Source: an uncultured Acetobacteraceae bacterium | GTDB taxonomy: Bacteria > Pseudomonadota > Alphaproteobacteria > Acetobacterales > Acetobacteraceae | Direction: 5' to 3' | Assembly (NCBI GenBank): GCA_903907955.1 | Contig: CAIVPZ010000057.1 | Coordinates: 1 to 64,000 of the forward strand | Length of the DNA: 64,000 nt | In this document: piece by piece, positions 1 to 64,000 of the stretch | Layout of the letters: every line of letters begins with the position of its first letter | How positions within the stretch are numbered: the stretch's first letter is position 1 | Made by a program: the position numbers and the translations under genes | Notes under the pieces: model-generated | What the model was told of the DNA's origin: nothing | Seen by the model: only the letters and a program-made list of their open reading frames with translations | Database searches by the model: none

Positions 1-489
1 CAGAAATCCGCCATTTTTTGGCCGTCGAACCCGGATTGACCCGCTTCCGTTCTGTGTTCGCCCGGGGTTTTGCCCCGGTTACCGGGATCGTCCGTAACCT
101 GTTGAAATATGGCTTGGAAAAATGAGGGGATGGCTGAGGGCACAGTCGGGCGTCAACGCTGCAGCTTCGGTGCCGCGGCTGGCAGGAGGCGGCGGATGAT
201 CATGTCGGTTCCTTCGATCGGTCGGGCTGCATGGCGGCCCTTTTTCACCTGGCTGGCGCGGCTGTCCACTGTGGCCCGGCGTTCTCAGTGTATTGACCAC
301 AACGTTCGAGGGCGGTGACGACCTTGAGGACGCCGCGGCGAAGGCGCCTGCGGGCCATCCCGGCGAAGAAGCGCTGGTCCAGATTGAGCCAGGGCGACGA
401 GGTTGGCCCGATTGCCCCAGCCGCGACGATGCCTTAATGGCGAAATTCATGCCGGCGCCCGGTATGCAGTGTCTGGTCGGAGAGATCCC
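1..489. other. Left-edge stretch with no supported gene
   Basis: I see no credible gene here. Open frames on both strands are arginine/proline-rich, lack a ribosome binding site and match no family I recognise. A short GC hairpin at 62-78 could be the terminator of a gene outside the window. A Shine-Dalgarno-like GGAGAG at about 480 belongs to the next gene. Confidence 0.6.
62..78. terminator. Short GC hairpin, possible terminator
   Basis: CCGGGG and CCCCGG form a 6-bp stem around a TTTTG loop, with no clear T-tract afterwards. It resembles single modules of the palindrome family found elsewhere in this window. The gene it might terminate lies outside the window. Confidence 0.35.
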
Positions 490-1056
490 ATGAGAGCGCA
501 TTTTGCTGCCGCTGCACTGCTCGCCATGGTGTTGTTGGCGCCCGTCCATGCGCGCGCGGCCGAGCCAGACGCTTGGGCGCTGCAACTGGGGGTCACCACG
601 CCGGATGTCACCGGACAGGACGAGGCCGGGCAGGATGGGGCGTTGCCGGCGCTGCGCCGGAGCCTGCCGAAGGCGCTGACCTACCAGACGATCGTCATTG
701 CCACCGACCAGTTGCTCTATTGGGCGATCGTCACCGGCACGATCGAGTCGGAGCTGGAGTTCCTGGCCGGCAACGCGATCACCGGCGTAGCTTACTATGT
801 TGCGTTCGATGAGCTTTGGGCCGCCACCGGGCTTGATACCGGAACCGACGCCAGCAAGGTCAACGTGACCAAGGCGCTTGCTTATCGCGTGTTCGACACC
901 GCGCGGGTTTTCGGCGTCACGCTGGCGATTGGCACGCCGCTGGCGGGGTCACTCGAAGTGTCCGCAGCGATCGCGGCGACGCGCACCATCATCTATGTGT
1001 TGCACGACTATGCCTGGTCCTGGGCGATGGGCAGCAGCGGACCGGCGCATCCTTGA
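490..1056 (+). CDS. DUF2061 family membrane protein (two repeats)
   Basis: This 188-residue protein has a signal-like hydrophobic N-terminus (about residues 4-24). Two related hydrophobic segments follow, starting KALTYQ (about 58) and KALAYRVF (about 122). The second closes with a YVLHDYAW motif, like the Tyr-His-Glu-Arg-x-Trp end of DUF2061 proteins. DUF2061 members are usually single-domain membrane proteins of about 70 residues, so this looks like a tandem duplication. The ATG at 490 was chosen because GGAG sits 7 bases upstream and the product then begins with the hydrophobic leader. Function is unknown. It converges on the large TPR gene downstream. Confidence 0.75.
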   Translation: MRAHFAAAALLAMVLLAPVHARAAEPDAWALQLGVTTPDVTGQDEAGQDGALPALRRSLPKALTYQTIVIATDQLLYWAIVTGTIESELEFLAGNAITGVAYYVAFDELWAATGLDTGTDASKVNVTKALAYRVFDTARVFGVTLAIGTPLAGSLEVSAAIAATRTIIYVLHDYAWSWAMGSSGPAHP

Positions 1057-1173
1057 GGCTGCGACAGGATGGACGGAAGTTTCCATAATATTCCTTATGC
1101 GACAACAGACGGCGTGCGGTCGGGCGGTCCGGCCACGTTGAACAACTGCCAATTCTCCAACCGGTTGCCGGCC

Positions 1174-4100
1174 TCACCGCGCGGCTGTCCCCATCAGGCC
1201 ACCCGCCAGTACCGCTTCGTGCCGTGACCGTGGCAGATCCTCCGGCAGTTGCACCGGCGTCGCGGTGAGCAGTCGGAGCAGGTCGGCGGTGCGCCCCTGC
1301 GGCAGGCGGACAAGGTCATGGTCGCGCAATTGCGCCAGCGTCGCCTGGTCGCCGGCCTGCGAGGCAGCGACCCCCAGGCGCAGCAACGTCCCGGCCTGCG
1401 CTTCGGTCAGCAATCCTTCGGTTGGCAGCGTGCGGTTGACATAGCGGCGCAGCGCGGCGTCCGCCCCCTTCCAATCCTTCGTCTGCTCCAACAACTGGCT
1501 GGCGAGGTCCATGGCGGCCGGCGTGTCCAGCCCCTCCAGCGCGACAGCGGCGCGGGCGGCGTCGCCCTGGGCAGCGGTGGCACGCGCCCAGACCAGCACG
1601 CGCGCCTCCATGACCGGCGCCGGCAGCGGATCATCGGCAGTGGCGCCGAGCGCGGACAGCGCGCCGGCGGGATCGGCCAGCAACAGCCTGGTGGCGGCCA
1701 GGCGACCACCGAGTTCGCCGCGGACCACGCCGGGCTGGGTGGCGGCGACCAGCTTCTCCAGCACCGGCGCGGCCCGGCGCGGCAGGTCCAGCGCGGCCAG
1801 GCGGTCGGCCAGCGTTCGCGCCAGCGCCAGCCCAGGCTCGCCCTCGCCGATCAGGTCGGGGTTTTCCTCGGCCAGCGCCACCAGCTCGAGCGGTGGCATC
1901 GGGGTCTGGGCATCGGCCGCGAGGGCGGCGGAAAAGATCGATTGCATGCCGGGGCGGAGCGTGTCCCGCGCCTCGGGGAGTGCCTCAACCGCATCGCGCA
2001 GGATGACGAGTGCCGCGCGCGGCGCGCCGGCCTGGGCGCGCAGGGCGGCGGCGCGCTGGCGCATCGCCACCTCCAGCGCATCGCCGCGCCAGGCGTACAG
2101 CAGTTTGTCCATCGCATCGGCCGCCGCGACCGGCGTCAGTTCGTGGGCCGCCAAACGCAATTCGACCGCGCGCGGGGCGGCACGGGCCCGCAGGCGACGG
2201 TCGGACGACTGTGCCAGACGATCGAGGATCGCCAGGGCCGCCGCCCGATCGCCCCTTTTCTCGGCCAGCAGGGCGCGCGCGTAGTCGAGGCTGGCATCCT
2301 GCGGCCGCAGCGCGACCAGGCGTTCCGCCGCCGCCGCCTCGCCGCCCAACGCCATGGTTTCGGCCGCCAGCGGCAGCAGGCGGGATTGCAGCGGGGCCGG
2401 ATAGGCGAGCAGCAGGCGGAGCTCGCCGGCGAGCACGGCAGCGGCATCAGCGGCGCCCTCGCGCAGGTTGGCGGCGCGCAGGCCGCGCCACAGCGCCACC
2501 TCATCGGTGCCGGTCAGACGGGGGTCATCCAGGGCGGCGCTTTCCTCCGGACGGCCGGCGAGCAGGGCGGCGATGGCGGACAGGCCGAGCAGGTCGGGAT
2601 CGTCGGCGGCGCGCGGGTCGCTGCTGGCAGCCACCGACAGCACCGCCTGCGCCTCGGCGCCGAGGCCCAGCGCCAGCATGGCCTGGGCGGTGGCGATGCG
2701 GGGCGCGGTGCGCATGCCAGCCGGCTCCGCCCCGCTGCCCGCCGCCGCACCCTGCAGGCGCTGCAGCAGCGCCGGCACGGGCAGAACGGGAAAATCAAAG
2801 CTGCGGGTCAGGTGCACGGCGTCGTCCAGGGCGCCCAGGTCGCTATCCACCTTCGACAGCAACAGCCCGCGGCCCGGCTGGGCGGAGCCGAGCATGAAAC
2901 CTTCCGGCATCTCGCGCAGGACCAGATCGTCCGAGACGGCGGCCACCGCCACCCCCTGCCAGGTCGTCAGCAGGGTGAACTCGGGGGTGCTGCGCGGCAC
3001 CACGATGCCCTGGCCGGGCGCGTGCTGGGTGCCGACCAGCAGGGTCCCGCCGGTCAGCGGGTCCGGCACGGCGATGCTGCGCCCGGGCTGCTGCGCCGGC
3101 AGACCCAGGCGCGGGCCATCGGTGCCGGATTCGAACGCGGGACGGATCGGTTGCAGTGCGGGTTCGTCGCCGGCGGCGATGGTCCAGCCGTCCTCGCTGC
3201 GTGACAGGCGCAGCGCCCGGCCGGCGGGCAGCCCGACGCGCAGCACCGTGGCGGCGGGCAACAGGCGGATTTCGGCAGCGCCGAACACGCGGTCGTTGCG
3301 CAGTGCGGCGGTGTCGATCGGGCGGCGCTCGTCGAACACCAGCACGGCTTCGTCGCCGCGACGGAACGCGGCGGCCCCGGTGGTGGCGGCGAACGGCAGC
3401 AGCACGGACTCGCCGGCGGCGGCCGGGGCGGCGGCGAGCGCGACCGGACCAGCGGGCACCGGCACGGCAGGTGCTGGCGTGGCAGGTGCTGGCTGGGGCG
3501 GTCCCGGCGCGGCGGAGGCAGCGACCGGCGCGGCCGGGCCGGCAGGTGCGACAGGAACCGCGTGCACCGCGACCGGGGTGGCGGCCGAGGCCGCAGCCGG
3601 CGGCAGCGGAACAGGTGAAGCGGCGGGACGCGACGCAGCGGGGGGCGAAATGTTGGCGGCCCAGGGTTTTGCCGCCGGCAGGGCCGGACGGACCGCCGGC
3701 TCCGCCGGGGCGACCGGCGCCGGCACGGCTGGCGGGGCTGTCGGTCCGGTTGGGCCGGTGGACCCGGGCCGGCGCCGGGCCGGGGCGGCACCACCGGCCG
3801 CGGCGGGGGCAACGACCGGATCGAGCAGATCCAGCACCAGCCGGTTGTCCAGTTGCGCCTGCCGCAGCCGCACCCCGGGCGCGAGGGCCAGTTCGGCCAT
3901 GCCGGGCGAGGCAGTCAGCGCCAGCACGTTGTGCGGCAGCCGGGCGCCGGCCACCGGGTCGGCGCCGGAGAACCGCACGGTCAGCCGGTCGCCCGCCTGC
4001 TCCAGGCTCGAGCCGACCCCGGCGGGAAGATCGAACACCACCCGGCCGAAACCCGGATGGTCACCGGTCCGGATGGGGATGGTGCGCGGGAGACCGGACG

Positions 4101-4203
4101 GCACGCCAGCGGGCGCCGTCGGAGCAGACGGTGACGGCTGTTCGGCGCGCGCGAGCACGGGACATGCCAGGGCCAGCGCCACCAGGACGGCCCCGGCGCG
4201 CAT
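1174..4203 (-). CDS. Large secreted TPR-type protein with AMIN-like N-terminus, flagellar-linked
   Basis: The protein has 1009 residues. From the ATG at 4203 it starts with a signal peptide (MRAGAVLVALALACPVLARA). A beta-rich region follows with GFGRVVFDLP and LVLDLLDP strands, resembling AMIN-type domains. Then come a long Pro/Ala linker (about 140-260), a second beta region, and an alpha-helical half of Ala/Leu-rich pairs typical of degenerate TPRs. An upstream ATG at 4293 lies inside the 100-bp repeat and would put 30 charged residues before the signal peptide, so I reject it. It lies last on the strand of the fliL-cheZ genes, after that repeat, which suggests a periplasmic role linked to motility or the envelope. 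The family function is not known to me. Confidence 0.75.
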   Translation of the reverse strand: MRAGAVLVALALACPVLARAEQPSPSAPTAPAGVPSGLPRTIPIRTGDHPGFGRVVFDLPAGVGSSLEQAGDRLTVRFSGADPVAGARLPHNVLALTASPGMAELALAPGVRLRQAQLDNRLVLDLLDPVVAPAAAGGAAPARRRPGSTGPTGPTAPPAVPAPVAPAEPAVRPALPAAKPWAANISPPAASRPAASPVPLPPAAASAATPVAVHAVPVAPAGPAAPVAASAAPGPPQPAPATPAPAVPVPAGPVALAAAPAAAGESVLLPFAATTGAAAFRRGDEAVLVFDERRPIDTAALRNDRVFGAAEIRLLPAATVLRVGLPAGRALRLSRSEDGWTIAAGDEPALQPIRPAFESGTDGPRLGLPAQQPGRSIAVPDPLTGGTLLVGTQHAPGQGIVVPRSTPEFTLLTTWQGVAVAAVSDDLVLREMPEGFMLGSAQPGRGLLLSKVDSDLGALDDAVHLTRSFDFPVLPVPALLQRLQGAAAGSGAEPAGMRTAPRIATAQAMLALGLGAEAQAVLSVAASSDPRAADDPDLLGLSAIAALLAGRPEESAALDDPRLTGTDEVALWRGLRAANLREGAADAAAVLAGELRLLLAYPAPLQSRLLPLAAETMALGGEAAAAERLVALRPQDASLDYARALLAEKRGDRAAALAILDRLAQSSDRRLRARAAPRAVELRLAAHELTPVAAADAMDKLLYAWRGDALEVAMRQRAAALRAQAGAPRAALVILRDAVEALPEARDTLRPGMQSIFSAALAADAQTPMPPLELVALAEENPDLIGEGEPGLALARTLADRLAALDLPRRAAPVLEKLVAATQPGVVRGELGGRLAATRLLLADPAGALSALGATADDPLPAPVMEARVLVWARATAAQGDAARAAVALEGLDTPAAMDLASQLLEQTKDWKGADAALRRYVNRTLPTEGLLTEAQAGTLLRLGVAASQAGDQATLAQLRDHDLVRLPQGRTADLLRLLTATPVQLPEDLPRSRHEAVLAGGLMGTAAR

Positions 4204-4407
4204 CAGAGCTGGTGAAGCAATCGAACCTGCGCATGAACGCCCGCTGATATCATTGAGCGTTTCCGGCAAGATCGGAGCGTCGCGGACGTTCATTCACAAA
4301 TCTCAGAGCTTGTGAAGCAATCGAACTTGTGAATGAACGCCCGCTGATATCATTGATCTTTTTCGGCAGGATCGGCGCGTCGCGGGCATTCATTCACAAA
4401 CTCTCAG
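4203..4407. repeat. Two tandem 100-bp repeats, each with inverted arms
   Basis: The segment at 4203-4302 is repeated at 4303-4402 with an exact 100-bp period and scattered substitutions; shared blocks include CCGCTGATATCATTGA and CATTCACAAA. In the second copy TTGTGAATGAACGCCCG (4327-4343) pairs with CGGGCATTCATTCACAA (4383-4399) at 16 of 17 positions. The first copy keeps a weaker version. The array fills the gap between cheZ and the TPR gene and overlaps the cheZ stop codon. It could act as a terminator or RNA-processing site, or be a small dispersed element. Confidence 0.85.
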
Positions 4408-5054
4408 TCGAAACTCGCCAGCAGCTTGTCGATGTCGGTCTGGTCCATGGCATTGGTCGGAAGCTGCGGCCCATGCAGCAGTTCCTCGACCGGCGGCGCC
4501 TCGGGCAACGGTTCGCCACCCGGCTGGCGCTCGCCGAAAGCGGCGATGATATGGGCCACTTTCGCCTCGATCGTCTTCAGCGTGGTCACCACCTTGGTGA
4601 TTCGCTGGCCGGTGATGTCCTGAAAGCCGCACGCCTCATAGATGCGCGTGGTGGCGTCCTGCAGCTGGGCCGACAGCGCCCCCTGCCCTTCCGCCGCGAG
4701 CGTGCCGGCGACACGATCCAGGGTTTCGCAGGTTTCCAGGATCAGCTCGGTCGCCGCCGCGGTGTGGGCCACGATGGCGTCCAGTTCGTCGGTTGCGGAG
4801 GGGATGTGACTCGCGTTGATGTCGTCCACCCGCAGGGCGGCGATCTCGGCCTTGGCGGCGGCGATCGTGCGGCCGAGCTCGGCCACTTCGCCGAGCAGTG
4901 CCGTTTCGGTTGCGGTCAGGTCGCCCTGCATGGTCGCCAGCACCGCCCGCACCACTTCGGCCACCGCTTCCGGCGCCGGCGCGGGGTGGCGAATCCGGAT
5001 ACGGTCGAGGCGGGCCCGCAGCACGGCTTCATCCGGCAGCGGCGTGTCAGGCAT
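4404..5054 (-). CDS. cheZ: Protein phosphatase CheZ
   Basis: CheZ dephosphorylates phospho-CheY and so ends the flagellar switching signal. This 216-residue protein is mostly helical and contains FQDITGQRI at about 143-151, the CheZ active-site signature in which Asp and Gln act on CheY-P. The tail MDQTDIDKLLASFD matches the C-terminal CheY-binding peptide of CheZ proteins and also resembles the FliM N-terminal motif encoded in the same operon. It overlaps cheY by 8 bases and is therefore probably translationally coupled to it. The stop codon lies at the edge of a 100-bp tandem repeat. Confidence 0.9.
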   Translation of the reverse strand: MPDTPLPDEAVLRARLDRIRIRHPAPAPEAVAEVVRAVLATMQGDLTATETALLGEVAELGRTIAAAKAEIAALRVDDINASHIPSATDELDAIVAHTAAATELILETCETLDRVAGTLAAEGQGALSAQLQDATTRIYEACGFQDITGQRITKVVTTLKTIEAKVAHIIAAFGERQPGGEPLPEAPPVEELLHGPQLPTNAMDQTDIDKLLASFD

Positions 5055-5433
5055 GCCCGAGCACCTTCTCGATCTTGTCGCGCAATGTTTCGGCGTTGAA
5101 AGGCTTCACGATGTAGTTTGATACGCCGGCTTGCCGCGCGGCAATGACATTCTCGGCTTTGCTCTCGGCGGTAATCATGATGAACGGCGTCGCCTTCAGC
5201 CGCGCGTCGGCGCGCACCTCCTGCAGCAATTGCAACCCGGTCATCGGCTGCATGTTCCAGTCGCTGATCACCAGCCCGAAGCTGCCGGCGCGCAGCTTGC
5301 CCAACGCCTCGGCGCCGTCGGTGGCCTCCTCCACGTTGTTGAAGTCGATCTGCTTGAGCAGGTTGCGGATGATCCGCAACATGGTCTTGTAGTCGTCGAC
5401 GATCAGCACGTTCATCGACTTGTCCATGGTCAT
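5047..5433 (-). CDS. cheY: Chemotaxis response regulator CheY (flagellar-locus copy)
   Basis: This is a single-domain receiver of 128 residues. It keeps the acidic pair in LIVDDYK, the phospho-acceptor Asp in ISDWNM, the switch Thr in ITAES and the conserved Lys in VKPF. Phosphorylated CheY binds FliM and CheZ. It starts with an ATGA overlap on motE and its end overlaps cheZ, so it sits inside the fliL-fliM-motE-cheZ operon rather than in the che operon at 34-41 kb. A second CheY there (38308-38691) is more diverged from the classical form. This copy looks like the motor-binding one. Confidence 0.95.
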   Translation of the reverse strand: MTMDKSMNVLIVDDYKTMLRIIRNLLKQIDFNNVEEATDGAEALGKLRAGSFGLVISDWNMQPMTGLQLLQEVRADARLKATPFIMITAESKAENVIAARQAGVSNYIVKPFNAETLRDKIEKVLGHA

Positions 5434-6113
5434 CGCTTCTCCTCGGTGGGCGCGGGCCTGGCGGGGGTGATCGCGCGGGTGCGCAGTTGGGCGAGCTCGG
5501 CAGTGACCTGCCGGGCCCGCTCGGGCTGCATGGCGGCGAGCACCGTCGCAGCCTTGTTTTCCTTCATCCGGTCGAGCACGGGCAGCAGGACCGGCAGGTC
5601 AAGGTCGTTGAAGATCGCCGCGGCTTCGCGCGGCTTCATGTTTTCATAGAGCTTCACCAGGCCATGCCAGTTGGCTTCGTCATGCGCCCGGCGATCGGCT
5701 TCCAGTACTTCCAGCCGCTTCTGCAGGTCGGTGAGTTCGCCGATGCGGCCGGCCAGACGCCGTTCGGCAGCGGTGAGCGCCGCCTCACGCGTGGTCAGCG
5801 CGGCGGCCTGGGCTTCCAGTTCGGCGCGGCGGCTGCGCAGGTCGAGCAGCAGCGCGCGCTCGCTGTCCGATATCCGCGCCGCCGCCGGCCCGGGCGGCGG
5901 CAGCGGTTCGGCACGAACCGGTTCGGGGCGCGGCGGATCGGCGTCCGCCGGGTCGGGGCGCGGTGCGGCGGCCGCCGGCGGGACCGTGGCAGCGTGCGCC
6001 GCCTCGGCGGGCACCGCGGCGCGCACCAGCGCCGCCGACTTGAGCACGAGCAACGCTGCCATGGCCACAATGGTCAGCGGCAGCAGGCGGGGGGCCGGGA
6101 GCGAGAGTCTCAT
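5430..6113 (-). CDS. motE: MotE-family flagellar motor chaperone
   Basis: The 227-residue protein has one N-terminal membrane helix (about 10-32), a Pro-rich stretch, a coiled coil (about 80-140) and a C-terminal MgtE-N/FliG-like helical domain (KLYENMKPREAAAIFNDL through LAAMQPERARQVT). This architecture matches alphaproteobacterial MotE, a periplasmic chaperone for the stator partner MotC. No motC or motB lies in this window. It is separated from DUF6468 by one base and overlaps cheY by ATGA, which indicates a tightly coupled operon. Confidence 0.85.
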   Translation of the reverse strand: MRLSLPAPRLLPLTIVAMAALLVLKSAALVRAAVPAEAAHAATVPPAAAAPRPDPADADPPRPEPVRAEPLPPPGPAAARISDSERALLLDLRSRRAELEAQAAALTTREAALTAAERRLAGRIGELTDLQKRLEVLEADRRAHDEANWHGLVKLYENMKPREAAAIFNDLDLPVLLPVLDRMKENKAATVLAAMQPERARQVTAELAQLRTRAITPARPAPTEEKR

Positions 6114-6114
6114 G

Positions 6115-6630
6115 TTACCTTACCGTGCGCAGTGCCCGCAGCAGGTCGCGCTCGGCCTGGCTGCGCAGGCGCGGACCGGACGCTTCGTGATCGTCGGGGT
6201 GCAGGCGATCGATGGGCTGGCGATCGGGGTGCAGGCGATCGGCCGGCATGCGATCCGGGGGCGTGCGATCGGCAGGCCGCGGCGCCGGCTCGGCGGGCGC
6301 GTCCTGCGCCAGCGGACGGGCGGCCCGCACCAGCAGGTCGAGCCGGTCCGCCACCCGCTCGCCGCGCTCGATCAGGAACAGCAGGTCGTCCTTCAGCCCG
6401 CCGGCCACCTCCACCTGGCGCTGCACCTGCCGCCCTGCCCCCTCGGCCGCCGCGTGCAGCCGCTCGATGCCATGCTCGGCCGCGCGGGTGCTGCCGTTGA
6501 AGCTGACCACCAGTTCCTCCAGCGCGGCGCGATCGCGCTTCAGCACGCCCAGCGCCCGCTCCAGCCGCATCGCATGGAACAGCGTGGCGGCCAGCAATGC
6601 GACGAGGGCAATCTCCAGCAGCCATTCCAT
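6115..6630 (-). CDS. DUF6468 family flagellar-locus protein
   Basis: This is a 171-residue protein with one N-terminal transmembrane helix (MEWLLEIALVALLAATLF), a coiled-coil-like segment (about 20-105) and a low-complexity Pro/Asp/Arg stretch. Near residues 121-147 DR(T/M)P(P/A)DR and RLHPDRQ units repeat with a short period. DUF6468 proteins occur between fliM and motE-like genes in alphaproteobacterial flagellar clusters, but their role is unknown. A start at 6630 follows fliM by 48 bases on the same strand. The repeat has drifted in register and may vary in copy number between strains. Confidence 0.8.
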   Translation of the reverse strand: MEWLLEIALVALLAATLFHAMRLERALGVLKRDRAALEELVVSFNGSTRAAEHGIERLHAAAEGAGRQVQRQVEVAGGLKDDLLFLIERGERVADRLDLLVRAARPLAQDAPAEPAPRPADRTPPDRMPADRLHPDRQPIDRLHPDDHEASGPRLRSQAERDLLRALRTVR

Positions 6631-6678
6631 CGTCGGTTTCCTGTCGCCCGTTCCGGCTCAGCCGCCCGCGCATGCCGC

Positions 6679-7755
6679 TCACCGTTCCACCGGCGCGACG
6701 CGCGGCACCTCGCGGTCGATGCGCACCGCGATGTGGTTCTTGCGTCGCCCGACGCGCCCCTCGAACAGCGGCGTGGCGCCGCAGCGCAACTGCACCGAGG
6801 CGCCCGGGCCGCAATTGAGGACGATGCGGCTGCCCGGCGTCAGCGCCATGATCTCGGACAGCCGCATCACCTGCTCGTCGAGCACCACCGCCAGATCGAC
6901 GTCGGTGCTCCACAGTTCCTCGGCCAGATGGGTTTCCCAGATCGAATCGCGGCCGAATTTCTCCCCCATGAACTGCTGCAGCAGCAGTTCGCGCACCGGT
7001 TCCAGCGTTGCATACGGCAGCAGCAGTTCCAGCCGGCCGCCGCGGTCCTCCATGTCGATGCGCAGCCGCGCCAGCACGGCGGCGTTGGACAGCCGGCTGA
7101 TGGTGGCGAAGCGGGGATTCACTTCCAGCCGCTCGAAGCGGAAGGTGACCGGGCAGAGCGGGTCGAAGCTGGCGGAGAGGTCGGTGAGCACGACCTGGAT
7201 CAGCCGCTCGACCAGGGTGCGCTCGATGGTGGTGTAGGGACGGCCCTCGATGCGCATGGCGGCGGTGCCGCGGCGCCCGCCCAGCAGCACATCGACGATC
7301 GAGTAGATCATGGCGGAATCGACCACCATGAGGCCGTAATTGTCCCACTCCTCGGCCTTGAACACCGCCAGCATCGCCGGCAGCGGAATGGAGTTCAGGT
7401 AGTCGCCGAAGCGCAGCGACAGGATGTTGTCGATGCCCACCTCGACGTTGTCGCTGGTGAAGTTGCGCAGCGACGTGGACATGATGCGCACCAGCCGGTC
7501 GAACACGATCTCCAGCATCGGCAGCCGCTCGTAGCTGACCAGGCCGGAGCTGATGATCTTCTGCATGCCGGTGCGGTTCTCGCCGCCGGCCGGTCCGTCG
7601 TCGAAGCCGAGCAGGCTGTCGATCTCGGCCTGGTTGAGCACGCGTTGCGGCTGCACCGCCGCGCCACCCTCCGCCGCCCCGGTTTCCGCGCCCCAGGCGG
7701 CGGCGAGATCGTCGTCGCTGGAAGTGCCGGCTCCGCCTGCCTCGGTCCCGCTCAT
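6679..7755 (-). CDS. fliM: Flagellar motor switch protein FliM
   Basis: FliM forms the C-ring with FliG and FliN and is the docking site of phospho-CheY. The 358-residue protein begins with an acidic linker and the CheY-binding motif VLNQAEIDSLLGFDD (about 38-52). The middle CheC-like domain follows (SLRNFTSDNVEV, LGGRRG) and then a C-terminal SpoA/FliN-like domain (TDVDLAVVLDEQVM, GRVGRRKNHIAVRI). Length is typical for the family. Its start overlaps the fliL stop as ATGA, so the two are translated together. Confidence 0.97.
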   Translation of the reverse strand: MSGTEAGGAGTSSDDDLAAAWGAETGAAEGGAAVQPQRVLNQAEIDSLLGFDDGPAGGENRTGMQKIISSGLVSYERLPMLEIVFDRLVRIMSTSLRNFTSDNVEVGIDNILSLRFGDYLNSIPLPAMLAVFKAEEWDNYGLMVVDSAMIYSIVDVLLGGRRGTAAMRIEGRPYTTIERTLVERLIQVVLTDLSASFDPLCPVTFRFERLEVNPRFATISRLSNAAVLARLRIDMEDRGGRLELLLPYATLEPVRELLLQQFMGEKFGRDSIWETHLAEELWSTDVDLAVVLDEQVMRLSEIMALTPGSRIVLNCGPGASVQLRCGATPLFEGRVGRRKNHIAVRIDREVPRVAPVER

Positions 7756-8261
7756 TGGATCAGCATTTCAGTGAACAGCACGTTGGTGACGCGGGCGGGC
7801 GCGATGGCGATGTTGGCGCGGGCAATCAACTCCTCGCGCAGGCGCCAGCTGCCGGCCGAGCCGCGCAGTTCATCCGGCCGCATTTCGCGCAGATAGGTCT
7901 GGAACAGATCGAGCAGGCGCGGCATGCCGGCCTGCGCGGGGGCGGCATCCTCCGGGCTGGAAAGCTCGATGCGGGCGCGCAGCTTGACAAAGCTCGGCCG
8001 GCGGTTGGGGGCGGAATTCAGGTTGGCCACCATCTCCGGCAGGTCCAGGAAGGTCGCGACCTTCGCCGCGGCGGCAGACCCCGCATCCGCCCCATGCGCC
8101 TCGCCGTGACGGCCGAGGCCGAGCAGCGACGGCAACACGCCGCTGAACCACAGCCCGGCGCCGGTGCCGGCGAGCAGCACCGGAACCGCGAGCAGCAGCA
8201 GACGACGCCCGCCCGGCCTGGCCGGCGCCATCGCCGTGTCTGCAACCGCCGCCGTGCTCAT
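7752..8261 (-). CDS. fliL: Flagellar basal body-associated protein FliL
   Basis: FliL is a single-pass inner-membrane protein that surrounds the stator and supports torque generation. The 169-residue product has a cytoplasmic N-terminus, one membrane helix (RLLLLAVPVLLAGTGAGLWF, about 20-39) and a periplasmic domain ending VTNVLFTEMLIQ, typical of FliL. The ATG at 8261 has GGGAGA 8 bases upstream; longer in-frame starts give a Pro/Arg-rich extension with no family resemblance. This is the first gene of the minus-strand flagellar operon, divergent from flgF across 263 bp. Confidence 0.92.
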   Translation of the reverse strand: MSTAAVADTAMAPARPGGRRLLLLAVPVLLAGTGAGLWFSGVLPSLLGLGRHGEAHGADAGSAAAAKVATFLDLPEMVANLNSAPNRRPSFVKLRARIELSSPEDAAPAQAGMPRLLDLFQTYLREMRPDELRGSAGSWRLREELIARANIAIAPARVTNVLFTEMLIQ

Positions 8262-8443
8262 CCGATCGTTCTCCCGCGCCGTGCAGGCCCCTGCCCGGCG
8301 CGGCCCATGCTGGCGGGCGCCGGTTAAGGAAGGCTTGCAGGGACGGCGTTTCCTGCCGGGTGGCGACGCCGGCGCCCGGCACGGGCTGCCGGGGCAACCC
8401 CCCGGAGGCGGCGCCAACCGGGCATTTCCGCCACCGGCGCGGC

Positions 8444-8458
8444 TGGCACGGGGCTTGC
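8444..8458 (+). promoter_or_regulatory. Sigma-54 (RpoN) promoter upstream of flgF
   Basis: TGGCACGGGGCTTGC has the -24 element TGGCAC and the -12 element TTGC with the canonical 5-base spacing. It points toward flgF, whose ATG is 66 bases downstream. In Caulobacter-type hierarchies, rod, hook and ring genes are sigma-54 dependent and FlbD controlled, so this agrees with the operon content. No enhancer site was identified with confidence. Confidence 0.75.
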
Positions 8459-8524
8459 CCTTACGGTTGCGCCTACCCCTGGCATGCGGCCGGCACACGG
8501 CCCAGCCCGCACCGGAGTCCGCCG

Positions 8525-9265
8525 ATGAACAACGCCAGCGACGTCGCCCTCTCCTTCATGGTCGCGCAGTCCCGGGCGATGGACGTCACCGCCACCAATC
8601 TGGCGAACACCACCACCCCCGGTTACCGCGCCGAGCGGATGCTGTTCAGCGACTGGCTGGCCCGCCAGCACGGCGGCACGCCGCCGGGCGGCGGAACCAT
8701 CGTCTACACCCAGGACCGCAACACCTACCGCGACCGCCAGGCCGGCCAGTTCACCCAGACCGCCAACCCGCTCGACCTCGCCATCTCCGGCGAGGGATTC
8801 TTCACCGTGCTCACGCCGGCCGGCCCGCGGCTGACCCGCGCCGGCCATTTCACCCTCGGCCAGGACGGCATGGTGGTCGACGAACAGGGCAACGCGCTGC
8901 TCGACCCCGAGGGCAGGAAGCTGATGCTCGCGGCCGCCGACACCCGCGTCACGGTGGCCGGCGACGGCACGATCTCCAGCGAGAACGGCCAGATCGGCAA
9001 GGTCGGCATCGTCGCCGCCAGCGACCCCAACAGGCTGCAGGCCGAGGGCAGCCGGCTGCTGAACGCCGGCGGAACCTCCACCAGCCCGGTCGCCACGCCG
9101 CGCATCGTCCAGGGCTCGGTGGAGCAAAGCAACGTGCAGCCAACCGCGGAAGTAACCCGCATGATGAACGATCTGCGCACCTTCCAGATGCTGGCGCAGT
9201 TCCTGCAGGCCGAATCCGACCGCCAACAGAGTGCCATCGAAAAGATCACCCAGCAGCACGCCTGA
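8525..9265 (+). CDS. flgF: Flagellar proximal rod protein FlgF
   Basis: FlgF is a rod component of the flagellar axial structure. The 246-residue protein has the N-terminal rod motif (about 17-31: MDVTATNLANTTTPGYRAE), a central GEGFFTV region, and a C-terminal helix with VEQSNVQPTAEVTRMM and LRTFQML typical of FlgE/F/G proteins. The ATG at 8525 follows GGAGTCCGCCG, giving a GGAG site with 7-base spacing. It is the first gene of flgF-flgG-flgA-flgH and lies just downstream of a sigma-54 promoter match. Confidence 0.95.
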   Translation: MNNASDVALSFMVAQSRAMDVTATNLANTTTPGYRAERMLFSDWLARQHGGTPPGGGTIVYTQDRNTYRDRQAGQFTQTANPLDLAISGEGFFTVLTPAGPRLTRAGHFTLGQDGMVVDEQGNALLDPEGRKLMLAAADTRVTVAGDGTISSENGQIGKVGIVAASDPNRLQAEGSRLLNAGGTSTSPVATPRIVQGSVEQSNVQPTAEVTRMMNDLRTFQMLAQFLQAESDRQQSAIEKITQQHA

Positions 9266-9285
9266 ACACGAGCCGGAGAATAAAA

Positions 9286-10071
9286 ATGCGTTCACTCGAC
9301 ATCGCCGCCACCGGCATGCAGGCACAGCAGACCAACGTCGAAGTCATCTCGAACAACATCGCCAACATGTCCACCACCGGCTACAAGCGGCGGCAGGCCG
9401 AGTTCCAGGACCTGATCTACCAGAATCTGCGCCGGGTCGGCTCGAACACCTCGGATTCCGGCTCGGTGGTGCCGGCCGGCGCGCAGGTCGGCCTGGGGGT
9501 GCGCACCGCGGCGATCTACCGCATCAACGAACAGGGCAACCTCCAGCAGACCTCCAATACCTTCGATCTGGCGATCAGCGGCAACGGCTACTTCCAGGTC
9601 ACGCTGCCCTCGGGCGAAACCGCCTACACCCGCGACGGCACGTTCGGCCTGTCGCCCAACGGCGAGATCGTCACCGCCGACGGCTATACCGTGGTGCCCG
9701 GCATCACCATCCCGGCCAACGCGACCTCCGTCACCATCAACGCGACCGGCGCGGTGCAGGCCACCCTCAGCGGCCAGACCGCGCCGAGCACGGTGGGAAC
9801 GATCCAGCTTGCCACCTTCCCCAACGAGGCCGGGCTGGATGCGCAGGGCAACAACCTGTTCCTGCAAAGCGCCGCCAGCGGCAACGTCGCCACCGGCGTG
9901 CCCGGCGCGCCCGGCTTCGGCACGGTCATGCAGGGCTTCGTCGAGACCAGCAACGTCAACGTCGTCACCGAGATCACCAACCTGATCAGCGCCCAGCGCG
10001 CCTACGAAATGAACAGCCGGGTGATCACCACCTCCGACCAGATGCTCTCCACCCTCACCAACATGCACTGA
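9286..10071 (+). CDS. flgG: Flagellar distal rod protein FlgG
   Basis: FlgG builds the distal rod that crosses the periplasm. The 261-residue product carries the canonical start MRSLDIAATGMQAQQTNVEV, then SNNIANMSTTGYKRRQAEFQ, the central SGNGYFQVTLPSGETAYTRD motif, and the C-terminal ETSNVNVVTEITNLISAQ helix. Length equals the family norm. The start at 9286 has GGAG 7 bases upstream, 20 bases after flgF, and matches the conserved N-terminus exactly. Confidence 0.98.
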   Translation: MRSLDIAATGMQAQQTNVEVISNNIANMSTTGYKRRQAEFQDLIYQNLRRVGSNTSDSGSVVPAGAQVGLGVRTAAIYRINEQGNLQQTSNTFDLAISGNGYFQVTLPSGETAYTRDGTFGLSPNGEIVTADGYTVVPGITIPANATSVTINATGAVQATLSGQTAPSTVGTIQLATFPNEAGLDAQGNNLFLQSAASGNVATGVPGAPGFGTVMQGFVETSNVNVVTEITNLISAQRAYEMNSRVITTSDQMLSTLTNMH

Positions 10072-10079
10072 CGCACGCC

Positions 10080-11048
10080 ATGAACCCGCTCCTGCCCGCC
10101 CTCGCCGCCGGTTTGCTGACCGCCATGCCGGCCGCCGCGGCCACGCTGCGCCTCGCCACCACGCTGGCGGCGCCGGTGGTGCGGCTGTCCGACCTGTTCG
10201 ACGATGCCGGGCCGCGCGCCGACCGCGTGCTCGGGCCGGGTCCGGCGCCGGGGGCGCGCATCGTGGTGGAGGCGGCCCAACTGGCCGCCATCGCGCGGCA
10301 GTTCGGCATCGACTGGCGGCCCGCCTCGACCGCCGACCGCGTGGTGCTGGACCGGCCGGGGCGGCTGCTGGCCCGCGAGGAAGTGGCCGCCACGCTGCGG
10401 GCGGCGCTCACCGGTGTCGGGGCGCCGGCCGACGGCGACCTGGAACTGCCCGACTTCGCCGCGCCGACGGTGCCGCTGGAAGGCCGCACCGAAACGGCGA
10501 TCGAGCAGGTGGATTACGACGCCGCCTCCGGGCGCTTCACCGCCATGCTGGGGGTGATCCGCGCCGACATGCCGATCCAGCGCATGCGCCTGTCGGGGCG
10601 GCTGCAGGAGATGGTCGAGTTGCCGGTGCTGGCACACCGCCTGCCGGTCGGCAGCGTGCTGCAGCCCGGCGATCTGACCACCGCGCGGCTGCGCGCCGGC
10701 GCACTGCACGAGGAAACGGTGCGCACCATCGCCGATGCGGTCGGGCGGGCGCTGAAGCGGCAGGCAGTGGCTGGCCAGCCACTGAGCACGGCCGACCTGA
10801 TGCGCCCGGCCCTGGTCGAGAAAGGCGCGCTGGTGTCGATGGAGCTGTCCGCGCCGGGGCTGGCGTTGACCAGTCAGGGCGTGGCGCAGGAAGCCGGCGG
10901 CGCCGGCGATCGCATCCGCGTGCTCAACCCCACTTCGCGCGCCGTGCTGGAGGCCGAGGTGATCGGCCCCCGGCGGGTGCGCATCGCCCCGGGCAGCGCG
11001 CCGGTGCAGCCGGCCCGGTTCGCGCCTGACCAGGTCGCGGCCCGATGA
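10080..11048 (+). CDS. flgA: Flagella basal body P-ring formation protein FlgA
   Basis: FlgA is a periplasmic chaperone for assembly of FlgI into the P-ring. The 322-residue protein has a signal peptide (MNPLLPALAAGLLTAMPAAAA), a pre-SAF region, and a C-terminal SAF domain beginning near VGSVLQPGDLTTARL, with AVGRALKRQAVAGQPL, VEKGALVSMEL and DRIRVLNPTSRAVLEAEV. It begins 8 bases after flgG and overlaps flgH by ATGA. The flgI gene it serves is not in this window. Confidence 0.93.
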   Translation: MNPLLPALAAGLLTAMPAAAATLRLATTLAAPVVRLSDLFDDAGPRADRVLGPGPAPGARIVVEAAQLAAIARQFGIDWRPASTADRVVLDRPGRLLAREEVAATLRAALTGVGAPADGDLELPDFAAPTVPLEGRTETAIEQVDYDAASGRFTAMLGVIRADMPIQRMRLSGRLQEMVELPVLAHRLPVGSVLQPGDLTTARLRAGALHEETVRTIADAVGRALKRQAVAGQPLSTADLMRPALVEKGALVSMELSAPGLALTSQGVAQEAGGAGDRIRVLNPTSRAVLEAEVIGPRRVRIAPGSAPVQPARFAPDQVAAR

Positions 11049-11794
11049 AGCGCGCAGCGATGCGGCGGATCGGCGCGGCGCTGCTGCTGGCAGCGCTGCT
11101 GGGCGGCTGCAATTCGTTGCAGAACCTGTCGGAGGTCGGCAAGCCGCCGACCATGACCCCCACCGCCGACCCCACCAAGGACCCGGCCTGGCGACCGCTG
11201 ACCATGCCCATGCCGGCCGCCCAGGTGGCCGCGCCCCAGGCCAACGCGCTGTGGCGGGCCGGCAGCCGGGCCTTCTTCAAGGACCAGCGCGCCGCCCAGG
11301 TGGGCGACATCCTGACCGTGGTGATCAGCACCACCGACAGCGCCGACGTCGAGAACAACACCACCACCGCGCGCGACAGCGCCGAGGCCATGGGCGTGAC
11401 CAACTTCTTCGGCCTGGAATCGCAGATCCCGAAGCTGCTGAGCGGCAGCGACCCCTCCAAGCTGGTCGCGGCCGGAAGCAGCAACGGCAATAACGGCAAG
11501 GCGACGCTCAAACGCAACGAGACGGTCGCATTGCGGCTGGCCGGGGTGATCACCCAGGTGCTGCCGAACGGCAATCTGGTGGTGTCGGCCAGCCAGGAGC
11601 TGCGGGTGAACAGCGAACTGCGCCAGTTGCAGGTGACCGGCGTGGTCCGTCCGCAGGACATCGCCAGCGACAACACCGTGCAGCACGACCGCATGGCCGA
11701 GGCACGCATCTCCTATGGCGGGCGCGGCCAGATCACCGCGCTGCAAACCCCGCGCTGGGGCCAGCAGGTGCTGGATATCCTGCTGCCGTTCTGA
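11045..11794 (+). CDS. flgH: Flagellar L-ring lipoprotein FlgH
   Basis: FlgH forms the outer-membrane L-ring. The 249-residue product has a lipoprotein signal ending LLGGC (lipid-modified Cys about residue 21). It also has the conserved regions SRAFFKDQRAAQVGDILTVV and TLKRNETVALRLAGVITQVLPNGNLVV, and a C-terminus with GRGQITALQTPRWGQQVLD. It ends the flgFGAH operon and is followed by three consecutive hairpins in the gap to the convergent ABC transporter. Confidence 0.97.
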   Translation: MKRAAMRRIGAALLLAALLGGCNSLQNLSEVGKPPTMTPTADPTKDPAWRPLTMPMPAAQVAAPQANALWRAGSRAFFKDQRAAQVGDILTVVISTTDSADVENNTTTARDSAEAMGVTNFFGLESQIPKLLSGSDPSKLVAAGSSNGNNGKATLKRNETVALRLAGVITQVLPNGNLVVSASQELRVNSELRQLQVTGVVRPQDIASDNTVQHDRMAEARISYGGRGQITALQTPRWGQQVLDILLPF

Positions 11795-11807
11795 ATTTGA
11801 AACGGTT

Positions 11808-11877
11808 CCAAGGGCAAAGCCCTTGGTGCAGGTCCAGGAGGCAAAGCCTCCTGGCGGGGTCCGGGGCTGCGCCCCGG
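11808..11877. repeat. Triple palindrome cluster 1 (convergent junction)
   Basis: Three perfect hairpins follow one another: CCAAGGGC-AAA-GCCCTTGG (11808-11826), CCAGGAGGC-AAA-GCCTCCTGG (11834-11854) and CCGGGGC-TGC-GCCCCGG (11861-11877). They lie between the ends of flgH and the convergent ABC exporter and could serve as a bidirectional terminator, although none has a T-tract. Stems of 7-9 bp with 3-base loops match the other clusters in this window. Confidence 0.85.
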
Positions 11878-11891
11878 CAGGTCGGTTGGGT

Positions 11892-13730
11892 TCACGCCGC
11901 CTCGACCTGCTCCTGCTGCTCGGCCTGCAGCGCCCACATCCGCGCGTAGGTGCCGCCGAGTGCCAGCAACTCGCCATGCGTGCCGCGCTCCACCACCAGC
12001 CCATCCTCGAGCACAAGTATCTGGTCGGCATCCACCACGGTGGAAAGCCGGTGGGCAATGCTCAGCGTGGTGCGATGAAACGCCACCGTCCGCAGGGCGC
12101 CCTGGATATCCTGTTCCGTCCGGGTATCCAGCGCGCTGGTGGCTTCGTCCAGCAGCAGGATGCGGGGGTCCTTCAGGATGGTGCGCGCGATCGCCACCCG
12201 CTGCTTCTCGCCGCCCGACAGCTTGAGGCCCCGCTCGCCCACCCGGGTGGCGTAGCCGTCGGGCAGACGGAGCACGAAGTCATGCACCTGCGCCAGCTTG
12301 GCGGCCTGTTCGATCTCGGCCTGGCTGGCGCCGGGGCGGCCATAGGCGATGTTGTAGCGGATGGTGTCGTTGAACAGCACGGTGTCCTGCGGCACCACGC
12401 CCATGGCGGCGCGCAGGCTGTCCTGGGTGAGGTCGCGGATGTCCTGCCCGTCCACCAGCACGCGCCCGCCGGTCACGTCATAAAAACGGAACAGCAGCCG
12501 GCTGATGGTGGACTTGCCGGCCCCGGTCGGCCCGACAATGGCCACCGACCCGCCCGGCGGCACCCGGAACGACACCCCGCGCAGAATAAGCCGGTCGGGC
12601 CGGTAGCCGAACTGCACATCCTCGAACACCACCTCGCCGGCCGGCGCCACCAGCGGCTTTGCCCCCGGGCGGTCGGCCACCTCGGCCGGCACCCGGATCA
12701 GGCGGAACATCTGCTCCATGTCCACCAGCCCCTGCTTGATCTCGCGATAGACGAAACCGAGCATGTTCAGCGGCACATAAAGCTGCATGAGGTAGGTGTT
12801 GACGAGCACGAAACGACCGACGGTCAGCGTGCCGGCCTGCACCTCGACCGCCGCCATCAGCATGATCAGCGCCAGCGCCGTCGAGATGATGGCCGCCTGC
12901 CCCAGGTTCAGCAGGTTCAGCGTCACCTGGCTGCGCACCGCGGCGCGCTCGTAGCGCGACAGCGCCTCGTCGAAGCGGGCGGCTTCGTGGCCCTCGTTGC
13001 CGAAATACTTCACCGTCTCGTAGTTCAGCAGGCTGTCCACCGCCTTGGTCTTGGCGTCGCTGTCGGACTCGTTCATGGTGCGACGGATGCGCACCCGCCA
13101 GGTCGTCAGGCCGAAGGTGAAGGCCAGGTAGCAGGCGACCGCCAGCAGCGTCAGCGCGGCATAGCGCCAGTCGAACAGCCTCCACAGGATGGCGGTGACC
13201 AGCGCCACCTCCACCAGCGTCGGCACCACGTTGAACACCGCCAGCCGCAGCACCGCCTCGATGCCGGAGGTGCCGCGGTCGATGGCGCGGGAGAGGCCGC
13301 CGGTCTGGCGGTCGAGGTGAAAGCGCAGCGACAGCCGGTGCAGGTGGCGAAAGGTCTGCAGCGCCACCCGGCGGACGGTGCGCTGCTGAACGGCGGCGAA
13401 AATCGCGTCGCGCAGTTCGCCGAAACCGGAGGCGGCGATGCGCAGCAGCCCGTAGCCGACGATCAGGCCCAGCGGCACCGCCAGCACCCCGCCCATCTGC
13501 GGCGCCAGCGCGTCCACCGCCCGGCTGTAGACCAGCGGCACCAGCACGGTGGCGCCCTTGGCGGCGATCAGGAACAGCATGGCCAGCGACACCCGCACCC
13601 GTGCGCCGGCGCTGTCCTTCGGCCACAGATACGGCAGCAGGGAGCGGATGGTTTCCAGCGTGGACCGCTCGGGGATGCGGGCGCCGGCGAAATCGGGCAG
13701 GGTCGGCTGGGCCGAAAGACTTCTTCTCAT
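11892..13730 (-). CDS. Atm1/HMT1-type ABC exporter (permease-ATPase fusion)
   Basis: This is a 612-residue half-transporter. The N-terminal membrane domain (about 40-330) has six predicted helices and the Atm1-like loop KAVDSLLNYETVKYFGNE. The ATPase domain carries Walker A GPTGAGKS, signature LSGGEKQR, Walker B ILLLDEATSALD and the H-loop SIAHRLST. Mitochondrial and bacterial Atm1 relatives export glutathione-linked sulfur or heavy-metal species and work as homodimers. The YETVKYFGNE segment is a strong family marker. It is a single gene, divergent from the NUDIX gene and convergent with flgH. Confidence 0.88.
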   Translation of the reverse strand: MRRSLSAQPTLPDFAGARIPERSTLETIRSLLPYLWPKDSAGARVRVSLAMLFLIAAKGATVLVPLVYSRAVDALAPQMGGVLAVPLGLIVGYGLLRIAASGFGELRDAIFAAVQQRTVRRVALQTFRHLHRLSLRFHLDRQTGGLSRAIDRGTSGIEAVLRLAVFNVVPTLVEVALVTAILWRLFDWRYAALTLLAVACYLAFTFGLTTWRVRIRRTMNESDSDAKTKAVDSLLNYETVKYFGNEGHEAARFDEALSRYERAAVRSQVTLNLLNLGQAAIISTALALIMLMAAVEVQAGTLTVGRFVLVNTYLMQLYVPLNMLGFVYREIKQGLVDMEQMFRLIRVPAEVADRPGAKPLVAPAGEVVFEDVQFGYRPDRLILRGVSFRVPPGGSVAIVGPTGAGKSTISRLLFRFYDVTGGRVLVDGQDIRDLTQDSLRAAMGVVPQDTVLFNDTIRYNIAYGRPGASQAEIEQAAKLAQVHDFVLRLPDGYATRVGERGLKLSGGEKQRVAIARTILKDPRILLLDEATSALDTRTEQDIQGALRTVAFHRTTLSIAHRLSTVVDADQILVLEDGLVVERGTHGELLALGGTYARMWALQAEQQEQVEAA

Positions 13731-13810
13731 GGCCTGCCATGTGGCATGCGGCCTGCCGGAAGCAAAGCCCGCGGTGGCTTCCGGCGGGCGTTTCGGCTAT
13801 GCGGCCAGGC

Positions 13811-14593
13811 ATGGACCCGCGCCTGACCCGCCATTTCGACGCCTGCAACAACGCCATCCTGCCCGGCGAACGCATCGCCTTCGCCATCGGCACCGCCCAG
13901 GTCGGCTGGGTGCAGCCGGCGGTGGCCCGGGCGCTCGCCGATTTCCCCGGCATGACGGTGGGCGCCCGCCGCGCCACCCTCGCCACGGCTGCCGCCGGCA
14001 CCCTGCATGCCATCGGCCGGGCACTGGCCGAACAGGGCTTCTGCCGCTGGCGCAACGAGGCGTTCGACGTGCGCGCGCGCGGCGACGGCCCGGTGCTGGC
14101 CACCCTGGACCGCGGCGCCCTGCCGGTGTTCGGCGTGCTGGCCGCCGGCGTGCACGTCAACGGCCTGGTGCAGCGCCCGGACGGACTCCACCTGTGGATC
14201 GCCCGCCGCGCCGCCGACAAGGCACTGGACCCCGGCAAGCTCGACCATCTGGTGGCCGGTGGCATCCCCGCCGGCCTGACCCCGCACCAAACCGTGGTGA
14301 AGGAAGCCGCCGAGGAAGCCGGCGTGCCGGCGGCGCTGGCCGCCACCGCCGTCGAAACCGGGCTGGTCAGCTACAGCATGGAACGGCCGGAAGGACTGCG
14401 GCGCGACTGGCTGATCTGCTACGATCTGCTGCTTCCCGCGGATTTCGTTCCGTATGCCACTGACGGGGAAGTCGAATCGTTCGAGCTTTGGCCGGTCGCC
14501 AAAGTGCTGGAGCGGGTGCTGGATACCGACGACTTCAAGTTCAATGTTAATCTTGTGCTGATCGATTTGTTTCAACGGCTCGGAATAGCTTAA
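13811..14593 (+). CDS. DUF4743/NUDIX hydrolase (TPK-like NUDIX family)
   Basis: The 260-residue protein has an N-terminal DUF4743-like domain and a C-terminal NUDIX fold (about 118-250). The NUDIX box reads GGIPAGLTP...VKEAAEEAGV: the EExG core is kept, the first Glu of the consensus is Leu and the Arg is Lys. That variant is usual in the TPK-linked NUDIX family (yeast Tnr3 and relatives act on damaged thiamine diphosphates), so activity is plausible but not proven. An ATG four codons upstream (13799) is an equally possible start. It is divergent from the ABC exporter. Confidence 0.8.
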   Translation: MDPRLTRHFDACNNAILPGERIAFAIGTAQVGWVQPAVARALADFPGMTVGARRATLATAAAGTLHAIGRALAEQGFCRWRNEAFDVRARGDGPVLATLDRGALPVFGVLAAGVHVNGLVQRPDGLHLWIARRAADKALDPGKLDHLVAGGIPAGLTPHQTVVKEAAEEAGVPAALAATAVETGLVSYSMERPEGLRRDWLICYDLLLPADFVPYATDGEVESFELWPVAKVLERVLDTDDFKFNVNLVLIDLFQRLGIA

Positions 14594-14603
14594 GTAAGTA
14601 AGG

Positions 14604-14647
14604 CCAGGGCGCTGCCCTGGACCCGGCAGGGGGCAGTGGCCCCCTGC
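14604..14647. repeat. Double palindrome cluster 2 (convergent junction)
   Basis: Two perfect hairpins occur: CCAGGGC-GCT-GCCCTGG (14604-14620) and GCAGGGGGC-AGTG-GCCCCCTGC (14626-14647). They separate the ends of the NUDIX gene and the convergent DUF4167 gene. The order, the ACCC spacer and the AGTG loop recur in clusters 3 and 6. Confidence 0.85.
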
Positions 14648-14657
14648 ACCCCATTCA

Positions 14658-15143
14658 TCAAGCCTCAGGCGGGGCCGCGGCGATGGGGATTTCCCTTGAT
14701 TCGCCCGGGCTGGGCTGGTCGCCTACGCCGGGAGGCTGGCCTTCGCCATCATCGGAATCGCCGTCGCTCATATCCTGAGTCTGCGGGCGCCGGTTCTGCT
14801 GGCCGTTCTGCTGCGGCGGACCCTGCTGCGTCGCCTGATTGATCGCATTCAGGATGCGGAAATAATGTTCCGCATGCTGGAAGTAGCTCTCCGCCATCAC
14901 CCGGTCGCCACTGCCGGTGGCGTCGCGGCCAAGCTGGAGGTATTTCTCGAACAACTGCTGGGCAGTGCCGCGGATTCGCATATCCGGCCCGCTGCTGTCG
15001 AACACGTGATTGCGGTTGAGGGGAATTCCGCCGCCCCCGCCACCGCCCTGGCGAACGGGACCGCCGCCACCACCACCACCGCCGCCTCCGCCCCCGCTCC
15101 CACCACCGCGATGGTTGCGTCCGCGCATACGTTTCATGTTCAT
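14658..15143 (-). CDS. DUF4167 domain protein (poly-Gly, RNA-binding-like N-terminus)
   Basis: The 161-residue protein starts MNMKRMRGRNHRG, runs into a Gly tract interrupted by a few residues (about 12-35), then has the DUF4167 core (RIRGTAQQLFEKYLQLGRD, MAESYFQHAEHYFRILNAI). A Gln/Asp-rich disordered tail follows. DUF4167 proteins are widespread in Alphaproteobacteria, usually just after prmC, and their function is unknown. The Arg/Gly-rich start suggests nucleic-acid contact, which is inference. The Gly tract is a GGN simple repeat and could vary in length. The start at 15143 is preferred; 15137 is also possible. Confidence 0.85.
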   Translation of the reverse strand: MNMKRMRGRNHRGGGSGGGGGGGGGGGGPVRQGGGGGGGIPLNRNHVFDSSGPDMRIRGTAQQLFEKYLQLGRDATGSGDRVMAESYFQHAEHYFRILNAINQATQQGPPQQNGQQNRRPQTQDMSDGDSDDGEGQPPGVGDQPSPGESREIPIAAAPPEA

Positions 15144-15437
15144 GCGTTTGCCACAGCGCTTTCCTGTTCGTTTGCCGGGCGCCGCGGTGCCCACGCGGGC
15201 AACGTGATCCCGGCCCCCGTCGCCGGACGCAGCCAGCCAGTTGCTGCCGTCGTCCCGCGCCACAACCCGTCCCTGGGTCGTTCCTTACCGATGGTTCGCG
15301 CAGCAGCCCGTCAGGCACACGCTCCAGCGGCGGGCCATTGCCGGGGCAAACAAGCGAACTCCCGGGTACTATTCCCGGGTGCTCCGTGCCGCGCCAGCGC
15401 AGGCTAGCGGTCCGGACCCGGCATGCCAAACAATTTC

Positions 15438-16253
15438 TTACACTGATGAGTACGTGAGCACCGCGGCCCGCGCAATCCCGGCCAGATCGGGTTGCAGGGC
15501 AGCCAGCCGAAACCCGGCCGCACTGGCCAGGGCCGACACGCTATCCGCCTGCCCCGCCCCCAGTTCAAGCACCGCAACCCCCGCCGGGGCAAGCAGGTCC
15601 GGCAAGGCGGCCAGCAGCGCCCGGTAGGCATCCAGCCCGTCCGCTCCGCCATCCAGCGCCCGGCGCGGTTCATGGCGCGCAACCTCGGGCATGAGGCCGG
15701 GAATGGCTCCCGACTCGATATACGGCGGGTTGGACAGCACCAGGTCGAACCGGCCGGCGAGCGGTGCCGCCCAGTCGGCACAGACCATGGCGCAGCGCGC
15801 CTGCAACCCGGTGAGGCTGGCATTGCGCGCCGCCAGCGCGGCGGCTGCAGGCGCACAGTCCACGCCGACCCCGAAGGCAGCCGGAAACTCCGTCAACGCG
15901 GCCAGCAGCAGGCAGCCGGTGCCGGTGCCCAGGTCGAGAATGCGCCCCACCGCATGGCGGTCGCGGCGGGCGGCAAGGGCCGCGGTGATCAGGGCCTCGC
16001 TGTCGGCACGCGGAATCAGGGTGGCCGGACCGACCTCGAGTTCAAGCGTCCAGAACCCCTGGCGGCCGATCAGGAAGGCCAGCGGCTCGCGGGCGGCGCG
16101 GCGGGCGACCAGGGCGCGGAACGCATCGGCATCGCCGGCGACGTGCTCCAGCAGCCAGCGGGCTTCCCGCCGCGGCGAGTCGATGCCGGCCGCCCGAAGC
16201 GCATCAGTGGCTTCCCGGAGCAGAATTTCGCGCCCGGAGACGCCGCCGCTCAC
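15438..16253 (-). CDS. prmC: Peptide chain release factor N5-glutamine methyltransferase PrmC
   Basis: PrmC methylates the Gln of the GGQ motif in release factors 1 and 2. The 271-residue protein has the helical N-terminal domain, the SAM-binding motif [16 protein letters not shown] (about 104-119) and the catalytic NPPY motif ([11 protein letters not shown]). It begins with GTG in a GTGA overlap with the stop of prfA, its substrate gene, which is the usual arrangement. Confidence 0.95.
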
Positions 16254-17305
16254 GCCTCCGCCGCCAGCCGGGCCGCCTGGTCCTCGGCGGTGAGCGCGTC
16301 GATGAACTCGTCCAGTTCGCCCGCCATGACCCGGTCGATCTTGTACAGCGTCATGTTGATGCGGTGGTCCGACACCCGCCCCTGCGGGAAGTTATACGTG
16401 CGAATCCGCTCGCTGCGGTCGCCGGTGCCGACCTGGGAGCGCCGGTCCGCCGCCCGCGTGGCATGCAACTGCGCCCGCTGCTGCTCGTAAATCCGCGCCC
16501 GCAGGATCTTCATCGCCTTGGCGCGGTTCTTGTGCTGGCTTTTCTCCTCCTGCATCGCCACCACGATGCCGGTGGGAAGGTGGGTGATCCGCACCGCGCT
16601 CTCGGTCTTGTTCACATGCTGGCCGCCGGCGCCGGAGGCCCGGTAGACGTCGATGCGCAGATCGCCCTCGTCGACCTGCACGTCCACTTCCTCGGCCTCG
16701 GGCAGCACCGCCACCGTCACCGTCGAGGTGTGGATGCGGCCCTGGTTTTCGGTGGCCGGCACGCGCTGCACCCGGTGCACGCCGGATTCGTATTTGAGGC
16801 GGGCAAACACATTGGTGCCGTTGACCTCCGCCGAGGCGCCCTTCAGGCCGCCGAGTTCGGACTCGTCGTATTCGAGCACCTCGAAGCGCCAGCCGCGCGC
16901 GGCGGCGTATTTGCGGTACATGTCGAACAGTTGGGTGGCGAACAATCCTGCCTCATCACCACCGGCGGCGGGACGCACTTCCAGGATGGCGGAGCGGGCG
17001 TCGGCCTCGTCCTTCGGCAGCAGGGCGATGCGCAGCGACTGCTGCAGTTCCGGGATGCGGCTTTTCAGTTCGAACAGTTCCGCCTCGGCCAGCTCGCGCA
17101 GCTCCGGGTCGGCGAGCATCTGCTCGGCCTCGGCGGCGGCGCGCTCGGCGGCGCGCAGTTCCTCCACCCGGGCGACGATCGGCTCAAGTTCGGCCAACTC
17201 CCGGCTGGCACGGACAAAAGCTTCGCCGGACAGCGCCTCGGACAGCAGGGCGTTCAATTCGGCGGCACGGTCGCCGATGCGGTCGAGCTTGAGGGAAAAA
17301 CTCAT
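16250..17305 (-). CDS. prfA: Peptide chain release factor 1
   Basis: RF1 reads UAA and UAG stop codons and releases the peptide. The 351-residue protein has the codon-recognition PAT motif ([17 protein letters not shown]) and the peptidyl-transferase GGQ motif ([13 protein letters not shown]). Length is normal. It overlaps hisS upstream and prmC downstream by 4 bases each, placing it in the ispG-hisS-prfA-prmC operon. Confidence 0.98.
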
Positions 17306-18537
17306 TGCAACCTGGCGGGCAGGTCCGTGATCGGCACTTCCTGCTGGGTGCCGGTGGACAAATCCTTCACCTGCGCCATGCCGCGCGCCACCTCGGCCTC
17401 GCCGAGAATGATCGCGGCGCGGGCGCCGATGCGGTTGGCACGCTCCAGCCGGCGCTTCAGATTGCCGCGATAGGCCATCTCGGCGCGGATGCCGGCGCGT
17501 CGCAGCTCCTGCAGCACGGCCAGCGCCGCCGCCTCGGCCGCCTCGCCCACCGGCACCACGGCAACCGGCCGGGGCGCGGCGGGCATATCGGTGAGCAGCA
17601 TGGAAAGGCGTTCCACGCCCGCCGCCCAGCCGACCGCGGGCGTGGCCGGCCCGCCCATCTCCTCCACCAGCCCGTCATAGCGCCCGCCCGCCATCACCGT
17701 GCCCTGCGCGCCAAGCCGGGAGGTGACGAACTCGAAGGCGGTGTGGCCGTAATAGTCGAGCCCGCGCACTATGCGCGGGTTGTTGACGAACGGCACGCCG
17801 AAGCCGTCGAGACAGGATTTCAGCCGGTCGTAGAACGCCGCCGCCTCCGCTGTCAGGTGGGCGTGGATGTCCGGCGCGCCGGCGATGATGCGCCGGTCGC
17901 CTTCATCCTTGGAATCGAGGATTCGCAGGGGGTTGCGTTCCAGCCTTGTCAGGCTGTCTTCGGACAGGCCGGCCCGGTGCGCGGTGAAGTAGTCCACCAG
18001 GGCGGCGCGGTAGGCGTCGCGGCTGGGGCGGTCGCCGAGGGTGTTGATCTCCAGCACCACGTCGCCGGCGATGCCGAGCGCGCGCAGGATGTCCCAGCCG
18101 CAGGCGATGATTTCCGCGTCGGCGAGCGGCTCGGCAGGGCCGATCAGCTCGGCGCCGATCTGGTGGAACTGCCGGTAGCGCCCCTTCTGCGGGCGCTCAT
18201 AGCGGAACATCGGGCCGGCGTAGAACACCTTCTGCGGCAACGATTGGGTGAGGCCGTTGGTGACCAGGGCGCGGCAGATTCCGGCGGTGCCCTCGGGGCG
18301 CAGGGTGATGCTGTCGCCGCCGCGGTCCTCGAAGGAATACATCTCCTTCATCACCACGTCGGAGGTATCGCCCAGGCTGCGCGAGAACACCCGCGTATCC
18401 TCGAAGATGGGGGTGGCCCATTCCTCCAGCCCGTACGAAGCCGCCACACGGCGCGCGGTGTCGATCACATGCAGGTGGCGGCGATGGTCCTCGCCGACGA
18501 GGTCGCGGGTGCCGCGGACCGGTTGAAGCGCGCTCAC
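17302..18537 (-). CDS. hisS: Histidine-tRNA ligase
   Basis: This class II synthetase charges tRNA-His. The 411-residue protein has motif 1 near the N-terminus, the motif 2 region [21 protein letters not shown], the histidine-binding [13 protein letters not shown], and a motif 3-like [10 protein letters not shown]. The C-terminal anticodon domain ends near [18 protein letters not shown]. The start is GTG at 18537, one base after the ispG stop codon, and the end overlaps prfA by four bases. Confidence 0.97.
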
Positions 18538-18538
18538 G

Positions 18539-19663
18539 TTACTCGGCCGCCCGCCTCGCCGCTGACTGTTCCGCCTGGATCGCCGCCACCTTCTTCTCCA
18601 CCAGCTCCACCACGTGCTCGATCATGCTGTCGGTATCGATCTGGTGGTCGGTCTTGCCGGCCACATACACCATGTGCCGCCCGCCGCCGCCGCCGGTGAT
18701 GCCGATATCGGTCATCAGCGCCTCGCCCGGGCCGTTCACCACGCAGCCGATGATCGACAGCGTCAGCGGCGTGTCGATATGCGCCAGCCGGTCCTCCAGC
18801 TTCGTCACCGTGTCGATCACGTTGTAGCCCTGCCGGGCGCAGGACGGGCACGACACGATCTTCACCCCGCGATGGCGCAGGCCGAGCGCCTTCAGGATTT
18901 CCCAGCCGACCCGCACCTCCTCCTCCGGCTCGGCCGAGAGCGACACGCGCACCGTGTCGCCGACGCCGGACCACAGCAGGTTGCCCAGGCCGACCGAGCT
19001 TTTCACCGTGCCGGTGCGCCGCCCGCCCGCTTCGGTGATGCCGATATGCAGCGGGTGGTCGCAGGCGGCGGCGAGCTTCTTGTAGGCCTCCACCGCCAGG
19101 AACACGTCGGACGCCTTCACGCTGATCTTGAACTCGTGAAAGTCGTGGTCCTGCAATATCTTGGCGTGCTCCAGCGCGCTTTCCACCATGGCCTCGGGGT
19201 TGGGCTCGCCGTATTTTTCCAGCAGGTGCTTCTCCAGGCTGCCGGCATTGACGCCGATGCGCATGGAGCAGCCATGGTCGCGCGCCGCGTTCACCACGTC
19301 GCGCACCCGCTCGGCGCTGCCGATATTGCCCGGATTGATGCGCAGGCAGGCGGCGCCGGCCTGCGCCGCCTCGATGGCGCGGCGGTAGTGGAAATGAATG
19401 TCGGCGATGATCGGCACGTTCACGCCGCGCACGATCTCGCGCAGCGCCGCGGTGCTCTCCTGGTCGGGACAGGACACGCGGACGATGTCCACCCCGGCGG
19501 CCTCGGCGCGCCTGATCTGGGCGATGGTGGCGGCGGCATCGGTGGTCAGCGTGTTGGTCATGGTCTGCACGGTGATCGGCGCATCGCCGCCCACGGCCAC
19601 GGGGCCCACATGGATCTGCCGCGACCGGCGGCGCTCGATTTGCTGGTACGGGCGGTAGCTCAT
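18539..19663 (-). CDS. ispG: 4-hydroxy-3-methylbut-2-enyl diphosphate synthase IspG
   Basis: IspG converts MEcPP to HMBPP in the MEP isoprenoid pathway using a 4Fe-4S cluster. The 374-residue protein has the TIM-barrel start [15 protein letters not shown] and the cluster ligands in SCPSCARQG and [10 protein letters not shown]. The ATG at 19663 gives the conserved start [17 protein letters not shown]. Longer in-frame starts up to 19858 run through the palindromic repeat and are artefacts. It is the first gene of the ispG-hisS-prfA-prmC operon. Confidence 0.97.
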
Positions 19664-19753
19664 GGGAAAGTGGCTCCGGGGTGGGGAGGTTTGCGCGGCA
19701 ACATGCCCGCTTGGCGCCTCGCGCGCAAACGTGGTGGGCGCGGGGCAGGAAGG

Positions 19754-19938
19754 CCAGGGCTCCGCCCTGGACCCGCCAAGGGGCAGTGGCCCCTTGGAAC
19801 CCATTCCATAAGGCCCTTCGGGAGAGGGGGGTGAGGAGATGTTGATACATCTCCTCACCCCCCTCTCCCGAAGGGCCTTGAAGTAGCGGGGTCCAGGGGT
19901 CCACCGACCCCTGGCGGGTCCAGGGGCAGCGCCCCTGG
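19754..19938. repeat. Giant nested palindrome, cluster 3
   Basis: The centre is a perfect 33-bp inverted repeat (19810-19842 and 19847-19879) around the loop TGAT. On the left lie CCAGGGC-TCC-GCCCTGG (19754-19770) and CCAAGGGGC-AGTG-GCCCCTTGG (19776-19797). On the right lie CCAGGGGTC-CACC-GACCCCTGG (19893-19914) and CCAGGGGC-AGC-GCCCCTGG (19920-19938). The right modules are reverse-complement counterparts of the left ones, so the whole is one large imperfect palindrome. It lies between the methyltransferase stop and the ispG upstream region, both on the minus strand. Confidence 0.9.
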
Positions 19939-19940
19939 CC

Positions 19941-20723
19941 TTACTTCCCCGGCGCCCACCCCGTCAGCACCGCCAGTCGCAGCGTCGCGCGCATGCGCCC
20001 CGCTTCCGCCGGCAGCATTGCCAGCGCCGCCGGAAACAGCGCCCGCGGCGGGATGCGGCGGTCGCGTTCGATGATCGCGTTGGCCTCGCCGGCGGCGCGC
20101 AGGTCGCGCAGGAGTTGCAACGGCTCGGCGTACAGCACGCGGATATCCTCGGCATCGGCGACGGGGAACAAGAAGCCGGCGCGCTGGAGCAGGCTGGCGC
20201 AGTCGCGCAGGTCGGGAAACGGCGACACCCGCGGCGCCGCCCCGCCGGTCAGCGCGGCTTCGGCCTGGGTCAGCGCGGTGCGCAGTTCGGCGAAGGAACC
20301 CAAGGCGGGCAGGCTGGCCAGCAGCAGCCCGTCCGGCCGCAGCACCTGGCGCAACTGGATCAGCGCGCCGGGCAGGTCGTTCACCCAGTGCAGCGACAGG
20401 CTGGCGACCACCAGATCGAAGCTGGCGGGGGCGAACGGCAGGAATTCCTCGTCGGCGGCCACCGCCGGGGCGCCGGCGCGGGCCGCCATGCGCGGCGAGA
20501 GGTCGCAACTCACCGCCGCGATGCCGCGCCCGCGCAGCCTTGGCGCCACCACCCCGCGCCCGCCGACATCGAGCGCGCAGCCGAACCGGTGCGTGGTGTC
20601 GTCCAGCCGGTCGAGCAGGCGCTCCGCCGCGTCGGCCAGGATGTCGGCCACCTGGTGCACCGTGGCGGCGGCGCGGTCGCGATGGCGGCGTACGGCGGCG
20701 CGATCGAAAACGTTCATGCTCAT
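19941..20723 (-). CDS. NDUFAF5-like SAM-dependent methyltransferase/hydroxylase family protein
   Basis: The 260-residue protein begins near [17 protein letters not shown], a conserved start of NDUFAF5-type proteins. It has a class I SAM fold with the binding loop CALDVGGRG (about 61-69; the usual GxGxG is weakened) and [19 protein letters not shown]. Human NDUFAF5 hydroxylates an arginine of complex I subunit NDUFS7, and alphaproteobacteria carry homologues. A complex I maturation role here is an inference. Start 20717 is an alternative. It is divergent from the rhodanese gene. Confidence 0.8.
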
Positions 20724-20812
20724 GTGCCCGCATGTGCCCCTGCCGGACGTTGCTGCCAAGGCAGCCGGCGGCCTACTCTCCGCTCAGGCAGATGGAGGCC
20801 GGCAGGCGCGCC

Positions 20813-22393
20813 ATGACCCGCATCGACGCCGCCACCCTGCGCGGCTGGATCGCCGACGGGCGGGAGCTCGCGCTGCTCGACGCCCGCGAGGAAGGGGAAT
20901 TCGCCACCTCCCATCTGTTCTGGGCGGTGCCATGCCCGCTCTCGCGCCGGGAGATCCGCGCCCGCGCCCTGCTGCCGCGGCTTTCCACCCGCATCGTCTG
21001 CGTCGATGCCGGGCACGGGCTGGCGGAGCGGCTGGCTGGCTGGCTGGAAGCCATCGGCGCCACCGGCGTCGCCGTCCTCGACGGCGGCACCAGGGCCTGG
21101 ACGGCGGCCGGGTATCCGCTGTTCGCCGGCGTCAATGTGCCCTCCAGGACGTTCGGTGGGTGGGTGGCGCAGCATTACGGAACCGAGAGCGTCGAGGCCG
21201 CGGCGCTGAAGGCCTGGCTGGTCGGCGGGCGCGACGTGGCGGTGCTGGACAGCCGCACCTATGACGAGTTCCACCGCATGTCGATCCCGACCAGCATCAG
21301 CGTGCCCGGCGGGGAGCTGGCCTACCGCATCGCCGACCTGGTGCCCGACCCCGCCACGCTGATCGTGGTCACCTCCGCCGGCCGCACCCGCTGCATCCTC
21401 GGCGCCGAGAGCCTGCGCCGCGCCGGCGTGCCCAACCGGGTGATGGCGCTGCGTGACGGCACGATCGGCTGGGAACTGGCCGGGCTGAAGCTCGCGCATG
21501 GGCGCACCGAGCGGTTTTCCCCCGGTCCGCCGGCAAGTGCCGGCCTTGCCCTGCAGCGGGCGCGGGCGTTTGCCGATTCCTGCGGTGTGACGGTGATCGG
21601 GCCGGACGAGCTGCGCCGGATCGAGGCCGACGCGGCCCGCACCTGTTACGTGCTCGACGTGCGCGATCCGGCGGAGTTCGCCGCCGGCCACCGGCCCGGC
21701 AGCGTCCCGGCCCCCGGCGGGCAGCTGGTGCAGGCCACCGATGGCTGGATCGGCGTGCGCAATGCCCGCCTCGCTTTGCTGGACGACGATGGCGTGCGGG
21801 CGCGCATGACCGCCGCGTGGCTGCGCCAGATGGGGCATCGCGAGGTGTTCGTCGTGGATGGCGGGCTGGAGGCGGTGACAGCCCCCGGCTCCGGGCCAGC
21901 CGCCATACCGGAACCGGGGGGCAAGGCGGAGACCATCGGCGCCGACACGCTGGCGGCGGCGGCGGATGCCATGGTGGTGGATCTGGCGCCCAGCATCGCG
22001 TTCCGCGAGGGCCATATCACCGGCGCGATGTGGGGGGTGCGCACCCGGCTGGAGGCGCTGCGCGACAAGCTGGCGCTGGCACGGCTGGTGGTGCTGACCT
22101 CGCCCGACGGCGGGCTGGCCCGGCTGGCGGTGGCGGAGGCGAAGACGTTGACGCGGGCGCCGGTGCGGGTGCTGGAGGGCGGCACAGCCGCCTGGATTCG
22201 GGCCGGCTACGGGCTGCGGCACGACCGCACGACCCCGCCGGACGACGCCTGCATCGACGTCTGCCTGCGTCCGTACGACCGCAATTCCGGCGTCGAGGCG
22301 GCCATGCGGGACTATCTGTCCGGAGAGACCGACCTGCTGCAGGCGATCGAGCGCGAGGGCACGGTGGCGTTCGGGGTTCCGGCGGCGGCATGA
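20813..22393 (+). CDS. Four-domain rhodanese-like protein lacking active-site cysteines
   Basis: The 526-residue protein has four rhodanese folds (about 1-105, 125-240, 260-375, 385-490). In each, the position of the sulfur-accepting Cys is replaced: Asp in IVCVDAGHG, Ser in IVVTSAGRTR, Asp in LALLDDDGVR and Thr/Ser in VVLTSPDGG. Structural motifs such as DGGTRAW, LRDGTIGWELAG and LEGGTAAW are intact. Classical thiosulfate sulfurtransferase activity is therefore unlikely; binding or regulation is more plausible. Its end overlaps comF by ATGA. Confidence 0.85.
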   Translation: MTRIDAATLRGWIADGRELALLDAREEGEFATSHLFWAVPCPLSRREIRARALLPRLSTRIVCVDAGHGLAERLAGWLEAIGATGVAVLDGGTRAWTAAGYPLFAGVNVPSRTFGGWVAQHYGTESVEAAALKAWLVGGRDVAVLDSRTYDEFHRMSIPTSISVPGGELAYRIADLVPDPATLIVVTSAGRTRCILGAESLRRAGVPNRVMALRDGTIGWELAGLKLAHGRTERFSPGPPASAGLALQRARAFADSCGVTVIGPDELRRIEADAARTCYVLDVRDPAEFAAGHRPGSVPAPGGQLVQATDGWIGVRNARLALLDDDGVRARMTAAWLRQMGHREVFVVDGGLEAVTAPGSGPAAIPEPGGKAETIGADTLAAAADAMVVDLAPSIAFREGHITGAMWGVRTRLEALRDKLALARLVVLTSPDGGLARLAVAEAKTLTRAPVRVLEGGTAAWIRAGYGLRHDRTTPPDDACIDVCLRPYDRNSGVEAAMRDYLSGETDLLQAIEREGTVAFGVPAAA

Positions 22394-23154
22394 CCGGCGC
22401 CGCGTTCCGGTCGTTCGTCGCCACTGCTGCCCGCGGCGTCTTCGACCTCCTGCTGCCGCCGCACTGCCTGACCTGCGACGCGCCGGTGGACGCGCCCGGC
22501 CGGTTCTGCCCGGACTGCTTCCGCCAGGCCGGCTTCATCACCGAACCCTGCTGCGCCAGTTGCGGCGCGCCGTTCAGCCATGCCGGCCAGGGCGGACGGG
22601 AACGGCTCTGCCCGGGCTGCCGCGCCCAGATGCCGCCCTGGGGCCGCGCCCGCGGGGCGCTGCGCTACGATGCCCAGTCGCGCCGCGTGGTGCTGGCGTT
22701 CAAGCATGGCGATCGCACCGAATACGCCGCGGCGCTGGCGCCGCTGATGGCGCGCGCCGGCGCGGCGCTGCTGCGTGCGGCCGGGGTGATCGTGCCGGTG
22801 CCGCTGCACCGCAGCCGGCTGATCGCGCGGCGCTACAACCAGGCGGCCCTGCTCGCCCATGCGCTGGCGCGCCTGTCGGGCAAGCCGGCGGTGCCCGATG
22901 CGCTGCGGCGAACCCGGCCCACCCTGCCGCTGGGCGAGCTGAGCGCCGCGGCGCGCACCGAGACACTCAGGGATGCATTCGCCATGCGGGCCAGCCGGCT
23001 CGGCCGCATCGCCGGGCAGCATGTGCTGCTGGTCGATGACGTGATGACCTCCGGCGCCACCTGCGCCGCCTGCACCCGGGTGCTGCTGGCCGCCGGAGCC
23101 GCCGGCGTGGATGTGCTGGTGGCCGCCCGCGTGCCCGACCCGAGGTTGCAGTAA
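22390..23154 (+). CDS. comF: ComF family phosphoribosyltransferase-like protein
   Basis: The 254-residue protein has an N-terminal zinc-ribbon region with paired cysteines (HCLTC, FCPDC, CCASC, LCPGC) and a C-terminal PRTase fold ending in HVLLVDDVMTSGATCAAC, the PRPP-binding loop. ComF proteins support DNA uptake in competent bacteria and occur widely in non-competent ones. The overlap with the rhodanese gene implies coupled translation. Confidence 0.92.
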   Translation: MTGAAFRSFVATAARGVFDLLLPPHCLTCDAPVDAPGRFCPDCFRQAGFITEPCCASCGAPFSHAGQGGRERLCPGCRAQMPPWGRARGALRYDAQSRRVVLAFKHGDRTEYAAALAPLMARAGAALLRAAGVIVPVPLHRSRLIARRYNQAALLAHALARLSGKPAVPDALRRTRPTLPLGELSAAARTETLRDAFAMRASRLGRIAGQHVLLVDDVMTSGATCAACTRVLLAAGAAGVDVLVAARVPDPRLQ

Positions 23155-23209
23155 CGCACCGGCGCGGCCATCTGCCGGCCTCAACGCAACACGCCGCAAG
23201 GAACCAGCG

Positions 23210-23464
23210 ATGGCCGATGTCGAGATCTACACCCAGCCCTGGTGCGCCTACTGCGCGCGCGCCCTGGACCTGCTCGCCCGCAAGGGAATCACGTTCCGGG
23301 AGATCACGGCACCGCGCGGCACCCCCGAACGCGAGGAGGCCATCCGCCGCTCCGGCAGCGGCACGGTGCCGCAGATCTTCATCAACGGCGCCTGCATCGG
23401 CGGCTGCGACGACCTGCTGGCGCTGGAACGGTCCGGCAAGCTGGATTCGCTGGTGGGAAGCTAA
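23210..23464 (+). CDS. grxC: Glutaredoxin 3 (GrxC-type)
   Basis: This 84-residue dithiol glutaredoxin has the active site PWCAYC, the cis-Pro glutathione site TVPQIFINGACIGG and the GGCDDL motif. It reduces protein disulfides and glutathione mixed disulfides in the cytoplasm. The ATG at 23210 is preceded by AAGGAACC. It lies 55 bases after comF and continues the same transcription direction into DUF1178. Confidence 0.95.
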   Translation: MADVEIYTQPWCAYCARALDLLARKGITFREITAPRGTPEREEAIRRSGSGTVPQIFINGACIGGCDDLLALERSGKLDSLVGS

Positions 23465-23549
23465 CCGCGCCCCCGGCGGTCGCTTGCGCCGGGGGCACCG
23501 CTGATCCATGTCAAAGCCTGATTCGAACCGGTTCGCTTAGAGTTCAAGC

Positions 23550-24056
23550 ATGATCCATTACGACCTGCGTTGCAGCGACGGCCACGGCTTCGACGGCTGG
23601 TTCAGGAACAGCACGTCGTTCGAGGACCAGGCCAGGGACGGCCTGCTGGAATGCCCGATCTGCGGCGACACCAGGGTGGAGCGCGGGCTGATGGCCCCCG
23701 CCCTGCCGCGCAAGGGCAACGCCCGCCGCGAGATCGCCCCGATGGCAACGCCGGCGGCCGAGGCGCCTGCCCCGGCCGCCACAGCGCCCGTCCCGGCCCG
23801 CGCCCCCGAACCGGCCGCACTGGCGGGGCACATGCCCGACCATGTGCGCGCCATGCTGCAGCGCGTGCGTGCCGAGGTGGAAAAGAACTGCGACTATGTC
23901 GGCGGCGAATTCGTCGATGAGGCCCGCCGCATCCACCGCGGCGAAAGCGACCGGCGCGGCATCTACGGTGAGGCCAGCCCGGCCGATGCCGAGGCGCTGG
24001 CCGACGAAGGCATCGAGATTGCCCGCATCCCGTGGGTACCGCGCGCCGACGGGTAG
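23550..24056 (+). CDS. DUF1178 family protein
   Basis: The 168-residue protein starts MIHYDLRCSDGHGFDGWF, has a CPICG zinc-knuckle-like pair (about 35-39), a Pro/Ala-rich linker (about 65-95) and the C-terminal conserved block VGGEFVDEARRIHRGESDRRGIYG. All are features of DUF1178, whose function is unknown. A perfect 12-bp palindrome CGAACCGGTTCG lies 14 bases upstream (23524-23535) and may be regulatory. It ends one base from the convergent MBL gene. Confidence 0.9.
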   Translation: MIHYDLRCSDGHGFDGWFRNSTSFEDQARDGLLECPICGDTRVERGLMAPALPRKGNARREIAPMATPAAEAPAPAATAPVPARAPEPAALAGHMPDHVRAMLQRVRAEVEKNCDYVGGEFVDEARRIHRGESDRRGIYGEASPADAEALADEGIEIARIPWVPRADG

Positions 24057-24057
24057 T

Positions 24058-25107
24058 TCATCCGGCGGCGCGGTAGCAAAGCGCGCCCTCCGGGTCGGCT
24101 GCCTCCGCCAGTTCGCCCCGCGCCAGCATGTGGTTCACATGCGCCAGCACCTCGCCGAAGGCGAAGCCGGTCTGGTGTTCGTCCAGCACGCGCGGGAAAA
24201 TCACCGGCACGATCCCTGCCGCCGACAGCGCCACCTCCCGGCAGGCCTCGGCGATCTGCGCACAGCGGGCGGCGTGGTGGGTGATCAGCTCGTCGATGCG
24301 CACATGCAGCCCCTCGAAGGGCAGGCCATGGCAGGCCAGCACCAGCACATCCGCCGGCACCGCCCGGCGAAGCTGCGCCAGCGAGTGCAGGTAGCTGCCG
24401 AGCGCGTTCTCCTCCGGCTCCATGGCGGTGACGCTGACGTTGGGGGAGATCTTCGCGATCACCTGGTCGGCGGCGAAGAACAGCTTTTCCGCCGGGCAGA
24501 ACAGCATGGCCTGCTCCAGCGCGTGCCCGCCGCCGGTAAGCACCTGGAAGCTGCGCCCGCCGATATCGAGCGAATCGCCGTGCCGGATGCGCCGGTAGGT
24601 GCTCGGCACCCCGGTGGTGATGCGGAGGTAAACGTGGCCGCGGTCCAGCACCCGCTCGGTTGCCAGCTCGTCGAGCCCGTGCCGGCGGTAGAACGGCCGC
24701 CAGCTTTCCGCTCCCAGATCGGCCGGGGCGTATTGCAGCGCCAGGCTGAACAGGTATTCCGCCTGCGGCATCCACAGCTCGAGGTCGAAGCGCCGCGCCA
24801 GCCAGCCGGCCAAGCCGACATGGTCGGGGTGGAAATGCGTCACGATCATGCGGGTCAGCCGCCGCCCGCGCAGCGGCCCGGCCAGCACCGCCTCCCAGAT
24901 GTCCTGGGTGCGCGCGTCGCCGATGCCGGTATCCAGCACCGCCCAGCCGTCACCGTCCTCGATCAGGTGGATGTTGATGTGGTCCAGCCGGAACGGCAGC
25001 GGCAGGCGCAGCCAGAGCACCCCGGGCGCGACCTCCATGGGCACGCCGAACGGCGGCGGTTCGGTAAGCGGAAAGCGCAGCGTCGGCTCGGTCAGTGCGG
25101 TGTGCAT
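24058..25107 (-). CDS. MBL-fold metallo-hydrolase
   Basis: The 349-residue protein has the beta-lactamase-fold zinc motif THFHPDHVGLAGWLA (about 95-109), downstream metal residues in GGHALEQAM and CHGLPFEG, and a C-terminal helical extension of about 90 residues. Its closest architecture is the glyoxalase II/LACTB2-like group with a winged-helix tail. The substrate cannot be predicted from sequence. The ATG at 25107 is preferred to an upstream start at 25140. Confidence 0.85.
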   Translation of the reverse strand: MHTALTEPTLRFPLTEPPPFGVPMEVAPGVLWLRLPLPFRLDHINIHLIEDGDGWAVLDTGIGDARTQDIWEAVLAGPLRGRRLTRMIVTHFHPDHVGLAGWLARRFDLELWMPQAEYLFSLALQYAPADLGAESWRPFYRRHGLDELATERVLDRGHVYLRITTGVPSTYRRIRHGDSLDIGGRSFQVLTGGGHALEQAMLFCPAEKLFFAADQVIAKISPNVSVTAMEPEENALGSYLHSLAQLRRAVPADVLVLACHGLPFEGLHVRIDELITHHAARCAQIAEACREVALSAAGIVPVIFPRVLDEHQTGFAFGEVLAHVNHMLARGELAEAADPEGALCYRAAG

Positions 25108-25221
25108 GCGGTCTCTCGCGTCTCCTGCCCGGCACAGCAAAGCAGGCGGAGCGGCCCGGGTTCAACCCATGCGTGCCGGCACAGCGTCCGGCGCACGCCT
25201 GCCATGCGCCGGACAGCCGCG

Positions 25222-25944
25222 CTATTCGGCCCGCGCCTCCAGCAGGTAGTTCACTCCCAGGTCGCGCCCGGCCTTCCAGCGCATGGAGAACGCGTCGAAC
25301 TCCAGCCCGGTGATGTCGGCCACGCGCAGCCCGGCGTCGCGCAGCAGCCCGCCGGCTTCGGTCGGCGAAATGAACTTGCGCCAGTCATGGGTGCCCACCG
25401 GCAGCCAGCGCAGCACGTATTCGGCCCCCACCTTGGCGGCCAGATAGCTGCGCCAGGTGCGGTTCATGGTGGACAGGAACAGCACCCCGCCCGGCGCCAG
25501 CAGCGCCGCCAGCGTGTGCAGGAACGCCGCCGGATCGGGCACGTGCTCGATCACCTCCAGTGCCGAGATCACCGGGAACCGCGCGCCCTCGGCCAGCAGG
25601 TCGCCGGCCACCGCCTCCCGGTAGGCAAGCCTCAGCCCCAGCCCGTCGGCATGGGTGCGCGCCGCGGCGATCGCCTCGCCGGCGGCGTCGATGCCCAGCA
25701 CGTCGTGGCCGCGCCGCGCCAGCGCCTCGGCCGCCAGCCCGGCGCCGCAGCCGACATCCAGCACCCGGCTGCCCGGCGGAATGCGCGAATCGATCCAGCC
25801 GATGCGCAGCGGGTTCATCCGGTGCAGCGGCTTCATCGGCCCGTCCGGGTCCCACCAGCGCGACGCCAGGGCGTCGAATCGCGCGATCTCCTGGGGGGAG
25901 ACCCCCCTCGCGCCCGCTTCACTCGTGTCCAGCCCAGCTTGCAT
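25222..25944 (-). CDS. ubiG: Ubiquinone O-methyltransferase UbiG
   Basis: UbiG performs both O-methylations of ubiquinone synthesis. The 240-residue protein shows EIARFDALASRWWDPDGPMKPLHRMNPLRI, split here as the conserved FDALASRWWDPDG and LHRMNP blocks. It also has the SAM motif VLDVGCGAGLAAEALA, IEHVPDP and GVLFLSTMNRT. It is divergent from aspartate kinase, a neighbourhood common in Alphaproteobacteria. Confidence 0.96.
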   Translation of the reverse strand: MQAGLDTSEAGARGVSPQEIARFDALASRWWDPDGPMKPLHRMNPLRIGWIDSRIPPGSRVLDVGCGAGLAAEALARRGHDVLGIDAAGEAIAAARTHADGLGLRLAYREAVAGDLLAEGARFPVISALEVIEHVPDPAAFLHTLAALLAPGGVLFLSTMNRTWRSYLAAKVGAEYVLRWLPVGTHDWRKFISPTEAGGLLRDAGLRVADITGLEFDAFSMRWKAGRDLGVNYLLEARAE

Positions 25945-26049
25945 GTTGCCCGCTCCCGATCGCGCCTTTATGTGTCCCGCTCACGGCCGCCGTGCAACCC
26001 GGCAGATGTGGCCGCACACCAACCGACACCACTCCAGGCTGAGTCACGT

Positions 26050-27285
26050 ATGGCCCGCATCGTCATGAAGTTCGGCGGCACCTCCGTCGCCGACCTGGAA
26101 CGCATCCGCCACGTGGCGGCGCGGGTCAAACGCGAGGTGGATTCCGGCAACGAGGTCGCCGTCGTGGTTTCCGCCATGGCCGGCACCACCAACCGGCTGG
26201 TCGGCTGGTGCACCCAGCTTGCCCCCCTGCACGATGCGCGCGAATACGACGCCGTGGTGGCGACCGGCGAGCAGGTCACCGCCGGCCTGCTGGCGATCGC
26301 GCTGCAGGCGCTGGGGGTCGCGGCGCGGTCGTGGCTCGGCTGGCAGATTCCGCTGGCGACCGACGACGCGCACGGCAAGGCGCGCATCCAGTCGATCGAG
26401 GGCGCGGAGCTGATCCGCCGCATGCAGTCCGGCCAGGTGCCGGTGGTTGCGGGGTTCCAGGGCGTCGGCCCGGACCGGCGCGTCACCACGCTCGGGCGCG
26501 GCGGCTCGGACACCTCGGCGGTGGCGCTGGCGGCGGCGCTGCGGGCCGATCGCTGCGACATCTACACCGACGTGGACGGCATCTACACCACCGACCCGCG
26601 CATCGTTGCGCGCGCCCGCAAGCTGGTTAAGATCGCCTACGAGGAGATGCTCGAGCTCGCCTCGGTCGGCGCCAAGGTGCTGCAGACCCGCAGCGTGGAA
26701 CTGGCCATGAAGGAGCGGGTGCGGGTGCAGGTGCTGTCGAGCTTCGATGACGGAACATCGCTGGGTGGCGACCTGCCCGGAACCCTTGTGGTGGACGAGG
26801 ACGAGATCGTGGAACAGGAAATCGTGTCGGGCATCGCCTATTCGCGCGACGAGGCGAAGGTGACGGTGCGCGGCGTGCCGGACCGGCCGGGCGTTGCCGC
26901 GGCCATCTTCGGCCCGCTCTCGGCGGCCTCCATCAACGTCGACATGATCGTGCAGAACGTCTCGGCCGACGGCACCACCGACCTGACCTTCACCCTCAAC
27001 CGCGCCGACCTGCCGCGCGCCGAGCAGACGCTGGGCGAGCACCGGGCCGGGATCGGCTTCGCCGCGCTGCTGGCCGACCGCGAGGTCGCCAAGATCAGCG
27101 TGGTGGGAGTCGGCATGCGCAGCCATTCCGGAGTTGCCAGCACCATGTTCCGAACACTTGCCGACAAGGGCATCAACATCCAGGTGATCTCCACCAGCGA
27201 GATCAAGGTGTCGGTGCTCATCGCCGCCGAATACACCGAACTCGCGGTGCGGGCGCTGCACACGGCGTACGGCCTCGATGCCTGA
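26050..27285 (+). CDS. lysC: Aspartate kinase
   Basis: Aspartate kinase phosphorylates aspartate, opening lysine, threonine and methionine synthesis. The 411-residue protein begins ARIVMKFGGTSVADLERI, has GRGGSDTSAVALAAAL and DIYTDVDGIYTTDP in the kinase domain, and two C-terminal ACT domains (about 265-411; KVTVRGVPDRPGVAA, ISVVGVGMRSHSGVA) for feedback regulation. Its end overlaps the next gene by 8 bases. Confidence 0.97.
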   Translation: MARIVMKFGGTSVADLERIRHVAARVKREVDSGNEVAVVVSAMAGTTNRLVGWCTQLAPLHDAREYDAVVATGEQVTAGLLAIALQALGVAARSWLGWQIPLATDDAHGKARIQSIEGAELIRRMQSGQVPVVAGFQGVGPDRRVTTLGRGGSDTSAVALAAALRADRCDIYTDVDGIYTTDPRIVARARKLVKIAYEEMLELASVGAKVLQTRSVELAMKERVRVQVLSSFDDGTSLGGDLPGTLVVDEDEIVEQEIVSGIAYSRDEAKVTVRGVPDRPGVAAAIFGPLSAASINVDMIVQNVSADGTTDLTFTLNRADLPRAEQTLGEHRAGIGFAALLADREVAKISVVGVGMRSHSGVASTMFRTLADKGINIQVISTSEIKVSVLIAAEYTELAVRALHTAYGLDA

Positions 27286-28345
27286 CGTCGCCCCCGCCTC
27301 CGGCGACGCCGCCCGCCTCGCGGCCCGCGCCGAGCTTGACCGTCTCTGGGCCGCCGGGCGCGACTTCCTCGGCTGCGAGGCCGCCATCATGGGCGGCGCC
27401 ATGTCGTGGCTGAGCGAGCGCACCCTTACCGCCGCCATCAGCAATGCCGGCGGCTTCGGTGTGCTGGCCTGCGGCTCGATGGGACCCGACCTGCTGGAAC
27501 GCGAGATCGCCGCCACCCAGGCGCTGACGCAGCGCCCGTTCGGCGTGAACCTGATCACCATGCACCCGCAGCTCGACGATCTGATCGCGGTGACGGTGGC
27601 GGCCGGGGTCAGCCATGTGGTGCTGGCCGGCGGCATCCCGCCCGGCACCGCCGTGCGGGCGGTCAAGGACAGCGGGGCGAAGCTGGTGTGCTTCGCGCCG
27701 GCGCTGGTGCTGGCCAAGCGGATGGTACGCTCGGGCGCCGACGCGCTGGTGATCGAGGGCAGCGAGGCCGGCGGCCATATCGGCCCGGTGTCGCTGACCG
27801 TGCTGGCGCAGGAAATCCTGCCGCATATGCGCGACGTGCCTATATTCGTCGCCGGCGGCCTCGGCCGCGGTGAGGCGGTGCTGGCCTATCTGGACATGGG
27901 CGCGGCCGGGGCACAGCTCGGCACCCGCTTCGCCGCCGCGACCGAAAGCATCGCCCATCCGCGCTTCAAGGAGGCGTTCGTGCGCGCTTCCGCCCGCGAT
28001 GCGGTGCCGTCGGTGCAGCTTGACCCGCGCTTCCCGGTGATCCCGGTGCGCGGCCTGGCCAATGACGGCACCAAGCGGTTCCTGGAGCACCAGGCCGAGA
28101 CGCTGCGCCGCTTCCAGTCCGGCGAACTGACCAAGGAAGCCGCCCAGCTCAACATCGAGCATTTCTGGGCCGGCGCCCTGCGCCGCGCGGTGGTGGACGG
28201 CGACATCGAGCAGGGCAGCGTGATGGCCGGCCAGTCGGTCGGGCTGGTCACCGCGGTGCAGCCGGTGGCCGAGATCATCGCCGAAATCGTCGAGCAGGCG
28301 GTTTCGGCGCTGGCTGCCCGCCACACCATCGCCATGCGGCGCTGA
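27278..28345 (+). CDS. Nitronate monooxygenase/FabK-like flavoprotein
   Basis: The 355-residue TIM-barrel FMN protein carries AIMGGAMSWLSERTLTAAIS at the start, the EGSEAGGHIGP motif and PIFVAGGLGRGEAV, which bind the flavin phosphate in this family. Members are 2-nitropropane dioxygenases/nitronate monooxygenases or FabK-type enoyl-ACP reductases; sequence alone does not decide. Its start lies inside the lysC end, suggesting co-translation. Confidence 0.88.
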   Translation: MPDVAPASGDAARLAARAELDRLWAAGRDFLGCEAAIMGGAMSWLSERTLTAAISNAGGFGVLACGSMGPDLLEREIAATQALTQRPFGVNLITMHPQLDDLIAVTVAAGVSHVVLAGGIPPGTAVRAVKDSGAKLVCFAPALVLAKRMVRSGADALVIEGSEAGGHIGPVSLTVLAQEILPHMRDVPIFVAGGLGRGEAVLAYLDMGAAGAQLGTRFAAATESIAHPRFKEAFVRASARDAVPSVQLDPRFPVIPVRGLANDGTKRFLEHQAETLRRFQSGELTKEAAQLNIEHFWAGALRRAVVDGDIEQGSVMAGQSVGLVTAVQPVAEIIAEIVEQAVSALAARHTIAMRR

Positions 28346-28358
28346 TAGCCCCGCGGCG

Positions 28359-30605
28359 ATGTCAACGCCGCGCCATCTGCTTGCCCGCCTGCGCAGCCTG
28401 ATGGCGCGCGGCGCCGCACCCTTGTCCGAAATCGCCCGCCTGGTCGCCTCCGAACTGGTGGCCGAGGTGTGCTCGATCTACGCCATGCGGCCGGGTGACA
28501 CGCTGGAACTGGCGGCCACCGAAGGGCTGCGCCCGGAATCGGTCGGCCGGACCCGGCTGCGCGTGGGCGAGGGCATCGTCGGCCTGGTGGCGGCGACCTC
28601 GCACCCGATGAACCTGGCCGATGCGCAGGGTCACCCCGACTTTGCCTACCGGCCGGAGACCGGCGAAGAACCCTACGCCTCCATGCTGGCGGTGCCGGTG
28701 CGCCGTGCCGGCCGCACCCTCGGCGTGCTGGCGGTGCAGAACCGCGCCCCCCGCCTGTATGAGACCGACGAGGTCGAGGCGCTGGAAACGGTGGCGATGC
28801 TGCTGGTCGAGCCGCTGGCCGCCGCCGGCGCCTCGGATGGTGGCGAGGAAGGGGTGGGCGCCACGCTGCCGCGGCGTTTCACCGGCTCGGTGCTGGTGCC
28901 GGGACTGGTGCTCGGGCCGATCGTGCTGCCAGGCGCGCATGCACCGCGCCGCCTGCTCGCCGAGGACCCGGAGACCGAGCTGGCCCGGCTGGCGCATGCG
29001 CTGGAAAGCATGCGCCGCGGGCTTGACGAACTGATCACCGACCGGCTGCCCGGCAGCGGCAAGACCAGCCCGGAAGCCCGCGAGGTGCTGGAGGCCTACC
29101 GTCTGGTCGCCTCCGACCCCGGCTGGCTGCGCCGGGTCGGCGAGGCGATCCGCGGCGGCCTGTCGGCCGAGGCGGCGGTGCACCGGGTCGCCGGCGAACT
29201 GCGCGACCGCATGCGGCGGATCGTCGATCCCTATCTGCGCGAGCGGATGGCCGACCTGGAGGATATGGCCGGCCGGCTGCTGGCCTCGCTGGACGGCGGC
29301 AGCGAGCCGGCTGCGGTGCCCGAAGGCGCCATCCTGCTGGCGCGGCGACTCGGCCCCGCCGAGCTGCTCGACTGGCATGGCCGCGGCATCGCCGGCCTGG
29401 TGGTGGAGGAGGCAAGCCCGGCCGGCCATGCCGCCATCCTGGCCCGGGCGATCGGCATCCCGGCGATCGGCGGCGCGCGCGGCATCATCGAGGCCGCCGA
29501 GGCCGGCGACGAGGCGATCCTCGACGCCGAGGACGCCCCGCGCGGCGGGCCGGCGGCGCAGGTGATCCTGCGCCCCGAGCAGGAAGTCCGGCTGTCGTAT
29601 CAGCGTGCCATGCATGCCCGCAGCGAACGGCGGGCCGGCTGGGCGGCGCTGCGCGGGCTGCCCTCGGTGACCCGCGACGGCACCCGGGTGCGGCTGATGC
29701 TGAATGTCGGCCTGGCACTGGAACTCGCCCAGCTGGAGGCCACCGGCGCCGAGGGCATCGGCCTGTTCCGCACCGAAATCGCCATGCTGGCTCGCGGCGC
29801 CATCACCGAGGTGCAGGAGCAGGCGTCGGTGTACGGGCGTGTGCTGGACGAGGCGGCCGGGCGGCCGGTGGTGTTCCGCACCCTCGACCTCGGCGGCGAC
29901 AAGCTGCTGCCCGGCAGCCCGCCGCCGGAGGAGGAAAATCCGGCCATGGGCTGGCGCAGCCTGCGCATCGGGCTCGACCGCCCTGCCCTGCTGCGGCGCC
30001 AGTTGCGGGCGCTGCTGGTGGCCGCGGCCGGGCGCCCCTTGTCGGTGATGTTCCCGATGGTGGCGACGGTGGCCGAATTCTGCACCGCCCGCGCCCTGCT
30101 GCTGGTCGAGGCCGAGCGGGTCCACCCGGCCCCCGAGTCGCTGCAGATCGGCACCATGCTGGAGGTGCCGGCGCTGATGTGGCAACTCCCCGAACTGCTG
30201 CGCGAGGCTGACTTCATTTCCGTCGGCACCAACGATCTGTTGCAGTTCCTGTTCGCCGCCGACCGCGGCAGCCCGCTGCTGGCCGGGCGCTACGACGTGC
30301 TGTCGCCCGCCATGCTGTCGCTGCTCGCCGACCTCACGGCGCAGGCGCAGGCAGCGGGCGTGCCGCTTTCGGTGTGCGGCGAGGCGGCATCCCGGCCGCT
30401 GGAGGCGATCACGCTGGCCGGACTCGGCGTGGCCACCCTGTCCATGCCGGCCTCCGGCATCCTGCCGGTGAAGGCGGCGCTGGCGGCCGTGGACCTGCCG
30501 GCATTCCGCGAATTGCTGACGGCGCTGCGGCGCACCGGCGCGGCCGAGCCTTCCCTGCGCGAACCGATCGCCGCCTGGGCACGCGAGCACGACGTGCCGG
30601 TCTGA
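28359..30605 (+). CDS. ptsP: PEP-protein phosphotransferase PtsP (EI-Ntr)
   Basis: EI-Ntr starts the nitrogen phosphotransferase relay. The 748-residue protein has an N-terminal GAF domain (about 1-165; NLADAQGHPDFAY, YASMLAVPV) and the phosphohistidine domain with the EEASPAGHAAILARAIG active-site loop. The PEP-binding barrel shows FRTLDLGGDKLLPG, GTNDLLQFLFAADR and VCGEAAS. Length is normal. It follows the flavoprotein by 13 bases. The downstream NPr and EIIA-Ntr genes are not in this window. Confidence 0.95.
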   Translation: MSTPRHLLARLRSLMARGAAPLSEIARLVASELVAEVCSIYAMRPGDTLELAATEGLRPESVGRTRLRVGEGIVGLVAATSHPMNLADAQGHPDFAYRPETGEEPYASMLAVPVRRAGRTLGVLAVQNRAPRLYETDEVEALETVAMLLVEPLAAAGASDGGEEGVGATLPRRFTGSVLVPGLVLGPIVLPGAHAPRRLLAEDPETELARLAHALESMRRGLDELITDRLPGSGKTSPEAREVLEAYRLVASDPGWLRRVGEAIRGGLSAEAAVHRVAGELRDRMRRIVDPYLRERMADLEDMAGRLLASLDGGSEPAAVPEGAILLARRLGPAELLDWHGRGIAGLVVEEASPAGHAAILARAIGIPAIGGARGIIEAAEAGDEAILDAEDAPRGGPAAQVILRPEQEVRLSYQRAMHARSERRAGWAALRGLPSVTRDGTRVRLMLNVGLALELAQLEATGAEGIGLFRTEIAMLARGAITEVQEQASVYGRVLDEAAGRPVVFRTLDLGGDKLLPGSPPPEEENPAMGWRSLRIGLDRPALLRRQLRALLVAAAGRPLSVMFPMVATVAEFCTARALLLVEAERVHPAPESLQIGTMLEVPALMWQLPELLREADFISVGTNDLLQFLFAADRGSPLLAGRYDVLSPAMLSLLADLTAQAQAAGVPLSVCGEAASRPLEAITLAGLGVATLSMPASGILPVKAALAAVDLPAFRELLTALRRTGAAEPSLREPIAAWAREHDVPV

Positions 30606-30980
30606 ACCGGGCCGGTGACAACCAGCCGTGCGAAATGCCGCGTTTCCCGCCACGCCGCGAGGCCACTATCGTGGGCTGGGATAATGCACCGGATATGCAA
30701 GAAATAGAGATGCTTTCGGCAACGTTATCCGGCAATGACGCTTCGACTCGGCAACCTGGGATCAAAAAGACACGGTCCAGAGAAATCTTGTATCCACCGC
30801 CCTATCGGCGGAATTGCTGAGATGTGGCATGGAAGGTTCACGCATTCTGGCGGGCCGATCACGCGCTCGGCGGTTGGCAAGCACGGCGCGTCGGTTTAGA
30901 ACCCATCCCCGACGATCGACGGGTACCGCGCGCCGGTTTCCTGTTCCACCGCCAACATCTGAGCTTGGGAACGAGCCGCC
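30606..30980. other. 375-bp gap between ptsP and rodZ
   Basis: No gene is supported. GC content dips around 30670-30800. A small hairpin CCGCC-CTATC-GGCGG (30797-30811) may end the ptsP transcript. The remainder probably holds the rodZ promoter, but no clear -35/-10 pair is convincing. Short open frames here lack family resemblance. Confidence 0.6.
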
Positions 30981-32012
30981 GTGCTGCAGGATCGCAGATC
31001 CGATTTCGTGCAGGGACAAGCCCTGTTCTGGCCGACCGGGGGAGAACCCGGCCAGTCGCTGGCGGACCCGCCCGGGCCGACCAGCACCTTGCGGGTATGC
31101 AACGATATGCGTTGCGCGCGCGAGCGGCTTGGCTGGGAGCGCGACGCCGTCGCCGCCTGGCTGCGCATACGCCCGGCCGTGCTGAGTGCCATTGAGGACG
31201 GCCGGCTCGCCGACCTGCCGTCGGGGGCCTACGTGGTGGGCTTCCTGCGCAGCTATGCGAACGCGCTCGGCCTCGATGCCGACGAGGTGGCACGCCGCTT
31301 CCGCGCCGAGGCAGCCGAGCTGACCCGCAAGCCCGAACTGACCTTCCCCGCGCCGGTGCCCGAGCGCGGCGTGCCGGCCGGTGCCGTGGTGCTGTTGGGT
31401 GCGGTGCTTGCGGTCGGCGCGTATGCCGGCTGGTATCGCATGTCGGATACGCGGCCCGGCGACGAGCCGGTGCGCCAGGTGCCGCAGCGTCTGGCCGAAC
31501 TGGTGAAAGCCCCGCCGGCACCGATCCAGGTGCCGACTCCGCCGCGAATCGTCGCCGAGTTGCCGTCGCCGCCGCCGGCGTTGCCCCCGGTGCCGCCGAC
31601 CGCCGCGGCCGCCGCCATCCCCGCTGCAGGCGTGTTCGGCCCGCCGCTGTCCGCAACCCCGGTGCCGCCCGGCGCCGGGCTGCCCCCGCTGCCCGAAGGC
31701 ACCCGCATCGTGCTGCGGGCGAAGGCCGACAGCTGGCTGATGGTGCGCGACCGCCAGGGCCGGGTGCTGCTGAACCGCGTGCTGCGCACCGGCGAAACCT
31801 GGCCGGTGCCGCCGGGCAAGCTGCCCGCCCAGTTGCTGCTCAGCACCGGCAACGCCAGCGGCACCGAGGTGCTGGTCGACGGCCAGCTGACCGCCTCGCT
31901 GGGCAATCAAGGGGTGGTGCGTCACGATTTGCCGCTCGATCCCGATGCCATCCGCGACGGCCGGCTGGCCCCGCCGGTGGCGGCAGCGCGCTCGGCGACC
32001 GGCAGGAATTAA
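30981..32012 (+). CDS. rodZ: RodZ-like helix-turn-helix membrane protein (DUF4115)
   Basis: RodZ couples MreB to the cell-shape machinery. The 343-residue protein has an N-terminal HTH_25 domain (about 37-105; LGWERDAVAAWLRIRPAVL, GAYVVGFLRSYANALGLD), one membrane helix (AGAVVLLGAVLAVGAYAGW, about 134-152), a Pro-rich periplasmic linker and a C-terminal DUF4115 beta domain (IVLRAKADSWLMVRDRQG). The start is a GTG with a weak ribosome site, chosen because the conserved HTH reaches close to it. In relatives ispG normally follows; here terC follows in opposite orientation. Confidence 0.88.
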   Translation: MLQDRRSDFVQGQALFWPTGGEPGQSLADPPGPTSTLRVCNDMRCARERLGWERDAVAAWLRIRPAVLSAIEDGRLADLPSGAYVVGFLRSYANALGLDADEVARRFRAEAAELTRKPELTFPAPVPERGVPAGAVVLLGAVLAVGAYAGWYRMSDTRPGDEPVRQVPQRLAELVKAPPAPIQVPTPPRIVAELPSPPPALPPVPPTAAAAAIPAAGVFGPPLSATPVPPGAGLPPLPEGTRIVLRAKADSWLMVRDRQGRVLLNRVLRTGETWPVPPGKLPAQLLLSTGNASGTEVLVDGQLTASLGNQGVVRHDLPLDPDAIRDGRLAPPVAAARSATGRN

Positions 32013-32014
32013 GG

Positions 32015-32054
32015 CCAGGGCGCTGCCCTGGTGGGGTTCGGGGCAACGCCCCGA
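32015..32054. repeat. Double palindrome cluster 4 (convergent junction)
   Basis: CCAGGGC-GCT-GCCCTGG (32015-32031) is identical to the first module of cluster 2. It is followed by TCGGGGC-AAC-GCCCCGA (32038-32054). They separate the ends of rodZ and the convergent terC gene and begin 3 bases after the rodZ stop codon. Confidence 0.85.
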
Positions 32055-32078
32055 CAGGATCACGGCGCCCCTCACCCA

Positions 32079-32798
32079 TCAGGGCTTGGACCGCCGGCGC
32101 GCCCGGGCGAAATGGTTCAGCAACTCGACAAAGGCGGAAAAGCCGATCGCGGCGTAGACGTAACCCCGCGGCATGTGCACGCTGAACCCGTCGGCAACCA
32201 GCATCGCCCCGATCAGCAACAGAAAGCTGAGTGCCAGCATCTTCACCGTGGGGTGGCGGTTGATGAACCCGGCCACCGGCCCGGATGCCACCATCATCAC
32301 GGCAACCGAAAGCGTCACCGCCGCCATCATCACCGCAAGCTGGCCGGCCATGCCGACCGCGGTGATCACGCTGTCGATCGAGAACACCAGGTCGATCATC
32401 ACGATCTGCGCGACCGTGGCGCCGAACCGGGCCGGCGGCGTCGCCGCGGTGGGGTGGTCCGCCTCGCCCTCGATGCGCTCGTGGATCTCGACGGTTCCCT
32501 TGTAGAGCAGGAACAATCCGCCGCCGAGCAGGATGAGGTCACGCCAGGAGAAATCCTGGCCGAACACCGCCAGCACCGGGGTGGTCAGCCGCATGATCAG
32601 GGTGATGCCGGAGAGCAGCCCGAGCCGCAGCACGAGCGCCAGCAACAGCCCCAGACGTCTGGCCGCGCCGGCGCGGGACGGCGGCAGCCGCCCGGCGAGC
32701 AGGGCGACGAAGATCAGGTTGTCGATGCCGAGCACGATCTCCATCGCGGTCAGGGTGACCAGGCTGGCCCAGATCTGCGGGTCGGTGAGCCACTGCAT
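32079..32798 (-). CDS. TerC family integral membrane protein
   Basis: The 239-residue protein has about seven membrane helices and the two acidic signatures of TerC proteins, EIVLGIDNLIFVALL (about 20-34) and IDLVFSIDSVITAVGM (about 135-150). TerC/Alx relatives export Mn2+ or support metalation of secreted proteins. This one lacks CBS or CorC domains, so it is the short YjbE/TerC form. No yybP-ykoY manganese riboswitch was recognised upstream. Confidence 0.9.
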   Translation of the reverse strand: MQWLTDPQIWASLVTLTAMEIVLGIDNLIFVALLAGRLPPSRAGAARRLGLLLALVLRLGLLSGITLIMRLTTPVLAVFGQDFSWRDLILLGGGLFLLYKGTVEIHERIEGEADHPTAATPPARFGATVAQIVMIDLVFSIDSVITAVGMAGQLAVMMAAVTLSVAVMMVASGPVAGFINRHPTVKMLALSFLLLIGAMLVADGFSVHMPRGYVYAAIGFSAFVELLNHFARARRRSKP

Positions 32799-32943
32799 CT
32801 CAGGCCACGCCGCAGACGCGGTGCAGGCCAGGGCGGGCGAGGGTCATGCGGCGGTCTCCGTCACGTTTCGGGTCCGGCGCCTGCCAGCGCGACGGCCTGG
32901 TTTCAATCGAAGGACAGGCGTTTATCGTGTCGGACACCGCGCC

Positions 32944-33972
32944 TCAACCGCCGGTGACGCTCATGTGGCGCGCCACCGCGGGGGCGTCCCGGCGGCGGTC
33001 GATGACGAAGTCATGGCCCTTCGGCTTGCGGGCGATCGCCGCCAGGATGGCCGCCTCCAGCGCCGCATCGTCGGCACCGGCGCGCAGTACGCTGCGGAAA
33101 TCGGCGGAGTCGTCCCGGCCCAGGCACATGAACAGCTGCCCGGTGCAGGTCAGCCGCACCCGGTTGCAGCCCTCGCAGAAATTATGCGTCATCGGCGTGA
33201 TGAAGCCGATGCGCGTCCCGGTTTCGGCGACATCGAAATAGCGGGCCGGTCCGCCGGTGGAATAGCCGCTCCCGGTCAGCGTCCAGCGGCGCCGCAGCCG
33301 TGCGCGCACCAGCGAAAGCGGCAGATACAGGTCGGTGCGGTCGGCGCCGGTTTCGCCCATCGGCCCGGTATCGCCCATCGGCATGGTTTCGATCAGGCAG
33401 AGATCGAAGCGATGCCCGCCGCACCAGGCCAGCAGGGCGTCAAGTTCGTCCTCGTTCACCCCACGCAACGCCACCGCGTTGATCCTGACCGCCAGACCGG
33501 CGTCGCGGGCGACGAATATGGCGTGCAGCACGCGGTCCAGGCTGCCGCCGCGGGTGATCGCGGAGAATTTCTTAGGATCAAGGGTGTCGAGGCTGACATT
33601 CACGCGGCGCACACCCGCTTGATGCAGCGCTTCGGCGTGCCGGGCGAGTTGGGTTCCGTTGGTGGTGACGGTGAGTTCCCGCAGCCCGCCTTGCGGCCCG
33701 GCAACCAGCCGCTCCCCCAGCGAACGAAACAGCGTGGCGACGCCACGCCGCACCAGCGGCTCGCCGCCGGTGATACGGATCCTGGTCACCCCAAGGCGGA
33801 TGAAGGCGCCGCACAGCCGGTCGAGTTCCTCCAGGCTGAGCAGCGCGGGCCTGGGCAGGAAGGTCATGTCTTCAGTCATGCAGTAGACGCAACGCAGATC
33901 ACACCGATCGGTCACCGAGACACGCAGATACGTGATGGACCGGCCGAACGGATCGATCATGGCGGACGCCAT
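32944..33972 (-). CDS. moaA: GTP 3',8-cyclase MoaA
   Basis: MoaA is the radical SAM enzyme that starts molybdenum cofactor synthesis. The 342-residue protein has the radical SAM cluster motif CDLRCVYCM (about 24-32) and the second 4Fe-4S site [20 protein letters not shown] near the C-terminus. In-frame ATGs at 33972 and 33960 both fit; GAGGGGG lies just before the first. A partner moaC is not in this window. Confidence 0.95.
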
Positions 33973-34307
33973 TCCCCCTCAGTGCTCATTATGTCGTCCC
34001 TCGGGCTGCCTCGGCAAGGGCAGGTCAACCGGGCAGCCGGCGGTTCGCCTCCGCCCGCCATGGGGCGCTGGCGGCGCGCCGCCCCAGCAAACCTGCCAGT
34101 CTTCGATCGGCGGCAGCGCCGCTGCGCCGGCATCGACGCGCGGCTTGCCGGCGCCGGGCGAGGCCGCGGACAGCCATCGGCCGCACCCGCAAGCTGCCCA
34201 GAAAGGGGGGGCGCGGCAGCGCCCGCGCACCGCCGCCCCGCCCGCCGGATAGGCCGGTGCCGTTTTCATAGCGCAAACGTCTCGACTCCAGGCGCCGAGG
34301 CATCGTA
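33973..34307. other. 335-bp divergent gap between moaA and chpT-like gene
   Basis: No gene is firmly supported. A minus-strand open frame (34269-33979, 96 residues) ends 6 bases before moaA but is Pro/Ala/Arg/Cys-rich, lacks a well-placed ribosome site and matches nothing I know. The AT-richer patch at 34260-34310 probably contains the promoter of the chemotaxis operon. Confidence 0.5.
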
Positions 34308-35090
34308 ATGCGCAAGGTGCAGGCAGTCGCAAAAGGGTGTCCGGCATTGGTCAGCTTGGGTCCGAACAAGGCGTCCGCGCAGGGGACGACCGGGGATGGG
34401 ACGTCCCAGGACGAGCCGTCTTCGGATGTGCCGGGGTACGCGCCGGGCCCGTTGCCGACCACCGCCCGCGACGGGCTGCGGCTGGCCGAACTGGTCGCCA
34501 CCCGGCTCTGCCACGAGGTCAGCGGCCACGCCGGCACGCTGGCCGGCGCGGTGGAAATCGCCCGCACCGAGCCCGCCGCGGCCACCGAGGCGCTGGACAT
34601 CGCCGCCGCCGCCGCCGGCGCCCTGGCGGCCCGGTTGCGGCTGCTGCGTGCGGCCTGGACAGGGGCGGCGGAGCCGCTGGACGTCGCCGTGCTGCGGGCC
34701 TTGAGCGCCGGGCTGCCGCGGCACGTCTGGGCCGATTTCAATGGCTTGCCGGCATATCAGTCATTCCCCGCCGGAGTCGCCCAGGTCCTGCTGAACGTGC
34801 TGCTGCTGGCCGCCGAGAGCCTGCCGAAAGGCGGGGTGGTGACGCTTGGCGAAGCCGGGCCGAACGCGGTCCTGGTGGTGCCGCGTGGTCAGGACGCCGC
34901 CTGGCCGCCGGGGTTGGCGGCCTGGATGGCCGATCCGGCGCCGGCCTGGCGCGCCGCTGCCAGCGCCGGGCCGCGCGGGCTGCAGGGTCCCCTCACCGCT
35001 CTGCTGGCGCATGATTGCGGCACCCGGCTGTCGTTTGCCTTCGCCGCCAACGCCGAAGCCGCGCCGCCGCTGCTGTTGCACTTCACCTGA
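34308..35090 (+). CDS. ChpT-like histidine phosphotransferase
   Basis: The 260-residue protein has RLAELVATRLCHEVSGHAG (about 61-79), matching the DHp helix of ChpT-type phosphotransferases around the phospho-acceptor His in LCHE. A degenerate Bergerat-like domain follows, without ATP-binding glycine boxes. ChpT passes phosphate from CckA to CtrA and CpdR in Alphaproteobacteria. This one lies directly upstream of cheA and may instead serve a chemotaxis relay. The first 50 residues are poorly conserved, so the true start may be further in. Confidence 0.72.
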   Translation: MRKVQAVAKGCPALVSLGPNKASAQGTTGDGTSQDEPSSDVPGYAPGPLPTTARDGLRLAELVATRLCHEVSGHAGTLAGAVEIARTEPAAATEALDIAAAAAGALAARLRLLRAAWTGAAEPLDVAVLRALSAGLPRHVWADFNGLPAYQSFPAGVAQVLLNVLLLAAESLPKGGVVTLGEAGPNAVLVVPRGQDAAWPPGLAAWMADPAPAWRAAASAGPRGLQGPLTALLAHDCGTRLSFAFAANAEAAPPLLLHFT

Positions 35091-35201
35091 TCGATCGCTC
35101 GCCCGCCGGCTGACCAGGCGCGGCGGATTTTACCGTTTCTTCGTTCCCGCGACGCACTCTGCCCCGACAGCCTCGACCTCCCGGGGCGGACGGAGAGCGC
35201 G

Positions 35202-37808
<2,607 letters not shown>

Positions 37809-37823
37809 GGAACGGAGGGGAGC

Positions 37824-38303
37824 ATGGGCATCACGGTGCTGGAACGGCCGGCGGAAGCCTCGGCCGGCGGAGACGAGCGGGTGTTCGTGACGCTGACCGT
37901 CGCGGACCAGTTGTGCGGCGTGCCGGTGCAGGCGGTGCGTGACGTGCTGGGCGAGCAGGTGATCACCCGCATCCCGCTGGCGCCGAGCGAAATCGCCGGC
38001 AGCCTCAACCTGCGCGGGCGGATCGTCACCGCCATCGACCTCCGCCGGCGGCTGGGCCTGCCGGATGCGCCGGCGGGCACGCCGCGCATGTCGGTGGTCG
38101 CCGAGCAGGGCAGCGAACTCTATGCCCTGCTGGTCGATCAGGTCAGCGAAGTGCTCAGCCTGCCGGCCGACACCTTCGAGCGCAATCCGCCCACGCTGCC
38201 GCCGGAATGGGCGGCGCACAGCGTCGGCATCCACCGGCTGGAGGACCGCCTGATGGTGGTGCTGGACGTGGTCCGCGTGCTGGCGCTCGCGCCGGAGGGC
38301 TGA
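37824..38303 (+). CDS. cheW: Chemotaxis coupling protein CheW
   Basis: CheW bridges receptors to CheA. The 159-residue protein is one CheW domain, with VFVTLTVADQLCGVPVQAV, SEIAGSLNLRGRIVTAIDLRRRL, and the C-terminal HRLEDRLMVVLDV. It has a strong GGAGGGG ribosome site 15 bases after cheA and lies 4 bases before cheY. Confidence 0.95.
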   Translation: MGITVLERPAEASAGGDERVFVTLTVADQLCGVPVQAVRDVLGEQVITRIPLAPSEIAGSLNLRGRIVTAIDLRRRLGLPDAPAGTPRMSVVAEQGSELYALLVDQVSEVLSLPADTFERNPPTLPPEWAAHSVGIHRLEDRLMVVLDVVRVLALAPEG

Positions 38304-38307
38304 GCGC

Positions 38308-38691
38308 ATGGCCCTCGCTGCGAACCGGGCGCGAACCTGCCTGGTGGTGGATGACAGCCGCGTGGTGCGCAAGGTCGCGCGCCGCATCCTGGAAGGCAAC
38401 GGCTTTGCCGTGCGGGAGGCGGCGGACGGCAGCGAGGCACTCACCTCCTGCCGCGCCAGCCTGCCGGATTGCGTGCTGCTGGACTGGAACATGCCGGTGA
38501 TGAACGGCATCGAGTTCCTCAAGGCGCTGCGCCAGGAATTCGGCCCCAGCCCGCCGGTGGTGTTCTGCACCACCGAAACCGAGATGAGTTTCGTCGAACA
38601 GGCGATCGCGTGCGGGGCGCAGGAATTCATCATGAAGCCGTTCGACGACGAAATCCTGCTGGGCAAGTTCGGCCAGGTCGGCCTGCTGTGA
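38308..38691 (+). CDS. cheY: Chemotaxis response regulator CheY (che-operon copy)
   Basis: This is a single receiver domain of 127 residues with LVVDDSRVVR, phospho-Asp in LLDWNMPVMNG, switch Thr in CTTET and Lys in MKPFDDE. It lies between cheW and cheB. A second CheY sits at 5047-5433 in the flagellar operon. Sharing of phosphate between the two (one motor-binding, one sink) is known in other Alphaproteobacteria and is inferred here. Confidence 0.93.
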   Translation: MALAANRARTCLVVDDSRVVRKVARRILEGNGFAVREAADGSEALTSCRASLPDCVLLDWNMPVMNGIEFLKALRQEFGPSPPVVFCTTETEMSFVEQAIACGAQEFIMKPFDDEILLGKFGQVGLL

Positions 38692-39809
38692 CCACCCTGC
38701 CCGCCTCCCCCCCGACCCAGGCAGGCCCACCGGCCGACGTGGCGCGGGTGCTGCTGTGCGACGACTCGGCGGTGATCCGCGGTGCCATCGGCCGCATGCT
38801 CGACAGTGACCCGGCGGTGCGGGTGGTGGCAAGGGTGGCGAACGGCCAGCAGGCGCTGGAGGCGGTGCAGCGGGAACGCTTCGACGTGGCCGTGCTCGAC
38901 ATCGAGATGCCGGTGATGGACGGCATGACGGCGCTGCCGCTGCTGCTGCGGGCCGATCCGGGGCTGCGCGTGATCATGGCCAGCACGCTGACCACCCGCG
39001 GCGCCGACATCGCCCTGCAGGCGCTGCGGCTGGGGGCGGCCGACTACGTGCCGAAACCCTCGGTCGCTGCCATCGCCGACGACAGTTTCCGGCGCGAACT
39101 GCTGGCGAAGGTGAAGGGACTGGCCCGGCTGCGCCGGCGCGAACGCGCGCCCGCCGGGCCGGCACGCGGGCCGATGGCCCCATCCCGCCCGGCCGGGCGG
39201 GAAGCGCCGTTGCTGCTGGCGGTCGGCAGTTCGACCGGCGGGCCGCAGGCGCTGTTCACCCTGGTGCAGGGGCTGGGCTGCGCGGTGCCGGTGCCGGTGG
39301 TGATCACCCAGCACATGCCCGCCACCTTCACCCCGATCCTGGCCGAGCATCTGACCCGCCTGGGCGGCCTGCCCTGCGCCGAAGCGTGCGACGGCGAAGC
39401 GCTGCAACCCGGCCGCATCCATCTGGCCCGGGGCGACCGGCATCTGCTGGTGGAAGGCCGGGCGGGGGCGTTGCGGGCGCGGCTGTCGGACGCGCCGGCG
39501 GAGAATTTCTGCCGCCCCGCGGTCGATCCCATGCTGCGCAGCGCCGCCGCCGCCTGCGGCGGGCGGGTGCTGGTGGTGATGCTGACCGGCATGGGCCATG
39601 ACGGCCGCGAGGGCACCCGCGCGGTGATCGAGGCGGGCGGCGCGGCGCTGGCCCAGGACGAGGCAACCAGCGTGGTCTGGGGCATGCCGGGCGCCATCGC
39701 GCTGGCCGGGCTGTGCCATCGCGTGCTGCCGCTGCCGGCGCTGGCGCCCTGCGTGCTGGATATGCTGCGCCTGTCCGCGTTGCGCGCCAGCCCGGGGGCG
39801 CGGCCATGA
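38688..39809 (+). CDS. cheB: Protein-glutamate methylesterase CheB
   Basis: CheB removes methyl groups from receptors when phosphorylated. The 373-residue protein has a receiver (LLCDDSAVIRG, phospho-Asp in VLDIEMPVMDG), a linker, and the esterase domain with the catalytic Ser in VGSSTGGPQAL, His in ITQHMP and Asp in LTGMGHDGREG. The start is a GTG at 38688 in a GTGA overlap with the cheY stop; longer frames overlap cheY entirely. Confidence 0.95.
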   Translation: MTTLPASPPTQAGPPADVARVLLCDDSAVIRGAIGRMLDSDPAVRVVARVANGQQALEAVQRERFDVAVLDIEMPVMDGMTALPLLLRADPGLRVIMASTLTTRGADIALQALRLGAADYVPKPSVAAIADDSFRRELLAKVKGLARLRRRERAPAGPARGPMAPSRPAGREAPLLLAVGSSTGGPQALFTLVQGLGCAVPVPVVITQHMPATFTPILAEHLTRLGGLPCAEACDGEALQPGRIHLARGDRHLLVEGRAGALRARLSDAPAENFCRPAVDPMLRSAAAACGGRVLVVMLTGMGHDGREGTRAVIEAGGAALAQDEATSVVWGMPGAIALAGLCHRVLPLPALAPCVLDMLRLSALRASPGARP

Positions 39810-40654
39810 CACCGCAGAGCTTCACCGTGTTCGCGACCTTGCTGCGCGCGGGCTCGGGCCTCGCGATCACCCCGGACAAGCTCTATCTGCTGGAAACCCG
39901 GCTGACGCCGCTGGTCAAGCGGGAGAATCTGTCCGGGCTGGACGCCCTGGCGGAGCGGCTGCGCAGCCCGACGCAGACCCTGCTGGCGCGCGAAGTGGTC
40001 GAGGCGATGACCACCAACGAAAGCTTCTTTTTCCGCGACGACCGGCCGTTCACCCACATGCGCACCCAGGCGCTGCCGCGGCTGCATGCCGCCCGCCCGG
40101 CGGGGGCAAGGCTGCGCATCTGGTCGGCGGCGGCCAGCACGGGGCAGGAAGCGTATTCGCTCGCCATGCTGGTGGCCGAAAACCGCGCGATGCTCGGCGG
40201 GCGCGAGGTGGAAATCCTCGGCACCGACATCGCCCGCGAGCCGCTCGCCCGCGCACGGGAGGGCATCTACACCCAGTTCGAAATCCAGCGCGGCCTGCCG
40301 ATGCAGTTGCTGGTGAAATACTTCCGCAAGGACGGCCCCCAGTGGCGGCTGGCCGACGCCATCCGCGCCATGGCCAGCTTCCGGGAATGGAACCTGCTGG
40401 GTGACCTGCGTCCGCTCGGCCAGTTCGACGTGGTGTTCTGCCGCAACGTATTGATCTATTTCGACCAGCCGACCAAGACGCGGGTGCTGGAAGCGATCGC
40501 CCGGCAGATGGCACAAGATGGGCTGCTGTATCTCGGCGGGGCCGAGACCGTGCTGGGAATCACCGACCGCCTGGTGCCGTCCGGGGCGGACCATGGGGTG
40601 TATCAGCTGGCGGGGAGCGCGGCGGGGGCGGCGCGGGAGCGGGTGGTGGCGTAG
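39806..40654 (+). CDS. cheR: Chemotaxis protein methyltransferase CheR
   Basis: CheR methylates receptor glutamates with SAM. The 282-residue protein has the N-terminal helical domain, NESFFFRDDRPF, the SAM motif WSAAASTGQEAYSLAM and FDVVFCRNVLIYFD, all standard for CheR. It overlaps cheB by ATGA and ends the che operon. No methyl-accepting receptor lies in the window, so its targets are elsewhere. Confidence 0.96.
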   Translation: MTPQSFTVFATLLRAGSGLAITPDKLYLLETRLTPLVKRENLSGLDALAERLRSPTQTLLAREVVEAMTTNESFFFRDDRPFTHMRTQALPRLHAARPAGARLRIWSAAASTGQEAYSLAMLVAENRAMLGGREVEILGTDIAREPLARAREGIYTQFEIQRGLPMQLLVKYFRKDGPQWRLADAIRAMASFREWNLLGDLRPLGQFDVVFCRNVLIYFDQPTKTRVLEAIARQMAQDGLLYLGGAETVLGITDRLVPSGADHGVYQLAGSAAGAARERVVA

Positions 40655-40663
40655 CAGGAATTC

Positions 40664-40680
40664 TGTTCTGTCACAGAACA
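40664..40680. promoter_or_regulatory. Operator-like palindrome upstream of the PEP-CTERM gene
   Basis: TGTTCTGTCACAGAACA is a perfect 17-bp palindrome with a single central base. A second one, CATTC-ATAC-GAATG, follows at 40679-40692. Both lie in an AT-richer promoter-like stretch about 80-100 bases before the PEP-CTERM start codon. The shape suits a dimeric repressor or activator. It could instead be the end signal of cheR. Confidence 0.5.
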
Positions 40681-40761
40681 TTCATACGAATGGAATTGAA
40701 CTCAGCCAGATGCGCGCCTAACAAATGCCGAGCAAAAATTCAGTCCCGTTCGGAAAAATCC

Positions 40762-42252
40762 ATGATTAGTCATGTGTCGTTTCGTTTCATACTGCTTACC
40801 GCAACTGCGGCGGTTATCGTCGGGCCAACCGCAGTGACACCTGCCGCAGCTTCGACAATTGGTTCTTTTACACCGGGCGATCTCGTGATCAGCACGGTCT
40901 CGTCCTATAATGGCGGCGGTCTCGATACGGCGGCGCCCATCGTGCTGGACCAGTTTCAGTTGAATGCGAACGGCACCTCCGCGACGGCCAACGGAACGCT
41001 CGTTCTGCCGCAAACCAGCAGTGGCGCGAACAGCGCGATTTCCGGCGAATACGGTTCGGCGTCGGAAGGCATCCTGCAGCAATCCGCCAACGGCCAGTAC
41101 CTGACGATCATGGGGTATGGCGTCAACGCAACGACGTTCAACACTGCGGCGCCGTCCACCTACGGCACGGCGGCGCTCGGCCAGACCAAAAGCCTCACCG
41201 CCGCCAACCAGACGGGTACCGTCGTTACCACGGTGCCGCGCGTGGTCGCGCTGATCGGCGGCGATGCGAGCGTCAACACCACCACGGCGCTGACCGGGGT
41301 GTTCAACACGAACAACCCGCGCAGCGCTGCAACGGTGGACGGCTCGAGCTTCTATGTCTCGGGCCAGGGCGGAAGCAAGACGGACCCGACGCAGGGCGTG
41401 TTCTATGCAAAACTGGGCGCCACCACCGCGACGCCGATCGACACCAGCACCGACACGCGGGTGGCGTCGATCGTCAATACCGGCAGCGGCAACACCCTCT
41501 ATGTTTCGCGCGACCAGAACCCGTCGGGCAGCGGCGGCCAGAACTTTACCAATGTCAGCAGCCTCACCACCGCCAGCGGCGCCCTGCCGACGTCGTCGAC
41601 AGGGGTGATCACCACCCATATCATCCCGCCGGCCAGCCCGTTCTCTCTCGGCGGCAACAACGGTTCGATCAATGTGACGACGGCGACCGAAAACGGAGTG
41701 AACAACAGCAGGCTTGGCAAGTTTGTCTATCTGAGCCCGGAAAGTTATTTCTTCGCCAGCCCGACGGTCGTCTACGTGACGGATAGCGGCCAGCCGAAGA
41801 ACGGCAACGCCAATGCTGCCGCCCTCGGCGAGGGAGGCCTGCAGAAATGGGTGATGACCACGAGCGGCTGGACCCTGGAATACGATCTCGTTGCCGGCCT
41901 GAATCTGGTCAACAACGCCACCGCCAATTCAAACACGCCCACCGCGGCCGGCGTGACCGGCCTGCTTGGCCTGACCGGCAGGATTGTCGACGGCAATGTC
42001 GAGCTGTTTGCCACCAGCTATGGCCTGAACGAGCTGTCGGCCAGTTATCTTTATGAAATTACCGACAGTCTTGCGGCAACCACGCCGGGCACCGAGAAGT
42101 TCGTTACGCTGTATTCGGCTCCGACCGGAACCTTGATTCGCGGCGTCGCCTTCGCGCCGGTGCCCGAGCCGGCGTCCATCGCCCTCGTTGGTTTTGGTCT
42201 GGCTGGCCTCGCACTGCTCCGCCGGCGCCGCCGGACTTCAGCGCCGGCCTGA
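40762..42252 (+). CDS. PEP-CTERM sorted surface/secreted protein
   Basis: The 496-residue protein has an N-terminal signal peptide (about 1-30, ending TPAAAS) and a Thr/Asn/Ser-rich, Gly-rich body typical of beta-structured exoproteins. It ends in a PEP-CTERM tail: VPEPASIALVGFGLAGLALL followed by an Arg cluster. The tail is recognised and cut by an exosortase (EpsH/XrtA type), linked with exopolysaccharide export. No exosortase gene is in this window. The body matches no family I recognise, and its Thr/Asn-rich content differs from neighbouring genes. Confidence 0.88.
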   Translation: MISHVSFRFILLTATAAVIVGPTAVTPAAASTIGSFTPGDLVISTVSSYNGGGLDTAAPIVLDQFQLNANGTSATANGTLVLPQTSSGANSAISGEYGSASEGILQQSANGQYLTIMGYGVNATTFNTAAPSTYGTAALGQTKSLTAANQTGTVVTTVPRVVALIGGDASVNTTTALTGVFNTNNPRSAATVDGSSFYVSGQGGSKTDPTQGVFYAKLGATTATPIDTSTDTRVASIVNTGSGNTLYVSRDQNPSGSGGQNFTNVSSLTTASGALPTSSTGVITTHIIPPASPFSLGGNNGSINVTTATENGVNNSRLGKFVYLSPESYFFASPTVVYVTDSGQPKNGNANAAALGEGGLQKWVMTTSGWTLEYDLVAGLNLVNNATANSNTPTAAGVTGLLGLTGRIVDGNVELFATSYGLNELSASYLYEITDSLAATTPGTEKFVTLYSAPTGTLIRGVAFAPVPEPASIALVGFGLAGLALLRRRRRTSAPA

Positions 42253-42365
42253 ACGTCGGTCATACCGATCTGCACTTTCGGTGACTCGTCCAAAAGCCGG
42301 GTTTGCCAGTTCCTTCCGAACAATCCGCGCATATCACTATCATGCGGAGACCTTGACGCGCTGCT

Positions 42366-42409
42366 GGCGAGGCTTTGCTTCGCCCTTCACCAGGGGGCAG
42401 TGGCCCCCT
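42366..42409. repeat. Palindrome cluster 5 (convergent junction)
   Basis: A GGCGAGGC-TTT-GCTTCGCC stem with one G-T pair (42366-42384) is followed by AGGGGGC-AGTG-GCCCCCT (42392-42409). The AGTG-loop module matches those of clusters 2, 3 and 6. It lies between the ends of the PEP-CTERM gene and the convergent aminotransferase gene. Confidence 0.75.
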
Positions 42410-42417
42410 TGACCCCA

Positions 42418-43548
42418 TTACACGGAAAGAACGGCTTCGCAGACCGCGGCCACCTGGGACTCGGTCAGTTCGGGATACATCGGCAGGCTCATTACCGCCG
42501 CCGCGGCGCGCTCGGTCGCGCGGCACGCCGACGGACCAAGCGCCACCCGCCCGCAATAGGCGGGTTGCAGATGCACCGGCACGGGATAATGCACGCCGGT
42601 GCCGACACCCCGCGCGCGCAACGCGGCCTGCACCGCGGCACGATCCGCCACGCGCAGCACATACTGGTGAAACACATGCCCCGCACCGGCACGACGCGCC
42701 GGCGGAACAAAACGCCCGCCCGCCAAGGCCGCGTCATAGCGCGCCGCAATCGCGCCGCGGCAGGCGTTCTGCGCGTCCAGATGCGGCAGCCTGACACGCA
42801 GGATGGCGGCCTGCACCTCGTCCAGCCGGCTGTTCACGCCGACCGCGTCGGACACGTAATGCTGCCGCCAGCCGTATTGCCGCAGCGCCGCCAGCCGTTC
42901 CGCCAGCGCCGCATCATCGGTGGCGATCACTCCGCCATCGCCCAGTGCTCCGAGATTCTTCGTCGGATACAGGGAGAAGCAGGCAATCTGGCCGAATGTA
43001 CCGAGCTTGCGGGCCGACAACGTCGCGCCATGCGCCTGGCTGCAATCCTCGATCAGCGCCACGCCGTGGCGCGCGCAGATCGCGCCGATGGCATCAAGAT
43101 CGGCCGCCTGCCCATATAGATGCACCGGAATCACCGCCCGCACCGGCGGCAGACCGACCGGCGGGCGGGCCAGCACGGCCTCCAGTTCCGCGGGGTCCAT
43201 GGTGTAGTGCAGCGGATCGATATCGATCAGCACCGGCACCGCGCCGGCCATCTCGATGGCGGCAACCGTGGCGACGGCGGTGTGCGACACGGTCGCCACC
43301 GCGCAGCCGGCGCCGATGCCCAGGGCCCGCAGCGCCAGCGCCAGCGCGTCGGTGCCGTTGCCGCAGCCAACCGCATGCGCCCGCCCGAGCCAGCCGGCGA
43401 ATTCGGCCTCGAAGCCGCGCCCCTCGGCACCCAGCACGTACCATCCCGAGCCCAGCACACGCGCCACCGCCGCGTCGATCTCGGTCTGCAGGGCGCGGTA
43501 GCCGGCCCCGGGATTGGCCTGGGGAATGATCACCGGCGTGGCGCTCAT
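42418..43548 (-). CDS. DegT/DnrJ/EryC1 family sugar aminotransferase
   Basis: This is a 376-residue PLP enzyme with the DegT fold: CGNGTDALALALRALGIG at the cofactor pocket, LIEDCSQAHGA, and the PLP Lys in CFSLYPTKNLGALGDGG. Family members aminate nucleotide-linked keto sugars. The ATG at 43548 gives MSATPVIIPQANPGAGY; longer frames are Arg-rich artefacts. It lies 10 bases after the epimerase gene, so the two probably make an amino sugar for a surface polymer or glycan. Confidence 0.92.
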   Translation of the reverse strand: MSATPVIIPQANPGAGYRALQTEIDAAVARVLGSGWYVLGAEGRGFEAEFAGWLGRAHAVGCGNGTDALALALRALGIGAGCAVATVSHTAVATVAAIEMAGAVPVLIDIDPLHYTMDPAELEAVLARPPVGLPPVRAVIPVHLYGQAADLDAIGAICARHGVALIEDCSQAHGATLSARKLGTFGQIACFSLYPTKNLGALGDGGVIATDDAALAERLAALRQYGWRQHYVSDAVGVNSRLDEVQAAILRVRLPHLDAQNACRGAIAARYDAALAGGRFVPPARRAGAGHVFHQYVLRVADRAAVQAALRARGVGTGVHYPVPVHLQPAYCGRVALGPSACRATERAAAAVMSLPMYPELTESQVAAVCEAVLSV

Positions 43549-43558
43549 GGCCGGGCGT

Positions 43559-44530
43559 TCAAAGATAATCCGCCAGGCGCGGCCGGAACCAGTCGAGCGA
43601 ATGGCGGATCCCTTCCTCCAGCCCGACCTGCGGCGTCCAGCCGGTGGCGGCGCGGAAGGCGCGATCGTCGGCGTAGTAGCTGCCGATGTCGATGCGCGCC
43701 CGGTCAGCCGGGAATTCGCGCATGGTGTAGCTCGCATCCACCCCGCCCAGGGCGACGACCAGGTCGGCGAGTTGCTTCAGGCTGGCCGGCGGCGGGCCGC
43801 CGATGTTGAAGATACGGCCGTGGCAAGCCGGCACGGTCGCGGCCAGCAGGAAAGCGTCGGTCACGTCCTCGACAAAGGTCAGGTCACGCAGCTGCTCACC
43901 GCCCCAGACCTCGAACGGGCGGCCCTCCAGCACGGACCGTATCCAGATGCCGAGAAAGGTCTGGCGGGCGTCGCGGATGCGCAGGCGGGGGCCGTAGCAG
44001 TTGGTCAGGCGCAGGCTGACCACCGGGCGGTTGCTGGCGCGGTGCTCGATCATCCAGTACTGCTCGCCGGCGAATTTCGACACCCCGTTGGCGTCGGGCG
44101 GGTTCACCGGATGCGCCTCGTCCACCGGCAGATGCAGCGGGCGGCCGTAGAACTGACGGGTGGAGGCATGCACCACCACGGCCTCCGGCGCCGCTTCCCG
44201 CACCGCCTGGATCAGCCGCACCTGCGCCACCGCGTTCACCGCGATGTCGGCCAGCGGGTCGCGCTGGCCGCCCATGTGGCTGGTCTGCGCGGCGAGATTG
44301 AAAATGACCTCGGCGCCTTCGCAGATCGGACGCAGGTCCACTTCGCGGATATCGGCGCGCACCAGTTCGACTTCGGCGCCCTCCAGGTTGGCCGGGTTGG
44401 CACCGCCGCCGAACAGAAATCCGTCCAGCGCCACCACCCGCGCCCCGCGCATCGACAGCGCATGACAGAGATTCGAGCCGAGGAACCCGGCCCCGCCCGT
44501 CACGAGTACTCTGCGGCCGCGCCACTCCAT
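43559..44530 (-). CDS. NAD-dependent nucleotide-sugar epimerase/dehydratase
   Basis: This extended SDR of 323 residues has the NAD motif VLVTGGAGFLGSN near its start, FNLAAQTSHMGG, and a RLTNCYGPRLR core. The catalytic YxxxK position reads NGVSKFAGEQ, so the usual Tyr is Asn; Lys is kept. Some epimerase families share the NGxxK form, so the protein may use a different acid/base. The ATG at 44530 has AAGGAG 6 bases upstream, whereas the longer GTG start at 44545 lies upstream of that site. It pairs with the aminotransferase. Confidence 0.85.
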   Translation of the reverse strand: MEWRGRRVLVTGGAGFLGSNLCHALSMRGARVVALDGFLFGGGANPANLEGAEVELVRADIREVDLRPICEGAEVIFNLAAQTSHMGGQRDPLADIAVNAVAQVRLIQAVREAAPEAVVVHASTRQFYGRPLHLPVDEAHPVNPPDANGVSKFAGEQYWMIEHRASNRPVVSLRLTNCYGPRLRIRDARQTFLGIWIRSVLEGRPFEVWGGEQLRDLTFVEDVTDAFLLAATVPACHGRIFNIGGPPPASLKQLADLVVALGGVDASYTMREFPADRARIDIGSYYADDRAFRAATGWTPQVGLEEGIRHSLDWFRPRLADYL

Positions 44531-44593
44531 CACCATCTCCTTCACCTCCAGGGCAGTCTCGCGGTGCTTCGTGGCGGAATTCCGCCGGCGGCG

Positions 44594-45559
44594 CTACTCC
44601 GGCTCGTCAGTGCCGCGGCGCAGATGGCGCCGGTGCTCGGTATCCGGCCCGCCGCTGCGCATGATCTCGCCGAAGCCGAACAGCAGCAGCAGCAGCCCCG
44701 CCACCACTTCGAGGGTGGCCAGCGCCCGCACCGCCGGCCCCACCGGGGTGATGTCGCCGTAGCCGACGGTGGCCAGGGTGGTGACCGAGAAATACAGCGC
44801 CTCGCTGAAGCTGAGCAGCGCCGGGTGGTCGTGCACCAGGAACAGCGGGCCGCCGATCGACATTTCGGCGACCCGGTAGAAGCAGGCGAACACCACCACC
44901 AGCAGCGAATAGAAGGTCAGGAACGCCATGACCGGCATGATCAGCCGGTCGATCCGGGCGGTCACCGTCTCGAACACCAGGGCGATGTCCATCAGCAGCA
45001 GCACCAGGTCGCGGGCCGCCCACCCGACCAGGGCGGCGATCAGCAGCGACAGGGCCAGCAGCGCCAAGCCCTGCCCCAGCCCGCCCAGGTTCAGCCGCGG
45101 CTCCAGGAAGGCCAGCGTGCCGATCAGCAACAGACCCGGCAGCCAGCGCGACATGCGCGGCAGGTGGGTCAGTTCATGGTGGCGCCGCGCCCGGACCAGC
45201 CCGGACACCTGCCGGCGGCGCAGGAAGCAGCCGAGCAGGAAACCGCCCACCGGCACGCCCAGCGCAATGGCCGCGAGGCTGCCCGGCGCGTCGGGGAAAT
45301 TGGATTCGTGGAAATACACGAACACACAGGCATAGACGGCGAGCGTGTTGGCCACGGTGACGCCGAAATGCGACCCGCCGGGGAATACGAGGAAAAAAAA
45401 GCCGAACCCCGCCACGCAGGCACCGATGGAGGCGACGGAAAAATGCCAGTCCTCGCCCATTGCCGCGCCCACCAGCCCCACTAGCACGAGGGTGAAGGCG
45501 GTCGCCCGCAGCCAGTGTCGGTCGATGCGTCGGGTGGGGTGACGCGGCGGGATGGACAT
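44594..45559 (-). CDS. Ion channel protein, voltage-independent K+ channel type
   Basis: The 321-residue membrane protein has several N-terminal helices (about 15-190) and a C-terminal pore module: helix, pore loop with the K+ selectivity filter TLATVGYGDITP, and a final helix (LEVVAGLLLLLFGFGEI). It lacks a cytosolic RCK domain and ends in a short charged tail. It precedes the epimerase on the same strand by 63 bases. Physiological role unknown. Confidence 0.87.
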   Translation of the reverse strand: MSIPPRHPTRRIDRHWLRATAFTLVLVGLVGAAMGEDWHFSVASIGACVAGFGFFFLVFPGGSHFGVTVANTLAVYACVFVYFHESNFPDAPGSLAAIALGVPVGGFLLGCFLRRRQVSGLVRARRHHELTHLPRMSRWLPGLLLIGTLAFLEPRLNLGGLGQGLALLALSLLIAALVGWAARDLVLLLMDIALVFETVTARIDRLIMPVMAFLTFYSLLVVVFACFYRVAEMSIGGPLFLVHDHPALLSFSEALYFSVTTLATVGYGDITPVGPAVRALATLEVVAGLLLLLFGFGEIMRSGGPDTEHRRHLRRGTDEPE

Positions 45560-45674
45560 GGCGCGGACGGCTATCAGTGAACGTGCCGCAAGGGTAGTGG
45601 CGACGTGCGCCGGATCAGCGCTGCGGCGGCGGAGCTTTGTCGGCGCGGCCTGGGAACTGGCCCCGGGCGGTCAC

Positions 45675-45809
45675 TCAGCCTTTGTGCGCGTCGGCGTCCC
45701 GCTGCCGGCGGGCGGCGCGCATGTGCAACCAGGCAGCACTCCAGCCCAGAATCACGAGCACAACGGGCGCTCCGAGATAGACCGTGGTGAACAAGACCTG
45801 ATTGGTCAT
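45675..45809 (-). CDS. Small single-pass membrane protein (44 aa)
   Basis: This is a 44-residue peptide with one membrane helix (LFTTVYLGAPVVLVILGWSAAWL, about 6-28) and a basic cytoplasmic tail. Its ATG lies in an ATGA overlap with the stop of the upstream 77-residue gene, which supports both being real and co-translated. I recognise no family. It could be a subunit or regulator of its partner. Confidence 0.6.
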   Translation of the reverse strand: MTNQVLFTTVYLGAPVVLVILGWSAAWLHMRAARRQRDADAHKG

Positions 45810-46039
45810 TCCCTCAAATCCGACAAAACGCGCCGCGCAGCGAACTGCAGGAAACCCCACGCCGCCACCCACCCCAGGGAGCCGAGGATCAGCGTGCCCT
45901 TGGATATGGCAACCGGACTGGCGGAAGAATAGATGAAAGCAGCGAGTGGCGCCAGCACACCGATCGTGATGCAGCCGTTGGCAACCGTCGCGATGGAGTT
46001 CGCCAGCAGCTTCGTCTGCTCATTCCAGATGATGCCCAT
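45806..46039 (-). CDS. Small two-helix membrane protein (77 aa)
   Basis: The 77-residue protein begins MGIIWNEQTKLLANSIATVAN. It has two hydrophobic helices (about 17-37 and 45-66) and a basic end ARRVLSDLRE. It reads from 46039 with a purine-rich site upstream and couples by ATGA to the 44-residue gene. Small proteins with an NEQTKLLANS-like opening occur in other Alphaproteobacteria in my memory, without assigned function. It lies between the zinc-type ABC permease and the ion channel gene. Confidence 0.6.
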   Translation of the reverse strand: MGIIWNEQTKLLANSIATVANGCITIGVLAPLAAFIYSSASPVAISKGTLILGSLGWVAAWGFLQFAARRVLSDLRE

Positions 46040-46111
46040 TCGTCCGGTCCCCAGATGCCTGCTCCGCCGCGGTTGAAGCCAGAGCCGCACCTTTTCGTCC
46101 GCGGCCGCTCC

Positions 46112-46972
46112 CTACCCCCGCAAATGCGGCCGCCAGACCCGTGCCCGCAGACTCTCCCGCGGCCCCGCCAGCAGTCCCGCCGCCCACAACGCCCCCGCCG
46201 AAAGCACGATCGCCGGCCCCGCCGGCACATCGGCATGGAACGACAGCAGCAGCCCCGCCACCGACGAAACCAACGCCAGCCCCACCGCGGCGCGCACCTG
46301 CCCGGCCAGTTCGGCGGCGAAATGCCGCGCCGCCACCGCCGGCAGCATCATCAGCCCCACCGACATCAGCGTGCCGAGCGCGGCGAACCCGCCCACCACG
46401 CACAGCACCACCAACCCCATGAACCCCAGGTGCCAGACGCCGCCGCGTCCGCCCACCGCACGCATGAAGCCGGGATCGAAACTCTCCAGCACCAGCGGGC
46501 GCCAGATCACCGCCAGCCCCAGCAGCGCCACGCTCGCCGCCCCCGCCATCAGCAACAGGGCGGCATCATCCACCGCCATCACGCTGCCGAACAGCAGATG
46601 CGCCAGGTCCACCCCGCGCGTGGCGGAGACGATCGCCACCCCCAGGGCCAGCGCCACCAGATACACCCCGGCCAACTGGCTGTCCTCGCGCCCGCCGGAG
46701 GCGCGCGCCAGCCAGCCCGCCAGCAGGGCGACGGAAAATCCCGCCAGCACCCCGCCCAGCCCCATCGCCCACAGGGAAAACCCGCCCGCCAGCGCGCCCA
46801 GCGCCACCCCGGGCAGAATGCCGTGCTGCAGGGCGTCGCTGGTCAGGCTCATCCGCCGCAGCACCAGCAGCACGCCCAGCGGCGGACCGGCCAGCGACAA
46901 CGCCACGCAGCCCGCCAGCGCGCGGCGCATGAAGCCCAGCGCGAACGGCTCAAGCAGCCAGTGCAAGCTCAC
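46112..46972 (-). CDS. znuB: Metal ABC transporter permease (ZnuB/MntB type)
   Basis: The 286-residue ABC-3 family permease has about eight helices, with LRRMSLTSDALQHGILPGVALGAL, LLFGSVMAVDDAAL and TLMSVGLMMLPAVAARHFA. It imports Zn2+ or Mn2+ with the ATPase next to it. The GTG at 46972 follows the ATPase stop by one base and fits the conserved N-terminus. No periplasmic metal-binding protein gene is adjacent. The symbol assumes zinc specificity, which sequence alone does not prove. Confidence 0.88.
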   Translation of the reverse strand: MSLHWLLEPFALGFMRRALAGCVALSLAGPPLGVLLVLRRMSLTSDALQHGILPGVALGALAGGFSLWAMGLGGVLAGFSVALLAGWLARASGGREDSQLAGVYLVALALGVAIVSATRGVDLAHLLFGSVMAVDDAALLLMAGAASVALLGLAVIWRPLVLESFDPGFMRAVGGRGGVWHLGFMGLVVLCVVGGFAALGTLMSVGLMMLPAVAARHFAAELAGQVRAAVGLALVSSVAGLLLSFHADVPAGPAIVLSAGALWAAGLLAGPRESLRARVWRPHLRG

Positions 46973-46973
46973 C

Positions 46974-47717
46974 TCACGCCGCGTCCCGGCAGGGAACCGC
47001 TGCGTCCGACCAGGCTTCGGCAGCGAGGCGGGCGCGCAGGCGGTGCTCGGCCGACAGCGCACGGGCGGTCGGCCCCCAGGCAACCGGCGCGCGCGCCAGC
47101 AGCAGCGTCTCGGGGAATTCGCGGACCACCAGATCGAGGTCGTGCGTCACGGCGATGACGGTGCGCCCCTGCTGATGCCAGAGCCGCACCAGCGCCATCA
47201 GTTCGGCGGCGGTGCGCGCATCGACCGCGTTGAACGGCTCATCCAGCAGCAGCACCGGCGCGTCCTGCACCGCGAGGCGGGCGAACAGCACGCGCTGGAA
47301 CTGCCCGGCCGACAGCGTGCCGATCAGGCGCCGTTCGAACCCGGCCAGACCGACCTCCTGCAACGCCGCATCGGTGCGCGCGGCGGCGTCGGCGGGCAGG
47401 CGACGGAACGCGCCCATCCGCGCCCAGGCGCCCAGCGCCACCACATCGCGGCAGGAAACCGGAAAGCTGCGGTCGAGCGTGCCAACCTGCGCCAGCAAAG
47501 CGATCCGGTCCGGCGCCAGCCCGCCGCGGTCGATGCGTCCGTCATGCACCGGATGCAGCCCGGCCAGCGCCCGCAGCAGCGTGGTCTTGCCGGCGCCGTT
47601 CGGCCCCACGATGGCGGTCAGGCTGCCCGGCGCGAAACGCCCGGACAGATGATGCACCGCCGGGTGGCGGTCGTGCACGCAGGTCAGGTCGTGCAGCACG
47701 ATCGGTGGCGGGATCAT
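46974..47717 (-). CDS. znuC: Metal ABC transporter ATP-binding protein (ZnuC/MntA type)
   Basis: The 247-residue ATPase has Walker A IVGPNGAGKTTLLRALAG, a Q-loop region and TLSAGQFQRVLFARL, an altered signature with SAGQ for SGGQ. It also has Walker B LLLDEPFNAVD and H-loop VTHDLD. The SAGQ form is common in metal transporters of this group. It is preceded by a 35-residue membrane microprotein that overlaps it by ATGA, and followed by the permease. Substrate is zinc or manganese. Confidence 0.9.
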   Translation of the reverse strand: MIPPPIVLHDLTCVHDRHPAVHHLSGRFAPGSLTAIVGPNGAGKTTLLRALAGLHPVHDGRIDRGGLAPDRIALLAQVGTLDRSFPVSCRDVVALGAWARMGAFRRLPADAAARTDAALQEVGLAGFERRLIGTLSAGQFQRVLFARLAVQDAPVLLLDEPFNAVDARTAAELMALVRLWHQQGRTVIAVTHDLDLVVREFPETLLLARAPVAWGPTARALSAEHRLRARLAAEAWSDAAVPCRDAA

Positions 47718-47821
47718 GCGGCGAGCGCCCAGGCAACGCCCAGCCAGATCACCGCGACGATCGCGAGCGCCAGCGCCAGACGGGACCCCAGGCCGGCGAG
47801 CGGCGAGAGCGGGTCGATCAT
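47714..47821 (-). CDS. 35-residue membrane microprotein leading the metal ABC operon
   Basis: MIDPLSPLAGLGSRLALAL begins a 35-residue peptide with a single hydrophobic helix (about 13-34). Its stop overlaps the ATPase start as ATGA, and the promoter-like AT-rich stretch GTTATATTATTGC lies directly upstream (47822-47835). This suggests a real small gene at the head of the operon. It may be a transporter subunit or translation-coupling leader. The upstream stretch resembles part of a Zur box but is only weakly symmetrical. Confidence 0.55.
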   Translation of the reverse strand: MIDPLSPLAGLGSRLALALAIVAVIWLGVAWALAA

Positions 47822-47886
47822 CGCAATAATATAACGTCCCCTGCCCTTTTCGGCAAAACAACCCGGCGTGGTAGGGTCGGCGCCGC

Positions 47887-49173
47887 ATGAGCCCTTCTCC
47901 CGCGCCTGTTGCTCCCGATCCCGACCTGGCCGCGCGGCGGTCCTTGCGGGACCATCGCCGCTTTGCAACCGCCCTGCTGGGCGGGATGGGCGCGCTGACG
48001 GTGGCGACCTACGCCCTGCCGCCCGGCATCGCCACCGATCTGCTGCAGGCCGCCGCCAAGGCCGGCTTCGTCGGCGGCGTGGCGGACTGGTTCGCGGTGA
48101 CCGCGCTGTTTCGCCACCCGCTCGGCCTGCCGATTCCGCACACCGCCATCATCCCGAATCAGAAGGAACGGCTGGGCCGCGCGCTCGGCCGGTTCGTCGC
48201 CGGGCATGTGTTCACCCGCGGCGAGGTTTCGCAATTCCTCGGGCAACTGGACCTGCCCGGCATCCTGCGCCGTTTCCTGTCCGATCCGGCGGCGACCCGC
48301 CCCGCTGCCGAGGCACTCGCCGCCCTGGTGCCGCGCATCCTGGCCACCATCGAGGACGGCCGGGCACGGCGGGCGCTGGGGCGGATCCTGCCGCGCATGC
48401 TGGGCGGCCGGGACGCCGGACGGGTGATCGGCCGCGCGCTGCGCCAGCTGGTCAGGGGCGGCCAGCACCAGGACGCTTTTTCGTTCCTTCTCAGCAGCCT
48501 GAAGGCGGCGCTGGCGAGCCGCGAGTATGCCCTGCAACGCGCCATCGAGGCGCGGGTGATCGAGCAGGGCGGCCTGCTGGTGGGCTGGACGGTGGGCGCC
48601 GCGGTGGCCCAGCGGGTGATCGGCCAGATCAACGCCGAGTTGGCCCGCATGGAGCCGGAGCGGTCAGAGATGCGCGCCGCCTTCGAGGAGTGGGTGCGCC
48701 GCGAGATCGTCCGCATCGAGCAGGACCCGGCGCGGGCCGCCGAGATCGGCGCGGCGATCAGCCGCCTGCTGGCGCACGAGACCATGCGCGGCTGGCTCGG
48801 CGATGTGTGGACGCGGCTGCGCACGACAGTGGAGGAGGATGCCACCCGGCCGGACGGGCAGACCATCGCCTTCATCGCCGGCGCGCTGGCCAATCTTGGC
48901 GCCCTGCTGGAAAGCGATCCCGGCGCGCGCGCCCGGCTGCAGGTCGCGGCGGAGGCCATTGCCGGCACGCTGCTGCCGGCCGCCCAGGGGCAGTTGTCGG
49001 CGTTCATCGCCGGCGTGGTGGCGCGCTGGGACGCCGGGACGGTGACGGAAAAGCTGGAACTGAGCGTCGGCCCCGACCTGCAATACGTGCGCATCAACGG
49101 CACGCTCGTCGGCTTCCTGGTCGGCGGCGTGCTCTATGCGGTGCTGCACGCCCTGTTCGGGCAGGTCAACTGA
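47887..49173 (+). CDS. DUF445 family membrane protein
   Basis: The 428-residue protein has an N-terminal hydrophobic region with FVGGVADWFAVTALFRHPLG, the DUF445 hallmark, then IPNQKERLGRALGRFV. A long helical body follows and a C-terminal hydrophobic hairpin with INGTLVGFLVGGVLYAVLH. Members resemble YjiN and are inner-membrane proteins of unknown function. It is divergent from the metal transporter operon across 65 bp and nearly abuts the convergent 97-residue gene. Confidence 0.92.
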   Translation: MSPSPAPVAPDPDLAARRSLRDHRRFATALLGGMGALTVATYALPPGIATDLLQAAAKAGFVGGVADWFAVTALFRHPLGLPIPHTAIIPNQKERLGRALGRFVAGHVFTRGEVSQFLGQLDLPGILRRFLSDPAATRPAAEALAALVPRILATIEDGRARRALGRILPRMLGGRDAGRVIGRALRQLVRGGQHQDAFSFLLSSLKAALASREYALQRAIEARVIEQGGLLVGWTVGAAVAQRVIGQINAELARMEPERSEMRAAFEEWVRREIVRIEQDPARAAEIGAAISRLLAHETMRGWLGDVWTRLRTTVEEDATRPDGQTIAFIAGALANLGALLESDPGARARLQVAAEAIAGTLLPAAQGQLSAFIAGVVARWDAGTVTEKLELSVGPDLQYVRINGTLVGFLVGGVLYAVLHALFGQVN

Positions 49174-49190
49174 CCCCTGGCCTTGCTTGT

Positions 49191-49484
49191 TTACTCCGCG
49201 AATGGCGGCCGGGCCTGGCCCCCACCTGAACGGCCAAGCCGCCAAAGCCGCCAGCGGAACGCCCCGTAGGCGATCAGCCCGGCCACGACGGCCACCGGGA
49301 TGAGTGCGAACGCCACCCACAGCGCCAGCGCGGACAGCGCCGCCAGGCCGGCGAGCACCGCCACCACCAGGCCGTAGCGCAGCAGTTTCTCCGAGGGGGT
49401 TTCCGAGGGGGGTTCAACGAACTGCCCATCGGGCGTCATGTCGAGCTGCGGGCCGGACCGGACGCGGCTGATATGAATCTTCAT
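49191..49484 (-). CDS. Hypothetical two-helix membrane protein
   Basis: This is a 97-residue protein with a polar N-terminus (about 1-33), two adjacent hydrophobic helices (about 36-57 and 59-77) and a basic Gly-rich end. It resembles uncharacterised small inner-membrane proteins in related genomes. It converges on DUF445 with a 17-bp gap. No function can be given. Confidence 0.65.
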   Translation of the reverse strand: MKIHISRVRSGPQLDMTPDGQFVEPPSETPSEKLLRYGLVVAVLAGLAALSALALWVAFALIPVAVVAGLIAYGAFRWRLWRLGRSGGGQARPPFAE

Positions 49485-49565
49485 GCCGGCGAAGTGGCGC
49501 GGATCGATGCCGGGTTCAAGCCCGCATTTCGTGGCGCTTGTGTCATGTTCGGGTCGGCGCCCGCG

Positions 49566-50312
49566 CTACCGCCCCCCGCTGACCGGCACCAGCGCCCCGG
49601 TGACATAGGCCGCCTCGTCGGAGAGCAGCCACAGGATCACCCGGGCCACCTCCTCCGCCGTACCGGCCCGCTGCATGGGAATGGCGGGCGCCATCCGCTC
49701 CAGCCGGTCCGGCTGGCCGGCCTTGGGATGGATGTCGGTGTCGATCAGCCCCGGGCACACCGCGTTCACCCGGATGCCGCGCGGCGCCAGTTCCTTGGCC
49801 GCGCCGATGGTGAAGCTGTCCACGGCGCCTTTCGAGGCGGCGTAGTGCACCCACTCGTTCGGCCCGCCCAGCGCCGCCGCGCGCGAGGACACGTTCACCA
49901 CCGCCCCGCCCGGGCCGCCCAGATCGGTCGCCATGCGGCGGATCGCCTGCTTGAGCGCCAGGAAGGAGCCGGTCACGTTGGTGGTGAACACGCGGTCGAG
50001 CACGGCCGCGTCCACCGCGTCGAGCGTGGCCACCGGCCCGGTGATGCCGGCATTGTTGACCAGCGCCGTCACCGGGCCGAGCCGGCGATCGACGGCGGTG
50101 AAGAAATCCGAGGTCGCGGCTTCGTCGCCGGCATCGGCGTGCATTGCCATCGCCGTCCCGCCGGCGGCGGTAAGCGCCACCACCAGCGCCTCCGCCGCCT
50201 CGCGTCCGCCGCGATACGACAGCGCCACCGCGTAGCCGCGTGCGGCCCCCAGCCGGGCCGTCGCGGCGCCGATGCCGGCGCCGCCGCCGGTAATCACCAG
50301 GACAGGCTTCAC
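49566..50312 (-). CDS. SDR family oxidoreductase
   Basis: This is a 248-residue classical SDR: NAD(P)-binding TGGGAGIGAATA, LVNNAGI, catalytic Ser in VVNVSSRAA, and Tyr-Lys in HYAASKGAVDSFT. A Ser-Tyr-Lys active site is complete. Members reduce or oxidise carbonyl/alcohol substrates; the specific substrate is not predictable. The start is a GTG in a GTGA overlap with the carbonic anhydrase gene, so the two are co-translated. Confidence 0.92.
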   Translation of the reverse strand: MKPVLVITGGGAGIGAATARLGAARGYAVALSYRGGREAAEALVVALTAAGGTAMAMHADAGDEAATSDFFTAVDRRLGPVTALVNNAGITGPVATLDAVDAAVLDRVFTTNVTGSFLALKQAIRRMATDLGGPGGAVVNVSSRAAALGGPNEWVHYAASKGAVDSFTIGAAKELAPRGIRVNAVCPGLIDTDIHPKAGQPDRLERMAPAIPMQRAGTAEEVARVILWLLSDEAAYVTGALVPVSGGR

Positions 50313-51055
50313 GAACCGCGCAACAGATAGCGCCGGTTGACCGGTTGCAGCGGGCGGGCATTCATCGGGAAGATCGCCTTGAACGCATCGATATCGGCCT
50401 GCGCCACCTCGACCGTGTGGGTGAAAACGTTCCAGTCCACGACCTCGGAACAGGGGGGCGTCGTGAGCGATCCCTCATAGCGGTAGAAATCGCGATCGCG
50501 CGGCAGCAGTGATGCGGGATCGAGCGGTACCCGAAGACGTGCTTCCCCTTCTTCTGCGGGCGCGATGGCGATGATATCGGAAAACCCCTTGTTCCTTTCG
50601 CCCGCGACCATAAGCGCGCCGATCACCGCAATACGGCCACCGGGCTGCGCATGGACGAAATGCGCTTCCATGGCGGTGCGCTTGCCGTCGACGGCATGCT
50701 CACTGGGAGCGTGGAAATGGAACTGCTTGAATTCGTAGTCAAGGTTGCCGATTGTCAACTTCCCGCCGGTCCTGGAATTTGCCTGGATCGTGTGGCCGTT
50801 ATTGACGACCTCGAATGCCTCGGGCTTCCAGGCAATCACCATGCGGTCGGCTTCGGCGCGGATGGCGTTGGTCAGGTCGATCGGCGATTGCTGCGAACCG
50901 ACGGCGCACGCCTTGAACCGGCTGTCCATCTCGCCCCATTCGGCCGGACCATGCTCGCCCTGGTATCCCCAGTGCGGCGCATCACTGTCGGCCCGTGCGG
51001 CCGACGCGCAGACAGGGCACGCCATCAGTCCGGCCAGAAAACCACGACGATGCAT
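50309..51055 (-). CDS. cah: Alpha-class carbonic anhydrase, exported
   Basis: The enzyme hydrates CO2 to bicarbonate in the periplasm. The 248-residue protein has a Tat-like leader (RRGFLAGLMACPVCASA), the alpha-CA start HWGYQGEHGPAEWGE, QQSPIDLTNA, zinc ligands in QFHFHAPSEH, and the final PLQPVNRR motif. The ATG at 51055 has GGGGAGA 8 bases upstream. It precedes the SDR gene with GTGA overlap, giving a two-gene operon. Confidence 0.94.
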   Translation of the reverse strand: MHRRGFLAGLMACPVCASAARADSDAPHWGYQGEHGPAEWGEMDSRFKACAVGSQQSPIDLTNAIRAEADRMVIAWKPEAFEVVNNGHTIQANSRTGGKLTIGNLDYEFKQFHFHAPSEHAVDGKRTAMEAHFVHAQPGGRIAVIGALMVAGERNKGFSDIIAIAPAEEGEARLRVPLDPASLLPRDRDFYRYEGSLTTPPCSEVVDWNVFTHTVEVAQADIDAFKAIFPMNARPLQPVNRRYLLRGS

Positions 51056-51270
51056 TTTCGATCTCCCCTTTCGATACCCGTGTGGAAGAATCCTACGCAT
51101 GACGACGTGCGGGTGTCCAGGTCCGGCGGCACCGGGCCGGCCGCGGCCTCCACACGGCACGCGATCGCGGCTATCACCGGGCGTGCCGGACGCGCCATGA
51201 TCGCGGTGCGGCGGGGCGTCGGCACCGCCGGGGAACGACTGAACCAACCGCCGGAAAAGCGAGCAAAATC

Positions 51271-51525
51271 ATGCGTCCGATCTTCGTCATGATCAAATGC
51301 GAGATGGGTCAGAGCTACCAGGTCGCCCGGATCGCGGCCGATACCATCGAGGAGTTGTCCGAACTCTACTCCACCTCCGGCCAGTACGACCTGCTGGCGA
51401 AGTTCTACCTCAGCCCGGAGCACGACACCGGCCTGTTCGTGACCGAGCGGGTGCAGACCCTTCCGGGGGTCAAGGATACCTACACGTTGATCACCTTCAA
51501 CGCGTTCGTCGACGGCCGCGCCTGA
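51271..51525 (+). CDS. Stand-alone Lrp/AsnC ligand-binding (RAM) domain protein
   Basis: The 84-residue protein is a single RAM/AsnC_trans_reg domain: FVMIKCEMGQSYQVARI, STSGQYDLLAKFYL, TLPGVKDTYTLITF. It has no DNA-binding HTH. Such minimal proteins may sense amino acids or pair with a full Lrp regulator. It lies upstream of a hybrid kinase and divergent from the carbonic anhydrase gene. Confidence 0.88.
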   Translation: MRPIFVMIKCEMGQSYQVARIAADTIEELSELYSTSGQYDLLAKFYLSPEHDTGLFVTERVQTLPGVKDTYTLITFNAFVDGRA

Positions 51526-51634
51526 CCGGCCGGATCGCACGCCGCGCTTGATCCGGCGGCCGACTTGCCGCTTTGATGGGCGGCGCACGGCAGTGCGGTG
51601 CAAGGCAGCGCGCCACCAGCCAGCGAGGGGTGGC

Positions 51635-54595
51635 ATGGCAGGACCGGAACCGGCGGGAAGCAATCGGGTGAACCCGCCGCCAGTCCCGGCCGGCGAGGGT
51701 TGGCGGCGGATCGCCGCCCTGCGCCCCCGCCTTGTCGCCCTCGGCGCGGTGCTGGTGGCCACGGCGCTGGTGGTCTGTTTTGTGCTGGTGCTGGCAAACC
51801 GCCAGGCGACGCTGGATGCGGCCCGCATGGCCGCCGACAACCTCGCTTTGGGGGTCGCCGAGCAGACCGCCAGCGCGGTGCAGGCGGTGGATATTGTGCT
51901 GCGCGACCTGCAGATGCATGCGACCGAGGCTGGGTACGCCTCGGCGCAGGCGGTGCACGCAACCATGGCCGGGCCGGGGTTCGCGTCATGGCTTCGCAGC
52001 AGTGTCGCCCATTTGCAGCAGATCGAGGCGCTGCTGGTGGCCGATCCGCAGGGCCGGGTGATCGACGCGGCCGGACGGCTCCCGGCGGCTACCCTGGAAG
52101 CGGTCGTCGAGGCGGCCATCCGCCATTTCGCCGCCACTCCGGGCGATGCGCTGTTCGTCAGCGCCCCGCTTTCCTTGCCTGCCTCAGCGCCGGGCCAGCA
52201 GCCCTGGGTCGTCCACCTGGCGCGCCGGGTGGCCCTGCCGGACGGCACGCCGGCGGGGGTTGTCGTCGCATGCCTGCGGCTGGACGCGTTCGGATCGCTG
52301 TACGCCGGTTTGCGCCTGCCCGCCGACAGCGTGGTGGCGCTGCTGCGCCGTGACGGCACCCTGCTGCTGCGCCAGCCGCCGCTGACGCAGGGCGACTTGC
52401 GGGTGGGGCCGGACAGCCTCTGGCACGCCGTGGTGGCACGCGGCGGCGGCCGTTTCCGCGCGCCCAGTGTGTTCGATGGCCACGAACGGATGATGTCGGT
52501 GCGGCCGTTGCACGACTATCCGCTGGTTTCCGTGGTCGGGGTGAGCGAAACCGCCGCCCTGGCGGGATGGCGGCACGAGGCCGTTCTGGGCGGCATCGGC
52601 GCGCTGACGGCGTCCGGCTGCATCCTGCTGCTGTTGCGCGCCCTGCTGCGGCAGTTCCACCGGCTGGAACGGTCGCAGGCCTCGCTGGAAGCGGCCAACG
52701 AAAACCTGTCGCGCAAGTCGCGCGAACTGGAAACCACGCTCGCCACCATGGACCAGGGCCTGATGATGGTGGATGCCGATAACAGGGTCGCGGTCTGCAA
52801 CCAGCGCGCGCTCGAGATGTTCGACCTGCCGCCGGAGCTTATGGCATCACGCCCGAGCTTCGACAAGGTGCTCGCCTACCAGTGGAGTACCGACGAGTTC
52901 CGCGACACCGCGACTGGCATGCAGGCGTTCATCCGCGCCGGCGGCATCCTGGACCGGCCGCAGACCTACGAGCGGCGCCGTCCGAACGGGCATGTGATCG
53001 AGGTGCGCAGCGTGCCGCTGAAGGGCGGCGGGGTGGTGCGCACCTACACCGACGTCACCGCGCGCATGCTGGGGGAGGAACGCTTCCGCCAGATCTTCAA
53101 CGACTGCCCGCTGGCGATCGCGCTGATCTCGCCCGCAAACGAGCACCTCGTCCAGGTCAACCCGGCCTGCTGCGTGCTGGCCGGACGCCGCGCCGATGAG
53201 ATGGAGGGCAGGTTCTGGCCGGACTTCGTCCATCCGGACGATCACCCGAGATTGGTGGCACAGCGTGAGGCAGGCATTGGACGCGCGACGACGGAGGCGC
53301 GGCTGCTGACCAGCTCGGGCAAGGTGGTGTGGATGCGCGTGACCGGCAGCTGGCTGCCGGCCGCTCCCGGCCGCCCGCCGTTGCGGCTGGTGATCGGCGA
53401 GGACGTCACCCTGCAGCGCGAGATGGAGGCGCGGCTGCGCCAGGCGCAGCGCCTGGAAGCCGTCGGGCAGCTCACCGGCGGCGTGGCGCACGACTTCAAC
53501 AACCTGCTCGCCATCATCACGCTGAATGCCGAACTGCTGGCCGAGGGCACGGCGGCCGACCCGGAGCACGCCCGGCTCGCCACCGAGATCCTGGCCACCG
53601 CCGGCAGCGGCGCGGAACTCATCCGGCGGCTGCTCGCCTTTGCCCGCCGCCAGCCGCTGCAACCGCGGACGATGGACCTGAACGCCACGATCACCGAGGC
53701 CGTCAGCCTGTTGCGCCGCACGCTCGGTGCGGCGGTCCGGGTGCAACTGGACCTCACGCCCGATCTCTGGCCGTTGCGCGCCGATCCCTCGCAGGTCGGC
53801 GATGCATTGCTCAACCTGGCGCTGAACGCGCGCGACGCCATGCCGGATGGCGGCACGCTCACCATCACCACCGCCAATATCGCCATGGGCAGCATCGCCA
53901 TGGCCGCCAGCGATGAGAGGTCGGAGGCGGCGGATGCAACGCCGGACCTGCCGGCCGGCAACTATGTGGCGCTGACCGTCACCGACACCGGCACCGGCAT
54001 GGCGCCAGAGGTGCTGGACCGGGCGGTGGAACCGTTCTTCACCACCAAGCCGCCGGGTGCGGGCACCGGACTCGGCCTCAGCATGATCTATGGCTTCGCG
54101 CGGCAATCCGGCGGCATGCTGGCGCTGGCCAGCGCGCCGGGTAGCGGAACCCGCGTCCGCCTGCTGTTGCCGCGCGCCGAGGCGGTCGACGCGGCGGCGG
54201 TGCCGGGCGCCCGCACCGGCAATCTGCCGCGCGGGCGCGAGACGGTGCTGCTGGTCGATGACAATCCGGCGGTCCGCGACGTCGCCGCCCGCCAGCTCGC
54301 GGCGCTGGGCTATGCGGTGCGCGCGGCGGATAGCGGCCCGGCCGCGCTGGAGGTGGTGCGGTCGGACGCCCAGCTGGACCTGCTGTTCACCGACATCATC
54401 ATGCCCGGCAGCATGACCGGCATTGCCCTGGCACAGGCCGCACGGCGGGTACGGCCGTCGCTGAAGGTGCTGTTCACGACCGGCTTCGCCCGGATTGCCG
54501 CGAGCGGCACCGAGCCGGACCCCGCGCCGCTGCTGCGCAAGCCTTACCGCCGCCAGGAACTGGCTGAGCAGGTTCGGGCGGCGCTGGATGGATAA
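51635..54595 (+). CDS. Hybrid sensor histidine kinase with PAS domains and receiver
   Basis: The 986-residue protein has a membrane helix (about 32-53), a periplasmic sensor of dCache type (about 60-305) and a second helix (about 312-337). PAS domains follow (about 360-470 and 490-600), then a HisKA with phospho-His in GGVAHDFNNLLAI. The ATPase domain has NARDAMPDGG, DTGTGMAPE and GTGLGLSMIYG. The C-terminal receiver has LLVDDNPAVRD and acceptor Asp in LLFTDIIMPG. No partner regulator gene is adjacent. GAGGGG precedes the ATG at 51635. Confidence 0.93.
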   Translation: MAGPEPAGSNRVNPPPVPAGEGWRRIAALRPRLVALGAVLVATALVVCFVLVLANRQATLDAARMAADNLALGVAEQTASAVQAVDIVLRDLQMHATEAGYASAQAVHATMAGPGFASWLRSSVAHLQQIEALLVADPQGRVIDAAGRLPAATLEAVVEAAIRHFAATPGDALFVSAPLSLPASAPGQQPWVVHLARRVALPDGTPAGVVVACLRLDAFGSLYAGLRLPADSVVALLRRDGTLLLRQPPLTQGDLRVGPDSLWHAVVARGGGRFRAPSVFDGHERMMSVRPLHDYPLVSVVGVSETAALAGWRHEAVLGGIGALTASGCILLLLRALLRQFHRLERSQASLEAANENLSRKSRELETTLATMDQGLMMVDADNRVAVCNQRALEMFDLPPELMASRPSFDKVLAYQWSTDEFRDTATGMQAFIRAGGILDRPQTYERRRPNGHVIEVRSVPLKGGGVVRTYTDVTARMLGEERFRQIFNDCPLAIALISPANEHLVQVNPACCVLAGRRADEMEGRFWPDFVHPDDHPRLVAQREAGIGRATTEARLLTSSGKVVWMRVTGSWLPAAPGRPPLRLVIGEDVTLQREMEARLRQAQRLEAVGQLTGGVAHDFNNLLAIITLNAELLAEGTAADPEHARLATEILATAGSGAELIRRLLAFARRQPLQPRTMDLNATITEAVSLLRRTLGAAVRVQLDLTPDLWPLRADPSQVGDALLNLALNARDAMPDGGTLTITTANIAMGSIAMAASDERSEAADATPDLPAGNYVALTVTDTGTGMAPEVLDRAVEPFFTTKPPGAGTGLGLSMIYGFARQSGGMLALASAPGSGTRVRLLLPRAEAVDAAAVPGARTGNLPRGRETVLLVDDNPAVRDVAARQLAALGYAVRAADSGPAALEVVRSDAQLDLLFTDIIMPGSMTGIALAQAARRVRPSLKVLFTTGFARIAASGTEPDPAPLLRKPYRRQELAEQVRAALDG

Positions 54596-55081
54596 CGGCC
54601 GGCGGATGCCGATCGTCCGCGGGAACCTTGCCGCGTCGGATCAGGCCGCCCCGCGCCGCAGGACAAAACACGTTGTATTACACGCCCTTGTGTGCACCGG
54701 TTTCACCAAGGCGTGATATAAATCATTCGGTTGGAGTTTCGTGGAGCATAAAGTGATGGGCTTTGCCGCCCCATTTGCCTTGCCGCGCAGTCACGTCCGC
54801 ACTCCCGTCGCTGCGTGGAAAGAAGGACATGTGCGTGAGCATTTGCCGGGGCAGGCCAATATGCAGCCAGTGATGCTCAAGGATATCGACGGCAAGGATA
54901 TCGACTGCAAAATGGCGATACCGGGGTCCGCGGTCTTCGGCTCGACCAATATCCGGGTGCCGGAGAGTGGGAAGTTGCCCGAAAGCGGGAATCGGAGGTT
55001 GCGGGAACTTGTGGTGGGCGCGACCCACGGTTGCTTCGGCCTCGCCGGTCGGCCTGGCCCTGCACAGATAAGGACGTCACA
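54596..55081. other. 486-bp intergenic region before the Cys-rich peptide gene
   Basis: No gene is supported. Base composition is more AT-rich than average around 54670-54760, with a plausible promoter region. A short direct repeat AAGGATATCGAC occurs at 54880 and 54895. A GTG-started open frame from 54741 runs 114 codons but lacks a convincing ribosome site and family resemblance. Confidence 0.55.
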
Positions 55082-55291
55082 ATGAGACCACTCAGAAGAC
55101 TTGCCCCGCTCATGGTGCTGTCGCTGGCGTTCATCCCGGGCGGGGTGCCGCTGCAGTCCATTCCGGCGCATCCGCCGGGGCTGGTTTGTGTCGTGCACAC
55201 GTCCTGGTGCGCGATGCTGGTGCCGGGAACGGCGGGGGCACCCTGCAGCTGTCCGACCCTGTATGGACGGACCGCGGGGATCTTGCGGTAG
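55082..55291 (+). CDS. Small secreted Cys-rich protein
   Basis: The 69-residue protein has a signal peptide (MRPLRRLAPLMVLSLAFIPG) and four Cys in a short spaced pattern, VCVVHTSWCAML and GAPCSCPTLYG. This fits a family of small exported proteins in Alphaproteobacteria with a C-x-C-x-T-x-x-G-like end, of unknown function. TAAGGA lies 8 bases before the ATG. It precedes the OmpA-like gene by 81 bases on the same strand, so the pair may be co-transcribed. Confidence 0.7.
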   Translation: MRPLRRLAPLMVLSLAFIPGGVPLQSIPAHPPGLVCVVHTSWCAMLVPGTAGAPCSCPTLYGRTAGILR

Positions 55292-55372
55292 GCAGTGCGT
55301 ATGTGCCCCACCTCAGACGCACGGCGCATGGTGTGGGGTGCTGAGTTGGTGATGTTATTGAGGTGCGGTCCA

Positions 55373-56131
55373 GTGAAAATCTCGTACGCAACAATCCTGA
55401 CAGTCGCCGCCCTCGCCTTGCAGTGTGCACCATCGCAGGCGCAGGGGTGGCGCTATTACGGCAACCGCAGCGGCGAGTCCGTCGGCTTTGCGGACGGCTT
55501 GTCGCAGGCTCCCGGTGGAGGGTTGTCGGTAGGGCCTGGAGGCGGGTTGTCGGTCGGGCCGGGGGGCGGGTTGTCCGTTGGCCCGGGGGGCGGGTTGTCC
55601 GTTGGCCCGGGGGGCGGGCTGTCCGTCGGCCCCGGCGGGGGGCTGTCCCAGGGGCCGGGTGGCGGCCTTTCGGTGGGGCCGGGGGGCGGACTCTCGGTCG
55701 CCATGCTTGGCGGGCTGGCGGTCGCGCCTTGCGGCGGCCTGGCCGTTGCGCCGTGTGGCCTGCTGCCGCCGCAGCGGTTGAGCTACCTGGTGTTCTTCGA
55801 CTGGGATCGGTTCAGTTTGACGCAACCTGCCCGCGCGCTGATCGCGGCGGCCGCGAAAGCCATCAGCGAGGGTCAGCCCGCCCGCATCCAGGTCAACGGG
55901 CACGCCGATCTCACCGGGCCGGCCGCCTACAATCAGCGTCTGTCGCAACGGCGCGCCAGGGCGGTTGCCGATGAACTGGTCGCCGACGGTGTTCCGGCGC
56001 AGGAAATCCAGATCCGGGCGTTTGGCGACCGTTCACCGCTGATCGCCACCGGGCCTGGGGTGCGTGAGCCGCAGAACCGGCGGGTGGAAATCATTGTCAT
56101 GCCTGCGCCCGAACAAACCGCGGCGAACTGA
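55373..56131 (+). CDS. OmpA family outer-membrane protein with GGGLSVGP repeats
   Basis: The 252-residue protein has a signal peptide (about 1-22, ending SQA), then eight octapeptide units of the form GGGLSVGP (about 47-110), a short Ala/Cys-containing bridge, and a C-terminal OmpA domain. That domain has VFFDWDRFSL, VNGHADLTGPAAYNQRLSQRRA and NRRVEIIV, which bind peptidoglycan. The start is a GTG with GAGGTG 7-8 bases upstream; the leader is otherwise incomplete. The Gly repeat forms a flexible surface or linker segment. Confidence 0.82.
   Translation: MKISYATILTVAALALQCAPSQAQGWRYYGNRSGESVGFADGLSQAPGGGLSVGPGGGLSVGPGGGLSVGPGGGLSVGPGGGLSVGPGGGLSQGPGGGLSVGPGGGLSVAMLGGLAVAPCGGLAVAPCGLLPPQRLSYLVFFDWDRFSLTQPARALIAAAAKAISEGQPARIQVNGHADLTGPAAYNQRLSQRRARAVADELVADGVPAQEIQIRAFGDRSPLIATGPGVREPQNRRVEIIVMPAPEQTAAN
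55511..55702 (+). repeat. 24-bp tandem repeat array (8 units) in the OmpA gene
   Basis: Eight consecutive 24-bp units run in frame; units 3 and 4 are identical and the others differ by a few bases. Each encodes one GGGLSVGP-type octapeptide. The array is GC-rich and could change copy number by slippage without shifting the frame. Confidence 0.9.
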
Positions 56132-56174
56132 TGGCGGTCGTGCCGCGGCATGCCATGAAACAGAATTAATCTTT

Positions 56175-56209
56175 GTCGTCATGGCCGTGCCCTGCACGGC
56201 CATGACGAC
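56175..56209. terminator. Bidirectional hairpin terminator after ompA-like gene
   Basis: GTCGTCATGGCCGTGC (56175-56190) is perfectly complementary to 56194-56209 around a CCT loop, a 16-bp stem. It lies between the ends of the OmpA-like gene and the convergent ABC gene. TTT precedes it, which on the minus strand reads AAA, and no strong T-run follows. Confidence 0.8.
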
Positions 56210-56267
56210 GGGGCGACAATAACAACCTGCTTTCCGTCCATCTGCGCGCTTTTTGGCCGCACCCCGG

Positions 56268-58061
56268 CTATGCCGCCGCCTTCTCAACGATCCGCCCCGG
56301 CCCCTCCGCGCCGCGCTGGAACACCAGGTGCCGTTCGTGGAACGCGCCCACCGCCGGGCGGTGCGCAATCGAGACGATGGTGGTTCCGGGCAGGCGCTCG
56401 TGCAGCAGCCGGTACAGCGCCTCCTCGGCCTCGGGGTCCAGACTGGCGGTGGCCTCGTCGAGGAACAGCCAGTCCGGCCGCGCCAGCAGCGCCCGCGCCA
56501 GCGCCAGCCGCTGCTGCTCGCCGCCGGACAGGCGCTGGCTCCAGTTGTCCTCATCATCCAGCCGCCCGGCGAGCCCGGCCAGCCCCACCGAAGCCAGCGC
56601 GTCGCGCACCGCATCGTCGCCATGCGCGTCGGGTGGCGCCGGATAGCAAACGGCGTGGCGCAACGTGCCGAGCGGAATGTAGGGCCGCTGCGGCAGGAAC
56701 AGCGTGCTGCCCAGCGGGCGGCGCACCGCACCGCGCCCGAACGGCCAGATGCCGGCCAGCGCGCGGAACAGCGTGGATTTGCCGGACCCCGACCGGCCGG
56801 TGACCAGCACCGACTCGCCGGGACGCAACACCAGATCGGCATCCTCGAGCAACGCCTGGCCGCCCGGCAGCGCCAGCGTGGCGCCTTCCAGAGCGTAGCC
56901 GGACTCACCGCCGGCACCCGGATGCACCCCCTGCCCCACCGCCGCGCGCGCCGCCTCGATGGCGCGATGGAAGGTCGACAACCGCTCCACCGTGGCCCGC
57001 CAGGAGGCGATGTCGGCATAGCTGTCGACGAACCACGACATCGCCCCCTGCACCTGGCCGAAGGCGCCGGCGGTCTGGGTCAGCGCGCCCAGCGGCACCA
57101 GCCCGGCGAAATAGCGCGGTGCGGCCACCACGATGGGAAACACCGAGGCCACCTGGCCGTAGCCGGCGGTCAGCGCGGTCAGCATCTTGTAGCGCTGCAT
57201 CAGCAGCCACCAGTTCGCCGCCAGCGCCTCGAAGCGGACCAGCAGGCCGCGCTTTTCTTCGTCCTCGCCCCGGTACAGCGCCACGCCTTCGGTGTTCTCC
57301 CGCAGGCGCACCAGGGAGAAACGGAAATCCGCCTCCACCCGCTGCTTGGCGAAGTTCAGCAGCGCCAGCGGCCGGCCAACGTAATGCGTCGCCACCGTGC
57401 CGACGACGGCATAGATCAGCGCCACCCACACCATGTAGCCCGGAATGCTGACGCCCAGCACTTCCAGCGGCCCGGACAGCGACCACAGGATGGCGATGAA
57501 GCTGAACAGCGACACCACGTTGGACAGCAGGTCGATGCCGAGGAACAGGATGCCGCGCACCCCCGCCACGCCGTCGCCGATGAAGGCGCGCAGGTCCTCG
57601 GCGATACGCTGGTCGGGGTTCTCGATGCCGAGTTCCCGGCCACCGTCATTGGGCGGAATCAGGCTGATGCGGTAATAGGCACGGTCGGCCAGCCATTCAT
57701 CCAGGAAGAACCGCGTCATCCAGCGCCGCCAGCGGATCTGCAGCCACTGGGTCAGGTAGATGCGATAGACGGCAATCACGATATACGCCACGGCGACGCC
57801 GCAGAACCCGGGCAGGATGCCGTTGTCGGTGACCTTCCAGGTCAGCAGCAGGTCGATGAAGCTGCGCCAGTCCTTCTCCTGAAGGCTGGTCATGAAGGCG
57901 TTGCCCCAGAAGCTGAGCACCACCTCCATACCCACCAGCACCAGCCGCAGGGCGATCACCGCCAGCAGCAGCAGCCAGGCCGAGCGGCGTTCCTCCGAAC
58001 GGGTGAAGTACGGCCTGGCCAAATGCCAGGCGTCGCGCAGGAACTCGGCGATGTTGCGCAT
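56268..58061 (-). CDS. SbmA/YddA-type ABC transporter (permease-ATPase fusion)
   Basis: The 597-residue protein has an N-terminal SbmA/BacA-like membrane domain (about 20-345; WRRWMTRFFLDEWLADRAYY, NPDQRIAEDLRAF) and an ATPase with Walker A TGRSGSGKSTLFRAL, signature LSGGEQQR and Walker B WLFLDEATASLD. This matches YddA/ABCD-like exporters; relatives include fatty-acid and peptide transporters, and the cargo is unknown. The ATG at 58061 fits MRNIAEFLRDAWHLARPYF; a longer frame is Arg/Pro-rich. DUF1499 and DUF3253 genes lie upstream on the same strand. Confidence 0.87.
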   Translation of the reverse strand: MRNIAEFLRDAWHLARPYFTRSEERRSAWLLLLAVIALRLVLVGMEVVLSFWGNAFMTSLQEKDWRSFIDLLLTWKVTDNGILPGFCGVAVAYIVIAVYRIYLTQWLQIRWRRWMTRFFLDEWLADRAYYRISLIPPNDGGRELGIENPDQRIAEDLRAFIGDGVAGVRGILFLGIDLLSNVVSLFSFIAILWSLSGPLEVLGVSIPGYMVWVALIYAVVGTVATHYVGRPLALLNFAKQRVEADFRFSLVRLRENTEGVALYRGEDEEKRGLLVRFEALAANWWLLMQRYKMLTALTAGYGQVASVFPIVVAAPRYFAGLVPLGALTQTAGAFGQVQGAMSWFVDSYADIASWRATVERLSTFHRAIEAARAAVGQGVHPGAGGESGYALEGATLALPGGQALLEDADLVLRPGESVLVTGRSGSGKSTLFRALAGIWPFGRGAVRRPLGSTLFLPQRPYIPLGTLRHAVCYPAPPDAHGDDAVRDALASVGLAGLAGRLDDEDNWSQRLSGGEQQRLALARALLARPDWLFLDEATASLDPEAEEALYRLLHERLPGTTIVSIAHRPAVGAFHERHLVFQRGAEGPGRIVEKAAA

Positions 58062-58072
58062 GCTCGGGGTCC

Positions 58073-58534
58073 TCAGTTCGCCGGCAGGGCGGTGTCGAGC
58101 GCGGCCAGCCAGGCCAGCAGGCGCTTGCGGTTCACACCGAGGTCGGACTCGCCGTAGACGCTGCGCGACCACAAGATCAGGTCCGATTCCGGCGTCACCT
58201 GCACGGCGATCAGGTCGGGAAAGTTGAACACCGCGCTGCGGGCGACGAAATGCGCCTGCAGCCGGTCGTCATAGGCGATGTGCGCGAAGCTGCGCGGCTG
58301 CGCCAGCGCCACCCGGCGCACCGCCGCATACAATTGCTGCGGCGGCACGTTGTAGTGCCGCGTTACGATGTCCGGCGGCGGGCGGAATCCGGCCGGCGCG
58401 GCCAGCGCGGTATTGGCGGTGGCCGGTCGGACCAGGGCGGAGAAATCGATCGGCGGCGGCACCGGCACGCCCTCCGCGCCGTTCCCGGAGCACGCCGGCA
58501 GGGCGAGACCGAGCAGCAGGGCAAGCAGACGCAT
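58073..58534 (-). CDS. DUF1499 family lipoprotein
   Basis: The 153-residue protein has a lipoprotein-like leader (LLALLLGLALPAC, Cys about 15) and the DUF1499 core with VARSAVFNFPDLIAVQV, LILWSRSVYGESDLGVNRKRL and LLAWLAAL. The function is unknown. It starts at an ATG that shares one base with the DUF3253 stop (TGATG) and lies 11 bases upstream of the ABC transporter, so all three form one operon. Confidence 0.88.
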   Translation of the reverse strand: MRLLALLLGLALPACSGNGAEGVPVPPPIDFSALVRPATANTALAAPAGFRPPPDIVTRHYNVPPQQLYAAVRRVALAQPRSFAHIAYDDRLQAHFVARSAVFNFPDLIAVQVTPESDLILWSRSVYGESDLGVNRKRLLAWLAALDTALPAN

Positions 58535-58872
58535 CACGGCAGCCCCCCTTCAGCGACCGCCAGTTCGGGACCCGGGCGGACGCGCAGCCGGATGACACCG
58601 CGGATATCCTGCGCCGGGTCCACCGCCCGGCCCTTGCGCAGGATGTCGATCCGTCCGGCCTGGGCCAGGGTGATGGCGGCGCGGCGCACCGCGCCGAGCC
58701 TGCTGCGCCACAGATCGCCCTCGCCGGGCACGAGCGCGCGCGCCACCTCGGACGGATCGATCGACCCGGAGGGGCCGCGCGCCGTGGTCAGACGGAGGAT
58801 CTCGGCCTCCACGGCAATGGTCGTCGGGCCGGCAACGGCCGCGCTGGGGATGGCATTCATGCCGGCGGACAT
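58534..58872 (-). CDS. DUF3253 family protein
   Basis: The 112-residue protein has the DUF3253 pattern: IEAEILRLTTARGPSG-like start, SIDPSEVARAL, WRSRLGAVRRAAITLAQAGRIDILRKGRAV. Members look like winged-helix proteins and have unknown function. An in-frame ATG at 58860 is an alternative start. Its stop overlaps the DUF1499 start, indicating translational coupling. Confidence 0.82.
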   Translation of the reverse strand: MSAGMNAIPSAAVAGPTTIAVEAEILRLTTARGPSGSIDPSEVARALVPGEGDLWRSRLGAVRRAAITLAQAGRIDILRKGRAVDPAQDIRGVIRLRVRPGPELAVAEGGLP

Positions 58873-58914
58873 GGCGGCATTCCGCCGTGCACGCAAGTTT
58901 CAAGGCGGCAGGTT

Positions 58915-59778
58915 TCAGGCCCGCAAGCGTCCGCCCGGTGCCGGCGGAGGCGCTTCGCGCCGCAGCGCCTCCGCCGGCACCGGGCGGCCAAACAGGAACC
59001 CCTGCCCCTCGTCGCAGCCGCAGCCGGACAGGAAGGCAAGCTGCGGCTCGGTCTCGATCCCCTCGGCCACCACGGTCAGGCCCAGGGCATGCGCGGCCTC
59101 GATCACCGCGTGCACGATCGCGGCGCCCTCGCGGTCGAACGGCAGGTCGCGCACCAGCGAGCGATCGAGTTTCATCGCGGTCAGCGGCAGCCGCCGCAGC
59201 ATGGACAGGCTGGCAAGGTTGGCGCCGAAATCATCGAGCCCGATGCCGGCGCCCAGGTCGCGGATGGCCGACAGGGTGAGCAGGGTATCCGTGTCGATGC
59301 TGAAAGCCGCCGACTCGGACAGTTCGATCTCCAGCCGTTCCGGATTGAGGCCGGAGGCGTCCAGCGCCGCCGCCACCTGGCCCAGCAGCGCCCGATCGGC
59401 GATCTGCCGGGCCGAGACGTTGACCGACACCACCAGGGGGTCCGGCCAGCGTGCCGCCTCCAGGCACGCCGTCAGCAGCACCCAGCCACCGATCGCGGTG
59501 ATCAGACCGGTCTCCTCGGCCAGCGGGATGAAGGTGCTGGCTGGCACCATGCCACGGCGCGGATGGGGCCAGCGCAACAGCGCCTCCATGTCGGTGCGGG
59601 CGCCGGTCACCAGCGAGCGCCGCACCTGGTAGTGCAGCACCAGTTCCTGCTGTTCGACGGCCGCCGCCAGGTCACGGTGCAGGCGCCGCCGCTGCGCCGC
59701 CTCGGCGCGCGGCCGGATGGGCGCGCAAAAGCGTGACGGAACGAAGTCGTCGCCCGGAGGATTCGGTGTCGAAAGCAT
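58915..59778 (-). CDS. EAL-domain cyclic-di-GMP phosphodiesterase
   Basis: The 287-residue protein is a single EAL domain. Active-site motifs are present: MEALLRWPHP, VNVSARQ, ELSES, LDDFGANLASL, KLDRS, VVAEGIETE and DEGQGFLFGRP. Two divergences occur (ELSES for ELTES, DDFGAN for DDFGTG), but metal and Gln ligands are kept, so hydrolysis of cyclic-di-GMP is plausible. It has no GGDEF or sensor domain. Its 3' end is formed by a perfect 24-bp inverted repeat. Confidence 0.9.
   Translation of the reverse strand: MLSTPNPPGDDFVPSRFCAPIRPRAEAAQRRRLHRDLAAAVEQQELVLHYQVRRSLVTGARTDMEALLRWPHPRRGMVPASTFIPLAEETGLITAIGGWVLLTACLEAARWPDPLVVSVNVSARQIADRALLGQVAAALDASGLNPERLEIELSESAAFSIDTDTLLTLSAIRDLGAGIGLDDFGANLASLSMLRRLPLTAMKLDRSLVRDLPFDREGAAIVHAVIEAAHALGLTVVAEGIETEPQLAFLSGCGCDEGQGFLFGRPVPAEALRREAPPPAPGGRLRA
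58931..58987. terminator. Perfect 24-bp inverted repeat inside the 3' end of the EAL gene
   Basis: The arms at 58931-58954 and 58964-58987 are fully complementary around the 9-base loop TCGCGCCGC. They encode the last residues of the EAL protein. The very stable hairpin ends 16 bases before the stop on the transcribed strand and could act as a terminator or an mRNA stabiliser. Confidence 0.8.
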
Positions 59779-59944
59779 TACCCTGTCTCGCCCGATTGGT
59801 CGCGGAACCGATAACGCGTCAAAGCCTGCCGCTTGGTTAATCAGCGGCCGGGGCACGCCTGCCCCGCCCCGAATGCATTAGCCGAAACTTCACCCGCCGC
59901 GCCGAGGCTTCCCCAGCCAGCGCGCAACAGGAGGCAGTGGCACC

Positions 59945-61009
59945 ATGCTGCCGGAAACCGAAGCGCCAGATACCGAAGCACCGGAGACCGAAGCGCCGGA
60001 TACCAGGTTGGGCGAGCCTCCCGAGGCGCCGGACATCTGTGCGTTGCAGCACCGACTGTTCCACACGCTCTCCAACGTGGTGTTCCGCCGCGCCGAAGGT
60101 GACGACACGCCGGTGATCGTCATGTCGCTGGGCGAGCGCACGGCGGCGGTGCCGCTGCGCGCGCTGCAACGTGAGCTGGGCATCGCCGAGGCCAGCCCCG
60201 ATGGCCGCATGCTGCGGCTGATCGCGAAATCGCTCGATTACGTCGCCGGCCTGCAGATGGGCGACCCGTTGCCGACCGAAGTGCTGGACGGACGGGCGAG
60301 CTGGGCGCCCGGTGCCGCCCATTGCGCCGTGGCGGGGGCGCGGCTGCGCCTTCAGCTCACCGCCTGGCTGCGGCCGGAAGCGGCCGGCGTGGTGATGCCG
60401 GATGCCGGCAGCGTGCGCCGGCTCGACGAAGATCCGGCGATGCGTCAGCAGGTCGCCGCCGCCACGGAACAGGCCGCGCGCGAACTCGGCCTGCCCGACC
60501 GCGGCGACGTGGTGCGCCTGCTGGAAACCCTGGCCGAGGAGCTTTCCTATATCGAGGCGCTGCGCGAGGGGCTGCTCAACCGCGTGAACAGCATGGTTGC
60601 CCGCATCGAGCGCTTCAACCGTGGCGGACGGATCAACCAGAAGCGGACGGAAATGCTCACCCAGGTCCGCAGGCTGAGCGCTACCGCCCTGAAACAGCTG
60701 ATCAAGCGCTTCGACGATATCGACGCGCACACCCAGGACGTGATGACCGCGCTGGGCAACATCGAAAACGAGCGAAGCCTGATCCGCTCCAGCCGCGACT
60801 GGCTGTACCGGCTGAGCCTGGCCTGGGAGCCGCTGCTGCAGAACTGGGAGGAAACCGGCGGGCTGCCCGACAACGATCTGTGGCTCCTGATGGAGCGCAC
60901 CTACCGCTTTCTTGCCCCGCGCCACATGCCGGTGCAGGAATGGCATGCCTTCGTCGCCGACCAGCGGCGCGGCCAGCAAAAAAGGATTGGCACCGTCATG
61001 ACCTGGTGA
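59945..61009 (+). CDS. Uncharacterised acidic-start helical protein
   Basis: This is a 354-residue protein beginning with a five-residue repeat (EAPDT/EAPET, about 4-20), then a mixed region and a long helical second half (about 180-330) with coiled-coil character (NRVNSMVARIERFNRG, RTEMLTQVRRLSATALKQL). It has no signal peptide or membrane helix and I recognise no family. GGAGGC before the ATG supports the start. It may be co-transcribed with the downstream dehydrogenase, 67 bases away. Confidence 0.65.
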   Translation: MLPETEAPDTEAPETEAPDTRLGEPPEAPDICALQHRLFHTLSNVVFRRAEGDDTPVIVMSLGERTAAVPLRALQRELGIAEASPDGRMLRLIAKSLDYVAGLQMGDPLPTEVLDGRASWAPGAAHCAVAGARLRLQLTAWLRPEAAGVVMPDAGSVRRLDEDPAMRQQVAAATEQAARELGLPDRGDVVRLLETLAEELSYIEALREGLLNRVNSMVARIERFNRGGRINQKRTEMLTQVRRLSATALKQLIKRFDDIDAHTQDVMTALGNIENERSLIRSSRDWLYRLSLAWEPLLQNWEETGGLPDNDLWLLMERTYRFLAPRHMPVQEWHAFVADQRRGQQKRIGTVMTW

Positions 61010-61076
61010 GTCCCCCTCGCCAGCCTGCCGTTGGTCGCGCATGATTGCCGTCCGGACCCGGGAGAGGCGACGCACC

Positions 61077-62015
61077 ATGGCTTCATCACCAACGGCGATC
61101 CGCCGCGTCGCCTGCATCGGCGCCGGCACCATCGGCGCAAGCTGGGCCGCCTATTTCCTCAGCCGCGGCCTGGAAGTGGTGGTCAGCGACCCCGCCCCCG
61201 GCGCCCCCGACCTGCTGCGCCGCATGATCGAACAGGCCTGGCCGGCGTTGCTGCGCCTGGGCGCGGTGCCCGGCGCCGACCCGACCGCATGGCGGTTCGA
61301 GCCGAACCCGGTGCAGGCGGTCGAGGGCGTCGGCTTCGTGCAGGAAAGCGCGCCCGAGCGCTACGACATCAAGAAGGCGCTGCTGCCGAAGCTCGACGCG
61401 GTGCTGCCGCCCGAGGTGGTGATCGCCTCCTCCTCCTCCGGCCTGCTGATCAGCCGGCTCTCGCAGGGCTGCGAACATCCGGAGCGGTGCGTCATCGGCC
61501 ATCCGTTCAACCCGCCGCATCTGGTGCCGCTGGTCGAGGTGGTGGGCGGCGCCACCGCCGCGCGCGCCACCATCGATTCCGCGATGGCCTTCTACCGCGC
61601 GGTCGGCAAGCACCCGATCGAGATCCGCAAGGAAGTGCCGGGCCATCTCGCCAACCGGCTGCAGGCCGCACTGTGGCGCGAGGCGGTGCACCTGGTGGAG
61701 GAAGGCGTGGCCAGCGTGGCCGATGTGGATGCCGCCATCAGCGAGGGTCCCGGGCTGCGCTGGGCGCTGATGGGGCCGCACGCAACCTTCCACCTCGCCG
61801 GCGGCGACGGCGGCATGACGCATTTCCTGCACCATCTGCTGCCCGCCATGCAGTCCTGGTGGGAACACCTGGGCACCCCGGATGTGACCCCCGCGCTGCA
61901 GACCAAACTGATCGAGGGCGTGCGCGAGTCGGTGGGCGGGCGCAGCGTGGCCGAACTCGCGGCACGGCGGGATGCGTTTCTGATCGAATTGCTGGAGTTG
62001 CGGCGGCGGACGTAA
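61077..62015 (+). CDS. 3-hydroxyacyl-CoA dehydrogenase family protein
   Basis: The 312-residue protein has the NAD motif VACIGAGTIGASWAAYFL, catalytic region SSSSGLLISRLSQ and IGHPFNPPHLVPLVEVVGG (the HPFNPP loop). A C-terminal helical domain follows with EVPGHLANRLQAALWREAV. Relatives include L-carnitine dehydrogenase, lambda-crystallin/L-gulonate dehydrogenase and 3-hydroxybutyryl-CoA dehydrogenase. The ATG at 61077 has GGGAGAGG upstream. A crotonase gene lies convergently beyond the repeat cluster. Confidence 0.88.
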   Translation: MASSPTAIRRVACIGAGTIGASWAAYFLSRGLEVVVSDPAPGAPDLLRRMIEQAWPALLRLGAVPGADPTAWRFEPNPVQAVEGVGFVQESAPERYDIKKALLPKLDAVLPPEVVIASSSSGLLISRLSQGCEHPERCVIGHPFNPPHLVPLVEVVGGATAARATIDSAMAFYRAVGKHPIEIRKEVPGHLANRLQAALWREAVHLVEEGVASVADVDAAISEGPGLRWALMGPHATFHLAGGDGGMTHFLHHLLPAMQSWWEHLGTPDVTPALQTKLIEGVRESVGGRSVAELAARRDAFLIELLELRRRT

Positions 62016-62025
62016 GGAAGGAAGG

Positions 62026-62212
62026 CCAGGGCTCTGCCCTGGACCCGCCAGGGGTCAGTGGACCCCTGGACCCCGCTACTTGAGGGTCTTGGGGAAAGGG
62101 GGCTGAGGAGATGTTGATGCATCTCCTCAGCCCCCTTTCCCCAAGACCCTGAAAAGTAATGGGTTCCAAGGGGCCACTGCCCCTTGGCGGGGTCCAGGGG
62201 CAGCGCCCCTGG
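62026..62212. repeat. Giant nested palindrome, cluster 6 (convergent junction)
   Basis: A perfect 31-bp inverted repeat (62083-62113 and 62120-62150) surrounds the loop TTGATG. Left modules are CCAGGGC-TCT-GCCCTGG (62026-62042) and CCAGGGGTC-AGTG-GACCCCTGG (62048-62069). Right modules are CCAAGGGGC-CACT-GCCCCTTGG (62166-62187) and CCAGGGGC-AGC-GCCCCTGG (62194-62212). The layout copies cluster 3. It fills the gap between the dehydrogenase and crotonase stops. Confidence 0.92.
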
Positions 62213-62219
62213 CCTTCCT

Positions 62220-62993
62220 TCACGCCCGCCGCGCCGCCAGGAACGCCCGCATCCGGCTGCCCGGCTCCTCGGTATCCCAGGCCCCGGCAAACGCCGCGAT
62301 GCCGTGGGCAATCGCGCCGGCCGGCAACAGTTCCTCCCAGTCCCGCAGCAGCGCCTTCTGCCGGCGGATCGCTTGCGGTCCGGCGGCCAGCACGTCGCCG
62401 ACGACGCGCGCCACCGCACGGGTCAGTTCCTCGGACGGCACCACTTCCTCCACCAGGCCCCAGGCAAGCGCGGTGGCGGCATCGATCGGCTCGCCGGTCA
62501 GCAGCAGGCGGCGGGTGCGCCCCCAGCCGATCAGCAGCGGCAGCAGCGCCGCCTCGGCGGCGCTGGGGATGCCCATGCGCACGTCCGGCATGGCAAACAG
62601 CGCGCCCCCGGCCGCCACCCGCAGGTCGCAGGCCGCGGCGATCAGCAGTCCGGCGCCGATGGTCCAGCCCTGCAGCCGGGCCACCACCGGCACCGGCAGG
62701 CTGCGGATCGCGTCGCAGACGCCGTGCAGGGCGGCGATGATTTCGCGCGCGCCATCCCGGTCCAGCGCCGCCATCTCGGCGATGTCGGCGCCGCCGATGA
62801 AGGCGCGCTCGCCGTCGCCGGCCAGCACCACCACGCGCAGCCGGTGGTCGCCGGCCAGCACCTGCAGGGCGGCGGCAAGCGCGGCCATGGCGGCGGCATT
62901 GAGCACGTTGAGTTTGGCCGGGTTGCTCACGGTGATCCGGGCGACCCGCCCTTCCGGCCGGTCATCGAGCGTCGTCACAATCCGCGCGGTCAT
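62220..62993 (-). CDS. Crotonase family protein (enoyl-CoA hydratase-like)
   Basis: The 257-residue protein has the crotonase fold with AFIGGADIAEMAAL (oxyanion region), GWTIGAGLLIAAACDLRVA and FAMPDVRMGIPS. The two catalytic Glu residues of classical enoyl-CoA hydratase are not at the usual positions (Leu in GAGLL, Asp in PD), so hydration is uncertain; isomerase, hydrolase or decarboxylase chemistry is possible. It converges on the dehydrogenase gene. Confidence 0.88.
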   Translation of the reverse strand: MTARIVTTLDDRPEGRVARITVSNPAKLNVLNAAAMAALAAALQVLAGDHRLRVVVLAGDGERAFIGGADIAEMAALDRDGAREIIAALHGVCDAIRSLPVPVVARLQGWTIGAGLLIAAACDLRVAAGGALFAMPDVRMGIPSAAEAALLPLLIGWGRTRRLLLTGEPIDAATALAWGLVEEVVPSEELTRAVARVVGDVLAAGPQAIRRQKALLRDWEELLPAGAIAHGIAAFAGAWDTEEPGSRMRAFLAARRA

Positions 62994-63063
62994 GCGTCAT
63001 TTCTCCGGGCGCTGGACAAGCCGGCCCCGCAGGCCACTTCTAGCGCAGTGAGGGAGAAGAACC

Positions 63064-63603
63064 ATGACGGAACAGGTCGCGACACTGGGCGGCGGGTGCT
63101 TCTGGTGCCTGGAGGCGGTGTATCTGGGCCTGCGCGGGGTGTCGCGGGTGGTATCGGGCTATGCCGGCGGGGAGCTGGCCAATCCCACCTACGAGCAGGT
63201 CTGCGGCAAACGCAGCGGGCATGCCGAGGTGATACAGATCACCTTCGACCCCGCCGAGGTCAGCTATGAGGACCTGTTGCGGGTATTCTTCACCATCCAC
63301 GACCCCACCACGAAGGACCGCCAGGGCAACGATTCCGGGCCGCAGTACCGCTCCATCATCCTCACCCGTGACGACGCCCAGCACGCCGCGGCGGCGCAGG
63401 TCATCGCCGAGATCGAGGCGGCAGGCATCTGGCCGGGCCGGCTGGTGACCGAACTGAGGCCGCTGGAGGTGTTCTGGCCGGCCGAGGAATACCATCAGAA
63501 CTATTTCGCCCGGAACCCGTGGCAGGGCTATTGCCAGGCGGTGGTGGCACCGAAGGTGGCGAAATTCCGCAAGGCGTTCTCGGATCGGCTGAAAGCGAAG
63601 TAG
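63064..63603 (+). CDS. msrA: Peptide-methionine (S)-S-oxide reductase MsrA
   Basis: MsrA repairs oxidised methionine. The 179-residue protein has the catalytic motif GGCFWCLEAVY (Cys about 12), GYAGGELANPTYEQVCG, GHAEVIQITFDP and EEYHQNYF, all MsrA hallmarks. AGGGAG lies upstream of the ATG. Length is normal. It is followed by DUF4169 at 30 bases. Confidence 0.97.
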   Translation: MTEQVATLGGGCFWCLEAVYLGLRGVSRVVSGYAGGELANPTYEQVCGKRSGHAEVIQITFDPAEVSYEDLLRVFFTIHDPTTKDRQGNDSGPQYRSIILTRDDAQHAAAAQVIAEIEAAGIWPGRLVTELRPLEVFWPAEEYHQNYFARNPWQGYCQAVVAPKVAKFRKAFSDRLKAK

Positions 63604-63633
63604 ATTCTGCCCCAGAGGCGTGAGGATGCGGCG

Positions 63634-63822
63634 GTGGGTGAGATCGTCAATCTGCGGCAGGCGCGCAGGCGGCAGGAGCGGGCGCGGCGCGCGGCTGAGG
63701 CGGCGGAGAACCGGGTGAAATCCGGCCGGACGGCGGCGGAGAAGCGCGCCGATGTGCTCAAAGCCGAGCGGTTGCGACGCACGCAGGACGGCGCACGGCT
63801 GGAGGACGACCAGGAGCGGTGA
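63634..63822 (+). CDS. DUF4169 family small protein
   Basis: This is a 62-residue charged protein starting MGEIVNLRQARRRQERARR (GTG start at 63634), with ENRVKSGRTAAEKR and a DGARLEDD end. It matches DUF4169, a small Alphaproteobacterial family of unknown function. The remaining 178 bp to the window edge hold no supported gene. Confidence 0.85.
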   Translation: MGEIVNLRQARRRQERARRAAEAAENRVKSGRTAAEKRADVLKAERLRRTQDGARLEDDQER

Positions 63823-64000
63823 GAGGCTCCGTGCTGCGCGCCGGTCCGCCGCTGGCGCGAGCAACGCGACGCGACGATCAGGCCGCCTTTGCATTGCCCG
63901 GCGGAGCGGGTGCCGCGGATGTCATTACGTATTTGCTGACGTCTCGCGCGCATAACGGCGCTGCAGTAACGTGCCCCCTTTTGCTGGCCCGCGAAACGGC

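Follow-up and report, generated by a model that had tools for sequence, protein, structure and literature searches.

The palindrome at positions 62014–62220 of the window (the whole stretch of 64,000 nucleotides analysed here, from an uncultured Acetobacteraceae bacterium, a relative of the acetic acid bacteria) belongs, in the reading that we favor on balance, to a family of mosaic palindromes of a BIME/REPIN-like kind that is non-coding and dispersed in the Acetobacteraceae; the complementarity of its arms is probably kept by template switching, and it likely plays a role at the 3′ ends of mRNAs.

How is this element built? The region is a nested, near-perfect palindrome of about 205 letters in the gap separating two genes, with the module order A, B, a 34-bp core stem, B′ and A′. 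Both neighbors have their 3′ ends at the element: upstream, a 3-hydroxyacyl-CoA dehydrogenase gene (PF02737/PF00725; 61077–62015, plus strand), and, converging on it, an enoyl-CoA hydratase/isomerase gene (PF00378; 62220–62993, minus strand). Read inward, AAGG repeats are followed by A, B, a 34-nt arm and a 6-nt loop, and then by the inverted counterparts. On the plus strand, the left end (62014–62025) is an AAGN tetramer repeat, AAGGAAGGAAGG, that starts at the upstream stop codon and has its inverted partner at 62213–62220. Hairpin A (62026–62042; CCAGGGC TCT GCCCTGG) has a 7-bp stem and the loop TCT, and hairpin B (62048–62069) a 9-bp stem, CCAGGGGTC, and the loop AGTG. The purine-rich left arm of the core (62080–62113), which covaries with the right arm across copies, leads to an apical loop of 6 nt, TTGATG (62114–62119, with no strand assigned), found in other copies in either orientation relative to the arms. 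The right arm (62120–62153), complementary to the left at 33 of 34 positions, is followed by hairpin B′ (62166–62187; 9-bp stem CCAAGGGGC, loop CACT), whose type differs from that of the B hairpin in the left arm, by hairpin A′ (62194–62212; 8-bp stem CCAGGGGC, loop AGC) and by the right end, CCTTCCTT (62213–62220), which adjoins the stop codon of the convergent gene. The first-pass annotation, which had described an outer CCAGGGC hairpin, 9-bp hairpins with AGTG or CACT loops, a core and inverted counterparts at 62026–62212, had these modules in the right places; the two ends extend the element slightly beyond that interval. The predicted minimum free energy of 62014–62220 is −187.4 kcal/mol, compared with −98.3 ± 5.2 kcal/mol for shuffled sequences (z = −17; none of 200 shuffles was as low), and two folds are available to the modules A, B, core, B′ and A′: a single giant stem, or a separate hairpin for each of the five. 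An Rfam search of the window at the gathering threshold gave no match.

The core arms match each other, and the unique flanks outside are homogenised as well, but left and right arms consistently differ in their outer A and B modules. The B stems were identical between arms in none of 19 copies, and the two B hairpins of one copy were never of the same type (0/19); the A stems mostly differ by 1 bp, with lengths of 7 and 8 bp in most copies. This inequality may be under selection, perhaps because separate hairpins are thereby favored over a single stem; the alternative is that switching acts patchily.

A second full copy lies at 19744–19948 (plus strand), between two tandem minus-strand genes. 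The same earlier reading had ascribed one layout and perfectly complementary core arms to both copies, and the observation is confirmed: the modules stand in the same order, and the arms pair at 33 of 33 positions there and at 33 of 34 in the copy at 62014–62220. Both cores contain GAGGAGATGTTGAT. The window further holds, on the plus strand and each in a convergent gap, a partial copy consisting of hairpin modules only (11806–11877), a half copy with A and B and no core (14603–14650) and a partial copy with A and a second hairpin (32013–32052). When the assembly to which the window belongs (4.64 Mb in 176 contigs) was searched by sequence, the full 200-nt element was found at about 18 places, together with many halves of 60–70 nt; a covariance model gave 19 strong core places and 1 weak one (about 20), beside dozens of half copies. 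The full copies that were read have the same module order or are recognisably truncated, and coreless doubles (L037, L043 and L048) occur as well as single halves. On contig C6 (L045), the stretch that separates two half copies contains called genes. Near-identical copies occupy unrelated sites (L003 and L005, 97%; L001 and L002, 94%). Because the window copy is about 94% identical to L002, its closest paralogue, and the corresponding gene end is empty in the congeners G004 and G001, we conclude that new copies arise or are exchanged.

Several observations concern individual copies. At L022 (G000:C41:214601), a further outer hairpin module, CCGGGGCTTCGCCCCGG, is present on both sides, so that the nesting goes one level deeper. 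L161 and L312, both in G004, are half elements whose hairpin B is split by a further short GC palindrome (GCGCGCAGCGCGC... and GTCGCGCAGCGCG..., respectively), a second small palindrome thus being inserted into the first. Contigs end inside or beside the palindrome in G000 (C164, C117 and C55), G004 (C330 and C285) and G001 (C322 and C178); the palindrome is a recurrent assembly breaker.

Among 60 relatives, matches to the element were limited to the window's own family, the Acetobacteraceae. For the adjacent gene, the best relatives that bear a name also come from this family (an uncultured Acetobacteraceae MAG, 85%; Limobrevibacterium gyesilva, 81%); downstream of this gene, that MAG has the same sequence as the congener G004, which identifies the family as Acetobacteraceae. 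The apex GAGGAGATG is common to the congeners G001, G002 and G004; G006, G010, G026, G063 and G085 have other apices in the same layout. A plasmid search for the element returned half-module matches only, on which ground we rejected plasmid-borne spread, and a phage origin was rejected because no match was found. Two Streptomyces plasmids (NZ_CP108415.1 and NZ_CP108308.1) carry 44-bp, 91% matches to part of the B′-A′ module.

The arms of the core change together. In 39 cores from four congeneric genomes, 94% of the cells pair, 26 of the 34 core pairs have changed on both sides, and 193 cells are double-changed, where shuffling gives 54. Covariation scored 0.418 in these cores, 0.151 after shuffling and no more than 0.118 after sliding the partners. 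The first-pass annotation had reported matched substitutions in both arms from two copies and had proposed an alignment of all genomic copies; that alignment yields further copies, and their arms covary. Compensatory change is the standard proof of a functional RNA structure. Such change is present in the core, and it is also expected from the correction of a palindrome at the level of DNA. In the outer helix, 8 cells are one-sided versus 150 two-sided, and one-sided G-U states or standard pairs are rare. All genomes together gave 57 cores with 1495 Watson-Crick, 8 G-T, 8 A-C and 5 other cells. When cores were oriented by tandem genes, 6 G-U and 3 A-C were counted among 842 cells (G-U, 0.7% on the sense strand). 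These low and roughly balanced G-U and A-C counts, which are small and come from an arm detection that penalises mismatches, suggest that DNA complementarity is kept more than RNA pairing.

According to the flanking DNA, several copies are common by descent (L002/L271/L292, L016/L272, L028/L267, L031/L265 and L025/L051). The site upstream of yebC is likewise inherited (L012, L293, L205 and L207; L209 and L193 were recognised by reading), and the element is present there in six genomes (G000, G006, G010, G026, G063 and G085); in several other relatives this site has a short spacer with no comparable hairpin by eye. At orthologous sites, where the flanking DNA is 73–95% identical, the core arms are 58–96% identical between species and 92–100% complementary within each copy, and between species they are often equally or less alike than the flanking genes. 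L028 and L267, for example, have nearly unrelated arms, each perfectly paired. Moreover, the loop is inverted between orthologues (CCGATGC in L031, GCATCGG in L265), and the window copy and L002, its closest paralogue, likewise have opposite loop orientations. Orthologues thus show both homogenised arms and inverted spacers, the published signature of template switching (PMC8604942).

The palindrome also reaches into unique DNA. An extension score of at least 10 for flank palindromes was reached by 55% of 44 copies, whereas mispaired flanks reached it in 2.3% of cases. The AAGN end repeat is part of this signal; with the first 12 nt left out, a local test still yields 36% versus 3.5%. At L006, the left flank is the coding end of a gene (KFALQ followed by the stop codon), TCGCACTCCAGTAA, which congeners conserve; its reverse complement, TTACTGGAGTGCGA, forms the right flank. 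In G001, G002 and G003, the corresponding gene end is present without the mirrored sequence, and there is no hairpin there. A similar situation exists at L074 in G004, whose left flank, GGCAAGGGAGGT, is largely common with G000; the mirrored right flank occurs in G004 only, and the orthologous site in G000 has only half an element. These palindromic unique flanks are new here.

The element sits at gene ends. The neighboring genes mostly stop no more than a few tens of bases away, often only a few, and at many tandem sites the next start codon follows within about 50 nt. The 44 sites comprise 31 tandem, 11 convergent and 2 divergent gaps, as classified approximately by a simple codon-usage gene caller; a later set including relatives comprises 32, 15 and 4, respectively. 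Within the window, the element is found in 4 of 9 convergent gaps and in none of 9 divergent gaps, and the convergent gaps hold 4 of its 5 places. We found no canonical terminator (a GC-rich hairpin and T run) in the copy at 62014–62220 (0 sites at a strict T count), where the tail is CCTTCCTT; some other copies, such as L040, have longer T runs. Judged from the sequence, the element may act on mRNA 3′ ends, since it lies behind stop codons, seldom occupies divergent gaps and has an outward pyrimidine tail. If a function is retained, it might be that of an RNA hairpin serving in termination, processing or protection from exonucleases, and at convergent sites such a hairpin could be shared by both genes. 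Elsewhere in the window (4282–4399), an 18-nt motif occurs three times beside a gene start, once as TTGTGAATGAACGCCCGC and twice as its reverse complement, with start-to-start spacings of 45 and 55 nt, and these copies look like operator sites.

How might complementarity be maintained in arms that change so fast? In the reading that we favor, one arm would fold on the other during replication and serve as its template, as in the template switching described for quasipalindromes. A change in one arm could then be copied to the other in a single event, which would keep the core perfect while it changes quickly; the same switch would flip the loop and could extend the palindrome into neighboring unique DNA. 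We regard DNA template switching as the likely keeper of complementarity on the grounds of the loop inversion between orthologues, the few G-U pairs and the arm homogenisation. It has also been argued that template switching creates and maintains RNA hairpins (PMC8794818). The A and B modules, which are unequal between the arms, speak against it, because simple homogenisation would erase this inequality, and the fast turnover of the core could alternatively reflect conversion between copies. A stronger form of the idea, which we put forward only tentatively, is that of a self-maintaining palindrome: its arms would be complementary chiefly through template switching at replication, so that it evolves fast without loss of pairing, mirrors the unique DNA beside it, even where this is the end of a neighboring gene, and grows outward without a transposase, and the unequal A and B modules would be its selected, functional part. 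The first-pass annotation had offered covarying structured RNA as one of two explanations. Selection for RNA structure alone, acting through ordinary compensatory mutation on a bidirectional 3′-end hairpin (a terminator, RNase III site or exonuclease block), would account for the position at gene ends and the depletion between divergent genes, the strong covariation of the core arms, the outward pyrimidine tail CCTTNCTT and the conserved site upstream of yebC. We nevertheless consider it rather unlikely. The compensatory change is massive, but one-sided states in the outer helix and oriented G-U pairs are both rare, the copy at 62014–62220 has no T-run terminator, loops flip between orthologues and unique flanks are mirrored; the few G-U pairs, the loop inversions and the palindromic unique flanks favor a DNA-level process over covarying structured RNA.

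The other explanation offered at first, a mobile palindrome, is supported in part, namely for dispersal, given the copies at unrelated sites (97%), the window copy 94% identical to L002 and the site empty in two congeners; its proposed agent, a Y1/REP-associated transposase with matching hairpins, is not. The sole Y1 gene of the genome (L030:249–928, on G000:C122), which encodes an IS200-like/RAYT-like protein of 183 aa, stands instead between two inverted copies of another hairpin, GTAGGGTGGGCTTCAGCCCACC, which appears from its sequence to be a separate repeat, a candidate GTAG-tagged REP. A half copy of the A/B element lies just downstream of this gene (L030, about 1047–1101). Y1_Tnp was found in 6 of the 60 family genomes searched, the window genome included, and not in the element-bearing G010, G020, G026, G032, G034 and G085. 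A REPIN mobilised by a RAYT would fit the two inverted hairpin modules around a spacer and the one Y1 gene; because this gene has its own hairpins and most element-bearing relatives lack Y1, we rejected the link and hold such mobilisation to be very improbable. We think it quite unlikely that the element is a non-autonomous MITE whose putative transposase targets hairpins such as terminators, the palindromic flanks then being pre-existing target hairpins. The near-identical copies at unrelated sites (L003/L005 and L001/L002), the empty site in G004 and G001 and the predominance of gene ends would agree with this, but the 44 copies show no target-site duplication (direct repeat length, 2.8; in mispaired flanks, 2.9), orthologous sites show many copies to be old, and the left flank of L006 is coding, with no hairpin there, in congeners. 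No parent transposon or candidate transposase with the ends of the element was noticed in the loci read, the transposase search having covered Y1 only. At the L007 site, gene order differs in the empty-site comparison. We give hardly any credence to an assembly artefact from chimeric inverted reads: contigs often end in these palindromes and the genomes are mostly drafts, but the same site carries the element with different sequence in independent genomes of several genera, and different genes lie on its two sides.

Among known systems, the family resembles BIMEs and REPINs in layout, without the defining RAYT; its sequence differs from that of REPINs and is not known to be related to that of BIMEs. 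It is a real multi-copy family of nested palindromes. As in the BIMEs and REPs of enterobacteria and pseudomonads, extragenic, dispersed palindromic units alternate in orientation with intervening motifs, occur in high copy as mosaic halves and doubles and often lie near gene ends. In contrast to those, modules of two hairpins surround a long, hypervariable and perfectly paired core, and the unique flanks are mirrored too. In REPINs, two modules are inverted around a spacer, a long hairpin or clover fold is predicted and single halves occur (PMC3116915); A-B and B′-A′ are likewise inverted around the core here, but no matching RAYT is present, the spacer is a long covarying stem and the modules are consistently unequal. 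GTAG- and CGTC-tagged REPs (PMC3733652) are also short extragenic palindromes, and CGTC repeats were reported to be missing from Acetobacteraceae (PMC3733652); the hairpin ends of the element have no such tag, and the GTAG-type hairpin of this genome flanks the Y1 gene. Like MITEs, the element is short, non-coding and dispersed, with inverted termini; unlike them, it has neither a target duplication nor a detected parent IS. Quasipalindrome correction by template switching (PMC8604942, PMC8794818) likewise homogenises arms, inverts spacers and creates perfect stems, but it is a mutational process rather than a repeat family, and in this family its target appears to be a dispersed repeat, with effects over tens of bp and across genera. 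The combination of long covarying cores at orthologous sites with mirrored unique flanks is unusual.

Literature searches with the motif itself returned no relevant paper, and those on palindromic repeats of Acetobacteraceae found no description of this repeat, which is widespread in the family, breaks assemblies and sits at gene ends. The family provides dozens of long stems, many of them at orthologous sites in several species, and these stems allow covariation to be tested against a mutational explanation, template switching, rather than selection.
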